This document shows positions 1 to 64,000 of a stretch of 64,000 nt of DNA, one piece after another (within the stretch, counting starts at the first letter, position 1; each line of letters starts with the position of its first letter). Origin of the DNA: Phycisphaerales bacterium (GTDB lineage Bacteria > Planctomycetota > Phycisphaerae > Phycisphaerales > UBA1924); contig DASPKU010000015.1 in NCBI GenBank assembly GCA_035627955.1, forward strand, positions 186,001-250,000, given 5' to 3'. The notes under the pieces were generated by a model. The model saw only the letters and a list, made by a program, of their open reading frames with translations, had not been told where the DNA came from and made no database searches. The translations under genes and the position numbers were made by a program.

Positions 1-592
1 CGGTGGGGACATGCACAGGGCACGCACTTCCCGCATGGAGTGGGTCCACCAGAACCACATACTCGTCCAGCTTGGTCCAGTGGTCAGCGAAGTCACGCAG
101 GAGTTTCGTTTTTTCTTCGGCGTACTCGTGGCGCACCGTGATGATGTGATCCTCCAGCCTTTTGAGGGCGTCGGTTGAGCGCCGCAGGAACCGCATCACT
201 CGGCATGCCCGACGTGCCACGGTCCGCATTTCTGCTCGGAACTCCCACGGGTCACCAGCAATGGGTTCCGGATCCCAGCCCCACGGCCATCGTCCCGCAC
301 AGGAGTCCGCCTCGTTGAGCGTCATGACCCCAACCGAAGGGACCTCGAGCGTCGCGACGATGTCTGTCCACAGCGGAGGAACCGAAGGTTGCTGATGGAG
401 TTCGAGACTTAGCAGCGGTGATTCGAACCGCGCGGTAGTGGACGTGAGAAGGCGGAGCTCAAGCCCACAGCCGCGGAGAGAGGCTTGGAAGTTTGTCTGA
501 ATCACTCGCCGCCAGAGGTCTTCCGGAACAGCGGTGTAGGGTGCGCCGCGACGCAGGCGGTGCCAGCACCACCTGCGGGTGCTGCGAAACAT
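1..592 (-). CDS. Hypothetical protein, truncated by left window edge
   Basis: An open frame enters from the left edge and reads leftward without a stop for 197 codons. ATG at 592 is the chosen start. TTG at 622 is an alternative, and the in-frame stop lies at 638-640. The protein begins MFRSTRRWCWHRLRRGAPY, has a Trp/Arg-rich first 60 residues, and then a charged, probably helical stretch (KRLEDHIITVRHEYAEEK) near residues 145-165. Codon use is ordinary for the window. I do not recognise a family; the C-terminus lies outside the window. The even, protein-like composition over 590 bases makes it likely real, but no homology supports it. Confidence 0.55.
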   Translation of the reverse strand, partial: MFRSTRRWCWHRLRRGAPYTAVPEDLWRRVIQTNFQASLRGCGLELRLLTSTTARFESPLLSLELHQQPSVPPLWTDIVATLEVPSVGVMTLNEADSCAGRWPWGWDPEPIAGDPWEFRAEMRTVARRACRVMRFLRRSTDALKRLEDHIITVRHEYAEEKTKLLRDFADHWTKLDEYVVLVDPLHAGSACPVHVPT

Positions 593-851
593 CCACCGCG
601 GAATGTCGAGGAGGAAGCTCAACGCGCCCAGTATGGGTCAGTGTGCGTTGTGGGTCAAAGGAGACTCGCGAGGCGGAGGACGACCCCTCCGGGGTCAAGA
701 TGATGCGCGGCTGGGAACCGGGGGTGTCGCTCGCGGACTCGCTCCGACCCCCGGCTACTCACGAGGAGGCCTACGGCCTCGAAGGCAGGGCAGCCGCGAA
801 GCGCGGCTGCATCGCTCCCTTACGGTCGCGGTTCCTATTCGCGCGGTCCTA
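593..851. other. Intergenic stretch with three hairpins
   Basis: No convincing gene. It holds a 6-bp hairpin at 682-696 (GACCCC/GGGGTC), an 8-bp hairpin at 718-754 (CCGGGGGT/ACCCCCGG), and a perfect 9-bp stem at 790-810 (GCAGCCGCG, loop AAG, CGCGGCTGC). The last lies about 40 bases past the fabI stop and could end that transcript, although no T-run follows it. Confidence 0.4.
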
Positions 852-1664
852 TCAGCCGCCGATGATGTTGATCCCGCAGTCCACGTAGATGGTCTCGCCG
901 GTGACGCCCTTGCTCAAATCAGAGCAGAGCCACACAGCGGTGTCGCCGACGTCCTGGCCTTCGACGTTGCGGCGGAGGGGTGCTTTCTGGGCGACGAGCT
1001 CGGGCATGGTGTCGGTGCCGCCGACGGCGGAGCTGGCGAGGGTGCGGAGGTAGCCGCCGGAGATGAGGTTGACGCGGATGCCGTCGGTCCCGAGCTCGCT
1101 GGCGAGGTAGCGGCCGGTGCACTCGAGCGCGGCCTTGGCGACGCCCATGACGTTGTAGCCGGGGACGACTTTTTCCGCGCCGTAGTAGGACATGCCGAGG
1201 ATCGCGCCGCCCTTGCCGCCCTGCTTCTCCTTCGCCATCAGAGGGCGGGCCCGCTGGGCCATCGCGAGGAGGGTGTAGGCGGAGATGTCGATCGCGGAGA
1301 GGTACGCGGCCCGGGGCGTGGTCACGAACTTGCCGGGCTGGAGGAGGTCGCGGTCGGCGAAGGCGATCGAGTGGATCACGAAGTCCAGCCGCTCGAAGCT
1401 CTGGGCGTAGTCGCTGAAGACCTTGTCGAGCTGCTCGTCGCTGCCGGCGTCGAGGGGGCGGAGCCAGGGGTTGGTTTGACCAAGCTCGGTGAGGCCGCGG
1501 CGGGTGCGGTGCTCGTTGCGGTCGCCGGGGAGGTGGGTGAAGGCGCAGGTGGCGCCGTGCTCGATGAGCGACTTGGTGATGTGCCAGGCGTAGGAGCGGT
1601 CGTTGGCGATGCCGATGACGAGGCCGTGCTTGCCGCGCAGGAGTTCGCTTTTGGTGGGGGTCAT
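852..1664 (-). CDS. fabI: Enoyl-[acyl-carrier-protein] reductase (NADH)
   Basis: Catalyses the last reduction of each fatty-acid elongation cycle, trans-2-enoyl-ACP to acyl-ACP, in the cytoplasm. It is a short-chain dehydrogenase fold of 270 residues, the usual FabI length. The N-terminal nucleotide motif is GLVIGIANDRSYAWHI (residues 14-29). The FabI-specific catalytic pair sits in YNVMGVAK (Tyr-x6-Lys), preceded by MSYYGAEKVVPGYN. The C-terminus VTGETIYVDCGINIIGG is typical of the family. It stands alone, divergent from nadC. Other fatty-acid synthesis genes (fabD, fabG) are about 23 kb away in the window. Confidence 0.95.
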   Translation of the reverse strand: MTPTKSELLRGKHGLVIGIANDRSYAWHITKSLIEHGATCAFTHLPGDRNEHRTRRGLTELGQTNPWLRPLDAGSDEQLDKVFSDYAQSFERLDFVIHSIAFADRDLLQPGKFVTTPRAAYLSAIDISAYTLLAMAQRARPLMAKEKQGGKGGAILGMSYYGAEKVVPGYNVMGVAKAALECTGRYLASELGTDGIRVNLISGGYLRTLASSAVGGTDTMPELVAQKAPLRRNVEGQDVGDTAVWLCSDLSKGVTGETIYVDCGINIIGG

Positions 1665-1705
1665 GGGGAGTCCTTGATTGTGAGCGGGAGTTTAGGGTGT
1701 CCAAG

Positions 1706-1802
1706 TGGAGGAGTAGAGGAGTAGAGGAGTGGAGGAGAAGGGGCGGCCGGGTGATCGACGGTGAATGCACTCCTCTACTCCTCTTCTCCTCCACTCCTCC
1801 AC
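1706..1802. repeat. Degenerate GAGGA/TCCTC inverted repeat between fabI and nadC
   Basis: The divergent gap holds a purine-rich arm of tandem GGAGTAGAGGAGT-like units (1706-1740) facing a pyrimidine-rich arm (1768-1802) that is nearly its reverse complement. It could form a long imperfect hairpin. It lies where the promoters of both genes are expected and has the same two-armed layout as other repeat families in this window. Confidence 0.6.
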
Positions 1803-1814
1803 TACCCTCCCGGC

Positions 1815-2897
1815 ATGGACCCTGCCAAGCTCGTGACCCCCCACCACTCGCCGGATGGTCAGCCTGTGGCGCCGGCCGCGCCGGGTGTTGATCTGAACAC
1901 GCTGCGGTTGCCGGAGCTGTACGCGGCGCTGGCGAAGACGGGGCTGGTGCGGCGGCTGCTGGAGATTGCGCGGGATGAGGATTTGGGGAGCGAGGAGTCG
2001 CCGTGGCATGGGCGGGCGCGGCTGAGCCCGGGGCAGAGCTGGGGCGGGGATATCACCACGGCGTCGTGTGTTGATCCGGCGCGGGTGGGGCATGCGCAGC
2101 TGGTGATGCGCGTGGGGGGCGTGGTCGCGGGGCTGGAGGTGATGGGCGACCTGCTGGACGTGTTCGCGCCGGGGTGCACGTTCGAGCCCTCGGCGGTGGA
2201 TGGAACGCGGGTGTCGCCGGGGGCGGTGCTGGGGGTGCTCAAGGGGCCGCTGGATGAGATCCTTGAGCTCGAGCGGACGCTGCTGAACCTGCTGTCGCGG
2301 CTGTGCGGGGTGGCGACGAACACGGCGGTGTTTCATAGCGCGATGCTGGGTGGTGAGGGGAATGCGTCGAAGGTGCGGGCGAAGCTGTACGACACGCGGA
2401 AGACGACGCCGGGTTTGCGGGTGCTGGAGAAGTACGCCGTGCGGTGCGGGGGCGGGCACTGCCACCGCATGGGGCTGTACGACGCGCTGCTGATCAAGGA
2501 CAACCACATCGCGGGCATGGGCGTGGTCAAGGCGCCGGAGCTGCCGGGGCTGGTGCTGAAGGCGGTGGAGAAGGCGCGCGAGCTCGCCCAAAGCGGAGGC
2601 CACTACCCGCCGGCGTTCGTCGAGGTGGAGGTGGACGACCTGGAGCAGCTGCGGGCGCTGCTGACCTTGCCGCGGGGGGTGGTGGACATTGTGCTGCTGG
2701 ACAACATGGGGGTGGAGAAGCTGAGGGAGGCCGCGGCGCTGCGGGACCGGATGATGCCGGGGCTGCAGCTGGAAGCGAGCGGGGGCGTGTCGCTGACGAC
2801 GATCCATTCGATCGCGCAGACGGGGGTGGAGCGGATCAGCGTCGGGGCGTTGACGCACGGGGCGGTGGGTGTGGATATTGGGCTGGACATCGAGTGA
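1815..2897 (+). CDS. nadC: Nicotinate-nucleotide pyrophosphorylase (carboxylating), quinolinate phosphoribosyltransferase
   Basis: Converts quinolinate and PRPP to nicotinate mononucleotide, CO2 and PPi in NAD synthesis. The family core is clear: LERTLLNLLSRLCGVATNT, then KLYDTRKTTPGLRVLEKYAV, CGGGHCHRMGLYDALLIKDN, and the C-terminal barrel LEASGGVSLTTI. The product is 360 residues from ATG 1815 (MDPAKL). The frame is open further upstream, but that would translate the low-complexity repeat. There is an unusual 15-20 residue insertion (GSEESPWHGRARLSPGQSW) between DEDL and GGDIT, and N-terminal residues longer than typical NadC (about 280). Neighbour birA follows after a palindromic repeat. 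Confidence 0.93.
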   Translation: MDPAKLVTPHHSPDGQPVAPAAPGVDLNTLRLPELYAALAKTGLVRRLLEIARDEDLGSEESPWHGRARLSPGQSWGGDITTASCVDPARVGHAQLVMRVGGVVAGLEVMGDLLDVFAPGCTFEPSAVDGTRVSPGAVLGVLKGPLDEILELERTLLNLLSRLCGVATNTAVFHSAMLGGEGNASKVRAKLYDTRKTTPGLRVLEKYAVRCGGGHCHRMGLYDALLIKDNHIAGMGVVKAPELPGLVLKAVEKARELAQSGGHYPPAFVEVEVDDLEQLRALLTLPRGVVDIVLLDNMGVEKLREAAALRDRMMPGLQLEASGGVSLTTIHSIAQTGVERISVGALTHGAVGVDIGLDIE

Positions 2898-2903
2898 AGA
2901 AGG

Positions 2904-2990
2904 TCTCTCGCGGAGTTCGCGGAGGCGCGGAGAGGGATAAGAACGGAATCATCGCCTTCTGCTTCTCCGCGCCTCTGCGTCTCCGCGAGA
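2904..2990. repeat. Dispersed palindrome, family 1 (TCTCGCGGAG...CTCCGCGAGA), copy 1
   Basis: Left arm 2904-2934 and right arm 2963-2990 are near reverse complements made of GCGGAG/CTCCGC units. The element fills the nadC-birA gap. Related copies lie at 10814-10935, 18806-18908 and, more diverged, 19577-19752. Confidence 0.8.
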
Positions 2991-3010
2991 AACACTGCCT
3001 TGGGTGACCC

Positions 3011-3853
3011 GTGGATGATGACCTCATAGGGCTGGCGGACCGTCTTGAGGACGCGATCACGTGCGAGAAGGTCGCGTGGTTTGCGCGTGTGGCGGTGGTG
3101 CGCGAGACGGGGAGCACGCAGGACTTCGCGCGGAGCTTCGCGAGCGGAAGGCCGGGGATCGTGGTGATCGCGGGGCGGCAGACGGGCGGGCGCGGGCGCC
3201 TTGGGCGCAAGTGGGCGGACACGAGCCACAAGGGCGTGGCGATGACGTTCGTGCTGGATTCGCGCGACCTGCCGGTGGAGCGGCTCTCGCTCGCGGCGGG
3301 GGTGGCGGCGTGCCGCGTGTGCGAGGCGGCGCTGGTGGGCGTTCCGGGCGTGGCGGACCCGCGCCGGCGCGTGGGGATCAAGTGGCCCAACGACGTGTGC
3401 GAGCGGCCGGCGGGGATCGGGGAGGGGCCGGGGCGGAAGCTGGCGGGGGTGTTGATCGAGCAGACGGGTGTGGCGGCGGGGGCTGAGCGCGGCGGGCTGT
3501 CGCTCATCGGGATCGGGATCAACGTGCTGCAGACGCGGGAGGACTGGGAAGAGGGGCTGGCGACGCGGGTGGCATCGCTGGCGGAGCTGGGGTCCACGTG
3601 GGGGCGGGCCGCGGTGGCGGAGCGGCTGATGGTGGAGCTGGACCGGGCCTTGCGGCTGAGCGAGAATGAGCTCGGCGAGATGTGGCGGCAGCGGGAGATG
3701 CTGATCGGACGGCGCGGGCGCTTCGTGAGCGATGGGCGCGAGTACGGCGGCGTGGTGGAGGCGATCGACCCGGGGAACTGCATCGTGCTGCGGGTGGAGA
3801 GCGGCGAGCAGGTGAGGTTGCCGGCGTTGGTGACGAGTGTGGTCAGGGAGTAG
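3011..3853 (+). CDS. birA: Biotin--[acetyl-CoA-carboxylase] ligase
   Basis: Activates biotin with ATP and transfers it to the acetyl-CoA carboxylase carrier protein. The BPL catalytic domain is visible: STQDFARS at the start, the biotinyl-AMP loop GGRGRLGRKW (near residue 60), IKWPND near residue 122, and KLAGVLIEQT. A C-terminal SH3-like domain follows (LIGRRGRFVSDGREYGGVVE, GIDP-like turn, VRLPALVTSV). There is no N-terminal winged helix, so this is a ligase without the repressor function of the E. coli protein. The start is a GTG at 3011; no strong ribosome site is seen and the frame start is uncertain by a few codons. Confidence 0.92.
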   Translation: MDDDLIGLADRLEDAITCEKVAWFARVAVVRETGSTQDFARSFASGRPGIVVIAGRQTGGRGRLGRKWADTSHKGVAMTFVLDSRDLPVERLSLAAGVAACRVCEAALVGVPGVADPRRRVGIKWPNDVCERPAGIGEGPGRKLAGVLIEQTGVAAGAERGGLSLIGIGINVLQTREDWEEGLATRVASLAELGSTWGRAAVAERLMVELDRALRLSENELGEMWRQREMLIGRRGRFVSDGREYGGVVEAIDPGNCIVLRVESGEQVRLPALVTSVVRE

Positions 3854-3909
3854 GTGATTTCCCATCTTTTCTCTTGAACCGAAACCGTGTCGAGTGCGCT
3901 GACTCTTGG

Positions 3910-5100
3910 ATGAAGCCTGTCGCCCTTGTCATTGCGTCTGCTTGCCTCGTTGGAGCAGGTTGCACACACCAGATGCAAATGCCCGACGAGCAGTTGGTAT
4001 GGCAGGTGCTGCCGGGTCCACCCGACACCGACGCGGGTGCAGCGGGTCGGTTTCAGAAGGTCTGTGACTTTGAGGTGCCGCGGGTTGATGGTTCTGAATA
4101 CAGAATCGAGACCTGGGGTGCCGCGGTGGGCACGCGCTTCATGGGCGCGCCACTCGAACGCTGGACGCCTGGCGATGGAGTGAACCACAGGCAACCAGGC
4201 GTTGGGCTGTGGGACGTGAGCAGCGGTCGACTACTGGCATCGGTGCTCCCACCCGCCAGCCTCCCGGAGCAGATCGCTAGTAATCCGGGTTTCGCCGGCG
4301 TGAGCCATGACGGAATGCTGCTCGCGACCTATCGCGATCAGCACTTCCAGATCTGGAATCTTCGCACTGGCACAATGCTGAGCACCTTCAGGTTCGGGTT
4401 CCCGAGCATGTCTTACGAGACGTACGAGTACGAAGGGCGCACCTGCTACAACGTGTTTGGGTCACCCGAAAGGCCTGGCCCGGGCGAGTTTTCCGAAGAC
4501 GGCCTGCGGTTCACCGCATGGATCACGAGCTGGAACTCGTGGGGTGTGTGGGATGTGACCTCGGGCCGCTACCTGAGAACAACTGATCGACCTGCACCGG
4601 ATGCCAGGAATCCTTGGGAGTCCGACTGCGGCTGGGTCGAGCAAGACCGCCTGCTCCATACCGGGAAAGGCACGCGGGCACTGTTCAAGGACGGTGAGTT
4701 CGTGTCCCCTGGGGCCCTGCCGTTTTTCAACGCTGATTGCAGCTACGTCGCGCTGAGGCTTCAGCCTCAAGCCAGCATGCTCGACTTCGATCGCGATGTG
4801 ACGCCCTCGCACATCCGAGTCTTCGACACGGCCACAGGACAGCTCCAGAACTGGTCGCACGTTGGCCGCGTACCCGGCTACTCGGAACAGATTCAGTTCA
4901 TCGGGACGAAAACAGACTTGCTGCTCACGAGCAGCGATGCCACGGCGGTCATGGCTCGGATCGTCGATGTGAGCACTGGGCGTGAAACAGCGCGCCGCAA
5001 GCTCGGCAACCGCGGGTTTGTGGAACCTATCGGGGCAGAGCTCCTCCTCGCCGATACGGACGCTGGCACGTCGCTCTGGCGGATCGATCCGAACTGGTGA
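3910..5100 (+). CDS. Exported lipoprotein with beta-propeller-like repeats
   Basis: 396 residues starting at ATG 3910. The start is chosen because it opens a lipoprotein signal (MKPVALVIASACLVGAGC) with a lipobox LVGAGC. The mature part has repeated blades of the type GLWDVSSGRLLAS, QIWNLRTGTMLSTF, GVWDVTSGRYLRT, RVFDTATGQLQNW and RIVDVSTGRETAR, which resemble WD40/PQQ-type propeller blades. GC content and codon choice are slightly more relaxed than in flanking genes. Function unknown; presumably anchored in a membrane facing the periplasm. It converges on thpR with a 5-base gap. Confidence 0.8.
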   Translation: MKPVALVIASACLVGAGCTHQMQMPDEQLVWQVLPGPPDTDAGAAGRFQKVCDFEVPRVDGSEYRIETWGAAVGTRFMGAPLERWTPGDGVNHRQPGVGLWDVSSGRLLASVLPPASLPEQIASNPGFAGVSHDGMLLATYRDQHFQIWNLRTGTMLSTFRFGFPSMSYETYEYEGRTCYNVFGSPERPGPGEFSEDGLRFTAWITSWNSWGVWDVTSGRYLRTTDRPAPDARNPWESDCGWVEQDRLLHTGKGTRALFKDGEFVSPGALPFFNADCSYVALRLQPQASMLDFDRDVTPSHIRVFDTATGQLQNWSHVGRVPGYSEQIQFIGTKTDLLLTSSDATAVMARIVDVSTGRETARRKLGNRGFVEPIGAELLLADTDAGTSLWRIDPNW

Positions 5101-5105
5101 TCACA

Positions 5106-5630
5106 TCAGGCAAATTCGAACCGCGCCTCGACGTGGTGCTCGGCGCCTGAGGACTTGAGCACGCTGCGAACGAGGAGGACCTCAGTCACCGTGAACTCTG
5201 GGGCGGGGTTGAGGTGGCCCTTGACCTCGGGCTGTCGGGTGTCGCGGAATCTCGCGGTGGTCATGTGGGGGAGGTAGGGGCGGGACTTCTCCTTGTTGCG
5301 GGCCAGGCGCAGGGCGAGGCGGCGGTGGAGCTCGGAGATCGTGGGGTTGGGATCCAGGATCGCGGCGATCAGGTGCGGGCGGCGCGGGGGCATGGTCTGG
5401 AGGCGCTCGACGCGGAGCACGGCGGGCGGGAGGCCGGACACGGAGCGGGCGACGGACTCGCGGACGGTGTTCATATCGCGCGGATCGGTATCGCCGATGA
5501 ACTGGAGGGTGAGGTGGAGCTGGTCCTGGGCGACGGGCTTAGCGCCGGGGATGTTGAGCGCGGCGGTGTGGGCGAGGAGGCTGGCCGCGAGGTCGGGGGG
5601 CGGGTACGCGGCGACGAAGAGGCGGAGCAT
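5106..5630 (-). CDS. thpR: RNA 2',3'-cyclic phosphodiesterase (2'-5' RNA ligase family)
   Basis: A 174-residue two-histidine phosphoesterase. It carries both HxTx motifs: HLTLQFIG (near residue 43) and HMTTARF (near residue 126). The N-terminus MLRLFVAAYPP is typical of the bacterial ThpR/LigT group. Family members hydrolyse 2',3'-cyclic phosphates on RNA ends; ligase activity is mainly in vitro. It is monocistronic and convergent with the upstream lipoprotein gene. Confidence 0.92.
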   Translation of the reverse strand: MLRLFVAAYPPPDLAASLLAHTAALNIPGAKPVAQDQLHLTLQFIGDTDPRDMNTVRESVARSVSGLPPAVLRVERLQTMPPRRPHLIAAILDPNPTISELHRRLALRLARNKEKSRPYLPHMTTARFRDTRQPEVKGHLNPAPEFTVTEVLLVRSVLKSSGAEHHVEARFEFA

Positions 5631-5809
5631 GGTTGATTATGGAGGCTCGCGCAGCGCCGGCGTGAGGCCGGGTGGCCGTTTTGGTGCGGTTGATTTCATT
5701 GGAACGGCGCTGGGGGGTGAGGTAGGGTGCGACTTCCGCGGCAGCGCCGTGCGGCGCGTGATTTGCCCGGTTCGTTTCCAAGCTGGTCAACGAGAACGGG
5801 AGGATGCGC

Positions 5810-6973
5810 ATGCGACTGACGGGGGCTGTGCTGTTGGCGGTGGGCGTGGGCTGCGGGATGGCGGCTGCGGCGGAGGCTTCGCCACGGGAGACGCTGTCGT
5901 TCACGAGCGCGTTCAGCGACGGAGGGGAGTTCTCGCCGGCGAACGCGGTGGAGACGCGGACGCTGGCCGGCGGGTACGGGGTGAGCAAGATCCGCGTGAG
6001 CGGGACGCTGACGGCGGTGAGCCCGTTCACGTACGCGAGCGAAGCGATTTTCAAGGTGACGCCGCCGGGGGCCGCGCCGTTCTACGTGCAGATGTCGGGG
6101 CTGCAGGATGTCTTCACATCGATCACGTTCGTGGATGTGGAGCTGTACCTGCCGGCGCCGCTGGCCCAGTCGGCGGGCGTGTGGGAGGTGCGTTTTTTTG
6201 AGACGTACGACGACGGCGGGCCGGACGCGGTGTGGGAGAGCCTGTCGGTGACCCTCGATGACGAGCCGCCGGGGTACATCGAGCAGGGCGATGCGGGCAG
6301 CACGCCGGCGACGGCGGCGCTGCCGGTGGGCTCGGGGCCGATGACGACGATCATCGGGTCGGTGGATGGGGATGAGGACCTGTACCGCATCGAGGTGTGC
6401 GACCCGGCTGCGTTCGTGGCGAGCACGGTCAATGGCACGGCACTGGACACGCGCCTGTTCCTGTTCAATGAGAGCGGGCAGGGGGTGCTGTTCAACGACG
6501 ATTACGCGCCGACGTTCGATGAGTACTACTTCCAGTCTCGGCTGCACAATACCGGCACACTGGCCGCGGGGGTGTACTACCTGGGGGTGACGGTGTACGC
6601 GCGGATGGCGGTGGACGACGCGTTGATGCCGCTGTGGAACGAGACGCCGTACGAGGAGGTGCGCTCGCCCGACGGGCCCGGGGCGGGGGGCGCGCTGGCG
6701 GATTGGAGCGGCACGCCGTTTGACGGCGGTGGGGACTACATCGTCATCCTGAGCGGGGTGTGCTACGCGGGCCTGGGGTGCGGGCCGCAGGACTTTGACG
6801 GCGACGGGGACATCGGCACCGACGCCGATATCGAGGCGTTCTTCAGGTGCCTGGGCGGGAACTGCTGCCCGACCTGCTGGCCCGGCGGGGCGGACTTCAA
6901 TGGCGACGGGGACATCGGGATGGACGCGGATATTGAGGCGTTCTTCCGGGTGCTGGGGGGCTCGGCCTGCTGA
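5810..6973 (+). CDS. Exported protein with C-terminal GC-type dockerin motif
   Basis: 387 residues with a Sec signal peptide (LTGAVLLAVGVGCGMAAAAE). ATG 5810 is preferred over ATG 5804 because GGGAGG (5798-5803) is 6 bases upstream of it; the paralogue at 55740 has the same layout. The middle resembles pre-peptidase/IgA-like beta domains: DLYRIEVCDPAAF..., DTRLFLFNESGQGVLFNDDY, YYLGVTVY. The C-terminus carries two EF-hand-like loops, DFDGDGDIGTDADIEAFF and DFNGDGDIGMDADIEAFF, each followed by a Cys-containing LGG segment. This is the duplicated calcium-binding dockerin signature found in many exported Phycisphaerae proteins. Probably cell-surface or secreted; substrate unknown. Confidence 0.85.
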   Translation: MRLTGAVLLAVGVGCGMAAAAEASPRETLSFTSAFSDGGEFSPANAVETRTLAGGYGVSKIRVSGTLTAVSPFTYASEAIFKVTPPGAAPFYVQMSGLQDVFTSITFVDVELYLPAPLAQSAGVWEVRFFETYDDGGPDAVWESLSVTLDDEPPGYIEQGDAGSTPATAALPVGSGPMTTIIGSVDGDEDLYRIEVCDPAAFVASTVNGTALDTRLFLFNESGQGVLFNDDYAPTFDEYYFQSRLHNTGTLAAGVYYLGVTVYARMAVDDALMPLWNETPYEEVRSPDGPGAGGALADWSGTPFDGGGDYIVILSGVCYAGLGCGPQDFDGDGDIGTDADIEAFFRCLGGNCCPTCWPGGADFNGDGDIGMDADIEAFFRVLGGSAC

Positions 6974-7070
6974 GGGAGAATTGACGGCGTGACGGAGGGA
7001 GGGAGTTGGCTCCGGCTGGGCGACGAGGCCGCTATAGTTTCAATAATCCTTGAAACTTCGCGGAGGAGCC

Positions 7071-8528
7071 TTGCCCTACACGCCCCCAGTCCAGCTTGAG
7101 CACCTGTCCGGCCTTGATGAGGGGCTTTTGGCCGCGGTGGTGCGGGGAGAGGCGCGGCTGACGCCCGGGCAGGCGCTGGAGCTGATGCGGGGGATGCCGC
7201 TGCCGGGGCTCGGGCGGTACGCGGATGCGCAGTGCCGGCGGGTGCACGGGGATGGGCTGCGCACGTATGTGATCGATCGGAACATCAACTACACCAACGT
7301 GTGCACGGCCAAGTGCACGTTCTGCGCCTTCCGGCGCGACGGGGATGACACCGACGCGTACACGCTGGAGCACGGGAAGATCCTGGAGAAGATCGGCGAG
7401 CTGGTGGCGATCGGGGGCACGCAGATCCTGATGCAGGGCGGGATGAACCCCGACCTGCCGCTGGACTGGTACCTGAAGCTGCTGCGGACGATCAAGGAGA
7501 CGTACCCGCAGGTGCATGTGCACGCGTTCAGCCCGCCGGAGTTCGTGGAGTTCGTGCACTTCTTCAAGCCGCCGGGGGCGACCTTCGAGGACAAGGTGCG
7601 GTGGGTGATGGTGCGGCTGCGGGAGGCGGGGCTGGATTCGCTGCCGGGGGGGGGCGGGGAGATCTTCGCGCCGGCGGTGCGGCGCAAGATCGGGCTCGGC
7701 AAGTGCGACGCGGAGAGCTGGCTGACCACGATGTATGTGGCGCACACGCTGGGGATGTTCACGAGCGCGACGATGATGTTCGGGCATGTGGAGGGGTACG
7801 CGGACCGAGTGCACCACATGATGCTGGTGCGGGAGTGGCAGGACCGGGCGCTGGCGATGTCGGATGTCGGAAGTCGGATGTCGGAGAAGCGGAACGGCGC
7901 GACGGGGCACTACACGGCGTTTATCTCGTGGCCGTTCCAGCGGGAAAACACGCCGCTGGGGCGGGTGCCGGACTGGGGGCGGGACCCGAAGGAGCTCGAG
8001 ATGGAGTTCCCGGGGGATGTGATCGCGCGGGGTGGTGAGTTTCCGGCGGGGCAGCGGGCCGCGGACGAGTTTGACTACGACACGATCGATCGCGGGAGGT
8101 ACCCGACGGCGCACCTGTTCGGCAAGCGGGTGCGGATGTCGGGGGCGAGCGATTACCTGCGGACGCAGGCCGTGTCGCGGCTGTTCCTGGACAACATCTA
8201 CTCGATCGGGGCGAGCTGGGTGACGATGGGGCCGCACGTGGGGCAGGTGGCGCTGGCGTACGGCGCGAACGACATGGGCAGCGTGATGATGGAGGAGAAC
8301 GTGGTGTCCAGCGCGGGCACGACGTACTGCCTGGATGAGGCGCTGCTGTGCCGGTTGATCCGCGATGCCGGGTTCCTGCCGGCGCAGCGGGACAACTACT
8401 ACGACGTGCTGCGCGTGCACGACGGGCCGGAGTCCCCGGACCTGAGCGTGACCGACTGGTCGCTGCACCGGGCGAAGAAGACGCACCAGCAGGCACCGCG
8501 GGCGGCGAAGCTGACGGTGTCGCGGTAA
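7071..8528 (+). CDS. mqnC: Cyclic dehypoxanthinyl futalosine synthase (radical SAM)
   Basis: Futalosine-pathway menaquinone enzyme that cyclises dehypoxanthine futalosine. The radical-SAM cluster motif is CTAKCTFCAF (CxxxCxxC, near residue 80), followed by GGTQILMQGGMNPDLPLDWY and the family stretch SPPEFVEF. TTG at 7071 is chosen because GGAGGA (7062-7067) sits just upstream; TTG 7050 is a weaker alternative. At 485 residues it is longer than usual (about 370). One extra loop is encoded by repeat-like DNA (7857-7897, reading MSDVGSRMSEKRN), another lies around residues 305-360 (EMEFPGDVIARGGEF...). C-terminal end YDVLRVHDGPES is followed by a non-conserved tail. Confidence 0.93.
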   Translation: MPYTPPVQLEHLSGLDEGLLAAVVRGEARLTPGQALELMRGMPLPGLGRYADAQCRRVHGDGLRTYVIDRNINYTNVCTAKCTFCAFRRDGDDTDAYTLEHGKILEKIGELVAIGGTQILMQGGMNPDLPLDWYLKLLRTIKETYPQVHVHAFSPPEFVEFVHFFKPPGATFEDKVRWVMVRLREAGLDSLPGGGGEIFAPAVRRKIGLGKCDAESWLTTMYVAHTLGMFTSATMMFGHVEGYADRVHHMMLVREWQDRALAMSDVGSRMSEKRNGATGHYTAFISWPFQRENTPLGRVPDWGRDPKELEMEFPGDVIARGGEFPAGQRAADEFDYDTIDRGRYPTAHLFGKRVRMSGASDYLRTQAVSRLFLDNIYSIGASWVTMGPHVGQVALAYGANDMGSVMMEENVVSSAGTTYCLDEALLCRLIRDAGFLPAQRDNYYDVLRVHDGPESPDLSVTDWSLHRAKKTHQQAPRAAKLTVSR

Positions 8529-8582
8529 AGCGGAAACCGGAAACCGGAATCCGGAAACCGGAAAGCGGAGAGCGGAGAGCGG
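8529..8582. repeat. Short tandem repeat, family 3 (CCGGAAACCGGAAAGCGGA)
   Basis: About nine degenerate 6-bp units (CGGAAA/CGGAGA) directly after the mqnC stop. Related arrays lie at 16225-16263, 18150-18182, 20676-20733 and 33976-34015. The rest of the gap to 8750 holds no recognisable gene. Confidence 0.75.
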
Positions 8583-8750
8583 TGCCTGCGGTGGGCGGTA
8601 GTTGACCATTGAGACGCAGCAAAGGAAATTGTGTGAAGCCCGCGTAAGTGCGCGCGGTGGTTCGCGATTGGTCTTCTGAGGAGACCTCAGGGACGGGCGG
8701 TGGCGTGTGGCCGCGGCGTGGTCCTGGGGATTGACGACAGGAGACAAGAC

Positions 8751-9731
8751 ATGGACCGTGGCATCATTCTGGGCGTGGCGTTGGGCGTGGCGGCAGCGGT
8801 TGGGTTTGCGGGCGATGCGCTGGCGGGCGGGTCGTTCCCCGGCAACCCGCTGGACATGTACGTGACCAGCGACACGGCCAACGAGGTCTACCAGTACGAG
8901 CGGAGCAGCCCGTGGAGCTACGTGCCCGGGGCGTACTCGGGCATTGCCAAGCCGCAGGTGTTCAGCAACCAGTCGCAGTTCAGCCCCTCGATGGCGATGT
9001 ACCTGGGGTGCGTGGCGGGGCCGAACCAGAACTTCTGGATCGGCGGGTTCAGCGGGCTGACGCAGATCCACTCGACCACGGGCGCGAACGTGAGCAGCAT
9101 GGGCGGTGGCACGCGGATCGGGCCGGCGACGGCGCCCAACGGGAACGTGGTGGTGGGCGGGCCCACGGGTGTGGAGGAGTACGACTCCACCAGCGGCGCG
9201 TTCGTCTGCACCGTGAATGGCTACGGCGACGGTTACAACATGTTCGCGTTCAGCGGGAACACGATGTACACCACGCAGTGGTCGGGCGGGAGCTCGTCGA
9301 CGGTGAAGGTGTTCGACTTTGTCACGGGGTCACAGATCGGGGCCGACATCAGTGTGCCCTTCGCGGCCCAGAAGCTGGCGATCGGTCCGGACGGGGCGCT
9401 GTACGCGTCGGCCCTGTACACCAGCCCCGCGTTCGAGGGCGTCTACCGGTGGAACGGGTCGGCGTGGGGCGTGTTCGCCAGCTCGCTGGCGCAGAGCGGC
9501 ACGGGGCCGCACGGCTTCGCGTGGGACCCGGTGAGCCTGGACCTGTACATGGCGTTCCAGACCGGCGAGATCCATCGCTACGACGGGCTGACGGGGGCGT
9601 ACCTCAACACCATCGACACGGTGCAGACGAAGCTGACGGACATCTTCTTCAAGCGCACGGTGCCGACGCCGGGTGCGGTGGGGCTGCTGTGCGCGGGCGG
9701 GCTGCTGGTGGGCTCGCGCCGGCGCCGGTGA
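8751..9731 (+). CDS. Exported propeller-like protein with PEP-CTERM-type sorting tail
   Basis: 326 residues. ATG 8751 follows AGGAG (8738-8742) at good spacing. The signal peptide is MDRGIILGVALGVAAAVGFA. The body has NHL/SMP-like propeller blades (LDMYVTSDTANEVYQYE, GPNQNFWIGGFSGLTQI, IGPDGALYASALY, DPVSLDLYMAFQTGEIHRY). The C-terminus VPTPGAVGLLCAGGLLVGSR followed by Arg residues has the PEP-CTERM layout: Pro motif, hydrophobic helix, basic tail. Such tails are removed by an exosortase in other bacteria; no exosortase is in this window. Function unknown, likely surface or extracellular matrix. Confidence 0.85.
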   Translation: MDRGIILGVALGVAAAVGFAGDALAGGSFPGNPLDMYVTSDTANEVYQYERSSPWSYVPGAYSGIAKPQVFSNQSQFSPSMAMYLGCVAGPNQNFWIGGFSGLTQIHSTTGANVSSMGGGTRIGPATAPNGNVVVGGPTGVEEYDSTSGAFVCTVNGYGDGYNMFAFSGNTMYTTQWSGGSSSTVKVFDFVTGSQIGADISVPFAAQKLAIGPDGALYASALYTSPAFEGVYRWNGSAWGVFASSLAQSGTGPHGFAWDPVSLDLYMAFQTGEIHRYDGLTGAYLNTIDTVQTKLTDIFFKRTVPTPGAVGLLCAGGLLVGSRRRR

Positions 9732-9839
9732 GCGACTGACAGAGTGACCCTGATCACGACCCATGATCACACACGCAACGGGTGGGCCCGCGGGAGCGGG
9801 CTTGCTCGTTTTAGGGGCCAGCGCGCTGGTGCGCAACTG

Positions 9840-9884
9840 CCAACCCGGGACTTCGCCCAGAGCGGCTCAGTCCCGGCGTCGTGG
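9840..9884. repeat. Family 6 palindrome, right half only
   Basis: 45 bases (starting CCAACCCGGGACTTCGC, ending CCCGGCGTCGTGG) match the right halves of the elements at 35163-35277 and 38876-39024 almost exactly. The matching left arm is absent here. It lies between the convergent PEP-CTERM gene and the MlaE-type gene. No sigma-54 promoter follows, unlike at the two flagellar copies. Confidence 0.8.
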
Positions 9885-9916
9885 GGAAGCGGCTCAGTCG
9901 CGGCATCGGGGGAAAC

Positions 9917-10780
9917 TCAGCTGAAGACCGAGTCGACGCCGCCGTGGATCATGAAGTCGATGTCGTTGAGGACCTTGGCCAGGACCAGCGACATCAGGAT
10001 GATGGTGAGGAAGCTGGTGACGAAGGACTCGGTGGTGGCCTCGCCCACGCCCTCGGCGCCGGGGCGGCAGGAGAAGCCCTTGTAGCAGGAGATGAGGCCG
10101 ATACCGGCGCCGAAGAACACGGCCTTGATGAGGCCGCTGAAGACGTCGTAGGTGTTGACGATGTTGGCGCTGTTGCGCCAGTAGAGCGTGGCGTCGGTGG
10201 TGTAGAACTGGGTGGTGATGAGCCAGCCGCCGAGCACGCCGCAGAGGTTGCTGACGACGGTGAGCGGTGGGATCATCACGACGCACGCGACGAAGCGCGG
10301 CACGACGAGCACCTTGATGGGGTCGCTGCCCATGGCGCGCATGGCGTCGAGCTGCTCGGTGACCTTCATGGAGCCCAGCTCGGCGGTGAGGGAGCAGCCG
10401 ACGCGCCCCGCGAGCATGACGGCGGCGAGCACAGGGCCGATCTGCTTGACCACCGAGAGGTTGATGACGCCGCCAAGGCGGGCTTCCTGGCCGATGGACT
10501 GGAACTGGCGGTAGCCCTCGAAGGCGAGGATCATGCCGATGAAGCCGCCGGTGATGGCGAGGACGGGGATAGAGGTTGTGCCGACGAAGTAGAGCTGACG
10601 CCAGAGGCGGTCGCGCCGGTTCCAGGTCCGCACGGCGGAGAGGCCGCGGAAGGTGTGGAGCATGAAGCGGGTGAACTGGCCGAAGGCGACGACGGCGTGG
10701 AGGATGCCGTGCCCGAGGCGTGCAACGCCGGAGACGGGCGTCATCCAGTTGGGTGTGGGCACGCGGTCGGGGTTCGACAT
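9917..10780 (-). CDS. mlaE: MlaE/YrbE-family ABC transporter permease
   Basis: 287 residues with about five membrane segments. The MlaE core is present: GFIGMILAFEGYRQFQSIGQ, VKQIGPVLAAVMLAGRVGCS, LTAELGSMKVTEQLDAMRAM and the following DPIKVLVVPRF. In Gram-negative bacteria this permease works with an MlaF ATPase and an MCE (MlaD) protein to move phospholipids between outer and inner membranes. Neither partner is adjacent here, so they must lie elsewhere or leftward partners are missing. The gene reads in the same direction as the OmpA-domain gene but is separated from it by repeat-rich DNA. Confidence 0.88.
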   Translation of the reverse strand: MSNPDRVPTPNWMTPVSGVARLGHGILHAVVAFGQFTRFMLHTFRGLSAVRTWNRRDRLWRQLYFVGTTSIPVLAITGGFIGMILAFEGYRQFQSIGQEARLGGVINLSVVKQIGPVLAAVMLAGRVGCSLTAELGSMKVTEQLDAMRAMGSDPIKVLVVPRFVACVVMIPPLTVVSNLCGVLGGWLITTQFYTTDATLYWRNSANIVNTYDVFSGLIKAVFFGAGIGLISCYKGFSCRPGAEGVGEATTESFVTSFLTIILMSLVLAKVLNDIDFMIHGGVDSVFS

Positions 10781-10813
10781 CGGGGAGAGGGTAGACCGGG
10801 GGAGGGGGAGGGG

Positions 10814-10935
10814 TCTCTCGCGGAGGACGCGGAGGCGCGGGGAGGGGCCAAGGCAAAGGCGGGTGGAAGAGAGGCATCAAGGCATCGGGCATCAAGGCAT
10901 CAAGTCCTGCTCCGCGTCTCCGCGTCTCCGCGAGA
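10814..10935. repeat. Dispersed palindrome, family 1, copy 2
   Basis: Left arm 10814-10843 (TCTCTCGCGGAGGACGCGG...) and right arm 10911-10935 (...TCTCCGCGAGAAC) are near reverse complements. The spacer holds tandem GGCATCAA units (10872-10902). The element is just upstream of the MlaE-type gene start. Confidence 0.8.
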
Positions 10936-10943
10936 ACAATCAC

Positions 10944-10970
10944 ACCGAGATGAGGACATCTCGGTGGCAC
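10944..10970. repeat. Family 4 hairpin (ACCGAGATG/CATCTCGGT), copy 1
   Basis: A perfect 9-bp stem, 10944-10952 with 10957-10965, closing an AGGA loop and flanked by GGCAC. Other copies are at 14717-14743, inside a coding gene, and 52694-52720, inverted and with a compensating change in the stem. Confidence 0.85.
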
Positions 10971-10975
10971 GGCAC

Positions 10976-11026
10976 GAACACAGAAGGCCCGCGGTACTCG
11001 GGGGAGTGCCGCGGGCCTTCGTGTTC
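10976..11026 (-). terminator. Strong hairpin after the OmpA-domain gene
   Basis: The arm GAACACAGAAGGCCCGCGG pairs with CCGCGGGCCTTCGTGTTC, and the stem is extended by ACTC/GAGT, giving about 22 bp with one mismatch and a GGGG loop. It lies 50 bases past the OmpA-domain stop. There is no clear U-run, so termination is inferred from stem strength and position. Confidence 0.6.
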
Positions 11027-11075
11027 TCGAAAACTCGATTCGGTGTCGGGCGGTCGCCCGGGCTGCTTGATCGGG

Positions 11076-11939
11076 TTACTTGGTGATGTCGATGTCGTCG
11101 TTCACGTTGGTGGTCTTGGTGGGCTCGGTGCTGGGGGACTCGGCGACGGGGGCGGAGTCCTGGGTGCCGGTGCCGCGGCCGCGGGCGAGGAAGATCTCGA
11201 CGCGACGGTTGGCGGGGGTGTTGCCATTGCCGGTGTTGGCGACGAGGGGGCGGAACTCGCCCCAGCCGGCGGCGAGGATGCGGTCGTTGGCGACGCCGAG
11301 CTTGGCCAGCTCGCCGGTCACGCTGATGGCGCGGTGGGCGGAGAGGTGGCGGTTGGTGCGGTGGCGCTGGGCGGTGTTGGCGCTCAGGCGCTGGCTGTCG
11401 GTGTGGCCCTCGATGACGACCTCATAGCCGCTCGCGGCGGAGGAGTTGAGGATCTGCGACAGGGCGGCGATGGCCTCTTTCGCGTTCTCCTTCACGGCGT
11501 CGGAGCCGCTGTCGAAGGTGAGGTCGGAGGCGAAGCGGAGCATGCCGCGGGCGGAGTCGTACTTAATCAAGTTGGGGTACTGCGCGGCCAGGGCGGTCAG
11601 CGCGGCGTCGGTGTCGGCGTTGACGGGGCCGAAGTCGAACTTGGCCATCTTGCCGTTGAGCTCGTTGAGGTCGGCGAGGGCCTTGTCGAGCTGGGCGCGG
11701 AGGGCCGCGTTCTGGCGCTGAAGGGCGGCGACGGTGGTCTCGCCGCTCATGCCGTTCTTCTGGAGGAGGAGCTTGGCCTGGCGCTCTTCCTCGAGTTGGC
11801 GGGCGAGGTCCTTGTTCTGGGAGGTGAGGGAGGCGTTGACCTCGTAGAGGCGGTCGTACTCGCCCTGGCCGACGCAGCCGCCGAGGAGGGAGGTGAGGGC
11901 GAGGGGGATGGTGAGGAGGGTGAGGCGACGGACGTTCAT
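11076..11939 (-). CDS. OmpA-domain lipoprotein (Pal/MotB-like)
   Basis: 287 residues from ATG 11939, which is preceded by GGGAG at good spacing. The lipoprotein signal ends SLLGGC (near residue 22). A coiled coil follows (residues 30-100: YDRLYEVNASLTSQNKDLAR, LEEERQAKLLLQ, NAALRAQLDKAL). The C-terminal OmpA/MotB peptidoglycan-binding domain has VVIEGHTDSQRLS, NRHLSAHRAISV, LAAGWGEFRPL and NRRVEIFL. It presumably links outer membrane or periplasm to peptidoglycan. Family alternatives are Pal or a stator-type MotB; the absence of an N-terminal transmembrane anchor and of motA nearby argues against MotB. Confidence 0.88.
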   Translation of the reverse strand: MNVRRLTLLTIPLALTSLLGGCVGQGEYDRLYEVNASLTSQNKDLARQLEEERQAKLLLQKNGMSGETTVAALQRQNAALRAQLDKALADLNELNGKMAKFDFGPVNADTDAALTALAAQYPNLIKYDSARGMLRFASDLTFDSGSDAVKENAKEAIAALSQILNSSAASGYEVVIEGHTDSQRLSANTAQRHRTNRHLSAHRAISVTGELAKLGVANDRILAAGWGEFRPLVANTGNGNTPANRRVEIFLARGRGTGTQDSAPVAESPSTEPTKTTNVNDDIDITK

Positions 11940-12156
11940 GATGGACTCCCTTCGAGGTGCAGGACTGTTTGCTGTGGCGCGCCGTTCCGATGGCGCGTTG
12001 GCTCCGGGTTGGCGGGCGAGCGCAAAAGTTGCCCGACCGATTGGGGCGGCATGGTACAGACCGGTGTGAGCGCGTGGCGACGTACCGTTGCGGCGCGGAC
12101 TACCCGACCCGTTATGCACACCCCGTGCTAAAGATCGGAGAGGCGGAGGGCTTGGC

Positions 12157-13473
12157 GTGAAATCGGGGGCTGGAAAAGCTGTCGGTTTGGTCGTGCGCAT
12201 CGACGGGGCGCGGGTGGTGGATGCGCGCAACGTGGACGCGTCGCCGGGGTCGGTGCTGGTGCGGTTCGAGGGGGAGGTGTCGGAGGTCGAGGGGCGGCTG
12301 GAGGGGCGGGGGTTCGTGGTGGCGGCGGGGGAGAGCGCAGAAGTTGCGCGGCACCCGCTGAATGCGGGGGCGCGGGTGGTGGACCGGCGCGGGTGCCTGC
12401 TGATCCCGGGGCTGGTGAACGCGCACACGCACCTGGACCTGACGCACATCGGGCCGATGCCGCATGACCCTGATGGCGGCTTCCGGGGGTTTGTGGATGC
12501 GGTGCGGCGGGGGCGGCGGGTGGACGACGAGGGGATCGCGGCCAGTATGCGGGAGGGTGCGGCGATGTCGCTGGCGGGCGGCGTGGTGGCGGTCGGTGAT
12601 ATCGCGGGGGCGCCGATGGGGCGGCCGTCGCTGGCGGCGTGGCGGGCGCTGCGGGAGGTGTTCTCGGTGGGGGTGAGCTTCTTGGAGTTCTTCGCGATCG
12701 GTAGGGGGATGGAGCCGGCGCGGGAGAGGCTCGCGACGCTGGTGCGCGAGAACCGCGGCGAGATCGAGCGGCTGGGAGGGATGGGTGTGAGGCTTGGGGT
12801 GCAGCCGCACGCCCCCACCACTGTCGACCGGCGGGTGTACGAGTGGGTGCTGTCGTCGCACGAGTTTCAAGGGTGGCCGGTGTCGACGCACCTGGCGGAG
12901 ACGATGGACGAGCGCGAGTTTGTGGCAAGGGGGACGGGGCCCCAGCGGGAGTTTCTGGAGGGGCTGGGGTTGTGGTCGGACGAGATTCTCGAGGAGGTCG
13001 GGCGTGGAGACTCGCCGGTGCAGCATCTGGCGGGAGCACTCGGGCGGCGGCGGTTCGTGTGTGCGCACCTGAACGACGTGTCGGACGCGGACATCGAGGT
13101 GTTGGCGCGGATGGGTACGAGCGTGGCGTACTGCCCGCGGGCGTCGGAGTACTTCGGGGCCGAGCGTGTGTTCGGCCCCCACCGCTACCGCGACATGATG
13201 GCGGCGGGTGTGAACGTGTGCCTGGGGACGGACTCGGTGATCAACCTGCCGGCGGGGACGTCGCGAGTTTCGACGTGGGGTGAGGTGGTGCGGTTGGTGG
13301 AGCGGGATGGGTTGACGCTGCGCGAGGGGCTGGCGATGTGCACGGTGAATGGGGCGCGGGCGCTTGGGATCGACGAGGGGATGTTTGGGTTTGCGCCCGG
13401 AGGTGGAGGGTTTGGTGGGTTGGTGGCGGTGGGTGACGAGGGGGGGACGGAGTTGGTGTATCGGTGGAGGTGA
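12157..13473 (+). CDS. Metal-dependent amidohydrolase (cytosine/aminofutalosine deaminase-like)
   Basis: 438 residues from GTG 12157, 6 bases after GGAGGG (12145-12150). It has the amidohydrolase metal site: LIPGLVNAHTHLDL (HxH, near residue 90), VQPHAPTT, STHLAETMDE, CAHLNDVSD and GTDSVINLPAG. N-terminal and C-terminal strands form the small beta-sandwich. The family includes guanine, S-adenosylhomocysteine and 6-amino-6-deoxyfutalosine deaminases. With mqnC in the same window a role in futalosine menaquinone synthesis is possible, but the substrate cannot be read from the sequence. Confidence 0.82.
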   Translation: MKSGAGKAVGLVVRIDGARVVDARNVDASPGSVLVRFEGEVSEVEGRLEGRGFVVAAGESAEVARHPLNAGARVVDRRGCLLIPGLVNAHTHLDLTHIGPMPHDPDGGFRGFVDAVRRGRRVDDEGIAASMREGAAMSLAGGVVAVGDIAGAPMGRPSLAAWRALREVFSVGVSFLEFFAIGRGMEPARERLATLVRENRGEIERLGGMGVRLGVQPHAPTTVDRRVYEWVLSSHEFQGWPVSTHLAETMDEREFVARGTGPQREFLEGLGLWSDEILEEVGRGDSPVQHLAGALGRRRFVCAHLNDVSDADIEVLARMGTSVAYCPRASEYFGAERVFGPHRYRDMMAAGVNVCLGTDSVINLPAGTSRVSTWGEVVRLVERDGLTLREGLAMCTVNGARALGIDEGMFGFAPGGGGFGGLVAVGDEGGTELVYRWR

Positions 13474-13675
13474 AGGGGAGAAAACCCTCGCTGGCGCGTC
13501 GGGCTCGTTGAGTCGGGCTCGTTGGAGCCAAGTGGCTATAGGTGGAAGTAGCCCCCTTGGTGGGGCGGAGTGGGCGTGAGGGTTCGCATAAGGTTGGATG
13601 AGAGGCTCAGGCTGGCGTGATCCCCCGCACGGGCGGGACGCCTGTGCCGCCAAGACCTTGTGACCAAGAGCCCTG
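13474..13675. other. Intergenic stretch before resB
   Basis: No gene seen. It contains a repeated GTCGGGCTCGTTG/GAGTCGGGCTCG segment near 13500-13525 and a GC-rich inverted motif at 13626-13656 (CCCCGCACGGGCGGGACGCC...GTGCCGCC) related to the in-frame repeat in the CcsA-like gene at 17752-17796. Confidence 0.4.
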
Positions 13676-16276
13676 ATGAGCGATAAAGCGCGCCGGAGCA
13701 ATGCGTGGGACGAGCGGCACCTGAGGGGGCCGTGGCTGTGGCCGGTGAAGGCGGTCGTGAAGGCGCTGAGCTCGATCACGCTGGCGGTGATTCTGCTGGT
13801 GTTCGTGGTGCTGTACGGGATTTCGGCGAGCGTGCCGGTCGGGCTGCTGGCGCTCGCGCCTACGTGGCTGGTGTATGCACTGGTGTTCGTGCTGATCGTG
13901 GGCGGGATGGGGGCGCTGGGTGCGTGGGGTGTGGCGAGGGCGCTGGGCGGGGCTGGGCGGGGGACGCGGTTTGTCGCTGCTTTCGCGGCCATGCTGGTGC
14001 TGGCGGGCGTGGGCGTGTGGGTGTGGGTGACGAACGTGTGGCCGCGGCTGCGGTATGACGAGGTGACGCACACCGGGCTGCGGTTCTTCGCGGGCTTCGT
14101 GGAGGCGAACAGGGCGATCACGCTGCGGCGGCTGCCGGGCGTAGAGATGACGGAGCTGGAGTACTACGCCGCGTGGCCGCTACGGTGGGCGCTGCTGCTG
14201 TTCGTGCTGAACATGGTGGTGGCGACGGTGCGGCGGATCGAGTTCACGTTCAAGAACATCGGCGTGCTGACGGTGCACACGGGCATCGTGATCATGGCGC
14301 TGGGGAGCGTGTACTACGCGGGGCTGAAGCAGGAGGGGGACACGCTGCTGCTGGCGGGGCAGCCGGACCCGCACACGGGGCGGCCCAGCCCCGGGCCGAT
14401 CCAGGACGTGTTCTACGACAACACGCGGGTGGCGCTGTTCGTGAACCCCAAGCGGATGGGGTGGGAGCAGCGGCTCGTCAATGGGCTGCCGCGGTACAAC
14501 GACTACAACCTGGGGGCGGGGCGGGGCGAGCTGGCCAGCGGCGTGGCGCGCTGGAAGAAGGACGCGGTGCCGGAGTCGCTGCCGGCGCTGGCGATCGAGC
14601 CGGAGGCGACGCCCACGACGATGGTGGATAGCGACGTGTCGCTGAAGATCGTGGGGTACGCGTCGTACGCGGAGGAGGAGAGCGACTACGCGCGGGTGGA
14701 GGTGCCCCAGGGGAGTACCGAGATGAAGACATCTCGGTGGCACGACGGATCAAAGTCGCACGAGCCGCTGCGGTTCGTGTTCCTGCACTCGCAGCTGGAG
14801 GATGAACAGGGGCGGGTGTCGGATGAGCCGGTGGTGTCGTTCGTGATGCCGCCCTTGAGCGCGAAGGACCGCGAGAGCGGCAACGACGTGTTCTCGCTGG
14901 AGTACACCTTTGGCGAATCGGGCGGGATGCCGGAATCGCGCTGGCGTGACCTGTCGGAGCCGCTGCCGGCGGGCACGCAGCACGCGCTGGTAATCGAGGT
15001 GCCGGGGAAGGACGGGGCGCCCTCGCACCGCGAGGTGGTGCCGGTCGCGAACGGCTCGGCCTTCGATGTCGGCAAGACCGGGTACCGCGTCGCGGTGAAG
15101 GAGCTGCTGCCCACCCCGCCGTTCCCGATCATCACCGAGGGGTACAAGGGGGCGGACAGTTCGGTGGCGGTGGTGACGGTGACGACGCCCACGGGCGAGA
15201 GTTTCGAGCGGTACGTGTACCACCGGTTCCCCGCGATCAACCAGGACATGCTGAGCGAGCGGCGGGCCAACGGGCAGCCGGTGCGGCGGGACGCGGACCC
15301 CGCGATCCGTATGGGGCTGATCGAGTGCGACCGCATCTACGTGTACATCGATGAGAGCGGGGGGAAGACGCGGGCGATCGTGCGGCAGAAGGGCGGCCTT
15401 GTAAAAGTCACCGAGTCGCTGGCGCCCGGGCAGCGGCTGGACATGGTGGAGAAGGTGCAGCTGCGGATCGGCGAGAAGTGGGACGCGGCCCGCAGGGTCG
15501 AGCTGCCCAAGGTAGTGCCGCCAGAGAAGCGCGAGAAGGAGTCGGTGGGCACGCACGACCGCGCGATGGTGGGCGTGGAAGTCGCGGCCAGCATCGGGGG
15601 GCGGCCCTGGTCGCAGGTGCAGTGGTTGCCGTTCACGCGGTACATGAGCCTGATGCAGGGCGGCGAGCGCGAGGTGGTGCTTCCGGACGGGCGGGTGTAC
15701 GGGCTTGCGATCGGGCGGCTGCAGCGGCCGCTGCCGGGCTTTGGCCTGCGGCTGCTGGACTTTGAGATGATCGCGTACGACCACCGCGGGGCGCCGCGGG
15801 ATTACCAGTCAATCGTGCGGGTGATGCCGGCGGGCGGGTCGGGGTTCGAGGTGTTCGACCACGTGACCAAGCTGAACGAGCCGCTGCAGGCGCCGTTCCA
15901 CTGGGACGACGGCAAGAGCTTCTTCGCGAACCTGCCGGGGCGGCTGGTGGCGGGCATGAGCCCCTTCCAGTTCAAGTTCAGCCAGAGCGGGTGGGACCAG
16001 CAGGGGTGGCAGCGGACGCAGAAGATGGCGGATGCGGGACAGCTGCCGCGGGCGTTCGCGAGCTTCACGATTCTGCACGTGGGCAACAACCCCGGCATCC
16101 ACCTGATTGCGCTTGGCGGAATCATGATGGGGGTTGGGATCCCGTGGGCGTTCTATGTGAAGCCGTGGCTGGTGCGGCGGGAGAAGCGGCGGATTCAGGA
16201 GATGGTGGCGGCGGGGACGTGGCGGAAGCCGGAAGCCGGAAAGCGGAAACCGGAAGTGGAGACGGCGGGCGTCTAG
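13676..16276 (+). CDS. resB: ResB-like cytochrome c biogenesis protein
   Basis: 866 residues. Membrane segments lie near residues 35-55, 60-80, 95-120, 172-190 and 200-222, with a final one near residue 815 (IHLIALGGIMMGVGIPWAFY), the ResB layout with a large periplasmic domain between. In System II cytochrome c maturation ResB pairs with CcsA (next gene, 28 bases on) to carry and ligate haem to apocytochromes. It is larger than typical ResB (450-600). Residues 348-356 (TEMKTSRWH) are encoded by a copy of the family 4 hairpin. The C-terminal tail WRKPEAGKRKPEV is encoded by family 3 repeat DNA. Confidence 0.82.
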   Translation: MSDKARRSNAWDERHLRGPWLWPVKAVVKALSSITLAVILLVFVVLYGISASVPVGLLALAPTWLVYALVFVLIVGGMGALGAWGVARALGGAGRGTRFVAAFAAMLVLAGVGVWVWVTNVWPRLRYDEVTHTGLRFFAGFVEANRAITLRRLPGVEMTELEYYAAWPLRWALLLFVLNMVVATVRRIEFTFKNIGVLTVHTGIVIMALGSVYYAGLKQEGDTLLLAGQPDPHTGRPSPGPIQDVFYDNTRVALFVNPKRMGWEQRLVNGLPRYNDYNLGAGRGELASGVARWKKDAVPESLPALAIEPEATPTTMVDSDVSLKIVGYASYAEEESDYARVEVPQGSTEMKTSRWHDGSKSHEPLRFVFLHSQLEDEQGRVSDEPVVSFVMPPLSAKDRESGNDVFSLEYTFGESGGMPESRWRDLSEPLPAGTQHALVIEVPGKDGAPSHREVVPVANGSAFDVGKTGYRVAVKELLPTPPFPIITEGYKGADSSVAVVTVTTPTGESFERYVYHRFPAINQDMLSERRANGQPVRRDADPAIRMGLIECDRIYVYIDESGGKTRAIVRQKGGLVKVTESLAPGQRLDMVEKVQLRIGEKWDAARRVELPKVVPPEKREKESVGTHDRAMVGVEVAASIGGRPWSQVQWLPFTRYMSLMQGGEREVVLPDGRVYGLAIGRLQRPLPGFGLRLLDFEMIAYDHRGAPRDYQSIVRVMPAGGSGFEVFDHVTKLNEPLQAPFHWDDGKSFFANLPGRLVAGMSPFQFKFSQSGWDQQGWQRTQKMADAGQLPRAFASFTILHVGNNPGIHLIALGGIMMGVGIPWAFYVKPWLVRREKRRIQEMVAAGTWRKPEAGKRKPEVETAGV
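14717..14743. repeat. Family 4 hairpin inside resB, copy 2
   Basis: ACCGAGATG (14717-14725) and CATCTCGGT (14730-14738) form a perfect 9-bp stem around AAGA, followed by GGCAC as in copy 1. Its length keeps the reading frame open through the ResB-like gene. Confidence 0.85.
16225..16263. repeat. Family 3 short tandem repeat at the resB C-terminus
   Basis: Degenerate GGAAGCCGGAAAGCGGAAACC units encode the last conserved-looking but compositionally odd residues of the ResB-like protein. Sequence resembles 8529-8582 and 33976-34015. Confidence 0.7.
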
Positions 16277-16280
16277 AGCT

Positions 16281-16381
16281 AAATGGCAAAGGGCAAATTG
16301 GCAAATGGCAAATCAGAGGAAGACAGCGTGGCTGGTGATGGCGTTCGTATTTGCCCTTTGCCATTTGCCCTTTGCGAATTT
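16281..16381. repeat. Dispersed palindrome, family 2 (GGCAAAGGGCAAAT...ATTTGCCCTTTGCC), copy 1
   Basis: Left arm 16281-16315 and right arm 16349-16381 are near reverse complements. The left arm contains the ccsA start codon and the right arm encodes the hydrophobic core of its signal peptide. Other copies: 21597-21692, 36091-36167, 41145-41226. Confidence 0.88.
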
Positions 16382-18149
16382 CGCCGCGGCGCAGCTGGCG
16401 CCGGCGGGCAACGCGCACCCGCAGACGCGGCTGGTGGGTGAGGGGGAGGGGATCAGCAACCCGTTCGGGGCGAGCAACAGCGACCCGACGAAGGTGCCCA
16501 CGCAGCACCAGAAGGCGGAGTTCGCGGCGAAGGTGGACCTGGAGTCGCTGCGGGACTTGGCCGTGCTGCACAACGGACGGGTGAAGGTGCTGGACACGCT
16601 GGCGCGGGAGACAGTGTTCAAGTTGACGGGCAAGCGGCGGTTCGTGGAGCGGCCGGCGGCGATCAACACGGCGAGCCCGGGGCCTGGTGGAGCCCCGACG
16701 GTCGGGCAGGTGATCTTCGAGAAGGTGAAGTACGACCCGCTGTTCACGCTCTTGGATTTGAGCATTGATCCGCAGTACTACGTGGACAAGCCGATCATCG
16801 GGATCGACTACCTGAACCTGCGGCGGGAGCTGCTGGAGGCCGCGTTCCCGGGGGATGAGGAGAAGGTCAAGCACGAGCTGAAGGCGGGTGGCGTGTCGCC
16901 GCTGATCATCAACGCGCACGCGGGGAAGGTGGCGAGCAAGCACCCCGGCGAGGAGCAGTGGGCGCGGGCCCTGGGCGAGATGGACCAGGCGATCGGGCTG
17001 TACGTGGGGGCTTCGCGGAACTGGGATGTGGTGGCACCGGCGTCGAAGGACCAGGCGTGGGTGCACCTGTCGCGGCTGCCGGAGGATGCGCCGGCCCGCA
17101 AGGCGGCGCTGGCGCTGGGGGCGGCGTGGCGCGGGCTGGACGCCGCCGCGGCCAACGCGGCCATCGCGACGCTCGCGGCCGAGTTGCCGAAGATCAACGC
17201 GGAGGTCTACCCCGGCGGGCGCCGCTCGCTCGAGCTCACGTACAACAAGGCGAACGCGTTCGAGTGGGGGTTCTGGGCGTACTGCGTGTCGCTGGTGGCG
17301 CTGCTGCTGGCGTTCGGCACGGGGCGGAAGTGGCTGGCGGTGGCGGGCTCGGCGCTGCTGGTGGGGGCGGTCGGGCTGCACGCGTTCGGGTTCATCACGC
17401 GGTGCATCATCGCGGAGCGGTTCGCAATCCAGAACCAGTTCGAGTCGATGACGGGCGTGTCGCTGTTCGCCGCGGCGTTGGGGCTGGTGGTGATGCTGGT
17501 GCGGCGGCAGTGGCTGTTCGGCGCGGCCGCGGCGGCGGTGGGGTTCATGGTGCTGATCACCGCGACGCAGGCGGGGATTCCCGGACAGCACATCGAGCGC
17601 GAGGCGGCGATCCTGAACACGAGCGTGCTGCTGAAGTACCACGTGACGACGGTGCTGGTGTCGTATGGATTGATTGCGCTGGGGTTCGTGTGCTCGTTGT
17701 TTTATCTGGGGGCGCACTACTTCGGGAGCAGGGCGGGCTCGGCGCAACTGGCGTCCGGCACTGGCGGGCGAGCCGCCAGTGGCACGCCTGTCGTGGCCGC
17801 TGTGGCTGTGGGCGACTCCCCCACTGTTCCCCGCGCAAAGCTGCTCCAGGACCTCGACACCGCCCAGATGATCGTGCTGCAGCTGGCGTTCTGGACGCTG
17901 GGCGTGGGCATCCTGCTCGGCGCGTGGTGGGCGGACCACTCGTGGGGGCGGTGGTGGGCGTTTGACCCCAAGGAGACGTGGGCGCTGCTGACGTGGATCA
18001 TCTACCTGATCGTGATCCACGTGCGCGTGGCCGCGCCGGCGAAGAAGGGGCTGACCACGGCGTGGCTTTCGGTGGTGGGCTTTATCGTGATGCTGTGGAC
18101 GTACTTCGGCGTGAATCTGCTGCTGCCGGGGCTGCACGCGTACGCCTAA
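16305..18149 (+). CDS. ccsA: CcsA/CcmF-like cytochrome c assembly protein (System II)
   Basis: 614 residues. A signal peptide (MANQRKTAWLVMAFVFALCH...) is followed by a soluble domain (residues 40-310). Then comes a membrane domain of about eight helices ending in the WWD-type haem-handling motif: WWADHSWGRWWAFDPKETWA (near residue 545). CcsA exports and presents haem with ResB, whose gene lies immediately upstream. No Shine-Dalgarno sequence is visible: ATG 16305 lies in the left arm of a family 2 palindrome, and residues 15-26 are encoded by its right arm. A second repeat-like insertion (17752-17796) encodes SGTGGRAASGTPV between two membrane helices. Confidence 0.85.
   Translation: MANQRKTAWLVMAFVFALCHLPFANFAAAQLAPAGNAHPQTRLVGEGEGISNPFGASNSDPTKVPTQHQKAEFAAKVDLESLRDLAVLHNGRVKVLDTLARETVFKLTGKRRFVERPAAINTASPGPGGAPTVGQVIFEKVKYDPLFTLLDLSIDPQYYVDKPIIGIDYLNLRRELLEAAFPGDEEKVKHELKAGGVSPLIINAHAGKVASKHPGEEQWARALGEMDQAIGLYVGASRNWDVVAPASKDQAWVHLSRLPEDAPARKAALALGAAWRGLDAAAANAAIATLAAELPKINAEVYPGGRRSLELTYNKANAFEWGFWAYCVSLVALLLAFGTGRKWLAVAGSALLVGAVGLHAFGFITRCIIAERFAIQNQFESMTGVSLFAAALGLVVMLVRRQWLFGAAAAAVGFMVLITATQAGIPGQHIEREAAILNTSVLLKYHVTTVLVSYGLIALGFVCSLFYLGAHYFGSRAGSAQLASGTGGRAASGTPVVAAVAVGDSPTVPRAKLLQDLDTAQMIVLQLAFWTLGVGILLGAWWADHSWGRWWAFDPKETWALLTWIIYLIVIHVRVAAPAKKGLTTAWLSVVGFIVMLWTYFGVNLLLPGLHAYA
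17752..17796. repeat. In-frame GC-rich inverted repeat in ccsA
   Basis: ACTGGCGG (loop GCGAG) CCGCCAGT forms a perfect 8-bp stem, followed by GGCACGCC. It encodes a Gly/Ala/Ser-rich loop near residues 482-497 that interrupts the CcsA-like membrane domain without a frameshift. Confidence 0.65.
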
Positions 18150-18182
18150 GGAAAGTCGGAAGTGGGAAGTCGGAAGTCGGAG
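18150..18182. repeat. Short tandem repeat GGAAGTCGGAAGTGGGAAGT at the mpg start
   Basis: Four degenerate 8-bp units (GGAAGTCG, GGAAGTGG and relatives). The only available upstream start codon of mpg lies within it. Similar GATGTCGGAAGTCGG units occur inside mqnC at 7857-7890. Confidence 0.65.
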
Positions 18183-18842
18183 TCAGAACGGCTCCCCCGC
18201 GAGTTCTACCTCGTGGACGCGGCCACGCTGGCGCAGCGGCTCATTGGGCAGCGGCTGGTGCGCGCGCTCGAGGACGGCACGCGGGCGGCGGGCGTCATAG
18301 TCGAAACCGAGGCGTATCTGGGCGTGAAGGACAAGGCCGCGCACACCTTCGGCGGGCGGCGCACGGCCCGGAACGAGTCGATGTACGCCATCGGCGGCAC
18401 GGCCTACGTGTACTTCACCTACGGCATGCACTTCTGCATGAACGTGGTTGCGAGCGAGGCGGGGGACCCTGTTGCGGTGCTGCTGCGGGCGCTTGAGCCG
18501 GTGGAGGGCGTCCAAGCGATGCGTGCTCTGCGCACGCACCGCCCCCGCAAGACGCCGCTCAAGGAAAAGGACCTGTGCAGCGGGCCGGGGCGGTTGTGCG
18601 AGGCCCTCGCGATCGGGCGCGACCTCAATGGCGAAGACCTCACCACCAGCCGCCGGATGTGGATCGAGGGTGGAAAGACGTACACGGCCCGCGATCTCGT
18701 GCGGACCACCCGCGTCGGGATCGCCTCGGCGGAGGAGTGGGTCGACCGCCCGCTGCGGTGGTACGTGCGGGGGAACGTGCACGTGAGCGTCGATGCGAAG
18801 GAGGTTTCTCGCGGAGACGCGGGGGCGCGGAGAAAGGCTTAG
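18162..18842 (+). CDS. mpg: 3-methyladenine DNA glycosylase (AAG/MPG family)
   Basis: Removes alkylated purines from DNA in base excision repair. The 226-residue product has the AAG fold signatures: LIGQRLVR, GVIVETEAYLGVKDKAAHTF, RNESMYAIGGTAYVYFTYGM, CMNVV, and CSGPGRLCEALAI. Glu in VETEAY is the catalytic residue of the family. GTG 18162 is the only clear upstream start and lies in tandem-repeat DNA; GTG 18213 (before DAATLAQ) is an alternative. The last dozen residues (EVSRGDAGARRKA) are encoded by the left arm of a family 1 palindrome, so both ends of the gene are repeat-derived. Confidence 0.9.
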   Translation: MGSRKSESERLPREFYLVDAATLAQRLIGQRLVRALEDGTRAAGVIVETEAYLGVKDKAAHTFGGRRTARNESMYAIGGTAYVYFTYGMHFCMNVVASEAGDPVAVLLRALEPVEGVQAMRALRTHRPRKTPLKEKDLCSGPGRLCEALAIGRDLNGEDLTTSRRMWIEGGKTYTARDLVRTTRVGIASAEEWVDRPLRWYVRGNVHVSVDAKEVSRGDAGARRKA

Positions 18843-18908
18843 GAGCCGTTCGTCCTCGGTTCAGGATCCCGACTTTGCTCCTCCGCGCCTCCGCGTCTCC
18901 GCGAGAGA
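18806..18908. repeat. Dispersed palindrome, family 1, copy 3
   Basis: Left arm 18806-18836 overlaps the mpg 3' end and stop codon; right arm 18878-18908 (CTCCGCGCCTCCGCGTCTCC...) is its near reverse complement. Confidence 0.85.
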
Positions 18909-19094
18909 TTGGAAGTCAAGTTCAAGGCCGCCGCTGGCCGAATCAGGGGAGCGCCGGGCGAGGTGGTTATGGGGTGCTTGGCGGATGCCGCGGCGGGCGG
19001 TACCTTCCTAGACTGTGCTGGTGAGAAGCGGCTGAGCCAGGGCTGACCGGCTTGGCCGAGTGGACGAGAGACACGGACCCAGAGGAGACGCAGG

Positions 19095-19490
19095 GTGTCC
19101 GATCAGTTCATGCAGGATTGGAAGTTCCTCCGCGACAAGGCCGGGCCTTTCCCGCCGCAGGCGTACCAGTTCGTCCGCGAGGGGCTGGCCCACACCGTCA
19201 AGTCGATCCACGGCGACGCCCCGTCCATGATGCACGACGAGGAAGGCCGGCACGTCAGCGGGCAGCAGCTGTGCCTGGGCCTGCGCGACTTCGCCCTCAA
19301 GCAGTACGGGCGCCTCGCCAAGATGGTGCTCGCGAGCTGGAACATCACCGAGACGGGCGACTTTGGCCGCATCGTCTTCGCGATGATCGACGCGGGGCTC
19401 ATGCGCAAGACCGAGGAGGACACCATGGAAGACTTCCAGGGCGTGTTCGACTTCGATGAGGCGTTTGGGGACCTCTCGGTGAAGGGGTAG
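19095..19490 (+). CDS. Minf_1886-family protein
   Basis: 131 residues. GTG 19095 follows AGGAG (19082-19086) at good spacing. The sequence has the conserved pattern of the uncharacterised Minf_1886 family known from planctomycetes and Verrucomicrobia: AYQFVREGLAHTV, HVSGQQLCLGLRDFALKQYG, VLASWNITETGDFGRIVFAM, AGLMRKTEEDTMEDFQGVFD. Soluble, no signal peptide. The function of the family is unknown; its small size and conservation suggest a housekeeping or regulatory role. Confidence 0.85.
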   Translation: MSDQFMQDWKFLRDKAGPFPPQAYQFVREGLAHTVKSIHGDAPSMMHDEEGRHVSGQQLCLGLRDFALKQYGRLAKMVLASWNITETGDFGRIVFAMIDAGLMRKTEEDTMEDFQGVFDFDEAFGDLSVKG

Positions 19491-19576
19491 GGCGGCAGCG
19501 AGACAGCGAAACAGCGAGACAGGGCTCCGGGATTCCGGGGCCTTTTTCGTTTCCCGCGCGAAACGGAAGGCATCTC

Positions 19577-19752
19577 ACCGCAGAGCACGCAGAGAGCGCT
19601 GAGCGGAAACGGGCGAGTTCCTTCTCAGTTCCGCGTCACTCCGCTCCTCTCCGCAAACTCCGCGTTCGGCTTCAAGGCATGAAACGCGGATCGCGCGGAG
19701 GGGAGCGGAGTTATCCGGACTTGCCTCTGCGTGCTCTGCGATCTCTGCGGTT
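19577..19752. repeat. Nested palindrome, diverged family 1, copy 4
   Basis: Outer arms ACCGCAGAGCACGCAGAG (from 19577) and CTCTGCGTGCTCTGCG...CTCTGCGGT (to 19752) face each other. An inner pair, near 19628-19668 and 19681-19712, has ACTCCGCTCCTCTCCGC against GCGCGGAGGGGAGCGGAGT. The whole could fold into a very long cruciform. Confidence 0.75.
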
Positions 19753-19796
19753 CAATGCCTTCAAGGAGCATCGTGGGTGGTCGCTTGAGGCCACGT

Positions 19797-19930
19797 GTCC
19801 GGCTTCGTCGGTCAAAGGTCCGGCGCGCTCGGTCAGATGCGCGGCTCCGTCGGTCAAAAGTCCGGCGCGCTCGGTCAAATGCGCGGCTTCGTCGGTCAAA
19901 TGCGCCGCTTCTTGGGTCAAAAGTTTGGCA
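19797..19930. repeat. 42-bp tandem array with GGTCAAA half-units
   Basis: About three copies of 42 bp. Each is made of two roughly 21-bp half-units, one like TCGGTCAAAGGTCCGGCGCGC, shortened here as TCGGTCAAAG-N-CCGGCGC, and one like TCGGTCAAATGCGCGGC. Unit length is a multiple of three in all frames. It lies 150 bases upstream of the AI-2E-family gene. Confidence 0.8.
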
Positions 19931-20079
19931 CGCACGCGAGACCCTCCCGCGTTGTCAGTGAGGAGTTCGGACTCCCGGTCGCCGGCAGGGGCAGAAGCTG
20001 CGCAGTTTGGGCAAGCGGGCCAGCGGAATCCCGAACAAACGGTGGCTTACTCCGCCCAACGTCCGATCATTGTGCTGCC

Positions 20080-21597
20080 ATGCCGCCTGACTCCGATAAC
20101 CAGCACCTCAACCCCCACTCGCCGGTCCCCCCTACCACTGCCGCCGCGGCGAACGCTGCGCGGGTGGTAGGTTCTGGCGGCGGGACCACACCCCACGGCG
20201 GGCAGCCGCTCTCCAAGCTCCACATCTGGCAGATTCAGCCGGTGCGGGACCTGCTCGTCATCGGGGCGGTGATCCTGATCGTGTGGCTGGGGCACAAGAT
20301 TTCGATCGTGACGGTGCCGATGCTGCTGGCGCTCCTGCTGGCGTACCTGTTCGAGCCGCTGGTGGCGTGGGCGGTGCGTCGAAAACTGTTCACGCGGCGG
20401 GGGGCGGCCATCACCATCATCCTGCTGGGGGCCGCGGCGTTGATCGGGCCGGTGGGGATCGGCGGCGGCTTCGCCACCTGGCAGGGCGTGCGGCTCGCGG
20501 GGCGCACGGTGCGGAACGTGGACAACCTCGTGCAGTCGGTGGCCCACCCGCAGGACGAGGCGGCCCTGAACAAGCTGCCGCCGGCGTGGCGGGACGCGCG
20601 CGACCGGATCGTCGAGGACGAGAGTCTGAGGCGGCAGCTGCTGCCGCTGGCGGGGGTCAAGCCGGAGGGGGCGGAGAGCGGAGAGCAGGGAGCGGAGAAC
20701 GGAGAGCGGGGAGCGGAGAGCGGGGCGGAACAGAAGCCTGCGCCCCAAGCCGTCCCCGAGGGCGCGCTGCAAGGCCCACAGCCCGCGCCGCCGCAGGCCG
20801 AGCACCCGCACGCGAGCGAGGAGTCGGACGTCGGGCGGATGATCTCGTGGGTGGTGTCGTCGGTGCGGCAGAACGCGGCGACCATCAGCCAGCGGCTGGT
20901 CAACGTGGGCACGGGCATCGCGGGGCAGGCCCTGGACGTGCTCAAGGCCGTGGGCGGCTTCCTGTTCGGCGCGTTCCTCACCGCGTTCTTCTTCTACTTC
21001 TTCTGCACGGGCTACGGCGAGGTGCAGAAGTTCTGGGAGGGGCTGATCCCCGAGAAGAAGAAGGGGCGGTTCATCGACCTGGTCACCAAGATGGACCGCG
21101 TGATCGCGGGGTTCGTGCGCGGGCGGCTCACGGTCGCTGGCGTGCAGATCGTGGTGTACACGGTGCTGTACTCGCTGGTGGGCGTGCCCGCGCCGCTCAT
21201 CGTCGGGCCGATCATGGGCATCCTCACCATCGTGCCGTACGCCTCGGGCATCGCGGCCCCGATCGCGATGGGCCTCATGTGGCTGGACCCGCCCGGCGGC
21301 TGGCGGGGCGAGTGGTGGTGGATCGTGGGCGGCCCGCTCGTGGTGCTCATGATCACGCAGTTCCTGGATGACTACGTGCTGACGCCGATGATCCAGGGCA
21401 AGGCGACCAACATGGACACGCCGACGATCCTGTTCGCGTCCATCGCGGGCGGCTCGATCGCCGGGTTCTATGGCGTGCTGGTGGCGATCCCGGTGGCGGC
21501 GTGCCTGAAGATCCTCTTGAAGGAGGTCTTCTGGCCGCGGTTCCGGGCGTGGAGCGAGGGAAGGGCGCCGGACGTGCTGCCGATCCGGGAAACCTAG
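20080..21597 (+). CDS. AI-2E family (PerM-like) membrane protein
   Basis: 505 residues from ATG 20080. Membrane segments lie at about residues 55-90 (LLVIGAVILIVWLGHKIS and on), 105-130 and 280-305 and in a C-terminal group. The family core is GFVRGRLTVAGVQIVVYTVL, GVPAPLIVGPIMGILTIVPY and ITQFLDDYVLTPMIQGKATN. Members are proposed exporters, including for autoinducer-2 or Na+/H+ exchange; the substrate here is unknown. Residues 199-218 (GAESGEQGAENGERGAE...) are encoded by family 3-like tandem repeats (20676-20733) in the variable central loop. Confidence 0.87.
   Translation: MPPDSDNQHLNPHSPVPPTTAAAANAARVVGSGGGTTPHGGQPLSKLHIWQIQPVRDLLVIGAVILIVWLGHKISIVTVPMLLALLLAYLFEPLVAWAVRRKLFTRRGAAITIILLGAAALIGPVGIGGGFATWQGVRLAGRTVRNVDNLVQSVAHPQDEAALNKLPPAWRDARDRIVEDESLRRQLLPLAGVKPEGAESGEQGAENGERGAESGAEQKPAPQAVPEGALQGPQPAPPQAEHPHASEESDVGRMISWVVSSVRQNAATISQRLVNVGTGIAGQALDVLKAVGGFLFGAFLTAFFFYFFCTGYGEVQKFWEGLIPEKKKGRFIDLVTKMDRVIAGFVRGRLTVAGVQIVVYTVLYSLVGVPAPLIVGPIMGILTIVPYASGIAAPIAMGLMWLDPPGGWRGEWWWIVGGPLVVLMITQFLDDYVLTPMIQGKATNMDTPTILFASIAGGSIAGFYGVLVAIPVAACLKILLKEVFWPRFRAWSEGRAPDVLPIRET
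20676..20733. repeat. Family 3-like tandem repeat inside the AI-2E-family gene
   Basis: Units of GGAGAGCGGGGAGCGGAGAG type encode an in-frame (GAESGE)-like low-complexity loop. No frame disruption. Confidence 0.7.
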
Positions 21598-21692
21598 TGG
21601 CAAAGTGGCAAAGTGGCGAAGTGGCAGAGTGGCAAAGTGCGCAAGCGTGCGCACGGGTCTTTTCACTTTGCCACTTTGCCACTTTGCCACTA
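21597..21692. repeat. Dispersed palindrome, family 2, copy 2
   Basis: Left arm TGGCAAAGTGGCAAAGTGGC... begins at the AI-2E-family stop codon; right arm CACTTTGCCACTTTGCCACT ends at the stop of the convergent acyltransferase gene. It may act as a bidirectional transcription end. Confidence 0.8.
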
Positions 21693-22448
21693 TCCCCGGT
21701 ACGCCGGGCTCGTGCTCGGCGTGGGGGCCGTGGGCCAGCCGGTCTGGTCGAGGTACCAGCTCTGGAGGAGCTGCGCGACCTCGGCGGGTGAGTAGCGGCG
21801 GTCGTCGAAGCGCATCAGCGGGCCGAAGGTGATGCGGCTGTGGCTGCTCATGCGGAGGCTGGTCCAGGGCATGCGGGCCTGGGGCGTGCCCTCGATGACC
21901 ACCGGCAGCACCGGCGCGCCCGTGCGCGAGACGATGAGGCCGACGCCGGGGTGGAAGGGCAGGATGTGGCGATGCGGGCGCTCGATGGCGCCCTCGGGGA
22001 AGACGCCGATCACGCCGCCCTGCTTGACGTGTTTCAACGCGTCGCGGGCCCCGACCGTGTCCTTGCCGGTGCGGTCGACGAAGATGATGTCGGCCCAGTC
22101 CCAGATGAGGTCCATGGCCGCGACCTTCATGTCCAGGGCCATCATCCAGCGGATCTCGAAGGGGCAGGCGGACTGCACGAGCAGCGGGTCGACGCCGGCC
22201 GTGTGGTTGCACACGACGACCAGCGGCCCGGGCCTGCGGGTCTTGGGCACATGCTGAAGGCCGCGGACCTCGAGGTGGTGGACGAGGCGGACATAGACCT
22301 GCACGAAGCGGAAGGCCAGCCCGATGAGGGGGTCGCCCTGGCGGGGGTTGTCCAGCACCCAGCGCGAGAAGAACGCGAAGGCGAACAGGGCAAGGACGAG
22401 GATGGCCCAGCCAAGGGGTGTCACGAGGGGGAGGATGTTAGCGGGCAC
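21690..22448 (-). CDS. 1-acyl-glycerol-3-phosphate acyltransferase-like (PlsC family)
   Basis: 252 residues. An N-terminal membrane helix (PLGWAILVLALFAFAFFSRW) is followed by the acyltransferase motifs: VVVCNHTAGVDPLLVQS (HX4D, near residue 80), IFVDRTGKD, GVFPEGAIERPHR and VLPVVIEGTP. These are the four PlsC/LPLAT blocks, so phospholipid acyl transfer at the inner membrane is likely. The exact acceptor is not determined. The C-terminus TAPTPSTSPAYRG is non-conserved. Confidence 0.87.
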   Translation of the reverse strand: MPANILPLVTPLGWAILVLALFAFAFFSRWVLDNPRQGDPLIGLAFRFVQVYVRLVHHLEVRGLQHVPKTRRPGPLVVVCNHTAGVDPLLVQSACPFEIRWMMALDMKVAAMDLIWDWADIIFVDRTGKDTVGARDALKHVKQGGVIGVFPEGAIERPHRHILPFHPGVGLIVSRTGAPVLPVVIEGTPQARMPWTSLRMSSHSRITFGPLMRFDDRRYSPAEVAQLLQSWYLDQTGWPTAPTPSTSPAYRG

Positions 22449-22536
22449 CTAAACGAAGTCTTGTCAGACGCGGGCCTGAAGGTTCTACGAGGGGCGGTGG
22501 TGTTGGGGTTCCGTGGGGGGTAGAGTGGGGATGGGT

Positions 22537-22568
22537 GTGACGAAGTGACGGAGTGACGAAGTGGCGGA
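22537..22568. repeat. 8-bp tandem repeat containing the rarA start codon
   Basis: Four units: GTGACGAA, GTGACGGA, GTGACGAA, GTGGCGGA. The fourth begins with the rarA GTG. The preceding units take the place of a normal Shine-Dalgarno sequence. Confidence 0.8.
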
Positions 22569-24039
22569 CTTGTGGGCCGCGAAACGTGAGCAGGCACGTC
22601 AGGGCGTGATGCCCCTGGCGATGCGCATGCGCCCGCGCACGATGGACGAGTACGTGGGGCAGCAGCACATCCTCGGCCCGGGGAAGCTGCTGCGGCGGAT
22701 GCTGACCGCCGACGCGGTGACGTCGCTCATCTTCCACGGGCCGCCGGGCACGGGGAAGACCACGCTGGCGGAGCTGATCGCCAAGCAGACGAAGCGGGCT
22801 TTTGTGCGCGAGAACGCCAGCAGCGTGGGCGTGAAGCGCATCCGCGAGATCATCGACGAGGCCGCGAACCGGCTGGAGCTCGAGGGCAAGCGGACGATCC
22901 TGTTCCTGGACGAGATCCACCGCTTCACCAAGAGCCAACAGGACGTGCTGCTGGGGGACGTCGAACGCGGCCTGATCACGCTGATCGGGGCGACCACGGA
23001 GAACCCGCTGTTCGCGGTGAACTCGGCGCTGGTCTCTCGCAGCACGCTGTTCCGGCTCGAGCCCCTGAGCGAGGCGGACATCGTGAGCGCCCTGCGGCGG
23101 GCCATCGCCGACAAGGAGCGCGGCTACGGCGCGCTCAACCTCGAGGTCTCCGACGAGGCCCTGCACGTGTGGGCGACGAAGAGCGACGGGGATGCGCGGC
23201 GGGCGCTCACGGCCTTGGAGGTGGCGGTGCTGTCTTCGCTCGATGGCACTGTCTTTGGTGGCACCGGTCTCCCGACCGGTGTGCGTTTGGAGCAAGGTGG
23301 AACGAAGAGCACCGGTCAGGAGACCGGTGCCACCCCAGACGGTGCCACCAAAGGCAGGATCACCATCGACGGCCAGGTCGCCGAGGACTCCATCCAGCAA
23401 AAAGCCGCCGTCTACCACGGCACCGGCGACGAGCACTACGACGTCATCAGCGCGATGATCAAGAGCGTGCGCGGCAGCGACCCCGACGCGGCGGTGTTCT
23501 GGATCGCCCGCATGCTCGACGCGGGGGAGGACCCGCGCTTCATCGCGCGGCGGCTGGCAATCCTCGCCAGCGAGGACATCGGCAACGCCGACCCCCGCGG
23601 GATCATGGTGGCCGCGGCGTGCTGGGAGCTGGTGGAGCGGATTGGGATGCCCGAGGCGCGGATCACACTGTCGCAGTGCGCGATCTACTTGGCGTTGGCG
23701 CCGAAGAGCAACGCCAGCTACATGGCCATCGAGATGGCGATGGAGGATGTGCGCGAGGGCCGCACCGTCCCTGTCCCCGTCTACCTCAAGGACAAGAACG
23801 TGCGGGCCGCGGCGGAGATGTCGGCGGGCGGCCGCGAAGGTTTAGAAAGAGCCGGCACCGCGGGCGTGCAGGGCGGCGCCAGCGAGGGCTACAAGTACGC
23901 CCACGACGAAGCCGGCGGCCTGGGCACGCAGGATTACCTCGGCGTGGACAAGCGGTACTACATCCCGACGGATCGGGGGGCGGAGAAGTTGCTGGGGCAG
24001 TACCTGGAGGAGGCGCGGAGGGCCCGGGGGAAAGAGTGA
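22561..24039 (+). CDS. rarA: Replication-associated recombination protein A (AAA+ ATPase)
   Basis: 492 residues. It acts at stalled replication forks. The AAA+ core is clear: Walker A FHGPPGTGKTTLAELIA (near residue 57), NASSVGVKRIREII, Walker B TILFLDEIHRF, sensor LIGATTENP, then SDGDARRALTALEVA. The MgsA/RarA C-terminal tetramerisation region has DVISAMIKSVRGSDPDAA, FIARRLAILASEDIGNADPR, YKYAHDEAGG and YYIPTDRGAE. The GTG start lies in an 8-bp tandem repeat. Residues 228-263 (FGGTGLPTGVRLEQGGTKST...) are an insertion relative to E. coli RarA and are encoded by a family 5 palindrome. Confidence 0.93.
   Translation: MADLWAAKREQARQGVMPLAMRMRPRTMDEYVGQQHILGPGKLLRRMLTADAVTSLIFHGPPGTGKTTLAELIAKQTKRAFVRENASSVGVKRIREIIDEAANRLELEGKRTILFLDEIHRFTKSQQDVLLGDVERGLITLIGATTENPLFAVNSALVSRSTLFRLEPLSEADIVSALRRAIADKERGYGALNLEVSDEALHVWATKSDGDARRALTALEVAVLSSLDGTVFGGTGLPTGVRLEQGGTKSTGQETGATPDGATKGRITIDGQVAEDSIQQKAAVYHGTGDEHYDVISAMIKSVRGSDPDAAVFWIARMLDAGEDPRFIARRLAILASEDIGNADPRGIMVAAACWELVERIGMPEARITLSQCAIYLALAPKSNASYMAIEMAMEDVREGRTVPVPVYLKDKNVRAAAEMSAGGREGLERAGTAGVQGGASEGYKYAHDEAGGLGTQDYLGVDKRYYIPTDRGAEKLLGQYLEEARRARGKE
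23244..23350. repeat. Family 5 palindrome inside rarA
   Basis: Left arm 23244-23283 (GGCACTGTCTTTGGTGGCAC, then CGGTCTCC) and right arm 23310-23350 (CACCGGTCAGGAGACCGGTG, then CCACC) are reverse complements over most of their length. The insertion keeps the frame. A shorter relative lies in the RluA-type gene at 33464-33497. Confidence 0.85.
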
Positions 24040-24060
24040 GAACGAGCACTACAATGAGCT

Positions 24061-24330
24061 ATGACCTTGACCATCCCCGACGAGGTTCTACAGACGAGCG
24101 GCCTCAGTGAGCGCGAACTGCTCATCGAGATCGCCTGCCGGCTGTATGATGCCGAGAAGCTTGACAAGACACCGGCGTGCCGCTTGTGCGGGCTCAGCCG
24201 CGTGGAGTTTGAGGACGAGCTTCACAAACGGAAGCTGCCCCTATACCACTTGTCGGTTGAAGACTTCGAACAGGACATGAAGACCGTCGAAGCGATGAGG
24301 CAGTCCGACAAAGGCCGGAAAGCCGGCTGA
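24061..24330 (+). CDS. UPF0175-family antitoxin
   Basis: 89 residues: MTLTIPDEVLQTSGLSERE, LIEIACRLYDAEKLDKTPAC, RLCGLSRVEFEDELHKR. This matches the small UPF0175 proteins, which have a ribbon-helix-helix-like N-terminus and a helical region and are normally paired with a DUF3368 PIN-like toxin. The next gene overlaps its stop by one base (TGATG), supporting translational coupling. Probably neutralises and autoregulates the toxin. Codon use is less GC-biased than the neighbours, compatible with acquisition by transfer. Confidence 0.82.
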   Translation: MTLTIPDEVLQTSGLSERELLIEIACRLYDAEKLDKTPACRLCGLSRVEFEDELHKRKLPLYHLSVEDFEQDMKTVEAMRQSDKGRKAG

Positions 24331-24806
24331 TGGTTGTTGTTTCCGACACGTCACCACTCCGGGCGTTGCAGGCGGTTGGTCTGCTCCATGTCCTTGAGCC
24401 GCTTTACACGCGCGTTCTCATTCCGACTGCGGTCGCTCGCGAGCTCGTCGTGCCCACTCAAGCAGTGAGTGCGCTCGACATCGGGAGCATTCCCTTCCTC
24501 GTGGTTCGCAGCCCGGAACGACGCTTGGATCTTCCCATGCTTGGCGAGGGTGAGACGGAAGCGATATCGCTCGCAGTGGAGGTCTCAGCCTATAGCATCA
24601 TTGTCGATGACCGCCGGGCGCGGCAGGTTGCCGCGCGTATGGGACTGCGCACTGTTGGGGCCGCCGCGATTCTCGTAGCGGCTAAGCACCGAGGGCTGAT
24701 CGATCATGTGGCGCCGGTCTTGGAAGAGCTTGAGCGCAAGATCCAGTTCCGCCTTTCTTCTGACGTACGACGCACGATCCTGCTGATCGCGGGCGAACTC
24801 GACTAA
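24330..24806 (+). CDS. DUF3368 PIN-like toxin
   Basis: 158 residues. The PIN-like signature is VVVSDTSPLRALQAVGLL (first acidic Asp at residue 6), GEGETEAISLA (Glu pair) and IIVDDRRARQVA (Asp-Asp). These are the acidic residues expected for a metal-dependent ribonuclease. The ATG overlaps the stop of the UPF0175 antitoxin gene. Together they form a type II toxin-antitoxin pair lodged between rarA and fabD. Confidence 0.83.
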   Translation: MVVVSDTSPLRALQAVGLLHVLEPLYTRVLIPTAVARELVVPTQAVSALDIGSIPFLVVRSPERRLDLPMLGEGETEAISLAVEVSAYSIIVDDRRARQVAARMGLRTVGAAAILVAAKHRGLIDHVAPVLEELERKIQFRLSSDVRRTILLIAGELD

Positions 24807-24816
24807 ACTTCGAACT

Positions 24817-25794
24817 ATGACACCAGGCTCCATCATTCTCTGCCCCGGCCAGGGCGCGCAGGTTGTCGGGATGGGCAAGGCGTGGTTCGAGGCGTCGGAG
24901 GACGCGCGGGCGGTGTTCGCGGCGGCGGACCGGCAGTTGGGCGATCGGCTGGGGGCGCCGCTGTCGAAGCTGTGCTTCGAGGGACCGGCGGAGGTCTTGA
25001 ACCGCACCGACGTGAGCCAGCCGGCGCTGTACACGACGGGTATCGCGTGCTGGCGGGCGATGCTGGCGAGCGGCGACCGCCCCGTGGCCGCCGCAGCGGG
25101 GCTGTCGCTGGGCGAGTACACCGCCCTGCACGTCGCGGGCGCGATCTCCTTCGAGGATGGGCTGGAACTGGTCACCCTGCGCGGGCGGGCGATGCAGGAC
25201 GCGGCCGAGTCGCCCGAGGCCATGGCCGGCGGGGGCGGCGGCATGGTGGCGCTCATCGGCGGGACCGACGAGCAGGCGGAGCAGATCGCCCGCGAGGCGC
25301 GGGGTTCGTCTGGTGGGGGGCAGGTGCTCGTGTGCGCGAACTTCAACGCCCCCGGGCAGGTGGTGCTGAGCGGGCACAAGCAGGCGTGCGAGCGGGCGGT
25401 GAAGGTGGCCGAGGCCATCGGCGTCAAGTCCACGCTGCTGCAGGTGGCCGGGGCGTTCCACTCGCCGCTGATGGCGGGCGCGGCGGAGCGGCTTGGGCAG
25501 GCACTCGCCAAGACGGCCATCCAAGCCCCCAGGTGCACGGTCGTCTCCAACGTCACCGCCCAGCCGCACACGCCCGACGCCGAGACCATCCGCCGCCGAC
25601 TGGTGGAGCAGCTGACCAGCCCCGTCCGCTGGGCCCAGAGCTGCGCGTGGCTGGCCGCCCAGACCACGGGTGCGGGCGCGGGCGGTTTCAGCTATGTTGA
25701 GCTGGCCCCTGGACGTACACTCATGGGCCTGATGCGGCGAATCGACAAGAGCATCAAGGTGGACACCAACGACGTGCCGCCGGTGGCGGCCTAA
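24817..25794 (+). CDS. fabD: Malonyl-CoA:ACP transacylase
   Basis: 325 residues. Loads malonyl groups onto ACP to start and extend fatty acids. Family motifs: FCPGQGAQ-like CPGQGAQVVGMG at residue 9, the nucleophile elbow AAGLSLGEYTALHVAG (GxSxG, Ser near residue 92), the His in VAGAFHSPLM, and the C-terminal YVELAPGRTLMGL. An alanine/glycine insert (MAGGGGGMVALIGG) is near residue 140. fabG lies two genes on, as in many fab operons, but a terminator separates them. Confidence 0.95.
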   Translation: MTPGSIILCPGQGAQVVGMGKAWFEASEDARAVFAAADRQLGDRLGAPLSKLCFEGPAEVLNRTDVSQPALYTTGIACWRAMLASGDRPVAAAAGLSLGEYTALHVAGAISFEDGLELVTLRGRAMQDAAESPEAMAGGGGGMVALIGGTDEQAEQIAREARGSSGGGQVLVCANFNAPGQVVLSGHKQACERAVKVAEAIGVKSTLLQVAGAFHSPLMAGAAERLGQALAKTAIQAPRCTVVSNVTAQPHTPDAETIRRRLVEQLTSPVRWAQSCAWLAAQTTGAGAGGFSYVELAPGRTLMGLMRRIDKSIKVDTNDVPPVAA

Positions 25795-25812
25795 GGGCAG
25801 GTACGAACGCGC

Positions 25813-26631
25813 ATGACCAAGCCGAGCCAATCCATCCGTTCTGAGTCGCTGGCCTCCCGGGCGGGGCGGGCGCTGCTGTGCACAACGCTGACGCTGGGCG
25901 TCATCGGCATGGTGGCGATCCCCGGCGTGGTCATCACCGGCTGCGAAGAGAAGAAGCCACCGCCGCCGCCCCCACCACCGCCGCCGCCGCCGCCCACGCC
26001 GGCTGAGCCCATCCAGGTCGACCCCGTGCTGCAGAGCATGAAGCCAGACAAGCGGGTGCAGTTCCCGCAGTCGGCCTCGCCGATCGACGAGTCGCTCGCC
26101 CGCGCGGTGATCTCGCTGGCCGACGCCCTCGCCCGCGGCGACGCGAGCAAGTTCGGCGGAATGCTCAACGGGGACGCCAAGTCGCTGCTGGACCAGCTCC
26201 AGGGCGACGGCAGCTGGGACGAGGCGGTGGCAAAGATCGAGGCGGTTCGCATCGTGGCGATCGATGACCAGGCACCGCCGGCTCCGCCCTCGGCGACCAT
26301 GACCAACGCCAACGTCTACATCGCGGTGCAGGAGCCCGGGCGTGCGTACCTGGTGGCGTTCAACGCGACCAGTGATAACGGCGCCTGGAAGTTCAGCGGC
26401 ACGCGCTCGACGTCGCAGACCCGGCCGCGGGCGTCGGACTTTGACTCCATGCCGGTGATGGCGCTGGCGGTAGACAAGGGCGGGCCCGGGCCACAGAAGA
26501 GCAGTGGCGACGACGACTCTTCGAACACGGTGGTGGACAATCCCGCCGTGCCGACCGGCGACAAACCGACCGACGGGCCCAAGAAGATCAACACGCCCTC
26601 GGGCCCGGTGACGATCCCGGGGAGCGGCTGA
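25813..26631 (+). CDS. Putative lipoprotein with polyproline linker
   Basis: 272 residues. A long N-terminal signal ends in a lipobox-like VVITGC (Cys near residue 44), followed by EEKK and 13 consecutive prolines. A compact domain (residues 75-200: VDPVLQSMKPDKRVQF, DESLARAVISLADALARGDA, VYIAVQEPGRAYLVAFNATS) resembles NTF2/DUF4878-like folds, but I cannot assign a family. The tail is Pro/Asp/Ser-rich. It lies 18 bases after fabD and is followed by a strong terminator, so it probably shares the fabD transcript. Confidence 0.72.
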   Translation: MTKPSQSIRSESLASRAGRALLCTTLTLGVIGMVAIPGVVITGCEEKKPPPPPPPPPPPPPTPAEPIQVDPVLQSMKPDKRVQFPQSASPIDESLARAVISLADALARGDASKFGGMLNGDAKSLLDQLQGDGSWDEAVAKIEAVRIVAIDDQAPPAPPSATMTNANVYIAVQEPGRAYLVAFNATSDNGAWKFSGTRSTSQTRPRASDFDSMPVMALAVDKGGPGPQKSSGDDDSSNTVVDNPAVPTGDKPTDGPKKINTPSGPVTIPGSG

Positions 26632-26670
26632 GCGCCCTTGGGGCGGCGGGTGTTTGCAGTGGCAGAGCCA

Positions 26671-26714
26671 TAGGTCGTAGAGGTCGCAGATGTCCTCTAG
26701 GACCTATTTTTTTT
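26671..26714 (+). terminator. Rho-independent terminator before fabG
   Basis: TAGGTC-G-TAGAGG (26671-26683) pairs with CCTCTA-GGACCTA (to about 26706) and is followed by eight Ts (26707-26714). It ends the fabD-lipoprotein transcript 16 bases before the fabG start, so fabG probably has another promoter or depends on read-through. Confidence 0.85.
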
Positions 26715-26730
26715 CTCGGAGAGACAGCAG

Positions 26731-27480
26731 ATGACAGAGACACAAGTGACCCGCGTCGCCCTCGTGACCGGCGCCTCCCGCGGCATCGGCAGGGCCATCG
26801 CCCTGCGCCTGGCGAAGGACGGCCGGCACGTGGTGCTCGCGGCCCGCAGCGAGGGGCCGCTCAATGAGGTCAAGAGCGCGATCGAGGCCGCGGGCGGCAA
26901 GGCCTCGGTCATGGTCGTCGACATCGCTGACGCCAAGGGCTTCGCCGCCGCGGTCGAGAAGGTCGCGGAGACCCACGGGCGGCTTGACATCCTCGTCAAC
27001 AACGCCGGTATCACCAAGGACGGTCTTGCCCTCCGCATGAGCGATGAGGACTGGGACCTGGTGCTGGACACGAACCTCAAGTCGGCGTTCGTGGCGATCC
27101 GGGCCGCGGCCCGCAGCATGATGAAGAACCGCTTCGGCCGCATCGTGAACATCTCGTCCACCAGCGGCGTCGTAGGGAACGCGGGCCAGGCGAACTACGC
27201 GGCCGCGAAGAGCGGGCTCCTGGGGCTGACCAAGACCATCGCCCGCGAGCTTGGCAGCAAGGGCGTCACGTGCAATGCCGTGGCCCCCGGTTTTATCGAG
27301 ACCGACATGACCCACAACCTGCCCCCGCAGGTGAAGGAGGGCGTGCTGAACCTCATGGCGGTGAAGCGCCTGGGCAACGGCGACGACATCGCGGCGGCGG
27401 TGGCGTACCTCACGAGCGACGAGGCGGGGTTCATCACGGGGCAGACGGTGTGCGTGGATGGCGGGATGACGATGACGTGA
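26731..27480 (+). CDS. fabG: 3-oxoacyl-[acyl-carrier-protein] reductase
   Basis: 249 residues, a classical short-chain dehydrogenase. It has the cofactor motif VTGASRGIGRAIALRLA (residue 12 on), NNAGITKDGLALRMSDEDW, the catalytic Ser in INISSTSGVVGNAGQ-type context (VNISSTSGVVG), and the pair YAAAKSGLLGLTK (Tyr-x3-Lys). It reduces 3-oxoacyl-ACP with NADPH. The C-terminus GFITGQTVCVDGGMTM is characteristic. GGAGAGA precedes the start. The nearest related genes are fabD upstream and fabI at the left end. Confidence 0.95.
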   Translation: MTETQVTRVALVTGASRGIGRAIALRLAKDGRHVVLAARSEGPLNEVKSAIEAAGGKASVMVVDIADAKGFAAAVEKVAETHGRLDILVNNAGITKDGLALRMSDEDWDLVLDTNLKSAFVAIRAAARSMMKNRFGRIVNISSTSGVVGNAGQANYAAAKSGLLGLTKTIARELGSKGVTCNAVAPGFIETDMTHNLPPQVKEGVLNLMAVKRLGNGDDIAAAVAYLTSDEAGFITGQTVCVDGGMTMT

Positions 27481-27509
27481 GTGCCAGTGCTTCGCGGTAA
27501 GCTGGTGCC

Positions 27510-27944
27510 ATGGCAATACGAAAGTCATGGGTAGCCGATGGCGCGCAGGTGCTGGTCGTTGCTGCTGGCAAGGGCGCTCGTGATCAGGCTGTGCGCTTTG
27601 GTGTCTACCACAGCCACAACCACCGCACCTTCAGGCCATCGAAGTACATCGCCTTCTATCACAAGGGTTTGATCGACCTCATCGCGGAGATCGAAGGCCC
27701 GCCCGAGGACGATGTGATCATCGCTCAGCGGCCAGAGCTTGCCGAGTGGGCACGTGTCATGCCCGAGAGCAATGGTGACCCGTGGGAACCGCACTGCTTG
27801 TTCAGGCTTAAGAACGTGCAGGCGATCGGGCCAGTTGTAAATAACGCGAGGGATAAGAACGGTGACCCGACAGCGTGGACACAGAAACAGAGGTATACGA
27901 CGGTGGCGCAGCTGCGGAGTGCGCGTGTGACATCTGAGATCTGA
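27510..27944 (+). CDS. Hypothetical protein
   Basis: 144 residues, soluble, no signal peptide (MAIRKSWVADGAQVLVVAAG). The middle has YHSHNHRTFRPSKYIAFYHK and LIAEIEGPPEDDVIIAQRPE. The end FRLKNVQAIGPVVNN is followed by a Gln/Arg-rich tail. It is somewhat less GC-biased than its neighbours. I do not recognise the family. It converges on the histidine kinase gene with a 6-base gap. Confidence 0.65.
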   Translation: MAIRKSWVADGAQVLVVAAGKGARDQAVRFGVYHSHNHRTFRPSKYIAFYHKGLIDLIAEIEGPPEDDVIIAQRPELAEWARVMPESNGDPWEPHCLFRLKNVQAIGPVVNNARDKNGDPTAWTQKQRYTTVAQLRSARVTSEI

Positions 27945-27950
27945 ACACGC

Positions 27951-30900
27951 TCACTCCGAGCCGTGCGCGGATGTCAACCCCCCCACCACCTCCCGCAGCC
28001 CCGTTAGCGGCTGGCCGCGACGGTGCAGGAGGACGCGGTCGCTCTCGTAGTTGTGGTCGTCGGCGGGGACGTTGAGCACCAGGGCGCGCCGGCCGTTGTG
28101 CGCCAGGGCGTGCACCTCGCGGGGCGACGCGGTTGCCGGCTCGACCACCACCAGCGAAGACGGGGACGCGTCGGTGGGGTGTTCACGCCGCACATCGAAG
28201 CCCGCCGTGGTCAGCAGGGCGGAGACGTACGCGGCCTGGCGAGGGTCCTTGAGCTCGACCTGAGCCAGCGGCCTGGCGGCCGCGGGGTCAGAGCCTTCCA
28301 TCGGCGCGGCGGCGGGGATGAGCAGGCGGAACGTGGAGCCTTGGCCGGGCGCCGAGTCGATCTCCACGCGCCCGCCCGCGGCGGTGACGATTCCGGCGAC
28401 GATCGAGAGGCCCATGCCGGTTCCCGAGCCGCTGCGGCCGGCGGCGCGGGTCCGGGTGGTGAAGAAGGGCTCCATGCAGCGGCGGCGGACCTCCTCGGTC
28501 ATGCCGGCGCCATTGTCGGTGACGGCGACCTCGACCATCGCACCCTTGTCGCGGGAGCGGACGTGAATGTCGATGCGGCCGTCCTTGCTCTCGCCGTGGC
28601 GGGCGTGCACGGCCTCGCGGGCGTTCTGCACGAGGTTGAACACGGCCTGGGTGAGGCGGTGGGGCGCGATGGCCAGCGGCGGACAGCCCGCGTCGGCGCG
28701 GGTGGTGACTCCAACGCCCCGCCCCACGCCCGACTGGAAGATGCGGCCGGCGTCGGCCTGCCAGACGGTGGGGTTGGTGACGGCCGTGGCGCCCTCCTGA
28801 GACGGGTCCATCGCGAGCATGCGCATGCCGCGGGAGAGCTCGGAGAGGTAGCCGAGCACGGCCGCGATGGCCGCGGCGCTTTGGCGGACCTTGGTGTCGG
28901 TGCGGGCGGCTTCTTCGAGCTCCTCCACGTGCACGCGCATGGGGAGCAGTGCGTTGTGCAGGTCGTGGCCGAGGCCGGCGGTGAGCGTGCCCAGGCTGGC
29001 GAGGCGCTCGCTGTCGCGCAGGCGCCGGGCCGCGCTCTCGAGCTGGAGCGTGCGCTCCTGGACCATGACTTCCAGGCGGCCGCGGTAGCGGGCGAGCTCT
29101 TCCTCGGCGGCCCGCCGTGCGGTGATGTCGCGCTGCGTGCCCCACACGCGCAGGAGCTTGGTCGGGTCGGAGGGATCCCTGACGCCGACCATGCTGTTGG
29201 AGAAGTAGACAGTCCTTCCGTTGGCGTCCTTCTCCTGGCTTTCGATGTCGACCACGCGGTAGCCCGTTTCAAGCACGTGCGTGATGTAGGCGCGGGCGGA
29301 AGGGTCGCTGGAGGGGAGCATCATCTCCAGGTTCTTGCCGATGAGGTCTTCGGGCGAGGTGAGGCCGTACATGCGGGCCATCACGTCATTGCACTCGGCG
29401 AAGTGGGCGTGCTTGTAGACGTGCTCGAGCTGCTGCTCGATGGGGAGCGTGGTGTCGAGCGGGGGCTCGATCTCCAGCCGCCAGATGCCCTCACTGCTGT
29501 TGGCGATGAAGGCGCGGTAGCGCTCCTCGCCGGCGCGGAGGTCGCGGGCGACACGGGCGCGTTCGATGGACTCCCAGCAGCGGGCGGCGACGGTCTGCAC
29601 CAGCTCGACCTCGTCGTCGCGCCACTCGCGCGGGCTGGTCTGGTGCACGGCCATGGCAGCGGCGAAGCGGCCGGCCTTGTGCAGCGGCACGCAGATCACC
29701 GAGCGGATGTCGGTGGCGCGGTAGGCGGCGCGGACCTCCTCGCAACGGGCGTCCGTCTCGGAGTCCTGCACGACGAACGGCTGATTGGCCCGCATGAGAC
29801 GGAGGCACTCGGCCCCGAACTGGGCGAAGGTGTAGCGGCCGACAATGCTGCCGACGCCGTCGTTGTAATCGCCGGTGAGGTTGAAGGTGTCCTGGTCTCC
29901 CTCGACGTCGGCGTAGGCGCAGCGGTTGGCGTGCAGGTGCTGGCCCAGCATGCGGGCCGCGGCCTGGGTGATGGAGTGCGGGTCGTCGATGGCGCGGGTG
30001 GCGTCCTCCAGCGCCAGCAGCAGGCGGTCGCGGGCCTGAGACCGGCGGAGGTTGGTGATGTCGCGGAAGAGGACGGCGACGGTGCGGCTGCCCTCACCCC
30101 CCACTCGCGCCGCGTAGACGTCGTACCAGCGGTTGAGAGCGCGCGCTTCATCAACAAATCGCTCGGGGACGCCGGTGTCGGCGATGCGGTGGTAGAGCTG
30201 GAACCAGTGCTCTTCGTGCGCGGGACGGAGCTCACGCATGCTCCTGCCCACGACGTTGGTGAGGCCTGTCTGCTCCTCGAAAACGTGGTTGACTTCGATG
30301 AAGCGGTAGTCGGGGCGGCCGTCGGAGGTCTGCGTCGATTCGATAAGGCAGAAGCCCTGATCGAGAGATTCGAAGAAGCTGCGGAAGCGGGCCTCGCTCT
30401 GGCGCAGGCGCTCGTCGGCCCGTCGCCGCTCGGTGGTCTCGGCGAAGACGCCGACCATCCGCTCGGGCTGGCCGTTGCCGGGCGGGACGTGGCTGCTCAT
30501 GCTCAGGACAACGCGCGCGCTGCCGTCGGGGAGGCGGAGGCAGTATTCGATCTCCAGGCGGACGCCGCGTTTGCGGGAGTCCTCGGTAGCGGCGATGACA
30601 CGCTGCAGGTCGTCTGGGTGGACCCGCGCGAACATGGCCTGCTTGGCGACCGGGCCGGGCGGGACGGCGAAGATCTCGCGAGCGCGCTCATCGAGCGTGA
30701 ACTCGTCGGACTCGAGGTTCCAGGTGAAGGTTCCCAGCTGCGCGACCGAGAGGGCGGTGCTGAGGTAGGCCTGGTGAGAGCGGAGCGACTCCTCTACGCG
30801 GCGTCGCTCGGTGATGTCGCGGATGTATCCGGTAAAGAGGATGATCCCGCCGACCGCGGTGCGGGTGATGCTGAGCTCGACGGGGAACTCCTCGCCGTTC

Positions 30901-32651
30901 TTGCGAACGGCGGTGATCTCCAGGCGGCGGCCCAGCACGGTGCTGGGCCCGCCCGCAAGGTGGCGCCGCAGCCCATGGCGGTGGGCCTCGCGGAACTGCG
31001 GCGGGATGATGAGGTCGGCCATCTCGCGCCCAACGACCTCGTCGCGCCTGTAGCCGAAAATCCGCTCCGCCGCGGGGTTGAAGTCCACGACCTTGCCGTC
31101 GGCGTCCATGGAGATCACCGCGTCGAGCGCGGTCTCGAGCACGGCGGTCTTGCGGGCTTCGCTGATGCGCATGGCGTGCTCGGCCGCGGCGCGGGCAGTG
31201 ACGTCGGTGATGGAGGCGACCCAGCCGCTGATCGTCCCGTCGGGCTCGCGCCAGGGCGTGTAGACGACGTGGATGCGCTTGTTTCCCGCGGCCACCCACG
31301 GCATGTCGGCCTCGTACTCCACGCGCTCGCCCGCGAGCACGCGGTCGATGTAGGGCCGGATGATCGCGAGGCCCTTGTCGCCCACAACCTCGCGGACGGC
31401 GCGCCCGGCGATCGATTCCACGGGGAGCCCAGCGATTTCCGCGTAGCCCGGGTTGGCGGCGATGTACCGCAGGTCGCGGCTGACACGCACCAGGCCCACG
31501 GCGGCGGTGTCGAGGGTCTGGCGCAGCTCGGCGGTGGCGGCGCGGGACTGCTCACGGGCGTGGTCCGCGGCGGCGCGGGCGCGGGCCTCGCGCCCGGCGA
31601 TGAGCGCGAGGAGCGCGGAAATCCCGGTGCCCGCGAGGAACGCGGGGAGCACCAGGCCGCGCCCCCACGCCTGCTCGAACCCCGGCAGCGCATGGTGGTC
31701 GATGGTCCAGGTCCGTCCGGCAAAGGTGACGGTCTCCGAGGCGGTGAAGCCGCTGGGTGCGGGGGCTGAGTGCTCCGAGTAGAGGAGGTGACCCTCGGTC
31801 CGCTCCACCCCGTCATACACCTCCACCCCGGTGCGCGTGTGGCCGACGCTCGCGAGCAGGTGAGTAAAGAGATCGGTGGCGCGGAAGGGGCTGTAGACGA
31901 AACCGACCAGCGCGGCCCGCCGCTCCTCGATCGTCTTTGGCGAGGTGCCGTTGCGGTATACCGGAACGTACACGAGGAAGCCCGGCTGGGCATTGTCCTC
32001 GTCGACCTCCTGCACCAGCCTGACCGGCCCCGACATGGCGGGCATGCCGGTGTCGCGAGCCCGCTCCATGGCCTCGCGCCGCGCAGGCTGGCTGTACATG
32101 TCGAAGCCGATTGCACGCCGGTTGCGGTCGTCCAGCGGCTCCAGGTACAAGACAGCGTGGTACTCGTCGCGGGCGGGCTCCGGCGGCCACACCCGGAACT
32201 CGAAGACACCCGCCCACTCCGAGCGCCCCAGCGCTTCCACCGACTCGCGCCGGCCATCGGGCGAGCGGGCGGTGAAGCCGATGCCCTGGATGCCGGGGTA
32301 CAGGCGGGCGAGCTCAAGGCGGCCGACGAACTCCTGGAACTCCTGTCGGCTGACCCTCTCGCTCGCGGCGTAGAGGGCGGCGCTGGCGCGGAGCATGGCG
32401 GCGTAGGTTTCGAGGCGCGAGGTGATAGCCTCGCGGGCCTGGGCCGCGCCGAAGGCGAAGCGCTCCTGGTCACGCGCGGTGACCGCTCGGTGGAGGGCGA
32501 TCGTGGCCAACAGCGTGCAGGCCAGCCCGATGGCGAATACGACCATGCCGACACGGTTGCGGCGCCACCACCCGCCAGGCCAGGAATGGGACGACGCAGC
32601 GGCCGGGGATGGGCAGGGTGGGAGAGGCATGGGCGCAGGGCCGCCGCGCAT
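27951..32651 (-). CDS. Multi-sensor histidine kinase (CHASE, PAS x5, GAF, HisKA, HATPase, receiver-like tail)
   Basis: 1566 residues. Order: transmembrane helix (34-54); CHASE-type periplasmic sensor (about 75-275, with YPGIQGIGFTARSPDG and MYSQPARREAMERARDTG); second helix (335-355); PAS domains near 375-495, 505-625, 630-755 and 765-885; a GAF domain near 890-1050 (RSVICVPLHKAGRFAAAMAV); a PAS domain near 1060-1190; the dimerisation H-box LGTLTAGLGHDLHNALLPM (His near 1229); and HATPase (NLVQNAREAVHA, VTDNGAGM, SGTGMGLSIVAGIV). The last 100 residues look like a degenerate receiver. Probably a membrane sensor; the partner regulator is not adjacent. ATG 32651 is the farthest start; ATG 32630 is an alternative. 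Confidence 0.88.
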   Translation of the reverse strand: MRGGPAPMPLPPCPSPAAASSHSWPGGWWRRNRVGMVVFAIGLACTLLATIALHRAVTARDQERFAFGAAQAREAITSRLETYAAMLRASAALYAASERVSRQEFQEFVGRLELARLYPGIQGIGFTARSPDGRRESVEALGRSEWAGVFEFRVWPPEPARDEYHAVLYLEPLDDRNRRAIGFDMYSQPARREAMERARDTGMPAMSGPVRLVQEVDEDNAQPGFLVYVPVYRNGTSPKTIEERRAALVGFVYSPFRATDLFTHLLASVGHTRTGVEVYDGVERTEGHLLYSEHSAPAPSGFTASETVTFAGRTWTIDHHALPGFEQAWGRGLVLPAFLAGTGISALLALIAGREARARAAADHAREQSRAATAELRQTLDTAAVGLVRVSRDLRYIAANPGYAEIAGLPVESIAGRAVREVVGDKGLAIIRPYIDRVLAGERVEYEADMPWVAAGNKRIHVVYTPWREPDGTISGWVASITDVTARAAAEHAMRISEARKTAVLETALDAVISMDADGKVVDFNPAAERIFGYRRDEVVGREMADLIIPPQFREAHRHGLRRHLAGGPSTVLGRRLEITAVRKNGEEFPVELSITRTAVGGIILFTGYIRDITERRRVEESLRSHQAYLSTALSVAQLGTFTWNLESDEFTLDERAREIFAVPPGPVAKQAMFARVHPDDLQRVIAATEDSRKRGVRLEIEYCLRLPDGSARVVLSMSSHVPPGNGQPERMVGVFAETTERRRADERLRQSEARFRSFFESLDQGFCLIESTQTSDGRPDYRFIEVNHVFEEQTGLTNVVGRSMRELRPAHEEHWFQLYHRIADTGVPERFVDEARALNRWYDVYAARVGGEGSRTVAVLFRDITNLRRSQARDRLLLALEDATRAIDDPHSITQAAARMLGQHLHANRCAYADVEGDQDTFNLTGDYNDGVGSIVGRYTFAQFGAECLRLMRANQPFVVQDSETDARCEEVRAAYRATDIRSVICVPLHKAGRFAAAMAVHQTSPREWRDDEVELVQTVAARCWESIERARVARDLRAGEERYRAFIANSSEGIWRLEIEPPLDTTLPIEQQLEHVYKHAHFAECNDVMARMYGLTSPEDLIGKNLEMMLPSSDPSARAYITHVLETGYRVVDIESQEKDANGRTVYFSNSMVGVRDPSDPTKLLRVWGTQRDITARRAAEEELARYRGRLEVMVQERTLQLESAARRLRDSERLASLGTLTAGLGHDLHNALLPMRVHVEELEEAARTDTKVRQSAAAIAAVLGYLSELSRGMRMLAMDPSQEGATAVTNPTVWQADAGRIFQSGVGRGVGVTTRADAGCPPLAIAPHRLTQAVFNLVQNAREAVHARHGESKDGRIDIHVRSRDKGAMVEVAVTDNGAGMTEEVRRRCMEPFFTTRTRAAGRSGSGTGMGLSIVAGIVTAAGGRVEIDSAPGQGSTFRLLIPAAAPMEGSDPAAARPLAQVELKDPRQAAYVSALLTTAGFDVRREHPTDASPSSLVVVEPATASPREVHALAHNGRRALVLNVPADDHNYESDRVLLHRRGQPLTGLREVVGGLTSAHGSE

Positions 32652-32727
32652 GGACGGGCTGAGTCAACTCTACCGCCGGGGGCATGAGTGCCGGATGAGG
32701 CGGCAGGGGGATCGTCGGGGCCTCGAA

Positions 32728-32765
32728 GTCAGGGCGGGACGTCAGGGCGGGACGTCAGGGCGGGA
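32728..32765. repeat. 13-bp tandem repeat GTCAGGGCGGGAC
   Basis: 2.9 exact units. The third overlaps the stop codon of the pseudouridine synthase gene (complement TCA at 32755-32757). Confidence 0.8.
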
Positions 32766-33975
32766 GAACCTTGGCGATGTCCACCGTCGCGCCCGGGGGC
32801 GCGAGGCGCTCCAGGCGTGAGCCCGAGTGCTGGTGGAGCGTGCGCACGAGGCGGCCGATGTCGCCGCGGAGCGGGGCGGTGAACTGCATCGGCTGCTCGG
32901 TGATCGGGTGCTTGAAGCCCAGGATGGTGGCGTGCAGGGCCTGGCGGGCGATGATGGGCTCGCCGGTCGCGGGGTCGACGAAGGGCCGCCCGCCGTACAT
33001 GTCGTCGCCGACGATCGGGTAGCCGAGCTCGGAGAGGTGCACGCGGATCTGGTGCGTGCGCCCGGTCTTGAGCTCGAGCTCGACGAGGCTGAACCACTCG
33101 TCGCCCACGGTGCCGTCGGTGCGCGTGCGGTTCTCGAGCACGTACCGCTCGCGCACGCGGTAGATGGTCACGGCGTGCTTGCCGAGCTCGTCGTGCCGCA
33201 CCACGTACTTCTCGCGGTAGCCCTTCTCGCGCGATGGGTGCGGGCCGATGGGCAGCTCAACGACTTCGATGGGCGGCTCCACCTTCCCGTGCACCACGGC
33301 CATGTAGCGCTTGTCCACCGTGCGGTACTCAAACTGGTGGCCGAGCTTCCAGTGGGCCTCGTCCTGCTTGGCGAAGACGATGCAGCCGCTGGTGTGGCGG
33401 TCGAGGCGGTGGACGACGCCGGGGCGGGCGAACTCGGCCCCGACGCTGGACAGTTTGGGCGAAGCAGCACCGGTCGGGAGACCGGTGCCACCGTGTTGAA
33501 AGTGCCACGCGAGGGCGGAGAGCATCGTGCCCTTGAGGTGCGAGCGGGCCGGGTGCACGATGATGTCGGGCTGCTTGTTGATCACCAGCAGGTGCTCGTC
33601 CTCGTACATCACGTCGAGCGGGATGTTCTCGGGGACGATGTCCTTGCTGGGCGGCGGCGGGATCACCACCTCGACCTCGTCGCCCGCGCGGAGGTTGGTG
33701 GAGGACTTCGCGACCCGCCCGTTGACGGTGACGCCGCCCTCGCCGATCAGCTTCTGCAGCTGATTGCGCGACATGAAGGTGATGCGGTCCGTGAGGTACT
33801 TGTCCAGCCGCTTGTTGAGGTCGCGCTGGAGCGTGAAGGTGACGGTGCGGAGCTCCGCGTCGTCATCGGCGTCGACGCCGGTCTGCTCGGCCTGCTCGAG
33901 GGCGCGCCGGATCGCCTCGGCGTCGACCTTGCCGCCGGGGAGCAGGAGGCCGGACGTGCGGGCGATGTCGTCCAT
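32755..33975 (-). CDS. rluD: RluA-family pseudouridine synthase (RluD-like)
   Basis: 406 residues. Isomerises uridines in rRNA. The N-terminal S4 RNA-binding domain (LNKRLDKYLTDRITFMSRNQ, LIGEGGVTVNGRVAKSSTN) is followed by the catalytic domain: VINKQPDIIVHPA, PGVVHRLDRHTSGCIVFAKQ (catalytic Asp in HRLDRHTSG), KTGRTHQIRVHLSELGYPIV, and ARQALHATILGF. This is the RluD-like group; whether it targets the 23S sites 1911/1915/1917 is inferred. Residues 160-171 (GGTGLPTGAASP) are a repeat-derived insertion just before PGVVHRLD. The first 35 residues are an extra acidic region. Confidence 0.9.
   Translation of the reverse strand: MDDIARTSGLLLPGGKVDAEAIRRALEQAEQTGVDADDDAELRTVTFTLQRDLNKRLDKYLTDRITFMSRNQLQKLIGEGGVTVNGRVAKSSTNLRAGDEVEVVIPPPPSKDIVPENIPLDVMYEDEHLLVINKQPDIIVHPARSHLKGTMLSALAWHFQHGGTGLPTGAASPKLSSVGAEFARPGVVHRLDRHTSGCIVFAKQDEAHWKLGHQFEYRTVDKRYMAVVHGKVEPPIEVVELPIGPHPSREKGYREKYVVRHDELGKHAVTIYRVRERYVLENRTRTDGTVGDEWFSLVELELKTGRTHQIRVHLSELGYPIVGDDMYGGRPFVDPATGEPIIARQALHATILGFKHPITEQPMQFTAPLRGDIGRLVRTLHQHSGSRLERLAPPGATVDIAKVLPP
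33464..33497. repeat. Family 5 palindrome inside the RluA-type gene
   Basis: CACCGGTC (33469-33476) and GACCGGTG (33480-33487) form a near-perfect stem around GGGA, continued by CCACC. It matches the core of the rarA element (23244-23350) and encodes GGTGLPTG in both proteins. Confidence 0.8.
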
Positions 33976-34015
33976 GGAAAAGCGGAAAGCGGAAGCCGGA
34001 AAGCGGAAGTGGAGC
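33976..34015. repeat. Family 3 short tandem repeat
   Basis: GGAAAAGCGGAAAGCGGAAG and further GGAA(A/G)CGG units fill the entire gap between the two leftward genes. Confidence 0.75.
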
Positions 34016-34017
34016 GG

Positions 34018-35034
34018 TTACTTTGGCGCGGGCGGGTTTTCGGGCTGCGGGGCCGGGGGGTTGGTCGGCTGCGACGCGGGGGGCGTGGTGGGCTCCGCCG
34101 GTGGAGTCTGAGGGTTGGCCGGAGCCGGCTCCGTGGGCGGGTTCGCGGGCGCCGGTGCGGGCTGCTCCGGGTTGGTGGCCGGGGCCGGGGTCGGCGAGGG
34201 CGTTGTCGGCTGGCGCAGCGGGTCGGTCTGCGGGGGCTGGGCGGGCGGGGGCAGCGGCTGCGGCTGCAGGCCCGGCGGGAGCTGCGACGGATCGATGGGC
34301 GTCAGCGTCGGGGCGGGCGGCTTAGGAGCCTCGGGCACCGGCGGCAGGTCAGCCTTTGCAAACGGCGGCGTCACGTTCTTGAGCTCATCGAGCTTGGCGA
34401 TGCGCTCCTTGGCGACCTCGATGTGCGCGGTCAGGCCACCGGCCTCGGCGAGCTTGACGATCTCGTCGTAGTTGGCCTTGGCCTTGGCAAGGTCGTTCTG
34501 GTCCTCCGCGACCGCGGCCATTCCGTACAGCGCGCCGATCGCGAGGATCCGCTTGCCGTCGTCGTTGCGGAGGTCGTTGTAAACTTGGGCGTAGAGGTCG
34601 CCGGCCTTGGTCAGGAACCCGGCCTTCTCCTCGGGCTTGAGAGCGTCCTCGGGCTTGTCGAGGGTGCCGTCGGCCTTGACCGTGACACCGGGGCGCACGC
34701 CGCGGCGGACTGAATCGAGGTAGGCGTCGGCCGCCTCCAGACGTGCGATCGCGGCGACAGCCGAACCCGCATCGGCGTGGTCGCTGGCGATCTGCAACAG
34801 GCTGTCAGGGCTCGGGTTAGCGCCGGAAATGACCGACTCAAGCTCGGAGAAGGAGGTGTCGAGCTTGGCCTCCTGGCTCTGCCGCCAGCGCATGCGCAGG
34901 CCGTAGGCCGCGGCCACCAGGGCGACGACGAAGAGGATCGGCACGCCCCACTTGCGGAGCCAATCAATGAACTCCTCGTTGTACTTGGACTCCTCGAGTC
35001 CGGCGCCTACGCGGATTTGACGGTTGTCGGCCAT
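34018..35034 (-). CDS. YfgM-like membrane protein with TPR-type region and Pro-rich tail
   Basis: 338 residues. A short cytoplasmic N-terminus (EESKYNEEFIDWLRKWG), one membrane helix (VPILFVVALVAAAYGLRMRW, residues 31-50), then a helical region with TPR-like pairs (SLLQIASDHADAGSAVAAIA, LYGMAAVAEDQNDLAKAKAN). The last 110 residues are Pro/Ala/Thr/Gln-rich. Architecture matches YfgM/TPR_21 proteins that assist periplasmic chaperone networks; assignment rests on layout more than sequence. It is probably co-transcribed with the downstream pseudouridine synthase gene. Confidence 0.68.
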   Translation of the reverse strand: MADNRQIRVGAGLEESKYNEEFIDWLRKWGVPILFVVALVAAAYGLRMRWRQSQEAKLDTSFSELESVISGANPSPDSLLQIASDHADAGSAVAAIARLEAADAYLDSVRRGVRPGVTVKADGTLDKPEDALKPEEKAGFLTKAGDLYAQVYNDLRNDDGKRILAIGALYGMAAVAEDQNDLAKAKANYDEIVKLAEAGGLTAHIEVAKERIAKLDELKNVTPPFAKADLPPVPEAPKPPAPTLTPIDPSQLPPGLQPQPLPPPAQPPQTDPLRQPTTPSPTPAPATNPEQPAPAPANPPTEPAPANPQTPPAEPTTPPASQPTNPPAPQPENPPAPK

Positions 35035-35162
35035 GAGGTCCCCAGGCTAGCAACCCCCCGGGATGGGGGCACAATGCCCGCACCGGTGGGAAGGGGAGTG
35101 TAGGAGAGGAGCGGGGCGCAGGGGTTGCGCGGGGGCGCAGAGGGCCTGCGCGAACATGGGCC

Positions 35163-35277
35163 ACACGACGCCGGGACTGAGGGCTTTGCCGAAGTCCCGG
35201 TTTGAGCGCGACGGCTGTCGTCGCAGTCGCCGCCAACCCGGGACTTCGCCCAGAGCGGCTCAGTCCCGGCGTCGTGT
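35163..35277. repeat. Family 6 palindrome upstream of flgF
   Basis: Perfect 19-bp outer arms, ACACGACGCCGGGACTGAG (35163-35181) and its complement (35259-35277). Inner arms GAAGTCCCGG (35191-35200) and CCGGGACTTC (35238-35247). The same element, with its spacing to a sigma-54-type promoter, recurs before flgI. Confidence 0.9.
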
Positions 35278-35286
35278 GCTTCGCAC

Positions 35287-35303
35287 TGGCACGCCCTTCG
35301 CGA
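35287..35303 (+). promoter_or_regulatory. Sigma-54-type promoter of flgF
   Basis: TGGCACG-N4-TCGCGA: GG at 35288-35289 and GC at 35300-35301 are 10 bases apart, as required. It departs from the TTGC consensus by one base. The flgF start is 19 bases downstream of the GC. Sigma-54 control of flagellar middle genes is known in other Gram-negative bacteria; use here is inferred. Confidence 0.7.
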
Positions 35304-35319
35304 ATGCGACCCGCAGCGC

Positions 35320-36090
35320 ATGTCGTACGGGCTGAACATCTCCGCCAGCGGGCTCATGACCTCGATCTACGCGCAGGAGGTGTGGGCCAACAACCTCGCG
35401 AACATGGACACGCCGGGGTTCAAGCCGGACATCCCGGTTCCGGCGGTGCGGCAGGACGTGCGGCGGGAGGATGGGGTGGGTTATCTCCCCAGCAACACCC
35501 TGCTCGAGCGGCTGGGCGGCGGGACGCTGATGCACCGCAACCGCGTCGACTTCTCGCAGGGGGCGATCAAGAGCGGCGGGCCGCTCGACCTCGCGATCGA
35601 GGGCTCGGGGTTCTTCGTGGTGCGTGATACCGAGGACCGCAAGGGCGACATGGTGCGGCTGACGCGCGACGGGCGGTTTACACGGGCGGCCGACGGCTCG
35701 CTGGTGACCGCGACGGGCGGGATGCCGGTGCTCGACGTCAACAAGCGGCCGGTGCGGCTGCCCCCGGGGTCGGTGCAGGTTGGCAGCGACGGCACGGTGA
35801 CGCAGGGCGGGCGGGTGGTGGCGCGGATCAAGGTCATCGACGTGCCCAGCCTCGATCTGCTCCAGAAGGCGGACAAGAGCCAGTTCGTGGCCGACGCCAA
35901 CGCGCTCTCGAGCCAGCGGCCGGCGCGGGGCATCGTGAAGCAGCACGCGTACGAGGACTCCGCGGCCGACGAGGTGCAGGCGCTGATGCGGATGTCCTCC
36001 GCCGCGCGGGATGTCGAATGGAACGCGGGCATGATCCAGGCTCACGACCGGATCATGGAGCGGGCGATCGGGATGGGGCGGCTGGCTTGA
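35320..36090 (+). CDS. flgF: Flagellar hook-basal body protein, FlgF/FlgG family (proximal rod)
   Basis: 256 residues. N-terminal rod motif SASGLMTSIYAQEVWANNLA and NMDTPGFKP; central SGGPLDLAIEGSGFFVV and TRDGRFTRAADGSLVTATGG; C-terminal SSAARDVEWNAGMIQAHDRI, the coiled-coil partner of the N-terminus. These are the blocks of rod and hook proteins exported by the flagellar type III apparatus. flgG follows, so FlgF is the natural assignment, although FlgF and FlgG are hard to separate by sequence. Start ATG 35320; the AUG follows a sigma-54-type promoter closely, leaving a short leader. Confidence 0.9.
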   Translation: MSYGLNISASGLMTSIYAQEVWANNLANMDTPGFKPDIPVPAVRQDVRREDGVGYLPSNTLLERLGGGTLMHRNRVDFSQGAIKSGGPLDLAIEGSGFFVVRDTEDRKGDMVRLTRDGRFTRAADGSLVTATGGMPVLDVNKRPVRLPPGSVQVGSDGTVTQGGRVVARIKVIDVPSLDLLQKADKSQFVADANALSSQRPARGIVKQHAYEDSAADEVQALMRMSSAARDVEWNAGMIQAHDRIMERAIGMGRLA

Positions 36091-36167
36091 GCGAAATAGC
36101 AAATGAGCAAATTGGCAAAGGGCAAATAAAGGCACGACTCTGATTTGCTCTTTGCGAATTTGCCCTT
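36091..36167. repeat. Dispersed palindrome, family 2, copy 3 (flgF-flgG gap)
   Basis: Left arm 36091-36131 (GCAAATGAGCAAATTGGCAA and on) and right arm 36141-36167 (GATTTGCTCTTTGCGAATTT and on) are near reverse complements. The hairpin ends just before the flgG ribosome site GAGGA. Confidence 0.85.
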
Positions 36168-36180
36168 CGAGGATTTGACG

Positions 36181-36996
36181 ATGGCAATCAACGCACTGCA
36201 GTCCGCGGCCTCGGGGTTGACGGCGCTCAACACCGCCCTCGACGTGACCGCGAACAACCTCGCGAACGTGAACACGCAGGGGTTCAAGGCCAGCCGCGTC
36301 AACTTCCAGGACCTGTTCTATCAGGAGAAGGCCCAGCCGGGCGCGGTGAACAGCAACGACGACCAGCGACCCACGGGGCTGTACGTGGGGCTGGGCGTCA
36401 AGGTCAGCGGCACGCAGATCGACTTCACCCAGGGCGCCGCCCAGAGCACGGGGCGGCCGCTGGACGCGATGATCGAGGGAGCCGGGTTCTTCCAGGTGAC
36501 GGTCGAAGACTCCAAGGCCTCCGAAGGCCGAGGCTACACACGGGCGGGGAACTTCGCCCTCAACGCCGACGGCGAGATGGTGCTCGCCAACGACCAGGGG
36601 CGGCGGCTGGAGCCGGTGATCACGATCCCGCCTAACGCCATCCAAGGGTCGATTTCGATCAGCTCCGATGGGCGGGTGACGTACATGACGCCGGGCGCGA
36701 CCGAGCCGAGCGAGGCCGGGCAGCTGCAGGTGGCGACGTTCGTGAACCCCGCGGGGCTGCGGCAGATCGGCGAAAACCTGTACGGCGCGACGGTCGCGAG
36801 CGGGCCGGCGAACGTGGGCGTGCCCGCGGAAGAGGACCGCGGCACCATCGTGCAGGGGTCGCTGGAATCGAGCAACGTGGACCCCACGCGCGAGCTGATC
36901 GAGCTGATCCGCGTGCAGCGGGCCTTTGAGATGAACAGCCAGAGCATCAAGGCCGCGGACGACACGCTTCGGACCGTGAGCCAGCTGAGGAGGTAA
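36181..36996 (+). CDS. flgG: Flagellar distal rod protein FlgG
   Basis: 271 residues from ATG 36181, with GAGGA at 36169-36173. FlgG hallmarks: MAINALQSAASGLTALNTAL, VTANNLANVNTQGFKASRVN, the FlgG-specific stretch after it (NFQDLFYQEKAQPGAV), PLDAMIEGAGFFQV, YTRAGNFALNADGEMVLANDQG, and the C-terminal VDPTRELIELIRVQRAFEMN followed by SQSIKAADD. It forms the distal rod through the P and L rings. Downstream flgA follows after 4 bases, indicating one transcript. Confidence 0.95.
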   Translation: MAINALQSAASGLTALNTALDVTANNLANVNTQGFKASRVNFQDLFYQEKAQPGAVNSNDDQRPTGLYVGLGVKVSGTQIDFTQGAAQSTGRPLDAMIEGAGFFQVTVEDSKASEGRGYTRAGNFALNADGEMVLANDQGRRLEPVITIPPNAIQGSISISSDGRVTYMTPGATEPSEAGQLQVATFVNPAGLRQIGENLYGATVASGPANVGVPAEEDRGTIVQGSLESSNVDPTRELIELIRVQRAFEMNSQSIKAADDTLRTVSQLRR

Positions 36997-37000
36997 CGCA

Positions 37001-38020
37001 ATGACCAGGCGGAGACTGGCATGGCTGGCGGCGTTCGTCACGGTGTGCGTGCTGGCGGCGGCGGCGCGGGGGCAGGAGGCCTCGAGCGTCGCGCTCAGGA
37101 CGCTGGTGCGGGTGCAGGCGGGCGCGCCGGTGACGCTGGGGGATGTTGCGGAGCTGCGCGGCGAGGCCGCTGGTCTGTCCGCGGTGGGTGTGGTCGCTTC
37201 GGGCGAGTTGAAGACCGGCTCCCTGCGCGTGGAGCTGTCGCGCGTGCGCGAGCTGGTGGAGCAGAACGGGCGGGAGATGATCGGTCGGACCTCGTTCTCG
37301 GGGTCGGCCTGCGTGGTACGGGTGGCGACGGGCACGCCGGGAGCGATGCCGGTGATCGAGGCCGCTGCCCCGGTGGAGAAGAAGGATGCACCCAAAGGCG
37401 AGACCGTGCGCGACCACGTGCGGGCGCGGATCGCGCAGGCGTGCGGCGTCGACGCGGCCGACCTGCGCCTGAACTTCGAGGACGGGGCCGAGGTGCTGGA
37501 CATGCCCACGGCCGGGCGGACGGTCGCGGTTTCGCCGGCGGCGATGGGTGACAAGATGCCGCTGACCGTGCGGGTGTACCGCGCTGATGTGCTCGTTGCC
37601 CAGCAGGTCGTGCGGGTCGGCGTGACGGTGCGGCGGACGGTGCTGGTGTCGAGCACGCCGCTGTCGCGCGGCAGCGCGGTGAACTCCGAGAGCCTGGAAG
37701 AGCAGGAGCAGTGGCTGGCGCCTTCAGTGGCGCCCGCGACACGCTCGCAGGTCGTCGGCAGCGTCGCACGTGCTCGCGTGGAAGCCGGAAAGGTGATCCT
37801 GGCCAAGGACGTCGAGGCGCCGGTCGTGGTGCAACGGGGGGACCTGGTGAGCATCGACTGCGTGTCCGGGACCGTCGTCGTCAGCACGACGGCGCGGGCG
37901 AAAGAGGCCGGGCGCGAGGGCGACGTGATCCAGTTCCAGAGCATGAACTCCAAGAAGACGTTCGATGCACGGGTGAACGGCCCGGGCAAGGCGGTGCTGG
38001 TGGCGGAGGGAGGTCTGTAA
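37001..38020 (+). CDS. flgA: Flagellar P-ring assembly chaperone FlgA
   Basis: 339 residues with a Sec signal (WLAAFVTVCVLAAAARGQ). The C-terminal SAF domain has TVLVSSTPLSRGSAVNSESL, then ...SVARARVEAGKVILAKDVEA, VVQRGDLVSIDCVSGTVVVS and TTARAKEAGREGDVIQFQSM, the block typical of FlgA, and NSKKTFDARVNGPGKAVL. Periplasmic helper for FlgI polymerisation. It is longer than E. coli FlgA (about 220) because of an N-terminal domain of roughly 130 residues. Its stop overlaps the flgH start (TAATG). Confidence 0.92.
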   Translation: MTRRRLAWLAAFVTVCVLAAAARGQEASSVALRTLVRVQAGAPVTLGDVAELRGEAAGLSAVGVVASGELKTGSLRVELSRVRELVEQNGREMIGRTSFSGSACVVRVATGTPGAMPVIEAAAPVEKKDAPKGETVRDHVRARIAQACGVDAADLRLNFEDGAEVLDMPTAGRTVAVSPAAMGDKMPLTVRVYRADVLVAQQVVRVGVTVRRTVLVSSTPLSRGSAVNSESLEEQEQWLAPSVAPATRSQVVGSVARARVEAGKVILAKDVEAPVVVQRGDLVSIDCVSGTVVVSTTARAKEAGREGDVIQFQSMNSKKTFDARVNGPGKAVLVAEGGL

Positions 38021-38856
38021 TGGCGCGTATGACAGCGATGCTGATGACGGTGGGCGTGTCTGTTGCTGCGGCGACGGGCGCGGCGAATGGACAGAGCCTG
38101 CTGCGGCGTCAGCCTTCGCCATCAAACTCCCCCACTGCTCCTGCCGGGCAGGCAGCCCAGCAGCCGAGCGCCCCCGCTGCGTCGCCGGGCATGATGGCGC
38201 CCGAGCCGACGAGTGCGCCCATAAAGAGCGACACGGCGCCGAGCACGCCCCCCGCTCAGCCCAGCACTCAGCCCGCGACCCCCACCACCAGTTCCCTCAC
38301 GCTCCGCAGTGCCAGCCTCATGCTGGTCGAGGCCCCTCAGCCCAAGCCCTACGCGGTGCACGACAAGGTCACGATCATCATCGCCGAGAGCAGCAGCCAG
38401 AGCAGCCAGCAGAAGCTGGACGCCAAGAAGGACGCGAGCCTGAAGGCGGCGGTGAACAAGTTCCCCGACCTCGCCATGTTCCTGGAAGGCAACCTGACCA
38501 ACGTGGGCACGGGCACGATCGCCAGCGCCGACCTGACCGGCTCGCGGAACTTCAAGGGCGACGGCAAGTTCGAGCGGACCGACAAGTTCCAGGACAAGAT
38601 CCAGGCGACGGTGATCGACGTCAAGCCCAACGGCGTGCTCGTGCTCGAGGCCCGCAAGACCGTGGGGCAGGACAAGGAGATCCGCACGCTCGTGCTCAGC
38701 GGCGAATGCCGGCGCGAGGACGTGACGGACAACAACACCGTCCTCAGCAGCCAGCTCGCCGAGCTGACGATCCTCGCCCACACCGAGGGCGACACCAAGG
38801 ACACCGCGACCAAGGGCTTCCTGACGCGGGTGGTCGAGGGGATCTTCAACTTCTAA
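38020..38856 (+). CDS. flgH: Flagellar L-ring protein FlgH
   Basis: 278 residues starting at ATG 38020, overlapping the flgA stop. Signal peptide, then a Pro/Ala/Ser-rich linker (residues 35-90). FlgH core: SLMLVEAPQPKPYAVHDKVT, IIIAESSSQSSQQKLDAKKD, TGSRNFKGDGKFERTDKFQD, ATVIDVKPNGVLVLEARKTV and VLSGECRREDVTDNNTVLSS. It forms the outer-membrane bushing. Unlike most FlgH proteins there is no lipobox Cys at the end of the signal peptide (ATGAANGQSLLRRQ), so lipidation seems absent. Confidence 0.93.
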   Translation: MARMTAMLMTVGVSVAAATGAANGQSLLRRQPSPSNSPTAPAGQAAQQPSAPAASPGMMAPEPTSAPIKSDTAPSTPPAQPSTQPATPTTSSLTLRSASLMLVEAPQPKPYAVHDKVTIIIAESSSQSSQQKLDAKKDASLKAAVNKFPDLAMFLEGNLTNVGTGTIASADLTGSRNFKGDGKFERTDKFQDKIQATVIDVKPNGVLVLEARKTVGQDKEIRTLVLSGECRREDVTDNNTVLSSQLAELTILAHTEGDTKDTATKGFLTRVVEGIFNF

Positions 38857-38875
38857 GCGAAGAGGAACTTTCGCT

Positions 38876-39024
38876 CGACGCCGGGACTGAGGAGTCCTCG
38901 ACGAAGTCCCGGGTTGGGCGCGACGTCCGTTTCACGGTCACAACTGCTCACCCCGTGTCCCACTCGCGCACATCGGTCGCCGCCAACCCGGGACTTCGCC
39001 CAGAGCGGCTCAGTCCCGGCGTCG
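38876..39024. repeat. Family 6 palindrome upstream of flgI
   Basis: Perfect 16-bp outer arms (CGACGCCGGGACTGAG at 38876-38891; complement at 39009-39024) and perfect 15-bp inner arms (38903-38917 GAAGTCCCGGGTTGG; 38983-38997). Same element as 35163-35277. Confidence 0.92.
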
Positions 39025-39031
39025 CACGAGG

Positions 39032-39048
39032 TGGCACGCCCCTTGCGA
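39032..39048 (+). promoter_or_regulatory. Sigma-54-type promoter of flgI
   Basis: TGGCACG-N4-TTGCGA, with GG at 39033-39034 and GC at 39045-39046, 10 bases apart. Nearly perfect consensus. It begins 8 bases after the family 6 arm; the flgI ATG is 13 bases after the GC. Confidence 0.82.
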
Positions 39049-39058
39049 TCCGCACGGC

Positions 39059-40126
39059 ATGCGAATCATCGCGTGCCTTGCGACGCTGGTGCTGACTCTG
39101 GCCGCGAATGCGACCACGGTCAAGGAGCTGGTCCGGATCAAGGGCCAGGGGGAGTCGATCCTCCGCGGCTACGGCCTGGTCGTCGGCCTGCCCGGCACCG
39201 GCGACTCGGGCAAGGAGCTGGCGGTCTCCCGACCGCTCGCCGAGCTGCTCAAGCAGAGCGGCAACCAGCTCGGCACGCCCAAGGAGCTCGCGAGTTCCAA
39301 GTCCGTGGCGCTGGTGTCCGTCTCGGTCACCATCCCCCCCGCGGGCGCCCGCGCGGACGATACCTTCGACGTGCAGGTCTCGGCACTGCTGAACGCCTCC
39401 AGCCTTAAGGGCGGCGAGCTGTACCTGTGCGCCCTGCTGGGCCCGGTGCCGGACAAGGACGGCAAGATCTGGGCCTTCGCCCAGGGGCTCGTCGACCTCC
39501 AGGACCCCTCGATCACCACCAACGGCAAGGTGCGCAAAGGCGCGCGGATCATCGAGGACATCCTGATGCCCCCGGTGACGGACACCTTCGAGCTGATCAT
39601 CGACACGCCGTACGCGGGCTGGGCGGCCGCGAGCCAGATCGCGATCGCGATCAACGCCAAGGCACAGCCGCAGGGGCCCAAGGTGGCGGTGGTCGTCGAT
39701 GAGCGGACCATCCGCGTGACGGTGCCCGAGGCCGAGCGCTCCGACCGCGCGGCCTTCGTCGCCGACGTTCTCTCCGCCGAAGTCAACCAGCAGCTCCTGG
39801 ACATCCCGGCGCAGGTGATCTGCAACCAGCGCACGGGCTCGATCATCATCACGGGAGACGTCGAGATCAGCCCTGTCGCGATCACGCACAAGGACCTGAC
39901 CATCACCACGACGGTGCCGGCTCCGCAGCCCTCGGTTGTGAACCCGGTGGTTACGCGGGAGCGGTGGGCGCCGATCGCCCCGCAGGCCAGGCCCAGCGAG
40001 ATGGCCAAGCTCGCGGACTTGATCCGCGCGTTCAAACAGCTGGATATCCCGGTGCAGGAGCAGATCAACATCCTGCAGATGCTGCACAAGACGGGGAAGC
40101 TGAACGCGAAGCTCGTTGTTGATTGA
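39059..40126 (+). CDS. flgI: Flagellar P-ring protein FlgI
   Basis: 355 residues with a short signal peptide (MRIIACLATLVLTLAANA). FlgI hallmarks: VKELVRIKGQGESILRGYGL, VVGLPGTGDSGKE, SVTIPPAGARADDTFDVQVS, then LLNASSLKGGELYLCALLGP, and near the C-terminus DIPAQVICNQRTGSIIITGD followed by VEISPVAITHKDLTIT. It polymerises in the periplasm around the distal rod. The end (LNAKLVVD) follows the usual LKxxGAL-like helix. It heads a second flagellar transcription unit behind its own sigma-54-type promoter. Confidence 0.95.
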   Translation: MRIIACLATLVLTLAANATTVKELVRIKGQGESILRGYGLVVGLPGTGDSGKELAVSRPLAELLKQSGNQLGTPKELASSKSVALVSVSVTIPPAGARADDTFDVQVSALLNASSLKGGELYLCALLGPVPDKDGKIWAFAQGLVDLQDPSITTNGKVRKGARIIEDILMPPVTDTFELIIDTPYAGWAAASQIAIAINAKAQPQGPKVAVVVDERTIRVTVPEAERSDRAAFVADVLSAEVNQQLLDIPAQVICNQRTGSIIITGDVEISPVAITHKDLTITTTVPAPQPSVVNPVVTRERWAPIAPQARPSEMAKLADLIRAFKQLDIPVQEQINILQMLHKTGKLNAKLVVD

Positions 40127-40183
40127 ACCATCGCCCGGCCGTCGACACTGAGGCACGGAGACACGGAAGCACGGAGGCGGGAA

Positions 40184-40597
40184 GTGGGAATGGAGCGGAT
40201 CGGGATGCCAGGACTGGTGAGCGGGTCCGTGATGGACCCGACCTTGCTGCGCCCGCAGTCTCGGCTGCTCGATGAGCAAGCGGGGTTCGCGGGGGTGATG
40301 GCGCAGGCTCGCGGGGGAGATGAGGGCACGCCCGAGCAGCGGGCGCGCACCGCGGCCGAGCAGCTCGTCTCCACCGCGCTGGTGCAGCCCATCTTCAAGC
40401 GGCTGCGCGAGAGCAACAACGCCGCGGCCCCGTTCGGCCCCAACCAGGCGGAACGGATGTTCGGCTCGATGCTCGACGCCCGTCACGCAGAGCGGATGGT
40501 GTCCTCGCAACGCTGGGGGCTGGTGGATCAGTTGGCACGCCGCATGCTGACGAAGGCTGGAGTGATGCCCACGCCCGCGATTGAGGTTCAGGGATGA
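40184..40597 (+). CDS. flgJ: Rod-binding protein (FlgJ N-terminal domain)
   Basis: 137 residues matching only the rod-capping half of FlgJ: AAEQLVSTALVQPIFKRLRE, NNAAAPFGPNQAERMFGSML, HAERMVSSQRWGLVDQLARR. There is no peptidoglycan hydrolase domain, a common arrangement outside gammaproteobacteria; a separate muramidase must open the wall. Start GTG 40184 is 6 bases after GGAGG (40173-40177), which lies in a repeat-like CACGGAGACACGG context; ATG 40190 is possible. It overlaps flgN by 4 bases. Confidence 0.82.
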   Translation: MGMERIGMPGLVSGSVMDPTLLRPQSRLLDEQAGFAGVMAQARGGDEGTPEQRARTAAEQLVSTALVQPIFKRLRESNNAAAPFGPNQAERMFGSMLDARHAERMVSSQRWGLVDQLARRMLTKAGVMPTPAIEVQG

Positions 40598-41139
40598 TTC
40601 AAGGTACGAACGCCAACCCGATGAACGCAGAAGTGCTGTGCGAGCGCCTGGAGTCGCTGCTCGACAGTCTCGCGGCCGCCTACACGCGCCTCGGCGAACA
40701 GGCCGCGGCCCACCGCGAGGCGATCCGCAACGCCGACGCTGCCGCCATCGGCTTGGCCACCGCGGCTCAATCCCGCAGTGTCGAGATCCTCGCCAAGCTC
40801 GAGCAGGAGCGCCGCGAACTCGTGGCGGCCGCGTGCACGCGCTTCGTGCCCCTCGCGGGCAAGCGGGCGACCGCCATCACGCTCACCGACCTCTGCGCCT
40901 GCGTGCCCGCCGGCGAGCAGAAGCGACTCAAGACCAGGAGCAACGACCTCCGCACGCTGATCGAGCGTGTGAACGAAGAGACGAACACCATCCGGGCCGC
41001 GACTGTCTCGCTGGTGGCGCACATGGAAGGACTCATGCGGCAGGTCGGCCGGCAGCTCAGCCACGCCGGCACGTACACGCGCCGCGGCTACGTCGAAGCG
41101 GGCGGCATGGTCGTTTCAGCGCTGGACCTGCGGAGCTAG
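40594..41139 (+). CDS. flgN: FlgN-family export chaperone
   Basis: 181 residues, almost wholly helical: LCERLESLLDSLAAAYTRLG, EILAKLEQERRELVAAACTR, LKTRSNDLRTLIERVNEETN. Size and position just before flgK and flgL fit FlgN, the chaperone that keeps the hook-filament junction proteins unpolymerised before secretion. Identity is low by eye; context carries much of the weight. Start overlaps the rod-binding gene stop. Confidence 0.8.
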   Translation: MIQGTNANPMNAEVLCERLESLLDSLAAAYTRLGEQAAAHREAIRNADAAAIGLATAAQSRSVEILAKLEQERRELVAAACTRFVPLAGKRATAITLTDLCACVPAGEQKRLKTRSNDLRTLIERVNEETNTIRAATVSLVAHMEGLMRQVGRQLSHAGTYTRRGYVEAGGMVVSALDLRS

Positions 41140-41144
41140 GAGGA

Positions 41145-41226
41145 AACAGCAAACGAGCAAATTCGCAAAGGGCAGATGAAGACAGCGCTTCCGATTTGCC
41201 CTTTGCCATTTGAACCTTTGCCCTTT
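41145..41226. repeat. Dispersed palindrome, family 2, copy 4 (flgN-flgK gap)
   Basis: Left arm 41145-41180 (AACAGCAAACGAGCAAATTC and on) and right arm 41191-41226 (GATTTGCCCTTTGCCATTTG and on) face each other. The right arm ends four bases before the flgK ATG and leaves no Shine-Dalgarno sequence. Confidence 0.85.
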
Positions 41227-41230
41227 ACCC

Positions 41231-42970
41231 ATGAGCCTCACCGACGCCATCCAGATCGGCCGCTCCGCACTGTCCGCCGCTCAGATCGGCATCCAGGTCG
41301 CCGGCAACAACATGGCCAACGCGGCCACACCGGGCTACTCGCGCCAAGTCGCGCGGTACCTGCCCGCACGCGGCGACCAGTCCATCCCCGGCATTCAGAT
41401 CGGCAACGGCGTGCTCGTGCGCTCCGTGCAGCGGCAGGTCGACAACGCCCTGCAGGGACGGCTATGGAACGGCGGCTCTGACTTTTTCTCCGCCGCGACG
41501 AAGTCCGGCATCTTCTCGCAGATCGAGGCCGCGCTGGGCGAGCTGGGCGACCACGACCTCTCCAGCGAGCTCTCGGCGTTCTTCAACAGCTGGTCGGAGC
41601 GGGGCAACCAGACGCAGAGCAGCGCGGCGGTGGTGCAGCAGGGCGACCGTCTCGCGGGGTTCATCAAGAACCTCCGCTCGCAGCTCGTCGACCAGCAGCG
41701 GCAGATCGACGACCAGATGGGCGCGACCGTCAGCCGCGGCAACGAGCTGCTGCGGCAGGTCGCGCAGCTCAACGGCACCATCGCGCAGGCCGAGGTCTCT
41801 GGCGCGACCGCCAACACCCTCCGCGACCAGCGCGACGGTATCCTCTCCGAGCTCGCGTCGATCATGGACATCAACGTCGTCGACCACGGCCAGCAGGGTG
41901 TGGACGTGCTCGTGGGCTCCACGCCGGTCGTACTCGGCGGCGCGGTCCGCGAGCTGCAGGTGAAGCGCACGGTTGTTGATGGCGAGACGCAGATCGCGAT
42001 CGCTACGGCGGCGGATGGGCAGACGCTGAACATCACCTCGGGCGCGCTGGGAGCGCTGGTCGGGTCGCGCGTGAGCGCCGTCGCCGGCACCATCGACAAG
42101 CTCGACCGCCTCGCCAGCCAGCTCATCTTCGAGGTCAACAAGCTGCACAGCACGGGTGTGAACGCCGCAGGGCTGTCGAGCACGATGGGGACGCTGGCGT
42201 TCGGGGCTTCTGACCGCAACCTGGCGCTCAACGACGCGGGCAACCAGATCACCTCGCGCCTGCCCTTCGCCGCCAAGAACGGCTACTTCACCGTCAACGT
42301 GCGGAACAAGGACACCGGCGCCGTTGAGAGCGTGCGGATCAACGTCGACCTCGACGGCATCAATGCCGGCGGCGCTGCTGGAACGACCGACGACACCTCC
42401 GCCGCGGACATCGTCGCCGCGATCGGCGCCATCCCCGGCCTCACGGCGGGCTTCACCGCCGACGGCAAGGTGAGCGTGCAGGCCGCGACGGGCTTTGACT
42501 TCAGCTTCGCCGACGACACCTCCGGCGCGGTGGCGCTGCTCGGGCTCAACTCGTACTTCAAGGGCACGGACGGCACCGACATCGGCGTCCGCGCCGACCT
42601 GGTCAGCGACCCCGGCCTGCTCACCGCAGGCCGCATGGTGAACGGCCAGTTCGTCGAGAACGGCACGGCCATGGAGATCGCGGGCCTTCAGTCCCGCGGG
42701 CTGCCGGGGCTTGACGGCCAGACGCTCCAGGGCCTCTGGCGCGAGAGCGTGCAGGAGGTCGCGGGCCAGGCGTCCGCCGCCGATACCGCCGCCAGAGCCT
42801 CGGCCGTGGTGCTCGAAAGCCTGGAATCGCAGCGTGCGGGCATCAGCGGGGTCAGCATCGACGAGGAGTCGATCAACCTGCTCGAGTTCCAGCGGCAGTA
42901 CCAAGCCGCGGCGAAGGTGATCAGCACGGCGCAGGAGCTCACGAACATCCTGCTGGGGATCATGGGATGA
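41231..42970 (+). CDS. flgK: Flagellar hook-associated protein 1, FlgK
   Basis: 579 residues from ATG 41231 (MSLTDAIQIGRSALSAAQIG). Junction hallmarks: IQVAGNNMANAATPGYSRQV, SELSAFFNSWSERGNQ, then VSRGNELLRQVAQLNGTIAQ, ATANTLRDQRDGILSELASI, and the C-terminal ISGVSIDEESINLLEFQRQY with QAAAKVISTAQELTN. The centre (residues 350-460) holds a beta-rich insert of the flagellin-IN type ending AVALLGLNSYF. First of the two hook-filament junction proteins; overlaps flgL by 4 bases. No ribosome site is visible because the palindrome abuts the start. Confidence 0.94.
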   Translation: MSLTDAIQIGRSALSAAQIGIQVAGNNMANAATPGYSRQVARYLPARGDQSIPGIQIGNGVLVRSVQRQVDNALQGRLWNGGSDFFSAATKSGIFSQIEAALGELGDHDLSSELSAFFNSWSERGNQTQSSAAVVQQGDRLAGFIKNLRSQLVDQQRQIDDQMGATVSRGNELLRQVAQLNGTIAQAEVSGATANTLRDQRDGILSELASIMDINVVDHGQQGVDVLVGSTPVVLGGAVRELQVKRTVVDGETQIAIATAADGQTLNITSGALGALVGSRVSAVAGTIDKLDRLASQLIFEVNKLHSTGVNAAGLSSTMGTLAFGASDRNLALNDAGNQITSRLPFAAKNGYFTVNVRNKDTGAVESVRINVDLDGINAGGAAGTTDDTSAADIVAAIGAIPGLTAGFTADGKVSVQAATGFDFSFADDTSGAVALLGLNSYFKGTDGTDIGVRADLVSDPGLLTAGRMVNGQFVENGTAMEIAGLQSRGLPGLDGQTLQGLWRESVQEVAGQASAADTAARASAVVLESLESQRAGISGVSIDEESINLLEFQRQYQAAAKVISTAQELTNILLGIMG

Positions 42971-45015
42971 GCAGCATTCCAAACGGGCTGGCACGCGTGT
43001 CGAACCTGATGGCCTCGCGCATGGCGCTGGCGAACATCAACCGCTCAAACGTCGGCCTGCTGCGCGTGAGCGAGCAGATCGCCACCGGGCGCGCGGTGCT
43101 GCGGCCCAGCGACGACATCATCAGAGCGGCGACCATTTCGGTGCTCGACGATCGGCTCGACCGCTCGGTGCAGCTGCGCCGCAACCTCAGCCACGCCGCG
43201 GCCTCGCTCGACGTGATCGACTCGGCCCTCGGCGCGGCCAACGACCTCGCCCAGCAGGCCAAGGGCATCGCCAGCCAGCAGCTCAATGTCGGCAGCACCG
43301 CGAGCGAGCGGGCTAGCCAGGCCATCGTCATCGACCAGATGATCCAGAGCCTGCTGAACACCGCCAACACGCAGTCGGTCGCGGGGTACGTCTTCGGCGG
43401 CTCCACCACCTCGCGCCCGCCGGTCGAGGCCTTCGGTACCGGCTTCCGCTACCGCGGCGAGGGCTCCGGCCTCATCACCGACCTCGGCCAGGCGAGCGGG
43501 GCGCCGATCACCATCGGCGCGACCGCCATCTCCGGCATCTCCGCGCGCGTGCGCGGGTCGGTGGACCTCAACCCCGGCCTGAGCCCGACCACGCCGCTCT
43601 CCGACCTCAACGGCGCCCGCGGCCTGGGCGTGGCCCTCGGCACCGTTTCGCTCTCAATCGACGGCGGCGCGCCGATCACGATCGATCTCGAAGGAGCCGC
43701 GACCGCGGACGATGTCGCCAAGCGGATCGACAGCGCCGTGCGGCAGTACGAGTCCGATAACGGCGTCACCATCCTCGGCCCTGGCGGCGTGGGCGTTGGC
43801 GGCGACTGGTTCAATATAGATGTGGGCGCGGGGCACACCCTGCGGTTCTCGGACGTGGGCAGCGGCACCGCCGCGCTCGACCTGGGCCTGACCGACACGA
43901 CCCCCTTCGACTTCACGCAGGCAGCGTCGGCGGGCCGCAGCACCGACCCGCGCCTGACCCTCGAGACCTCCATCGGCTCGCTCATGGGCGTCAGCGGCGC
44001 GCTCGGCTCCATCCGCCTGGCAAACGCCGGGCGCACGGCGATCGTCGACCTCTCCGGTGCACAGACCATTCAGGACGTGCGCAACCTCATCGAGGGCACC
44101 GGACTGGGCGTGCGGGTGCGGGTCAACAGCGCCGGCACCGGCATCGACATCGTCAACGAGGTCTCCGCCGGCAGCGGGGGCGCCCTCTCCATCAGTGAGG
44201 TCGCCGGCCAGGGCCACACGGCCACGCGCCTGGGCATCCGTTCGCTCTCGGGTGCGACGCGCGTCTCGGACCTCAACTTCGGGCGAGGCGTGCAGGTGGT
44301 CGACGGTGTCATCAACCAGTCCACCGGCATCTATGACCAGGCCCTCAACGACGATATCGAGATCACACTCGGCGAAGGGACCAAGGTCCGTATCGACCTG
44401 CGGCCCAGCGATCTCTCCGACATGCAGTCGCTGCTCAGCCGAATCAACACGCAACTTGCCTCGGCCCTGACGATGGCGGGTTTGGACCCGACGGACCTGG
44501 TGGCCACGATCCCGGACGGCGCGAACGGCATCGCCCTCGTGCAGAACGCGACATTCCCGGACCCCATCTCGGTCAGGGCGCTCAACAACTCGAAGGCCGC
44601 GGAGCAGCTGGGGCTGCTGAACACCACATACGACTTCGGCAGCGCAACTTTGAGGGGTGAGGACCGTGCAAAGGTGCGCGTGGACGACCTGTTCACGCGC
44701 CTGATCGACCTGCGTGATGCGCTGCGGGCCAACGACACTTCTGGCATCACCCTTGCTGGAGAGGGACTCGACGCCACCATCGCGTCCCTGGTCGAGACCC
44801 GGGGCACGGTGGGCGGCTACGCCCGACGAGTGGACGACGCGGAGATGCGCGAGGTGGAACGAGCCACGACGGACACCAAGGCCCGTAGCGACCTGCGGGA
44901 CGTGGACTTCACCGAGGCGTCCTCGCGGTTTGCCCTCCTCCAGACGCAGCTGGAAGCGGGACTGAGGATCACGGCTTTGACGCAGTCGAGGAGCCTGCTG
45001 GACTTCCTTGGCTGA
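42967..45015 (+). CDS. flgL: Flagellar hook-associated protein 3, FlgL, with three internal modules
   Basis: 682 residues, about twice the usual FlgL. Flagellin-like ends: INRSNVGLLRVSEQIATGRA, LRPSDDIIRAATISVLDDRL, and at the C-terminus VDFTEASSRFALLQTQLEAG. Between them three similar beta modules can be seen, near residues 223-317 (LSIDGGAPITIDLEGAATAD ... LDLGL), 337-425 (IRLANAGRTAIVDLSGAQTI ... RLGI) and 455-550 (IEITLGEGTKVRIDL ... QLGL). They resemble flagellin-IN repeats, extending the outer domains. ATGA overlap with flgK indicates coupling. Confidence 0.9.
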   Translation: MSSIPNGLARVSNLMASRMALANINRSNVGLLRVSEQIATGRAVLRPSDDIIRAATISVLDDRLDRSVQLRRNLSHAAASLDVIDSALGAANDLAQQAKGIASQQLNVGSTASERASQAIVIDQMIQSLLNTANTQSVAGYVFGGSTTSRPPVEAFGTGFRYRGEGSGLITDLGQASGAPITIGATAISGISARVRGSVDLNPGLSPTTPLSDLNGARGLGVALGTVSLSIDGGAPITIDLEGAATADDVAKRIDSAVRQYESDNGVTILGPGGVGVGGDWFNIDVGAGHTLRFSDVGSGTAALDLGLTDTTPFDFTQAASAGRSTDPRLTLETSIGSLMGVSGALGSIRLANAGRTAIVDLSGAQTIQDVRNLIEGTGLGVRVRVNSAGTGIDIVNEVSAGSGGALSISEVAGQGHTATRLGIRSLSGATRVSDLNFGRGVQVVDGVINQSTGIYDQALNDDIEITLGEGTKVRIDLRPSDLSDMQSLLSRINTQLASALTMAGLDPTDLVATIPDGANGIALVQNATFPDPISVRALNNSKAAEQLGLLNTTYDFGSATLRGEDRAKVRVDDLFTRLIDLRDALRANDTSGITLAGEGLDATIASLVETRGTVGGYARRVDDAEMREVERATTDTKARSDLRDVDFTEASSRFALLQTQLEAGLRITALTQSRSLLDFLG

Positions 45016-45091
45016 TTCAGATGTGTTGATCGGAGATCGATACCTGTGCCGCCGGGGAGATCGGCGGAGAACCATGGACGGAGCTGACGCA

Positions 45092-45544
45092 ATGGAAGTG
45101 CGTACGACACGATTCGGAGTGGTGAGCATCGCGGAGGACCGCGTGATCCACTTCCCCAAGGGCCTGCTGGGCTTCACCAACCAGACCCGCTTCTGCCTGC
45201 TGGAGCCGGGCGAGGACGCCTGCTTCTTCTGGCTGCAGTCCATCGACGAGCCGAGCCTGGCGTTCGTGATTACCGACCCCAGCCTGTTCGTCCCCGAGTA
45301 CTCCGTCCCGATCCGCCCCGAGCAGATGACCGAGCTCAAGCTCAACAAGCTCGAGGACGCCCAGGTCTTCGTGATCGTCAACAAGGTGGACACCACCCTC
45401 ACCGGCAACCTCCAGGGGCCGCTGGTGATCAACACCCTCACCCGCACCGGCGAGCAGATGGTCCTGGCGGAGCGCCGCTGGACCACCCGCCACCCGCTGG
45501 TGAAGGTGGCCACGCAGCAGGTCGCGGCCGCGCTGTCGGCCTGA
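45092..45544 (+). CDS. fliW: Flagellar assembly factor FliW
   Basis: 150 residues, exactly the family size when ATG 45092 is used; GGAG at 45080-45083 is 8 bases upstream. Motifs: FGVVSIAEDRVIHFPKGLLG, FLLxEPGED-like CLLEPGEDACFFWLQSIDEP, LAFVITDPSLFVPEYSVPI and QGPLVINTLTRTGEQMVL. In Bacillus and Campylobacter FliW binds CsrA and flagellin alternately, releasing flagellin translation only when filament is exported. csrA is the next gene, two flagellin genes follow. Confidence 0.93.
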   Translation: MEVRTTRFGVVSIAEDRVIHFPKGLLGFTNQTRFCLLEPGEDACFFWLQSIDEPSLAFVITDPSLFVPEYSVPIRPEQMTELKLNKLEDAQVFVIVNKVDTTLTGNLQGPLVINTLTRTGEQMVLAERRWTTRHPLVKVATQQVAAALSA

Positions 45545-45571
45545 GCCAGAACCACCCGCAGAGAGCAATGG

Positions 45572-45586
45572 GGAACCAAAGGTTCC
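45572..45586 (+). promoter_or_regulatory. Hairpin in the fliW-csrA leader
   Basis: GGAACC-AAA-GGTTCC, a perfect 6-bp stem 27 bases after the fliW stop. It could shape the csrA leader; it is too short of Us to be a terminator. Confidence 0.45.
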
Positions 45587-45668
45587 AACCCCCGCACGAA
45601 TCACCACCGGACAGCCGGCAGGCCGCGCCGCGCCCATCTGTATGGCGCGAGGAGAGAAGGCGGCCCAC

Positions 45669-45699
45669 CCCCGGGCATGGAGGCCCGGGGAGTAAGGAG
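45669..45699 (+). promoter_or_regulatory. Candidate CsrA-binding leader of csrA
   Basis: An 8-bp stem CCCCGGGC (45669-45676)/GCCCGGGG (45683-45690) presents AUGGAG in a six-base loop. 17 bases on, the Shine-Dalgarno AAGGAG (45694-45699) supplies a second AnGGA, 7 bases before the csrA ATG. Paired AnGGA motifs, one looped and one at the ribosome site, are the known layout of CsrA autoregulation. Confidence 0.7.
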
Positions 45700-45706
45700 C
45701 GAACTG

Positions 45707-46051
45707 ATGCTGGTGCTATCCCGGCAGCGCGACGAGACGATCATGATCGGGGACGAGATCGAGATCACCGTGGTGGACATCCGCGGCGACAAGGTCCGTC
45801 TGGGGATCACGGCTCCGACACGCATCGCCGTTCATCGCAAAGAGGTCTACGAAGCCATCAGGCAGGAGAACGAGCAGGCGGCACGGATCAGCGGCAGCGA
45901 GCTGAACGGGCTGTCGGGCGAGATCCTGCCGGGGCCCGCACGGTCCAAGGTCCGGGCGCGGACCAGCGGCCTGGCCAGCCAGGCGCCGCAGACGCCGTAC
46001 ATCAACGGCACCCGGGTTTCGCGGCCCGGCGAGCAGCGCAGGGCCCTGTAA
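45707..46051 (+). CDS. csrA: Carbon storage/translational regulator CsrA
   Basis: 114 residues. ATG 45707 is fixed by AAGGAG 7 bases upstream and by the invariant start MLVLSRQRDETIMIGDEIEI. Then TVVDIRGDKVRLGITAPTRI and AVHRKEVYEAIRQEN complete the CsrA dimer unit by residue 60, including the RNA-binding strand 1 and the VHRxEV region. The remaining 54 residues form a Pro/Ser/Arg-rich tail not found in the 61-75 residue classical proteins. It binds GGA motifs and represses translation, and is antagonised by FliW. Confidence 0.95.
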   Translation: MLVLSRQRDETIMIGDEIEITVVDIRGDKVRLGITAPTRIAVHRKEVYEAIRQENEQAARISGSELNGLSGEILPGPARSKVRARTSGLASQAPQTPYINGTRVSRPGEQRRAL

Positions 46052-46065
46052 GCAGTATCGATAAC

Positions 46066-46084
46066 GCCCCGCAGCGGGGCTTTT
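46066..46084 (+). terminator. Terminator after csrA
   Basis: GCCCC-GCAGC-GGGGC followed by TTTT, 14 bases past the csrA stop. A second stem, CCGACGC (46095-46101)/GCGTCGG (46107-46113), lies in the flagellin leader beyond it. Confidence 0.75.
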
Positions 46085-46138
46085 CCTACGCGGGCCGACG
46101 CCCGCAGCGTCGGTCTGGTTTCTCGGAGCACTTAGCCT

Positions 46139-46154
46139 CAATCACGGAGGATTG
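46139..46154 (+). promoter_or_regulatory. Shine-Dalgarno hairpin of flagellin gene 1, candidate CsrA site
   Basis: CAATC (46139-46143) and GATTG (46150-46154) close a six-base loop ACGGAG that contains the Shine-Dalgarno GGAGG edge. The AnGGA-in-a-loop geometry, 2 bases before ATG 46157, is that of CsrA sites on flagellin mRNA in Bacillus (hag). Confidence 0.72.
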
Positions 46155-46156
46155 CA

Positions 46157-47716
46157 ATGGCTAGGATCAACACGAACGTCGCCAGCATGATCGCGCAGGC
46201 GAACCTCGGCCGCACTTCCAACGAGATGAACCTTCGTCTGGAGCGGCTGTCCACAGGCCTGAAGATCAACCGCGGCAAGGACGACCCGGCCGGCCTGATC
46301 ATCTCCGAGCGCATCCGCTCGGACATCCAGGGCGTCAACCAGGGCATCAGCAACGCCCAGCGCGCCAGCAGCGTGATCTCCACGGCCGAGGCCTCCCTCA
46401 CCGAGATCAACGACCTGCTCAACAGCATCCGCGGGCTCATCGTGCAGTCCTCCAACTCGGGGGCCACCTCCGACGCCGAGCGCGACGCGAACCAGCTGCA
46501 GATCGACTCGGCCATCGACTCCATCACGCGCATCAGCAACACCGCCAGCTTCGGCGGCCTCAAGCTGCTGGACGGCTCGCTGGACTACACCCTCTCGGGC
46601 GTCCGCTCCAGCGCGATCACCAACGCCCGCATCAACGGCGCGACCTTCAATGGCAGCAGCTCGGTGCAGGTCGACATCGACGTTGTCGCCTCGGCCCAGA
46701 CCGGAGCCCTGTATTACAGCGGCGGGACCACGCCCCCGGGCGTGCTGCTCTCGGCAATGACCCTCGAGGTCAAGGGCCCCAAGGGCGTGCAGGTCTTCGA
46801 GTTCGCCAGCGGCCAGTCGCTGACGCAGGTGATGAACGCCATCAACCGCTCCACCGCCCTCACCGGCGTGCAGGTCGCGGCCATCAACAACGACGTGAAC
46901 TCGGGGCTGGTCTTCCAGTCCACCACCTTCGGCTCCGACTCATTCGTCAGCGTCAAGCGGCAGAACCCGCCCAGCGAGTCCGCCGACAGCTTCGTCACCT
47001 ACAAGTTCGCTAACAACGCACCGGTCCCGGGCGCGGCGCCCTTCGACTGGGCCACCTACGTCGGTGCCGGCACGCTCACTCGCTCGGGCGATGACAACGG
47101 CCAGGACGTGCAGGCCCTGGTCAACGGCAACCTCATCCGCGGGCGCGGCCTCGAGCTGGTCACCAATATCCCCTCGCTCGCGGCGAGCATCACGCTCGGC
47201 AGCGACTTCGCCACCCGGCCCGCGACGGCGACCTCCACCTTCCACATCACCGGCGGCGGCGCCCTCTTCCAGCTTGGCCCGAACGTCACCGCGTTGCAGC
47301 AGTCCAACGTGGGCATCCCCTCGGTGGCCGCGTCCCGCCTGGGCGGCGTCATTACCAGCAACGGCGTCGAGTTCCTCAACTCGCTCAAGGAAGGCCAGTA
47401 CAACAGCGTGCGGCAGTCCTTCCAGCGCCGCGACTTCTCGGGCGCACAGGAAGTGCTCAACGCGGCAATCGACCAGATCACGTCGCTCCGCGGGCGGCTG
47501 GGCGCCTTCGAGCGCAACGTGCTGGACACCAACGTCACGTCGCTGCAATCGCAGTTCGAGAACCTCACCGCGAGCGTGTCGCAGATCCGCGACGCGGACT
47601 TCGCGATGGAGACGAGCCAGCTGACGAGGGCCCAGATCCTCTCCAGCGCGGGCACTTCGACCCTTCAGCTCGCCAATCAGCAGAGCCAGTCGGTGCTCCA
47701 GCTGCTCGGCCGCTAA
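46157..47716 (+). CDS. Flagellin 1
   Basis: 519 residues. Flagellin D0/D1 ends: MARINTNVASMIAQANLGRT, MNLRLERLSTGLKINRGKDD, PAGLIISERIRSDIQGVNQG; C-terminus TSLQSQFENLTASVSQIRDA, DFAMETSQLTRAQILSSAGT and LQLANQQSQSVLQLLGR. The central 250 residues are the variable outer domain (VDIDVVASAQTGALYYSGGT onward) with a flagellin-IN-like segment. Exported without signal peptide by the flagellar apparatus. Leader shows a CsrA-type site; two hairpin terminators follow. Confidence 0.96.
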   Translation: MARINTNVASMIAQANLGRTSNEMNLRLERLSTGLKINRGKDDPAGLIISERIRSDIQGVNQGISNAQRASSVISTAEASLTEINDLLNSIRGLIVQSSNSGATSDAERDANQLQIDSAIDSITRISNTASFGGLKLLDGSLDYTLSGVRSSAITNARINGATFNGSSSVQVDIDVVASAQTGALYYSGGTTPPGVLLSAMTLEVKGPKGVQVFEFASGQSLTQVMNAINRSTALTGVQVAAINNDVNSGLVFQSTTFGSDSFVSVKRQNPPSESADSFVTYKFANNAPVPGAAPFDWATYVGAGTLTRSGDDNGQDVQALVNGNLIRGRGLELVTNIPSLAASITLGSDFATRPATATSTFHITGGGALFQLGPNVTALQQSNVGIPSVAASRLGGVITSNGVEFLNSLKEGQYNSVRQSFQRRDFSGAQEVLNAAIDQITSLRGRLGAFERNVLDTNVTSLQSQFENLTASVSQIRDADFAMETSQLTRAQILSSAGTSTLQLANQQSQSVLQLLGR

Positions 47717-47756
47717 GCCACCGCCCCCTCACAACCCGTACAGACCGCATCCAGAA

Positions 47757-47786
47757 CCCCTTCAGGGCCCTCCTGAGGGGGCTTTT
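47757..47786 (+). terminator. Terminator after flagellin gene 1
   Basis: CCCCTTCAGG-GCCCT-CCTGAGGGGG, a 10-bp stem with one G-U pair, followed by CTTTTCTT. Confidence 0.9.
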
Positions 47787-47802
47787 CTTGCGCGTTTCCG
47801 GT

Positions 47803-47829
47803 AATCCCGCGCGGGCTGCGCGGGATTTT
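47803..47829 (+). terminator. Second hairpin terminator after flagellin gene 1
   Basis: AATCCCGCGC-GGGCT-GCGCGGGATT, a perfect 10-bp stem, then TT and, two bases later, a run of seven Ts. A tandem terminator isolates the two flagellin genes. Confidence 0.85.
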
Positions 47830-47922
47830 GCGTTTTTTTGGACACACGCCGCTCAACCACCCCCCCGAAGTTCCCGATCCCAACGGTGTTCCTCACCCTG
47901 TTGGGTGCGGAATGCGTGGAAG

Positions 47923-47936
47923 CGGGACGGATCCCG
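47923..47936 (+). promoter_or_regulatory. GGA-loop hairpin in the flagellin 2 leader
   Basis: CGGGA-CGGA-TCCCG places GGA in a tetraloop, with ACGGA overall. If transcribed it could be a second CsrA contact for flagellin 2, 120 bases upstream of the ribosome site. Confidence 0.45.
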
Positions 47937-48064
47937 AGTTCACGCGAGTCACGGGCCTGTCGGCGCCGGGCTCAGCGGTGGGACGCGTCAAGCCCACCGC
48001 CGACAGTCACCACCGCGGTCGTCCAGCCGCGGAGCTCGTACTCACTGCACGGAGGGTCCTCAGT

Positions 48065-49585
48065 ATGTCTCGCATCAACACGAACGTTCAGTCTCTCGTC
48101 GCCCAGCGTGTTCTCTCGCAGAACAACATGGGCCTGTCCACCAGCCTCGAGCGCCTCAGCACGGGCCTCAAGGTCAACCGCGGCAAGGACGATCCGGCCG
48201 GCCTCATCGCCAGCCAGAACCTTGAGGCCGGTCAGAAGGGCCTCAACGCCGCCATCACCAACGCCCAGCGCACCGACCAGGTCGCCAACATCGCCGAGGG
48301 CGGCCTCCAGGAAGTCTCCGGTCTGCTGACCGAGCTCCAGGGCCTGCTCACCGCGTCGGCCAGCAAGGCCGGCCTCTCCGCCGAGGAGAAGGCCGCGAAC
48401 CAGCTGCAGATCGACTCGATCCTTCAGACGATCGACCGCGTCTCCAGCGCCACCAACTTCCAGGGCATCAAGCTGCTCAACGGCAACTTCGACTTCAAGA
48501 CCTCGGGCGTCGCCACCGGCGTGTCCGACTTCAAGGTCAACGGCGCGAAGTTCTCCGGCGCCAGCCTCCAGGTCGACGTGTCGGTGACCGCCTCCGCCCA
48601 GCAGGCCGGCCTGTTCCTCTCCGCCGGCGCCACCACCCTCAGCGTGGCCGCGACCAGCTCCTTCGTGATCGAGGTGTCGGGCAGCAAGGGCAGCCGCGAG
48701 CTGACCTTCTCCGACGGCACCTCGCTCGACACCATCAAGCAGACCATCAACAGCTTCAGCGACGTGACCGGCGTCCAGGCGACCACCTCGGGCACGGGCA
48801 TCAAGCTCAACAGCTCCGACTTCGGCTCCAGCGAGTTCGTGTCGGTGAAGGTGCTGCACAACGGCGGCAACAGCGGCCAGACCGGCGTCTACAGCCTCGA
48901 GTCTGACGACTTCAACACCGCCGACACCTCGGGCGGCACCCTCTTCACCTCCTCGGCCGCCGCCAACGGCGTGACCGACAAGGGCCAGAACATCGCCGCG
49001 ACCATCAACGGCATCAACGCCACCACCACGGGCAAGACCGCCCGCATCAACACCGACTTCCTCGACGTGCAGCTGACCCTCGACACCGACACCAGCCAGA
49101 CCCTGGGCGTGGTGGGCGGCTCCAGCGGCGCCTTCACCATCACCGGCGGCGGCGCCGACTTCCAGCTCGCCGGCAACGTCGACATCGCCGGCAAGGTGTC
49201 CCTGGGCATCCAGGACGTCGCCGCCCGCAAGCTCGGCAACAGCACCATCGGCCACCTCGATTCGCTCTCCTCGGGCAAGGCCAACAACATCGTCGACGGC
49301 GATGTCGAGGACGCGCAGAAGATCGTCTCCGAGGCGATCAAGCAGGTTTCCGCTCTCCGCGGCCGCCTGGGCGCGTTCCAGAAGAACACCGTCGGCGCCA
49401 CCATCCGCAGCCTCAACGTTCAGAGCGAGAACACGGCCGCGGCCCAGTCGGTGATCCGTGACGCGGACTTCGCCGCCGAGACCGCGTCCCTCACCCGCAG
49501 CCAGATCCTGGTGCAGGCCTCGACCAACATCCTGTCGATGGCCAACAGCCAGCCCCAGTCGGTCCTCTCCCTCCTCCGCGGCTAA
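48065..49585 (+). CDS. Flagellin 2
   Basis: 506 residues from ATG 48065, 8 bases after GGAGGG. N-terminus MSRINTNVQSLVAQRVLSQN, LERLSTGLKVNRGKDDPAGL; C-terminus NVQSENTAAAQSVIRDADFA, ETASLTRSQILVQASTNILS and MANSQPQSVLSLLRG. The central region (LQVDVSVTASAQQAGLFLSA, ELTFSDGTSLDTIKQTINSF) is clearly related to that of flagellin 1, so the pair arose by duplication. The strongly optimised codon use suggests high expression. The ribosome site reads ACGGAGG like that of flagellin 1. Confidence 0.96.
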   Translation: MSRINTNVQSLVAQRVLSQNNMGLSTSLERLSTGLKVNRGKDDPAGLIASQNLEAGQKGLNAAITNAQRTDQVANIAEGGLQEVSGLLTELQGLLTASASKAGLSAEEKAANQLQIDSILQTIDRVSSATNFQGIKLLNGNFDFKTSGVATGVSDFKVNGAKFSGASLQVDVSVTASAQQAGLFLSAGATTLSVAATSSFVIEVSGSKGSRELTFSDGTSLDTIKQTINSFSDVTGVQATTSGTGIKLNSSDFGSSEFVSVKVLHNGGNSGQTGVYSLESDDFNTADTSGGTLFTSSAAANGVTDKGQNIAATINGINATTTGKTARINTDFLDVQLTLDTDTSQTLGVVGGSSGAFTITGGGADFQLAGNVDIAGKVSLGIQDVAARKLGNSTIGHLDSLSSGKANNIVDGDVEDAQKIVSEAIKQVSALRGRLGAFQKNTVGATIRSLNVQSENTAAAQSVIRDADFAAETASLTRSQILVQASTNILSMANSQPQSVLSLLRG

Positions 49586-49620
49586 ACCCCGCGTAGGCGA
49601 GAACCCCTGAGTTTCCCCAA

Positions 49621-49649
49621 GCCCCGGCTCCTCGCGAGCCGGGGCTTTT
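49621..49649 (+). terminator. Terminator after flagellin gene 2
   Basis: GCCCCGGCTC-CTCGC-GAGCCGGGGC, a perfect 10-bp stem, followed by TTTT. Confidence 0.92.
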
Positions 49650-49688
49650 CATTGACCCTCATTTGATGCCTTGGTGCCTCATGCCTTG

Positions 49689-50738
49689 ATGCCTCTCTTC
49701 CAATCGACCCGTTCGACCCGATCTGCCGATGATGCGGCTGTGAGCGCACCCGCCCCACTGCCCCCCTCCGCCCGGCGCCGCAAGGGCGAGCCGCGCCCCG
49801 CCCTGCCTGACCACTTTGCGAAGCTCGTCGCCCACTTCATGGGGTTCCTCCGGGTGGAGTGCGGCCTCTCACAGAACACCCTCGACGCCTACGGGCGCGA
49901 CCTCTACGACCTCCTGATGGACATGCACGAGAAGGGCGTCGGCGAGCTGCCCGCTATCTCCTCGCGCCACGTCTCCACCCACATCGCCGAGCTCAAAAGC
50001 AAGCGGCTGATGGAGGGCAGCTCGGTCATCCGCCACCTCGCGGCCATCAAGGTCTTCTTCCGCTGGGCCCTCTCCACCGGCCTCATCACAAAGGACCCCA
50101 CCGAAGTCCTCGACCGCCCCACGCGCTGGAAGAAGCTGCCCGATGTGCTCTCGCCAAAGCAGGTCGCGGCATTGCTCGCCGCCCCCAAGCCGGAGTCACG
50201 CCCGAAGATGCCCGGCCAGGAGGATGTGCCCCTCTGGCTGCGCGACAAGGCGCTTCTGGAGCTGCTCTACGCCAGCGGCCTGCGCGCCTCCGAGGTCGCC
50301 GGCCTCACGCTCAACGAGCTGCACACCACCCTCGGCGTCGTCCGCGTCACCGGCAAAGGCAACAAGCAGCGGCTGGTGCCGATGGGCGCCCCCGCACGCG
50401 AGGCCGTGGAGCGCTACCTCGACGAGTGCCGCCCCAGGCTCGACCGCGCCGACGGGCGCGACAAGGGTCGCGTGCTGCTCTCACGCACCGGCCGTCCGCT
50501 CGAGCGCGTGGCCGTGTGGCAGATCGTCAAACGCTGCGCCCTTGAGGCCGGCCTCCGCGACGTGCACCCCCACACGCTCCGCCACAGCTTCGCCACCCAC
50601 CTGCTCATCGGCGGCGCCGACCTCCGCGTCGTGCAGGAGATGCTCGGGCATGCGGATATTGCGACGACGCAGATCTACACCCACGTCGACCGCTCACGCC
50701 TCAAGCAGGTGCACGCGAAGCACCACCCCAGGGCGTGA
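49689..50738 (+). CDS. xerD: Tyrosine recombinase XerC/XerD
   Basis: 349 residues. An N-terminal core-binding SAM-like domain (FAKLVAHFMGFLRVECGLSQ, NTLDAYGRDLYDLLMDM) is followed by the catalytic domain with Arg in YASGLRASEVAGLTL, Lys in GKGNKQRLVP, HTLRHSFATHLLIGGADLR, the His of LGHADIATTQ and the nucleophile Tyr in IYTHVDRSRL. Resolves chromosome dimers; XerC and XerD are not distinguished here. ATG 49689 is preferred; TTG 49671 would start in a repeated GATGCCTTG sequence. An insert (KPESRPKMPGQEDVP) precedes the catalytic Arg. Confidence 0.92.
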   Translation: MPLFQSTRSTRSADDAAVSAPAPLPPSARRRKGEPRPALPDHFAKLVAHFMGFLRVECGLSQNTLDAYGRDLYDLLMDMHEKGVGELPAISSRHVSTHIAELKSKRLMEGSSVIRHLAAIKVFFRWALSTGLITKDPTEVLDRPTRWKKLPDVLSPKQVAALLAAPKPESRPKMPGQEDVPLWLRDKALLELLYASGLRASEVAGLTLNELHTTLGVVRVTGKGNKQRLVPMGAPAREAVERYLDECRPRLDRADGRDKGRVLLSRTGRPLERVAVWQIVKRCALEAGLRDVHPHTLRHSFATHLLIGGADLRVVQEMLGHADIATTQIYTHVDRSRLKQVHAKHHPRA

Positions 50739-50740
50739 CC

Positions 50741-51364
50741 TCACTCTCTGTCCGCCCCCTGCACCGCTAGACAAAAATCCTCGATCATCTGCACGTCCTT
50801 CACCCCCGGCGCGTGCTCCACGCCCGCGCACGCCTCCACCGCCCACGGCCGCACCGCCAGGATCGCCTCCCCCACGTTCTGCGGCGTCAGCCCGCCGGTC
50901 AGGATGATCGGCTTGCGGATATTTTCGATGTGCGGCGTCAGCCGTGCCCAGTCGAACGCCCCCGGCCCGGGCGCCTGCACCATCACCGCGCAGACCTCCT
51001 CCACCTCATCCCACCGCGCCAGGTCCCGCGCGAACGTCGCCTCGTCATACCGAACCAGCTTGATGACGTCCGGCCCGCACGTCCGCACAAGCTGCACGTC
51101 CTCATCACCCGCGAACTTCGTGTAGATCGTCGGGCACGCCTCCTCCGCATCCACGAACTGGTCCACCGTCGGGTCGCAGAACTCCCCCACCGACGCCAGC
51201 AGCGGCGGCATCACGCTCATGATGTCGTACGCCGCGGCGGGGTCGATCGCCCGCGGGCTCATGGGCGTGAACACGAAGCCGATGGCGTCCGCCCCCGCGT
51301 CCGCGGCGATGAACGCCTGCTCCTCCTCGGTGATGCCGCAGACGGTGATGCGTGTGCGGGCCAT
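50741..51364 (-). CDS. trpF: Phosphoribosylanthranilate isomerase
   Basis: 207 residues, a TIM barrel of tryptophan synthesis. ITVCGITEEEQAFIAADAGA replaces the more usual K-x-CG start (Thr-Val-Cys), GADAIGFVFTPMSPRAID, IILTGGLTPQNVGEAI, and VEACAGVEHAPGVKDVQMI, where the usual SSGVE reads CAGVE. The departures at phosphate-binding and active-site positions are noted; the Cys and the Asp/Glu positions remain. It is isolated from other trp genes and convergent with xerD (2-base gap). Confidence 0.85.
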   Translation of the reverse strand: MARTRITVCGITEEEQAFIAADAGADAIGFVFTPMSPRAIDPAAAYDIMSVMPPLLASVGEFCDPTVDQFVDAEEACPTIYTKFAGDEDVQLVRTCGPDVIKLVRYDEATFARDLARWDEVEEVCAVMVQAPGPGAFDWARLTPHIENIRKPIILTGGLTPQNVGEAILAVRPWAVEACAGVEHAPGVKDVQMIEDFCLAVQGADRE

Positions 51365-51448
51365 GGCTCGCCTCCAAAGGCGGATCCTAGCCGCGCCCGG
51401 TAATTTGCACGGTTCACAGAGCCTTCACTGTCGCGGCGACGGGCGGGA

Positions 51449-51477
51449 AAGACACCCGGGGGAACCCACTCTATAGT
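51449..51477 (+). promoter_or_regulatory. Possible sigma-70-type promoter of citrate synthase
   Basis: AAGACA, 17 bases, TATAGT, located 77 bases before the citrate synthase start. Four of six and five of six consensus matches in otherwise GC-rich DNA. Confidence 0.45.
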
Positions 51478-51553
51478 CTGCCCCCCGGCGGCCCCCCATG
51501 GCGGGACCGACCCGCCGGTCCACACCGATCCAGCACCACAAGGGTGATACCAG

Positions 51554-52684
51554 ATGGCAGCGTTTTCCAAGGGCCTCGAGGGCGTCGTTGCAGCCGAAAC
51601 CCGGATGTCGTTCATCGATGGCGAGAAGGGCGTGCTCGAGTACGTCGGCATCCCCATCGGCGAGCTCGCCAGCAACTCCACCTTCGAGGAGACCGTCTTC
51701 CTCCTCTGGAACACCCGCCTCCCCAAGCGCGAGGAGCTGACCGCCTTCAACAGCGCGATCCGCGGTCGCTACGAGATGCCCGCCAAGATCGAGTCGCTTC
51801 TCACCGCCATGCCCATGGACGCCCAGCCCATGCACGTCATGCGCACGCTGGTCTCCGCCATGGGCCTGATCGACCCCGAGCCCAACGCCACCGACCTCGC
51901 CAAGGTCCGTGACAAGGCCCTCACCATGCTCGCGGTCACCCCCACCATCCTCGCGGCCTTCCACCGCCACCGCCAAGGCAAGCCGATCGTGCGGCCCGAC
52001 AAGGGCCTGTCCATCGCCGAGAACTTCCTCTACATGCTTAACGGCGCCAAGCCCACGCCCGCGATGGCCAAGGCCCTGGACGTGTGCCTTGTCCTGCACA
52101 CCGACCACGGCTTCAACAACTCGACCTTCGCCGCCCGCGTCGTCATCTCCACAATGAGCGACCTCTACTCGGCCCTCACCGCGGCCGTGGGCTCCCTCCG
52201 CGGCCCGCTGCACGGCGGCGCCAACGAAGAGGTCATGGTCATGCTCAACCAGATTCCCAACGTCGACGCGGCGGAGAAGTTCGTGCTCGACAAGCTCTCC
52301 AAGAAGGAGAAGATCCCGGGCTTCGGGCACCGCGTGTACAAGGCGTACGACCCGCGCGCCAGCCACCTCAAGGGCCTCGCCAAGCAGCTCGCGCAGGACA
52401 CCGGCAACATGGACCTGTTCGACAAGTCCACCCGCATCGAGAAGACGATGGAGGGCGCCGTCGCCGCCAAGGGCATCTACCCCAACGTCGACTTCTACTC
52501 CGCCACCACGTACCACTGCATCGGCCTGCCCCTGGACCTCTTCACGCCCATGTTTGTCGTCGGGCGCGTCGGCGGCTGGTCGGCCCACGTCCTCGAGCAG
52601 CTCGCCGACAACCGCCTCTTCCGCCCCGCCGCGGCCTACGTCGGCCCGCACGACGTGCGCTACACGCCGATGGACAAGCGGTAA
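51554..52684 (+). CDS. gltA: Citrate synthase
   Basis: 376 residues, the short type II-like bacterial form. It condenses oxaloacetate and acetyl-CoA. Catalytic blocks: VLHTDHGFNNSTFAARVV (near residue 183), SLRGPLHGGANEEVMVM (His in GPLHGGAN), PGFGHRVYKAYDPRA (His in GHRVYK), PNVDFYSATTYHCIGLP (catalytic Asp). The N-terminal VVAAETRMSFIDGEKGVLEY and IPIGELA are typical. It could be a 2-methylcitrate synthase, but no prp genes are adjacent. Confidence 0.93.
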   Translation: MAAFSKGLEGVVAAETRMSFIDGEKGVLEYVGIPIGELASNSTFEETVFLLWNTRLPKREELTAFNSAIRGRYEMPAKIESLLTAMPMDAQPMHVMRTLVSAMGLIDPEPNATDLAKVRDKALTMLAVTPTILAAFHRHRQGKPIVRPDKGLSIAENFLYMLNGAKPTPAMAKALDVCLVLHTDHGFNNSTFAARVVISTMSDLYSALTAAVGSLRGPLHGGANEEVMVMLNQIPNVDAAEKFVLDKLSKKEKIPGFGHRVYKAYDPRASHLKGLAKQLAQDTGNMDLFDKSTRIEKTMEGAVAAKGIYPNVDFYSATTYHCIGLPLDLFTPMFVVGRVGGWSAHVLEQLADNRLFRPAAAYVGPHDVRYTPMDKR

Positions 52685-52693
52685 AGCGCTCTC

Positions 52694-52720
52694 GTGCCAT
52701 CGAGATGTCCTCATCTCGAT
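52694..52720. repeat. Family 4 hairpin, copy 3 (inverted)
   Basis: ATCGAGATG-TCCT-CATCTCGAT, a perfect 9-bp stem in the opposite orientation to copies 1 and 2, preceded by GTGCC. The stem differs from them by a paired G-to-A/C-to-T change, so the fold is conserved while sequence drifts. Confidence 0.85.
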
Positions 52721-52749
52721 GCTCTCCTGCCACAACAACTGATTCACGA

Positions 52750-52778
52750 AAAAGGCCCTGCACGTCGCAGGGCCTTTT
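52750..52778. terminator. Bidirectional terminator between gltA and the M48 gene
   Basis: AAAAGGCCCTGC-ACGTC-GCAGGGCCTTTT, a perfect 12-bp stem with A and T runs at both ends, so it can serve the two convergent genes. Confidence 0.92.
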
Positions 52779-52817
52779 GCATGCCTCAACTCTTCACCCG
52801 CTTACCTCTTCGCCACT

Positions 52818-53768
52818 TCAGTCCTTCGCCTGCGCGTGCTCCGCATCCTCGCGGCAGTGCGCACACCACAGCACCGGATCACCCAGGTCCCCGAAGCTCG
52901 CCTTGCTCGCACCCGCGTCGCTCCGCCGCACGCCCTTCAGCTTCGACAGCATCCGCCGCTGGTACGCATCCGCGCCAAGCTCCAGCTTCGTCAGGCTGCT
53001 GCTGTAGTTGCTGCTCAGCTGCTCCTTGATGTTCGCCACACGCGTGTCCGGGTACGGGTGGGTGGAGAAGAACTCGACACCCCGGTTTCCCTCCATCGCC
53101 GCCGCCAGCACATCCATCACCCCCAGCAGCGCCTCGGGGTCGTACCCGGCCTTGGCCATGTACCGCATGCCCAGCGAGTCCGCCTCCAGCTCCTGCTTGC
53201 GGCTGAACCGCAGCAGCACGCTCTGCTGCCCCAGCTGGATCAGCGTGGGCGTCAGCTGCCCACCGATGCCCGCCTTGCTCTCCAGCAGCGAGCCCGCGAG
53301 CTCTCCGCCCACCGACGCCACCTGCTCGCGCACCACCTGATCGTTGATGTGCCGCGCGGTCACGTGCCCGATCTCGTGCCCCAGCACGCCTGCGAACTGC
53401 GCCTCGTTCTTCAGCTGCGCCGCCAGCCCCCGCGAGAAGAACACCTTGCCCCCCGGCAGCGCAAACGCGTTGATGATGTCCGAGTCCAGCATCGTGAACT
53501 CCCACGGCAGCTTCGGGTTGTCCCCCTCCGTGCCGCGGGCGAGCTTCTGGCCGATCTCGGTCGTGTACGCCTGCACCGACGCGTCGCCGTACTTCCCGCC
53601 GTACTGCTGCACCACCTGCGGCGTGGACTGCACGCCCAGCGCGATCTCCTGCTCGGGGCTGATGGCGTTGAACTGGCTGCGGCCGGTGGCCGGGTTGGTG
53701 CTGCACGACGCGAGGGGGAGCACGCTCAGAGCAACCAGAGCCGCCGCGGGGGTCTTCTTCAGTCGCAT
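52818..53768 (-). CDS. M48-family metallopeptidase lipoprotein (BepA/LoiP-like)
   Basis: 316 residues from ATG 53768 with GGAG 8 bases upstream. Lipoprotein signal ends VLPLASC. Zinc motif VLGHEIGHVTARH (HExxH near residue 143), third ligand in ELEADSLGMRYMAKAGYDPE, and STHPYPDTRVANI. Likely a periplasmic or outer-membrane quality-control protease. The C-terminus has an unusual PVLWCAHCREDAEH, a CxxC-like pair close to the end. Confidence 0.9.
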   Translation of the reverse strand: MRLKKTPAAALVALSVLPLASCSTNPATGRSQFNAISPEQEIALGVQSTPQVVQQYGGKYGDASVQAYTTEIGQKLARGTEGDNPKLPWEFTMLDSDIINAFALPGGKVFFSRGLAAQLKNEAQFAGVLGHEIGHVTARHINDQVVREQVASVGGELAGSLLESKAGIGGQLTPTLIQLGQQSVLLRFSRKQELEADSLGMRYMAKAGYDPEALLGVMDVLAAAMEGNRGVEFFSTHPYPDTRVANIKEQLSSNYSSSLTKLELGADAYQRRMLSKLKGVRRSDAGASKASFGDLGDPVLWCAHCREDAEHAQAKD

Positions 53769-53841
53769 ACGCAAGTCTCCATAAGGCGACACCCGCGTGG
53801 GCGGGGCCGAGAGAACCATACCACTCACCTACCATGACTTC

Positions 53842-54636
53842 ATGAGTGCGGAGTTCAGGAACGGCTCAGGACAGCGGAACGGCGAGGCTGTGGCCTGGAC
53901 CGACCCCGAACTCACCAACCCGCACCAGTCGGCCGAGAAGGCCGCCAAGGTCCGTGGGATGTTCGGTGCCATCGCCGGCAGCTACGACCTCAACAACCGC
54001 GTCCACTCCCTCTGGCAGGACCAGCGCTGGCGCCGCGCCGGCGTCCGCGCCGCCTCCGTCAAACCCGGCGACGAGGTGCTCGACGTCGCCTGCGGCACCG
54101 GCGACCTCACGCAGCTCTTCGCCCGCACCCACGCCAAGCGCGTCATCGGCCTGGACTTCACCCCCGCGATGCTCGAGGTCGCCCGCGAGAAACTACCCGG
54201 CGAACGCGCCGAAGTGGCCAGCAAGGTGCAGTACATGGAGGGCGACGCCATGGCGCTGCCCTTCGACAACGCCACCTTCGACGTCGTCTCTATCGGGTTC
54301 GGCATCCGCAACGTGAGCGAGCCGCCGAAGGCCATCGCCGAGTTTGCCCGCGTGCTCCGCCCCGGCGGGCGTCTCGTCATTCTGGAGTTCGCCCAGCCCC
54401 GCAATCCGCTCATGCGGTGGTTCAACGGCCTGTATTGCGCCCGCATCATGCCCCGCACCGCCACCGTCATCAGCGGCGACAAGACCGGGGCCTACAAGTA
54501 CCTGCCCGCCTCCGTGGGCACCTTCTGGACGCCCCGCCAGATGCAGGAAGCCCTTGAGCACGCGGGCTTTAGGGACGTCACCGCCCGCCCCATGACGATG
54601 GGCATCTGCGTGTGTTACCGGGCCCTCAGGCCCTGA
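53842..54636 (+). CDS. menG: Demethylmenaquinone methyltransferase (UbiE/MenG)
   Basis: 264 residues. SAM-dependent methyltransferase that makes menaquinone from demethylmenaquinone. Family motifs: VRGMFGAIAGSYDLNNRVHS, RWRRAGVRAA, motif I VLDVACGTGDLTQLFA, VIGLDFTPAMLEVAREKL, EGDAMALPFDNATFDVVSIG, FGIRNVSEP and LVILEFAQPRNPLMRW. ATG 53842 is the chosen start; upstream in-frame codons overlap the divergent M48 promoter. It complements the futalosine-pathway gene mqnC elsewhere in the window. Confidence 0.93.
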   Translation: MSAEFRNGSGQRNGEAVAWTDPELTNPHQSAEKAAKVRGMFGAIAGSYDLNNRVHSLWQDQRWRRAGVRAASVKPGDEVLDVACGTGDLTQLFARTHAKRVIGLDFTPAMLEVAREKLPGERAEVASKVQYMEGDAMALPFDNATFDVVSIGFGIRNVSEPPKAIAEFARVLRPGGRLVILEFAQPRNPLMRWFNGLYCARIMPRTATVISGDKTGAYKYLPASVGTFWTPRQMQEALEHAGFRDVTARPMTMGICVCYRALRP

Positions 54637-54848
54637 TCGGCCCCTCTGCCCGACGCGCAGATAACGCCGAACGTTTCCGGACCTGAAATCGAACCTGCGC
54701 AAATGGGGGTCACTTTCCCGCGTGCAGCCGAGGCGCGGCCGATAGCAGGACCGCACCTGCGGCACGTTGGCCGCACCGGCAAGGATGCCGGGACTCACGC
54801 AAGGCGACCGGTGGAACCGGCTTCTCACGCATCCATCGGGAGTGACAC
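54637..54848. other. Structured leader of the cobalamin-fold gene
   Basis: 212 bases without a gene. It includes a CCGGT-GGA-ACCGG hairpin near 54810 and a GGCAAGGATGCC/GGGACTCACGCAAGGC segment that superficially recalls the cyclic-di-GMP-I riboswitch core, but the conserved stems cannot all be drawn. GGGAG precedes the start of the next gene. Confidence 0.35.
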
Positions 54849-55556
54849 ATGAGCCAGGAAGTGCTTGTCGAGCGTCTGTTCGAAACCCTCATCGCCGGTG
54901 ACCGTCAGGCCGCCCGGGCCCTCGTGCAGGAGACCATCAGCCAGGGCGTCTCCGCCGAGACCATCCTCGCCGACCTCTTCTGGCCGGCCCACGAAACCAT
55001 CGAGAAGCTCCACAAGTCCGACCAGATGACCGCCGTCACCTACCAGATGGCCACCCGCCTCCTTCGGATGCTGGTTGACCAGCAGGCCGCCCGCCTCAAG
55101 GTGCCCACGATCCGCGAGCGGACCGTCTTCGCGGCCTGCGGCCCCAGCCAGGGGGAGGAGCTCGCCGGCCAGATGGCCGTGGACATGCTCGAGGCGAACG
55201 GCTTCGACGTGACCTTTACCGGCGGGGGCATCCCCGCCGACGAGATCATGGCCGAGGTGCAGGCCCGCCGCCCGGACATCCTGCTGCTGTTCGCCTCCGC
55301 GGCGAGCGACCTGCCCGGCATCCGCCGCATCATCAACAACCTCCGCGAGAACGGGGCGTGCGCCAACACCCGCATCCTGGTGGGCGGCGGCGTCTTCAAC
55401 CGCGCCGACGGCCTCGCCGAGGAGATGGGCGCCGACCTCTGGGCCTACAGCCCCTCGGACGTGGTGGACCTGCTCATCAACGACCCCGTCGGGCGCGGCG
55501 AGGAGCTGCGCGAGGTTGCCTCCCCCGCCCGCAAGCGGAAGACCCGCGCCGCCTGA
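54849..55556 (+). CDS. Cobalamin-binding-fold protein lacking the axial histidine motif
   Basis: 235 residues. Helical N-terminal cap (LVERLFETLIAGDRQAARAL, DLFWPAHETIEKLHKSDQMT, ATRLLRMLVDQQAARL) and a Rossmann-like C-terminal domain (TVFAACGPSQGEELAGQMAV, MLEANGFDVTFTGGGIPADE, RPDILLLFASAASDLPGIRR, TRILVGGGVFN). This is the methionine synthase-type B12-binding module layout. The usual DxHxxG loop is replaced by PSQGEELAG, so it lacks the lower-axial His and may bind cobalamin differently or not at all. No methyltransferase or kinase domain is attached. A terminator follows. Confidence 0.8.
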   Translation: MSQEVLVERLFETLIAGDRQAARALVQETISQGVSAETILADLFWPAHETIEKLHKSDQMTAVTYQMATRLLRMLVDQQAARLKVPTIRERTVFAACGPSQGEELAGQMAVDMLEANGFDVTFTGGGIPADEIMAEVQARRPDILLLFASAASDLPGIRRIINNLRENGACANTRILVGGGVFNRADGLAEEMGADLWAYSPSDVVDLLINDPVGRGEELREVASPARKRKTRAA

Positions 55557-55581
55557 ACGTCCGATACCTGTGCCGCGATCC

Positions 55582-55604
55582 AAGGCCCCACGGGGCCTTT
55601 TTCG
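55582..55604 (+). terminator. Terminator after the cobalamin-fold gene
   Basis: AAGGCCCC-AC-GGGGCCTT followed by TTT, 25 bases past the stop. The loop closes realistically after six to seven pairs. Confidence 0.85.
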
Positions 55605-55663
55605 TTGCGCACACACCGTTTTTGTTGAAACCGGCACGGGTCCGGAGTGCAATGTACGGAGAG

Positions 55664-55683
55664 CCGCGGGTGTTCTCCCGCGG
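55664..55683 (+). promoter_or_regulatory. Leader hairpin of the second dockerin-type gene
   Basis: CCGCGGG-TGTTCT-CCCGCGG, a perfect 7-bp stem 56 bases before the start codon. A TTGAAA-17-TGCAAT promoter-like pair lies just upstream (55625-55653). Confidence 0.4.
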
Positions 55684-55739
55684 ATCTGTCTGTCCATGTA
55701 GAGGGGTGATTTCGCCCTGGAGAGGGTCGGAGGATGTCC

Positions 55740-56897
55740 ATGCGTTTGAAGGTTGCAACGGCGTTCGTGTTGTGTGCGGCAGCGGTGGCCCAGGCCTCCC
55801 CCCGTGAGAGCCTGACTTTTACCAACGTGATCAGCGATGGCCTGGAGAATGCCGCCACCAACTCGGTGATCACCCAGACCCTGGTGGGCGGCTACACGGT
55901 CAGCAAGGTCCGCGTGGTTGGCACGCTCACCTCCGTCAACCTCGCCACTTACGAGAGCGAGGCGATCTTCAAGATCACCCCTCCCGGCGGCGAACCCGTG
56001 TACGTGCAGATGTCCGGCGCCGATGACGAGTTCACGACGATCAACTTCGACGCGACGCTGTACCTGCCCGCGCCGATCGCCAACTCCACGGGCGCGTGGG
56101 AGGTCCGGTTCTTCGAGACCTACGACGACGCCGGCCAGGACGCCCGCTGGGACAATCTGACCGTCACTCTCGACGACGAGCCCGTCGGCCACATCGAGCA
56201 AGGCGACTCCGGTGACCTGCCCGCGACCGCGCAGGTGCCCGCCGGCAGCGGCACGCTGTACACCATCTTCGGCAGCATCGGCCCCGGCATCGAAGACCTG
56301 TACAAGATCCAGATCTGCGACCCCGCCAACTTCGTGGTCACCACGGTCGGCGGCACGGGCCTGGACACCCGCCTGTTCATCTTCGACACCGCCGGCAACG
56401 GCGTGCTCTATAACGACGACTACGAGGCCAGCGCCACCGAGTACTACTACCAGTCCCGCATCCACAACACCGGCGTGCTCACCGCGGGCGAGTACTACGT
56501 GGGCGTCAGCGTGTTCCAGCGCATGGCCCGCAACAGCACCGGTCAGGACATGTGGCTCAACCTCCCGTACGAGGCCGTGCGGGCGCCCGACGGCCCCGGC
56601 GCCGCCAGCCCCCTCGCGGCCTGGGGCGGCACCGCCTTTGAGACCACCGGCGAGTACGTGCTCAGCCTGACCGGCGCCTGCTTCATCCCCACCGGCCCGG
56701 TGTGCGGCCCGCAGGACTTCAACGGCGACGGCGACAGCGGCACCGACCAGGACATCGAGGCCTTCTTCGCCTGCCTCGGCGGCTCCTGCTGCGACACCTG
56801 CTACGCCGGCGGCGCCGACTTCAATGGTGACGGCGACACCGGCACCGACCAGGACATCGAGTCCTTCTTCCGCGTGCTCGGCGGCAACCCCTGCTGA
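55740..56897 (+). CDS. Exported protein with GC-type dockerin motif, paralogue of 5810-6973
   Basis: 385 residues. ATG 55740 is 6 bases after GGAGG; ATG 55734 is less well placed. Signal peptide MRLKVATAFVLCAAAVAQAS. It aligns along its whole length with the protein at 5810: same SPRESLTFTN start, WEVRFFETYDDAGQDARWDN, GHIEQGDSG, DTRLFIFDTAGNGVLYNDDY, EYYVGVSVFQRMA and two C-terminal DFNGDGDSGTDQDIEAFF/ DFNGDGDTGTDQDIESFF loops with Cys pairs. The calcium-binding loops and paired cysteines suggest a stable extracellular tail. Function and partner unknown. Confidence 0.87.
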   Translation: MRLKVATAFVLCAAAVAQASPRESLTFTNVISDGLENAATNSVITQTLVGGYTVSKVRVVGTLTSVNLATYESEAIFKITPPGGEPVYVQMSGADDEFTTINFDATLYLPAPIANSTGAWEVRFFETYDDAGQDARWDNLTVTLDDEPVGHIEQGDSGDLPATAQVPAGSGTLYTIFGSIGPGIEDLYKIQICDPANFVVTTVGGTGLDTRLFIFDTAGNGVLYNDDYEASATEYYYQSRIHNTGVLTAGEYYVGVSVFQRMARNSTGQDMWLNLPYEAVRAPDGPGAASPLAAWGGTAFETTGEYVLSLTGACFIPTGPVCGPQDFNGDGDSGTDQDIEAFFACLGGSCCDTCYAGGADFNGDGDTGTDQDIESFFRVLGGNPC

Positions 56898-56928
56898 GTT
56901 GACCTGACAGCCAGCTCCAAAAACCACA

Positions 56929-56962
56929 GAACCCAGGGACCGCGGTCCCTGGGTTCTTTCTT
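56929..56962 (+). terminator. Terminator after the second dockerin-type gene
   Basis: AGAACCCAGGGAC-CGCG-GTCCCTGGGTTCT, a perfect 13-bp stem, then TTCTTTT. It also lies just downstream of the leftward tRNA-Cys. Confidence 0.92.
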
Positions 56963-56968
56963 TTCAAA

Positions 56969-57049
56969 GGCCGGGGTGGGATTCGAACCCACGAAGCTTG
57001 CGCAACGGATTTGCAATCCGTCCCATTTGACCACTCTGGCACCCGGCCG
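56969..57049 (-). tRNA. tRNA-Cys (anticodon GCA)
   Basis: Acceptor GGCCGGG (57043-57049) pairs with CCCGGCC (56970-56976), and the discriminator is U, as expected for Cys. The anticodon arm is ACGGA-TTGCAAA-TCCGT with GCA at the centre, the T arm GTGGG-TTCGAAT-CCCAC. CCA is not encoded. The variable region of about 12 bases (TGCGCAAGCTTC) is longer than in ordinary tRNA-Cys. Confidence 0.95.
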
Positions 57050-57190
57050 GGCGGCGGGCCCGACCGGCCCGCAGGGCGAAGAATAGGGGTGCAGGCGCTG
57101 GTTGGCGAGTTTCGCCGCCCGCCGAACCCGGGTACGGTGTGCGGGTGCGGGGTCTTGGTCGCTCATGCGACCCCTGAACGGAGTGGCTCG

Positions 57191-58186
57191 ATGCGGGCAG
57201 GATGCGTGATGGCGGCGGCAGGACTCCTCGTCATTCTCTCCGCGCCAGTGCTCGCGCAGGCCACCGGCGAGCCGGCGGCGCGCGAGCCGCTGCCCATCAT
57301 CGAACGGGGCAACGAGCCCGTTGAGCCGATCAAGCCCGTCCCCGCACAGCGCAGCGTGCCGACGGTCCGCACGCCGGACGCAAAGGACCTCCCCAACGGC
57401 GCCGCCGCGCTCCCCGCCGGAGCAAAGCTCGCCGAGGGCACCTTCCTCCCCTCCCGCCGCGGCCGCCTCCTCAGAGCCCGCACCGGCGATGTGATCTTTG
57501 TGCCCGCCAAAGGCGAGCAGGAACGCGACCTCCCCGCCCTGGTGCTGATGCCCAGCGAAAGGCTCACGCAAATCGAGAGCGCCATGGCCACCGAGGGCTT
57601 CAAGGGTGACGCCAACGTCGGCGGGCAGGTCTTCGTTTACCGTGGGCGCGAGTATCTGCTGCCCTCGACCTTCGCCATCGCCGCGTCCGAGGAACCAAAG
57701 CCGACCGCTCCGCCCGAGGCCAAGAAGACCGCGCCCGCACCCGCGCCCGTTGACGACACCGACCCCCGCGCCGAGGACCTCATCCGCGAGCTCGAATCAC
57801 AGCGCTCCAGCTCCCGCGCCCTCGAGCCCAACCCCACGCCGCAGCCGACCACCGAAGCTGCCCCGCAGCAGGCCGCGCCTGAAACCAGGCCCGTCCTCGC
57901 CGAGGGCACCGTCATGACCTTCCGGCGCGGCCGCCTCATCCGCCTGCCCGGCGCCGGCGGCCGCATCGCCTTCGCGCTCGACAACGACCCCAACAGCCCC
58001 GCTCCCGCGCCCATGGTCATCCAGGCGTGCAGCCAGCTCGAGCGCATGGAGTCGCTGGTGGCCGCGCATGCCGACTCCCTCGCCGTCAAGGTCAGCGGGC
58101 GGGTGCTGACGCACGCGGGCAAGAACTACCTGCTACCGACGATGGTGCAGGCCACCCGCGGCGGCGAAGTCATACCGATGCAGTGA
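57191..58186 (+). CDS. Exported protein with an internal duplication
   Basis: 331 residues from ATG 57191. Signal peptide CVMAAAGLLVILSAPVLAQA. Two similar halves: residues 76-160 (LAEGTFLPSRRGRLLRARTG, VLMPSERLTQIESAM, GGQVFVYRGREYLLPSTF) and 232-323 (LAEGTVMTFRRGRLIRLPGA, VIQACSQLERMESLV, SGRVLTHAGKNYLLPTMV). A Pro/Ala/Thr-rich linker (165-230) joins them. No family recognised. Probably periplasmic; the repeated RRGRL and YLLP motifs may mark a small binding module. Confidence 0.75.
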   Translation: MRAGCVMAAAGLLVILSAPVLAQATGEPAAREPLPIIERGNEPVEPIKPVPAQRSVPTVRTPDAKDLPNGAAALPAGAKLAEGTFLPSRRGRLLRARTGDVIFVPAKGEQERDLPALVLMPSERLTQIESAMATEGFKGDANVGGQVFVYRGREYLLPSTFAIAASEEPKPTAPPEAKKTAPAPAPVDDTDPRAEDLIRELESQRSSSRALEPNPTPQPTTEAAPQQAAPETRPVLAEGTVMTFRRGRLIRLPGAGGRIAFALDNDPNSPAPAPMVIQACSQLERMESLVAAHADSLAVKVSGRVLTHAGKNYLLPTMVQATRGGEVIPMQ

Positions 58187-58209
58187 GCCGGGGTTCTGCG
58201 AAGACGAAA

Positions 58210-58233
58210 CACGACCGTCAGAGCACGGTCGTG
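58210..58233. terminator. Hairpin between convergent genes
   Basis: CACGACCGT-CAGAGC-ACGGTCGTG, a perfect 9-bp stem in the 69-base gap before nuoH. No T-run on either side, so termination is tentative. Confidence 0.5.
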
Positions 58234-58255
58234 GCAGGTTCGAATCATCAACAAC

Positions 58256-59587
58256 TCAGCCCGCGTGCTCCTGCAGCGCGGCCGGCTCCGTCGGGGCCGT
58301 GCTCACGCGCTCACCGGGCATGGGGCTGAACCGTGAGCCGTACAGCGGGATCTTGCGGTTCGCCGGCCCCCGCGAGAACAGCGGCGCCGCCGCCAGCACC
58401 AGGACGATGATCCCAACGTTCGCCAGCAGCATCGCCACCGTGCTCGTGTAGCCCAGGTAGACCAGCACGCTGATCGCCACCACCAGCGCCAGCGCGGTGG
58501 GGATCACCAGCTGCCACGCCATCGTCATGATCTGGTCGTACCGCAGGCGGGGGATCGTCCAGCGGATCAGCATCATGAACGCGATCAGCAGGATCACCTT
58601 CCCGAAGAACACCAGGAACTTGACCAGCGCCGGCCCGAAGCCCACCACCGCGTCCGGGCTCGTCCACCCGCCGTCCCACAGCCCGCCCCACGGCGAAAGC
58701 TGGTACCCGCCCAGGAACAGCATCGCGAAGAACGCCGAGCTCGTCACCATGTGCGAGTACTCGGCCAGGAAGAACAGCGCAAACCGCATCGCGCTGTACT
58801 CGGTGTGGTAGCCGCCGACGAGCTCCTGCTCCGCCTCGGCGTTGTCGAAGGGCGCCCGGTTCGCTTCCGCCAGGATCGCGATGAAGAACAGCAGCGCTCC
58901 GAGCGGCTGGCTGAAGATCAGCCAACCATGCGTCGCCTGGTGCCGCAGGATCGTCTCGGGGTACACCGAGCCCACCAGCAGCAGCGTCGCGAGCAGGGCC
59001 AGCCCGAGCGGGATCTCGTAGGAGATCATCTGGGCCGTGGCACGCAGGCCGCCCAGGAACGAGTACTTGTTGTTGCTCGCCCACCCGCCAAGCGCCACGC
59101 CGTACACCCCCAGCGACGCGACCGCGAGCAGGTACACGATGCCGATGTTGATGTTCGCGCCCGACACCTGCACCAGCCCGCCGGGGATCGTCATGTTGAT
59201 CAGCGGAATCGTGAAGTCCCCCACCATCCACGACCCGCCCCACGGGATGATGATGAACCCGATCAGCGCCGGCACGATGATGATGCCCGGGGCCAGCGTG
59301 AACATCACCTTGTCCACGCGGTTGGGCGTGTAGTCCTCCTTAAGGATGAACTTGAGCCCGTCCGCCAGCGACTGCCCCAGCCCCAGCGCCCCCTTCAGCT
59401 TCCCCAGCTGCGGGATGCCGAAGTCGAACCCCACGCGGTTGGGCCCGATGCGGTCCTGGATGTAGGCGGAGATCTTCCGCTCGAGGTAGATGAGGTAGGC
59501 GCAGGTCACCAGGATCACGTGGACCACGATGATGTTGGTGACAACGGAAACGATGAGCTGCGCCGTGAGCCAGCTGGGGGCTTGCAT
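58256..59587 (-). CDS. nuoH: NADH-quinone oxidoreductase subunit H
   Basis: 443 residues, the membrane subunit of complex I that forms the quinone channel. Hallmarks: YLERKISAYIQDRIGPNRVG (near residue 35), GLGQSLADGLKFILKED, GWASNNKYSFLGGLRATAQM, ISYEIPLGLAL, EANRAPFDNAEAEQELVGGY with HTEYSAMRFALFFLAEY, and IRWTIPRLRYDQIMTMAW. Eight or nine membrane helices; the C-terminal 40 residues (RKIPLYGSRFSPMPGERVST) are extra. No other nuo gene is adjacent on either side. Confidence 0.95.
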   Translation of the reverse strand: MQAPSWLTAQLIVSVVTNIIVVHVILVTCAYLIYLERKISAYIQDRIGPNRVGFDFGIPQLGKLKGALGLGQSLADGLKFILKEDYTPNRVDKVMFTLAPGIIIVPALIGFIIIPWGGSWMVGDFTIPLINMTIPGGLVQVSGANINIGIVYLLAVASLGVYGVALGGWASNNKYSFLGGLRATAQMISYEIPLGLALLATLLLVGSVYPETILRHQATHGWLIFSQPLGALLFFIAILAEANRAPFDNAEAEQELVGGYHTEYSAMRFALFFLAEYSHMVTSSAFFAMLFLGGYQLSPWGGLWDGGWTSPDAVVGFGPALVKFLVFFGKVILLIAFMMLIRWTIPRLRYDQIMTMAWQLVIPTALALVVAISVLVYLGYTSTVAMLLANVGIIVLVLAAAPLFSRGPANRKIPLYGSRFSPMPGERVSTAPTEPAALQEHAG

Positions 59588-59747
59588 AGGGCGGAACTGT
59601 ATCGGGGCGGGGGGGTTCTGTCACCCTTGGGAAACCCCACCGCGGAGCAACGCGGAGGGGGCCGAGTTCCGCGGCATGCGACGTGGGGAAAGCAGGCCTG
59701 AACCCGAAGGGCGCGAAGGGGAGCGAGGGTGCGAAGAGAGAGACGGG
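59588..59747. other. Gap upstream of nuoH
   Basis: 160 bases with no gene. It holds a half-copy of a family 1-like motif (ACCGCGGAGCAACGCGGAGG near 59638-59657) and GAAGGGCGCGAAGGGGAGCG. Expected to contain the nuoH promoter, but none was recognised. Confidence 0.35.
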
Positions 59748-61808
59748 TCAGGACTTCCTGGCGTTTGGCCGCGCCCGCTTGGCCAGCTTCTTGATCGCCA
59801 TCTTGGCGAGCAGGCTGCCGCCGAGCTCATCCGCCATCTGAATCTTCTGGTGCGTCGTGGGCGGGTGGGCCTGCGGAGCCGCCGCCGCCCTCGCGTGCAT
59901 CAGCCCCGCGAGGTGCGCCAGACGCTCGCCGAAGGGCTCCCCGAACCGCATGATGAGGGCCTGGAGTTCCGCCGGGTTCGCCGGCGCCGCCTGCTCCTGA
60001 ACTTGCAGCAGCGCCTCCGGCAGCAGCGTGCCGTGCCCATGCCGCCCAACCGCCGACCACACCAGCCCCGTGTGCCCCAGCGCCCCAAGGCTCGAGTCCA
60101 GCAGCTCGCCCAGCAGCACCCCCGGCTCGGTCCGCACAAGCACCCGCGCCACCGACTCCCCATGCTCGAAGGGGTGGAGCTCGGGCGCGGTGTCCGTCGT
60201 CAGCGGCCTCACCGCGCCGCCGCTGCTCAGCCACGTGCCGGCGAACGCCGCGCCCGAGCGCGACAGCGCCCGCACGCACCGCTCCAGCCACTCGGGCGCC
60301 GGCTCATCGCCCGCCTGCAGCACCGCCAGCGCCGACGCCGTCACCGCATCCGACGGATCAACCGCCTCACCCGCCGCGTCCGTGATCGTCCACGCCCGCC
60401 CCAGCCACCGCACAACCCCCACCGCGCCGACCGCATCAGCCTCCGCCGGCGAGAAGCACAGCACCCGCCCCGGCTGCGCCGTCTGCGCCCTCAGCGCCGG
60501 CAGCACGGGCCACGCCCCCCGCGCCGAGCCATCCCCCAGCACCACCACCAGCGGCTCGACCTCACACCGACGCGTCCCCAACGGCCGCAGCGCCCGCGGC
60601 GAGTCATAAAACCCGCCGATCCCCTCCTCCGCCACCGCGTACGGCCTGCACAGCCCCTCCCGCAGCACCCCATCATCGATCAGCCGCGCCATCGCCTCCA
60701 CCAGCCCCCGCGTCGTGCCGTCGTACACCAGCGCGTTCTTCCCGTGCGTGAAGAAGTCCCCGAACGCCGGCAGGTCGTTGATGACCACCGGCACACCCGC
60801 GTCGTACACCTCGTGCAGCGCGTAGCAGAACGATTCGACACGATTCGGAAACACCGCGAACAGCGCATCATTCAGCCGCTCGGCAATCTCCGCATGCGGC
60901 AGCTGCCCCAGAAAGTTGAACCGCCCCCGCAGCCCCGCCGGTATCAGCGTCCGCAGGTACGCCGTGTAGCTCCCGGGCACGCTCTGGCCGACGCTGTCGT
61001 ACCCGATCAGATCAACCGTGAACTGGAGGCCCGGCCGCTGCTTCATCAGCATCACGCACGCGTTCACCAGCTGGTCCACACCCTTGAGGTGGAACATCCG
61101 CCCGATGAACGCGATCGAGAACGCCCCGTCCCCCCCACTCACGCTCGGCCTCCGCGTCACCCGCGGGAAAGCCTGCTTCGGCGGGCTGCTCACGACCACC
61201 CGCTCTGGTTCGATGCCGTAGTGCTCCCGGTAATACCGCTCGTAGTACGTGCGGCTGGGCGCCAGCACCGCCTCCGCCAGCGCCAGCCCCCGCCGCTCCA
61301 GGCCGTGCATCAGGTACCGGTCGCGGTCGCGCACCGCCCCCTGCCCGTCCCGATCCAGCACCTCCAGCGAACCGTGCAGACGAGCCCCCAGCACCGGCCC
61401 AGGCCCGCCCGCCTCCGGCGCGTACAACCGGTTCACCAGCGCGTAGTACCCGGCCCCGCAGTACTCAAACAGCTCGACGAAGTCGACCCGCTCCCGCTCC
61501 AGCAGCCGCGCGATCGCCCAGGCGAACTGGTAGCTCTTCCACTGGAACACGCACTCGAACGCGCCCTGCCTGAGCGGGATCTCCGCGCACAGCTCCTCCA
61601 CGCGGTACGCCCGCACGCGCTCCGGGTGCGGGAACCGCCCCACGTGCTCGCTCAGCAGCCGCGCGAACGCGTCCGCCGGAACGTCAAGCAGGAACACGAC
61701 CTCGTGATCGGCCCGCAGCAGCGCCTCCGCCGCGTGGTGGATGAGCACGCCAGCCCCGCCGATGGTCGTGGGGTGCAGCTCGTAGGAAACGAAGCACGTG
61801 GTCGGCAC
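59748..61808 (-). CDS. Glycosyltransferase, GT4-like, with C-terminal extension
   Basis: 686 residues from GTG 61808, placed because it follows the upstream stop (61810) directly. N-terminal GT-B domain (CFVSYELHPTTIGGAGVLIH, the glycine loop of GT4 enzymes), then VLAPSRTYYERYYREHYGIE, AFSIAFIGRMFHLKGVDQLV, FNFLGQLPHAEIAERLNDAL, AVFPNRVESFCYALHEVYDA (E-x7-E sugar-nucleotide site). Residues 420-686 look like a second domain of unknown type with a basic tail. Likely adds sugars to a surface polymer or glycoprotein; the donor is unknown. Confidence 0.82.
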   Translation of the reverse strand: MPTTCFVSYELHPTTIGGAGVLIHHAAEALLRADHEVVFLLDVPADAFARLLSEHVGRFPHPERVRAYRVEELCAEIPLRQGAFECVFQWKSYQFAWAIARLLERERVDFVELFEYCGAGYYALVNRLYAPEAGGPGPVLGARLHGSLEVLDRDGQGAVRDRDRYLMHGLERRGLALAEAVLAPSRTYYERYYREHYGIEPERVVVSSPPKQAFPRVTRRPSVSGGDGAFSIAFIGRMFHLKGVDQLVNACVMLMKQRPGLQFTVDLIGYDSVGQSVPGSYTAYLRTLIPAGLRGRFNFLGQLPHAEIAERLNDALFAVFPNRVESFCYALHEVYDAGVPVVINDLPAFGDFFTHGKNALVYDGTTRGLVEAMARLIDDGVLREGLCRPYAVAEEGIGGFYDSPRALRPLGTRRCEVEPLVVVLGDGSARGAWPVLPALRAQTAQPGRVLCFSPAEADAVGAVGVVRWLGRAWTITDAAGEAVDPSDAVTASALAVLQAGDEPAPEWLERCVRALSRSGAAFAGTWLSSGGAVRPLTTDTAPELHPFEHGESVARVLVRTEPGVLLGELLDSSLGALGHTGLVWSAVGRHGHGTLLPEALLQVQEQAAPANPAELQALIMRFGEPFGERLAHLAGLMHARAAAAPQAHPPTTHQKIQMADELGGSLLAKMAIKKLAKRARPNARKS

Positions 61809-61809
61809 G

Positions 61810-63330
61810 CTACGCGGGTTCCCCACGCAGGAAACGCCGCACAAGCTCCTGCGCGTGGGCATTGTACTGCGGCGCATGCCGCGCCCACTCTGCAATGATC
61901 GCCTCCCGCTCCTCGATCGCGCGCACCGCGTACCGCGCGATCACCTCGGGCCGGTCCGGGTACGGCACCACCAGCCGCTCGTGCAGGAACGCGTTGTCCT
62001 CGAACAGGTGGCAGCAGGGCCCGATCAGGCACGGCACCCCCAGCTGCATCGACTCCAGCGGCAGCATCGGGCTGCACTCCGCGCTCGTCACGTACAGGCT
62101 CACGTGCGTCTGGCGGATCCGCTGCTCCAGCTCCGCCTTGGGGATCGTTGTCTCGCTGCAGAACCCGCGGCTCAGCCGCAGCTGCTTCGCCAGCTCGTCG
62201 CACTGCTTGCCCAGCCCCGCGCTGTGCAGCACCGCCCCGGGGATAACCGCCGCCGCGGCCAGAATCGGGTTCGCGCTCTTGTTCGTCACCCCCGAGAACC
62301 ACACGCCCACGTGCCGGCCATCACCCTCAACACGCGGCGGCGGCAGCACCTCCCCAGGCACATAGTTCACCAGGTGCCGCGACGGGATGCCCGCCGCCCG
62401 CAGCACCTCCTCCGCCCCCTTCTTCACCGTCACGAACTCGCGGATCAGCCCCTCCCTCGCGGCGTCCGCCCACATCGTGAAGATCGAGTACGTGTACCGG
62501 TCGCTCAGCTGCGTGAAGTTGCCGTGGAACACCAGGTCAAACCGCAGCGACTCATCCCGCCGCCGCAGCGCCTGCATGAGACGGAAGTGCGCCTCGTCGC
62601 CACCCGAGAAGATCACGTGCCGCGCCCCCGCCTCCAGCAGCGTCTCCGCGTGCCGCTCCAGGTCCTCATCCCTCAGATCGCTGGGCCACTCATCCGGCGT
62701 GTTGGGCACCGGGTAGCACCGCTCGAACAGCGTGCGCGTCGAGTGCGAAACCCCCAGCCACCGCGGCGTGTGCACCGCCACCACCGTCTGCTTCAGCCGG
62801 CGCGTCTCCTCCATGAACGCCTTCTGGAACTCCGTCGCCGGCGGGATCGGCCTCGTCCGCGCGCCCTCGTGCATCGGCGTCCGCGCCGGCAGGATGGTGC
62901 ACACCCCCTCGCCGGGCGGCAGGTCGATCATCTCCTCGCGCCCGTTCAGGCTCACCCGCAGACGCGCCGGGTTGCAGTTGTGCCGGATGATCACCGCGGG
63001 CTCGCCCGACACCTGCGCCCTGAGCGTCGCCCCCGCGGGCAGCCGCAGCACCTTCCCGTACGCCCCGCCGTGGCAGTCGTGCAGCCGCCCCTCGGGCGCA
63101 TCGATCACCAGCCACGGCAGCGAGGGCTCGTGCGGGCGCGAGTGGATCGACTGGATCGTGACCTCGCCCTGCGCCCCCTCCACCCGCAGCGTCAGGCGGT
63201 TCTTCGACCCGTGCTTTAGCCAGCTCGCCAGCGACAGCAGCCCCGTGCGGCGCGCGAGCATGCCCAGCCTGAACTCCGATGAGCGGCCCAGCGTTTCCAG
63301 CCCGAACTTTGATTCTGCAAGGCGGTCCAA
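61810..63330 (-). CDS. Glycosyltransferase-like protein with shared beta domain
   Basis: 506 residues. N-terminal domain (residues 45-150: LTLRVEGAQGEVTIQSI, PSLPWLVIDAPEGRLH, RLRVSLNGREEMIDLPPGEG, ILPARTPMHEG) resembles the one in the next gene to the right. The C-terminal half has a GT-B look: TVVAVHTPRWLGVSHSTRTL, VGVWFSGVTNKSANPILAAA, and CSPMLPLESMQLGVPCLIGP with E at the donor-site position. Stop is one base before the start of the downstream glycosyltransferase. Probably works with it on the same glycan. Confidence 0.72.
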   Translation of the reverse strand: MDRLAESKFGLETLGRSSEFRLGMLARRTGLLSLASWLKHGSKNRLTLRVEGAQGEVTIQSIHSRPHEPSLPWLVIDAPEGRLHDCHGGAYGKVLRLPAGATLRAQVSGEPAVIIRHNCNPARLRVSLNGREEMIDLPPGEGVCTILPARTPMHEGARTRPIPPATEFQKAFMEETRRLKQTVVAVHTPRWLGVSHSTRTLFERCYPVPNTPDEWPSDLRDEDLERHAETLLEAGARHVIFSGGDEAHFRLMQALRRRDESLRFDLVFHGNFTQLSDRYTYSIFTMWADAAREGLIREFVTVKKGAEEVLRAAGIPSRHLVNYVPGEVLPPPRVEGDGRHVGVWFSGVTNKSANPILAAAAVIPGAVLHSAGLGKQCDELAKQLRLSRGFCSETTIPKAELEQRIRQTHVSLYVTSAECSPMLPLESMQLGVPCLIGPCCHLFEDNAFLHERLVVPYPDRPEVIARYAVRAIEEREAIIAEWARHAPQYNAHAQELVRRFLRGEPA

Positions 63331-63378
63331 ACAGTCACCCCAGTTCGCACGCGGCCACGTCCTGCGCCGCGCTAGACC

Positions 63379-64000
63379 TTACGCCGCGCCCACGGGCTCG
63401 GGTGCGGCCACTTTCGCCTGCGCGGTGGTCGCGGTCGTTTTCGCGGACGCTGGCCGCGGCACCATCGGCGTGCGCCCGGGGTACACGATCAGGTCCACCG
63501 GCTCCTGGTTCCGCAGGTTGATGATCTCGCTGCGCCCGTTGAACGTGACCTGCACCCGCGTGCTGCCCACGTGCGTCATGAACCGCACCGCCGGGTCGCT
63601 GGTGGTGCGCACCCTCAGCTCGCCGGGCGCGCCGCCCTCGTCCTGACGGCTGTGCATGTAGCACGTCCCGTGCGCGGAGAACTTCGACTCCACCGCCTTG
63701 AACCCGCTGGTCCGCACGTACTCCCACGGCAGCGCCGGCTCCGACGCGTGCGCATGCACACTCAGCACCCACGCCTCCGCGCTCCTGCCGCCGTCCAGCG
63801 GCAGCGGCCTGATCGTCAGCAGGTTGCGGTCCCCCAGCTTCCACTCCACCAGCCGCCGCACCAGCGGGTGCTCCCGCACGCGCCTGGCGAAGCGGTAGCT
63901 CCCGCTCTTCTTGAGGAACTCGAGCTCAAACCGCTGCTCCTCGATCCGGCGTGCGATCACGCTGAGCTCGAGGTCGTCGGCGCCGCTCGTCTGGCTCGCG
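63379..64000 (-). CDS. Protein with shared beta domain, cut by right window edge
   Basis: The frame is open from the right edge, reading ASQTSGADDLELSVIARRIE before GTG 63960, so the gene very likely begins outside the window. About 207 residues are visible. Basic helical stretch (RRIEEQRFELEFLKKSGSYR), then residues like LTIRPLPLDGGRSAEAWVLS, EPALPWEYVRTSGFKAVESK, VQVTFNGRSEIINLRNQEPV and VYPGRTPM, parallel to the N-terminal domain of the next gene. Ala/Pro-rich C-terminal tail. Function unknown; association with glycosyltransferases suggests a role in glycan or glycoprotein assembly. Confidence 0.65.
   Translation of the reverse strand, partial: ASQTSGADDLELSVIARRIEEQRFELEFLKKSGSYRFARRVREHPLVRRLVEWKLGDRNLLTIRPLPLDGGRSAEAWVLSVHAHASEPALPWEYVRTSGFKAVESKFSAHGTCYMHSRQDEGGAPGELRVRTTSDPAVRFMTHVGSTRVQVTFNGRSEIINLRNQEPVDLIVYPGRTPMVPRPASAKTTATTAQAKVAAPEPVGAA

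Follow-up and report, generated by a model that had tools for sequence, protein, structure and literature searches.

The long palindrome upstream of flgF is, with a probability that we put at about 0.9, composed of two tail-to-tail units of a dispersed REP-type repeat; at both flgF and flgI such a pair has come to lie a short distance 5' of a sigma-54 promoter older than itself. What had looked like a new flagellar regulatory element can thereby be set aside, and two simpler facts take its place. The first is that flgF and flgI seem to be under sigma-54 control throughout this planctomycete family; the second is that a REP-type family is present in the genome, with related repeats in Gemmataceae, Pirellulaceae and Phycisphaerae. 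How such repeats spread is a question to which REP-type families lacking a linked transposase are relevant. Unless a contig is named, positions are those of the window, the whole stretch of 64,000 nucleotides that was analysed.

The palindromes upstream of flgF and flgI

The outer arms of the flgF-side palindrome (35162-35181 and 35259-35278) are 20 bp long and 100% complementary and enclose two hairpins; the inner arms (35190-35215 and 35223-35248) are 26 nt long and 81% complementary. The earlier note, which had described perfect outer arms and inner arms before flgF, was right about the palindrome, except that it gave the outer arms as 19 bp. The fold of the 125-nt strand lies 10 s.d. below dinucleotide shuffles (z = -10.3). 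The left repeat unit (35166-35200, minus strand) carries on its outer side CGACG, the complement of a CGTCG tag, together with a hairpin (35171-35200) that has a short upper stem-loop. It is followed by a spacer of 37 nt between the two hairpins (35201-35237), the ends of which are themselves complementary (GCGCGAC / GTCGCCGC), and by the right unit (35238-35274, plus strand), which consists of CCGGGACTTCGCCCAGAGCGGCTCAGTCCCGG (35238-35269) and the CGTCG tag. The gene flgF, coding for a flagellar basal-body rod protein (Pfam PF00460, PF22692), occupies 35320-36090 on the plus strand. The -24/-12 element reported 3' of the right arm is present, 8 bases from the 20-bp arm and not 10.

A similar pair precedes flgI (39059-40126, plus strand), the gene for the P-ring protein (Pfam PF02119). 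Its left unit (38876-38912, minus strand; hairpin 38881-38912, a GTCGAGGACTCC variant) begins 24 nt past the flgH stop codon, the spacer (38913-38987) is 75 nt long, and the right unit (38988-39024, plus strand) is made up of a hairpin (38988-39019) and the CGTCG tag. A stretch of 49 nt around this right unit is identical to the flgF-side right unit. The claim that the same composite occurs before flgI thus needs some modification: a similar pair and a sigma-54-type element are found there, but the upper stem-loop of the left hairpin is unlike that at flgF, the spacer is 75 nt instead of 37 nt, and the distance from the CGTCG tag to the TGG box is 7 nt before flgI and 12 nt before flgF. In computed folds both pairs are able to form one hairpin.

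A dispersed repeat with many copies

Each palindrome consists of two units, inverted with respect to each other, of the form [GCCAAY]CCGGGACTTC-(variable stem-loop)-TCAGTCCCGG[CGTCG]. The unit is a hairpin of about 32 nt in which an 8-bp CCGGGACT/AGTCCCGG stem is followed by a conserved internal loop, 2x2 TC/TC or, on the opposite strand, GA/GA, and then by a variable upper stem-loop; it is flanked by the conserved CGTCG tag on one side and by GCCAAY on the other. A strict pattern for the repeat gave 52 exact matches in the 4.26 Mb genome and none for the reversed control. When up to 2 mismatches were allowed some 63 hairpins were found, forming about 52 elements, 41 of them single and 11 paired. 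All 11 pairs within 100 bp have the units in the order minus-plus, tail-to-tail with the tags outward, and 18-76 nt between the hairpins. Among 28 distinct variants the two halves of the upper stem form on average 3.18 pairs, compared to 1.96 for reshuffled halves, and none of 5000 shuffles was as high. The 32-nt hairpin falls within the 20-40 bp of the palindromic REP unit and has the many copies expected of REP repeats, while the inverted doublets, with their constant relative orientation and ability to fold into one hairpin, are as described for REPINs.

The window holds a third copy far from the flagellar genes. It is a single unit with its tag (9845-9881, plus strand; hairpin 9845-9876) between the convergent genes 8751-9731 (plus strand) and 9917-10780 (minus strand, mlaE), and it is followed by a partial tandem duplicate of 27 nt (9888-9914). 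Such a 27-nt partial duplicate (AGCGGCTCAGTCCCGGCGTCG...) is seen on the tag side of several single copies, for example at 9861-9914 in the window and at 235778-235826 of contig C11.

Rfam gave no match for the repeat. A U-run after the hairpin is absent in the flanks of the approximately 63 copies, which read CGTCG at one end of the hairpin and RTTGGC at the opposite end, and an intrinsic terminator was therefore rejected as a description of the unit.

Placement of the copies

Gene boundaries were taken from a home-made codon-usage model trained on the window and are approximate; by this gene model 45 of the 52 elements are intergenic. For 35 of these 45 the closest gene boundary is a 3' end (p = 0.0002), and 18 elements lie between convergent genes as against 4 between divergent genes (p = 0.004 compared to other intergenic regions). 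Single copies between tandem genes turn the CGTCG end toward the stop codon in 14 of 20 cases, which is not significant (p = 0.12). The copies thus have the placement of REP repeats, which are extragenic and found next to the 3' ends of genes or in the gaps separating convergent or tandem ones. The flgI-side copy, just past the end of flgH, fits this placement, and the flgF-side copy is one of the four divergent cases.

Out of about 52 elements, the two flagellar ones alone are accompanied, within 150 bp, by a sigma-54-like site with a score of 14 or more. The genome-wide count thus shows a common palindrome with no bias to flagellar promoters, the outcome which the earlier note had named as refuting its view that the palindrome is linked to such promoters rather than random. 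It should be noted that two of the 11 pairs lie in the same flagellar cluster, at most 12 bp from sigma-54 boxes, and that this was noticed after the fact; we regard it as a mild coincidence, with a chance of about 0.05 guessed from rough counts.

The sigma-54-type promoters

The sigma-54-type element of flgF, TGGCACGCCCTTCGC (35287-35301, plus strand), is located 33 bp 5' of the flgF start and reads TGGCACG-CCCT-TCGC, so that its -12 part is TCGC and not TTGC as first written. The element of flgI, TGGCACGCCCCTTGC (39032-39046, plus strand), is a perfect TGGCACG-CCCC-TTGC 27 bp 5' of the flgI start. A third element, TGGCACGCCGCATGC (40533-40547, plus strand), precedes flgN without any palindrome and serves as an internal control; likewise, a gene which by eye was named fliN-like (C6:19231) has a sigma-54-like site without the repeat. 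The order of genes in the flagellar cluster is flgF, flgG, flgA, flgH, flgI, a rod-binding protein gene, flgN, flgK and a flagellin-like gene (flgL), 3' of which lie fliW, csrA and two flagellin genes. Genes for RpoN and for sigma-54 activators are present in the genome, and two of the activators are, as judged by eye, full receiver-AAA+-HTH-like proteins.

The earlier note had proposed to look for the palindrome before sigma-54 flagellar genes of related genomes. Among same-family relatives, with 260 bp upstream scanned so that some sites are farther from the start codon, a -24/-12-like site was found upstream of flgF in 24 of 29 and upstream of flgI in 24 of 29, whereas shuffled sequences gave means of 1.4 and 1.2, respectively, with a maximum of 5. 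The repeat pair was absent upstream of both genes in all the relatives compared (29 with flgF, 29 with flgI). Many of the relatives' flgF sites are at roughly equal distance from the start codon and some of them also end in TCGC. A 9-mer, CGAAGCCCC, seen 5' of flgF in two relatives was dismissed as a chance half-match, the other half of the repeat not being found there. Since the relatives have sites before flgF and flgI and no repeat pair, the two predicted promoters are ancestral and older than the palindrome. With a TGGCACG-N4-TTGC-type element conserved 5' of the orthologues and RpoN encoded in the genome they resemble known sigma-54 flagellar promoters, which have consensus -24/-12 elements; the difference from the composite first proposed is that the promoter elements are separate from the palindrome. 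The sigma-54 pattern as such gave no informative enrichment genome-wide (79 matches with at most 1 mismatch, compared to 86 when the pattern was reversed), and one of its five exact matches (C19:106755) overlaps the tail GGTGGCACG of another repeat.

Possible models for the palindrome

Two models make the palindrome part of flagellar control. In one of them it is an upstream enhancer which binds the sigma-54 activator of the flagellar regulon. The palindrome does stand directly 5' of two sigma-54-type promoters in a genome encoding RpoN and sigma-54 activators, but an activator site should be present at the promoters of the regulon and absent elsewhere, and this is not what is found: within 150 bp of some 50 other elements there is no strong sigma-54-like site, these elements lie mostly at the 3' ends of unrelated genes, flgN and the fliN-like gene have their sites without a palindrome, and so have the flgF and flgI promoters of the relatives. 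The distance is also unusual. Sigma-54 enhancers are usually found some 80-150 bp upstream, and the palindrome is 7-12 bp from the -24 box. We consider this model very improbable. In the other model both flagellar units received a promoter or enhancer along with a mobile hairpin. The repeat is indeed dispersed and of a mobile type, and a real sigma-54-type promoter adjoins both copies, so this part of the earlier proposal can be kept; the carriage of a promoter cannot, as the other copies are without the TGGCACG-N4-TTGC element, the gap to the box differs (7 and 12 nt), and the relatives have the promoter where the repeat is absent, which contradicts the model and makes it the most improbable one discussed here. 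A functional fusion of palindrome and promoter is not supported.

The repeat could instead act chiefly as RNA, its hairpin being transcribed at gene 3' ends, where it would serve as a factor-dependent terminator or stabilize mRNA, and being kept where it insulates neighbours such as flgH from flgI. The bias toward 3' ends and convergent genes, the orientation of the 14 single copies facing a stop codon (not significant), the covarying upper stem with its conserved GA/GA internal loop, and the start of the flgI pair shortly after flgH all agree with this. On the other hand, the missing U-run means that it is not a standard intrinsic terminator, selection against insertions into promoters predicts an equal bias, the flgF copy lies between divergent genes, and Rfam has no match; as the main function we find it doubtful. 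Such a role is compatible with a REP-type origin, and an RNA role at gene ends may be a by-product of which insertions persist. A narrower form of our preferred explanation, that the repeat is a REPIN in the strict sense, mobilized as by a RAYT through one of the Y1 transposases of the genome, is a tentative possibility. It is favoured by the short spacers of the inverted doublets, by the covariation and internal loop of the hairpins, and by nine PF01797 genes, three of which have a class-3-like Y----Q motif; against it, no Y1 gene is flanked by the repeat, those examined have other hairpins, and the GTAG-type foot is absent. Unlikely, finally, is a Planctomycetota-wide REP-type family without a transposase of its own, recognized via the conserved GA/GA loop below a free upper stem and spreading sporadically between distant planctomycetes, which would also be a transcribed 3'-end RNA structure and an insulator before the sigma-54 promoters at flgH/flgI and flgF.

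The explanation which we prefer is that a REP-type repeat has multiplied in this genome, its copies settling between genes and mostly beside gene 3' ends, and that two pairs happened to land upstream of the already existing sigma-54 promoters of flgF and flgI. The linkage is read as two insertions because the gap between tag and box differs, most copies have no promoter, and the promoters of the relatives have no repeat. The copies may have spread by (trans-)transposition of folded single-stranded DNA with a Y1-type enzyme acting in trans. Any effect of the pairs at flgF and flgI would be at most incidental, for example a block of read-through from flgH or a displacement of upstream sites.

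Known REP-type systems and the transposase

The repeat shares with the REP, BIME and REPIN sequences (Bertels and Rainey, 2011; PMC3116915) the short hairpin units, the intergenic position, the tens of copies, and the occurrence of singles and of inverted doublets with a fixed relative orientation, the doublets being able to form a single long hairpin. It differs in that no linked RAYT is found, that there is no GTAG foot, and that most elements are single (41 as against 11 paired). One strand has the foot GACG and the opposite strand CAAY, and the GTAG-tagged class, with GT[AG]G 5' of the stem foot, was rejected. The CGTC super-family (CGTC-1 to 4) was considered for the CGTCG tag and also rejected, the polarity being opposite and the stem (CCGGGACT) another one. 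In that super-family the tag reportedly stands 5' of the stem. The CGTC-tagged REPs of Di Nocera et al. (2013; PMC3733652) nevertheless have much in common with the repeat: CGTC beside the stem, a basal stem of 8 bp, inverted dimers with spacers of 20-100 bp and complementary ends, a reported location next to the 3' ends of genes and in the gaps separating convergent ones, and no dedicated transposase. By comparison with them CGTC is here 3' of the stem (read from the opposite strand, GACG is the 5' foot), the first stem bases are CCGGG and not AT, the opposite tail is GCCAAY and not CCA, and an internal loop and variable upper stem make a longer structured loop in place of a loop of 4-5 nt. 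Planctomycetes are not among the phyla named for CGTC repeats in the results of that study (PMC3733652). The structures associated with class 3 TnpA-Y1 in Planctomycetes and Acidobacteria (PMC6006769) agree with the repeat in phylum, in being atypical REP-like structures of high copy number, and in the Y----Q motif of three proteins of this genome; they were rejected as its class, the described foot being CnGA where ours is GACG, and no class 3 gene being flanked by the repeat. We conclude that the repeat is a lineage-amplified REP-type family close to, but outside, the GTAG- and CGTC-tagged super-families.

None of the nine PF01797 (Y1 transposase) genes is flanked by this repeat in the assembled genome, of which about 4% may be missing; a cognate RAYT flanked by the same repeat, as in REPINs, is thus not found, and the strict RAYT link is unproven. 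Where Y1 genes do have flanking hairpins these differ from the repeat at flgF and flgI. The three genes with the class-3-like Y----Q motif are at C17:22235, C2:108718 and C8:9653 (loci L116, L117 and L067), and the one on C17 is flanked by two copies of the hairpin ATGGCCGCGACTGAGCGGCCAT in direct orientation. Another REP-like association is seen in locus L115, where a Y1 transposase gene (approximately 4400-5060; C3:77522) lies between CACGATCA..TGATCGTG-GCAC hairpins.

Occurrence in other genomes

Among 150 genomes of the family the strict pattern matched in only two others, with one copy each; in one of these (L118) it is a full pair of the same design with compensating stem changes (CCGGGGCTTCG..CTCAGCCCCGG). 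A looser pattern gave 110 stretches in about 85,000 species genomes. Among the matches listed most are in a few Planctomycetota assemblies, namely a Gemmataceae, two groundwater planctomycetes, a Pirellulaceae and several Phycisphaerae, and many of these stretches hold close inverted pairs; the few scattered single matches outside those assemblies may be due to chance. No gene similar to the nine Y1 transposases was found in the 110 foreign stretches, and none of the nine flagellar proteins compared from this cluster had a match in 117 foreign repeat loci, in stretches of at most 8 kb each. The nearest relatives show only about 50-65% protein identity, and for this reason an empty site cannot be defined at the nucleotide level.

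Other repeats in the window

A second and commoner palindromic repeat, CACCGAGATG-N4-CATCTCGGTG-GCAC, occurs at 10943-10971, 52693-52721 and 14716-14743 and has, with at most 3 mismatches, 183 matches in the genome, some places being counted on both strands, and none in the reversed control. The tail of this repeat, GGTGGCACG, mimics the -24 box of sigma-54 promoters and can mislead promoter scans. Short A-rich micro-repeats (GCAAATTGGCAAA..., inverse TTTGCCCTTTGCCATTTG) are found before several genes including flgG and flgK (16273-16324, 36102-36161 and 41152-41212), and another long inverted repeat with 38-nt arms, 89% complementary, and GGTGGCACCGGTC..GACCGGTG motifs is located at 23244-23347.
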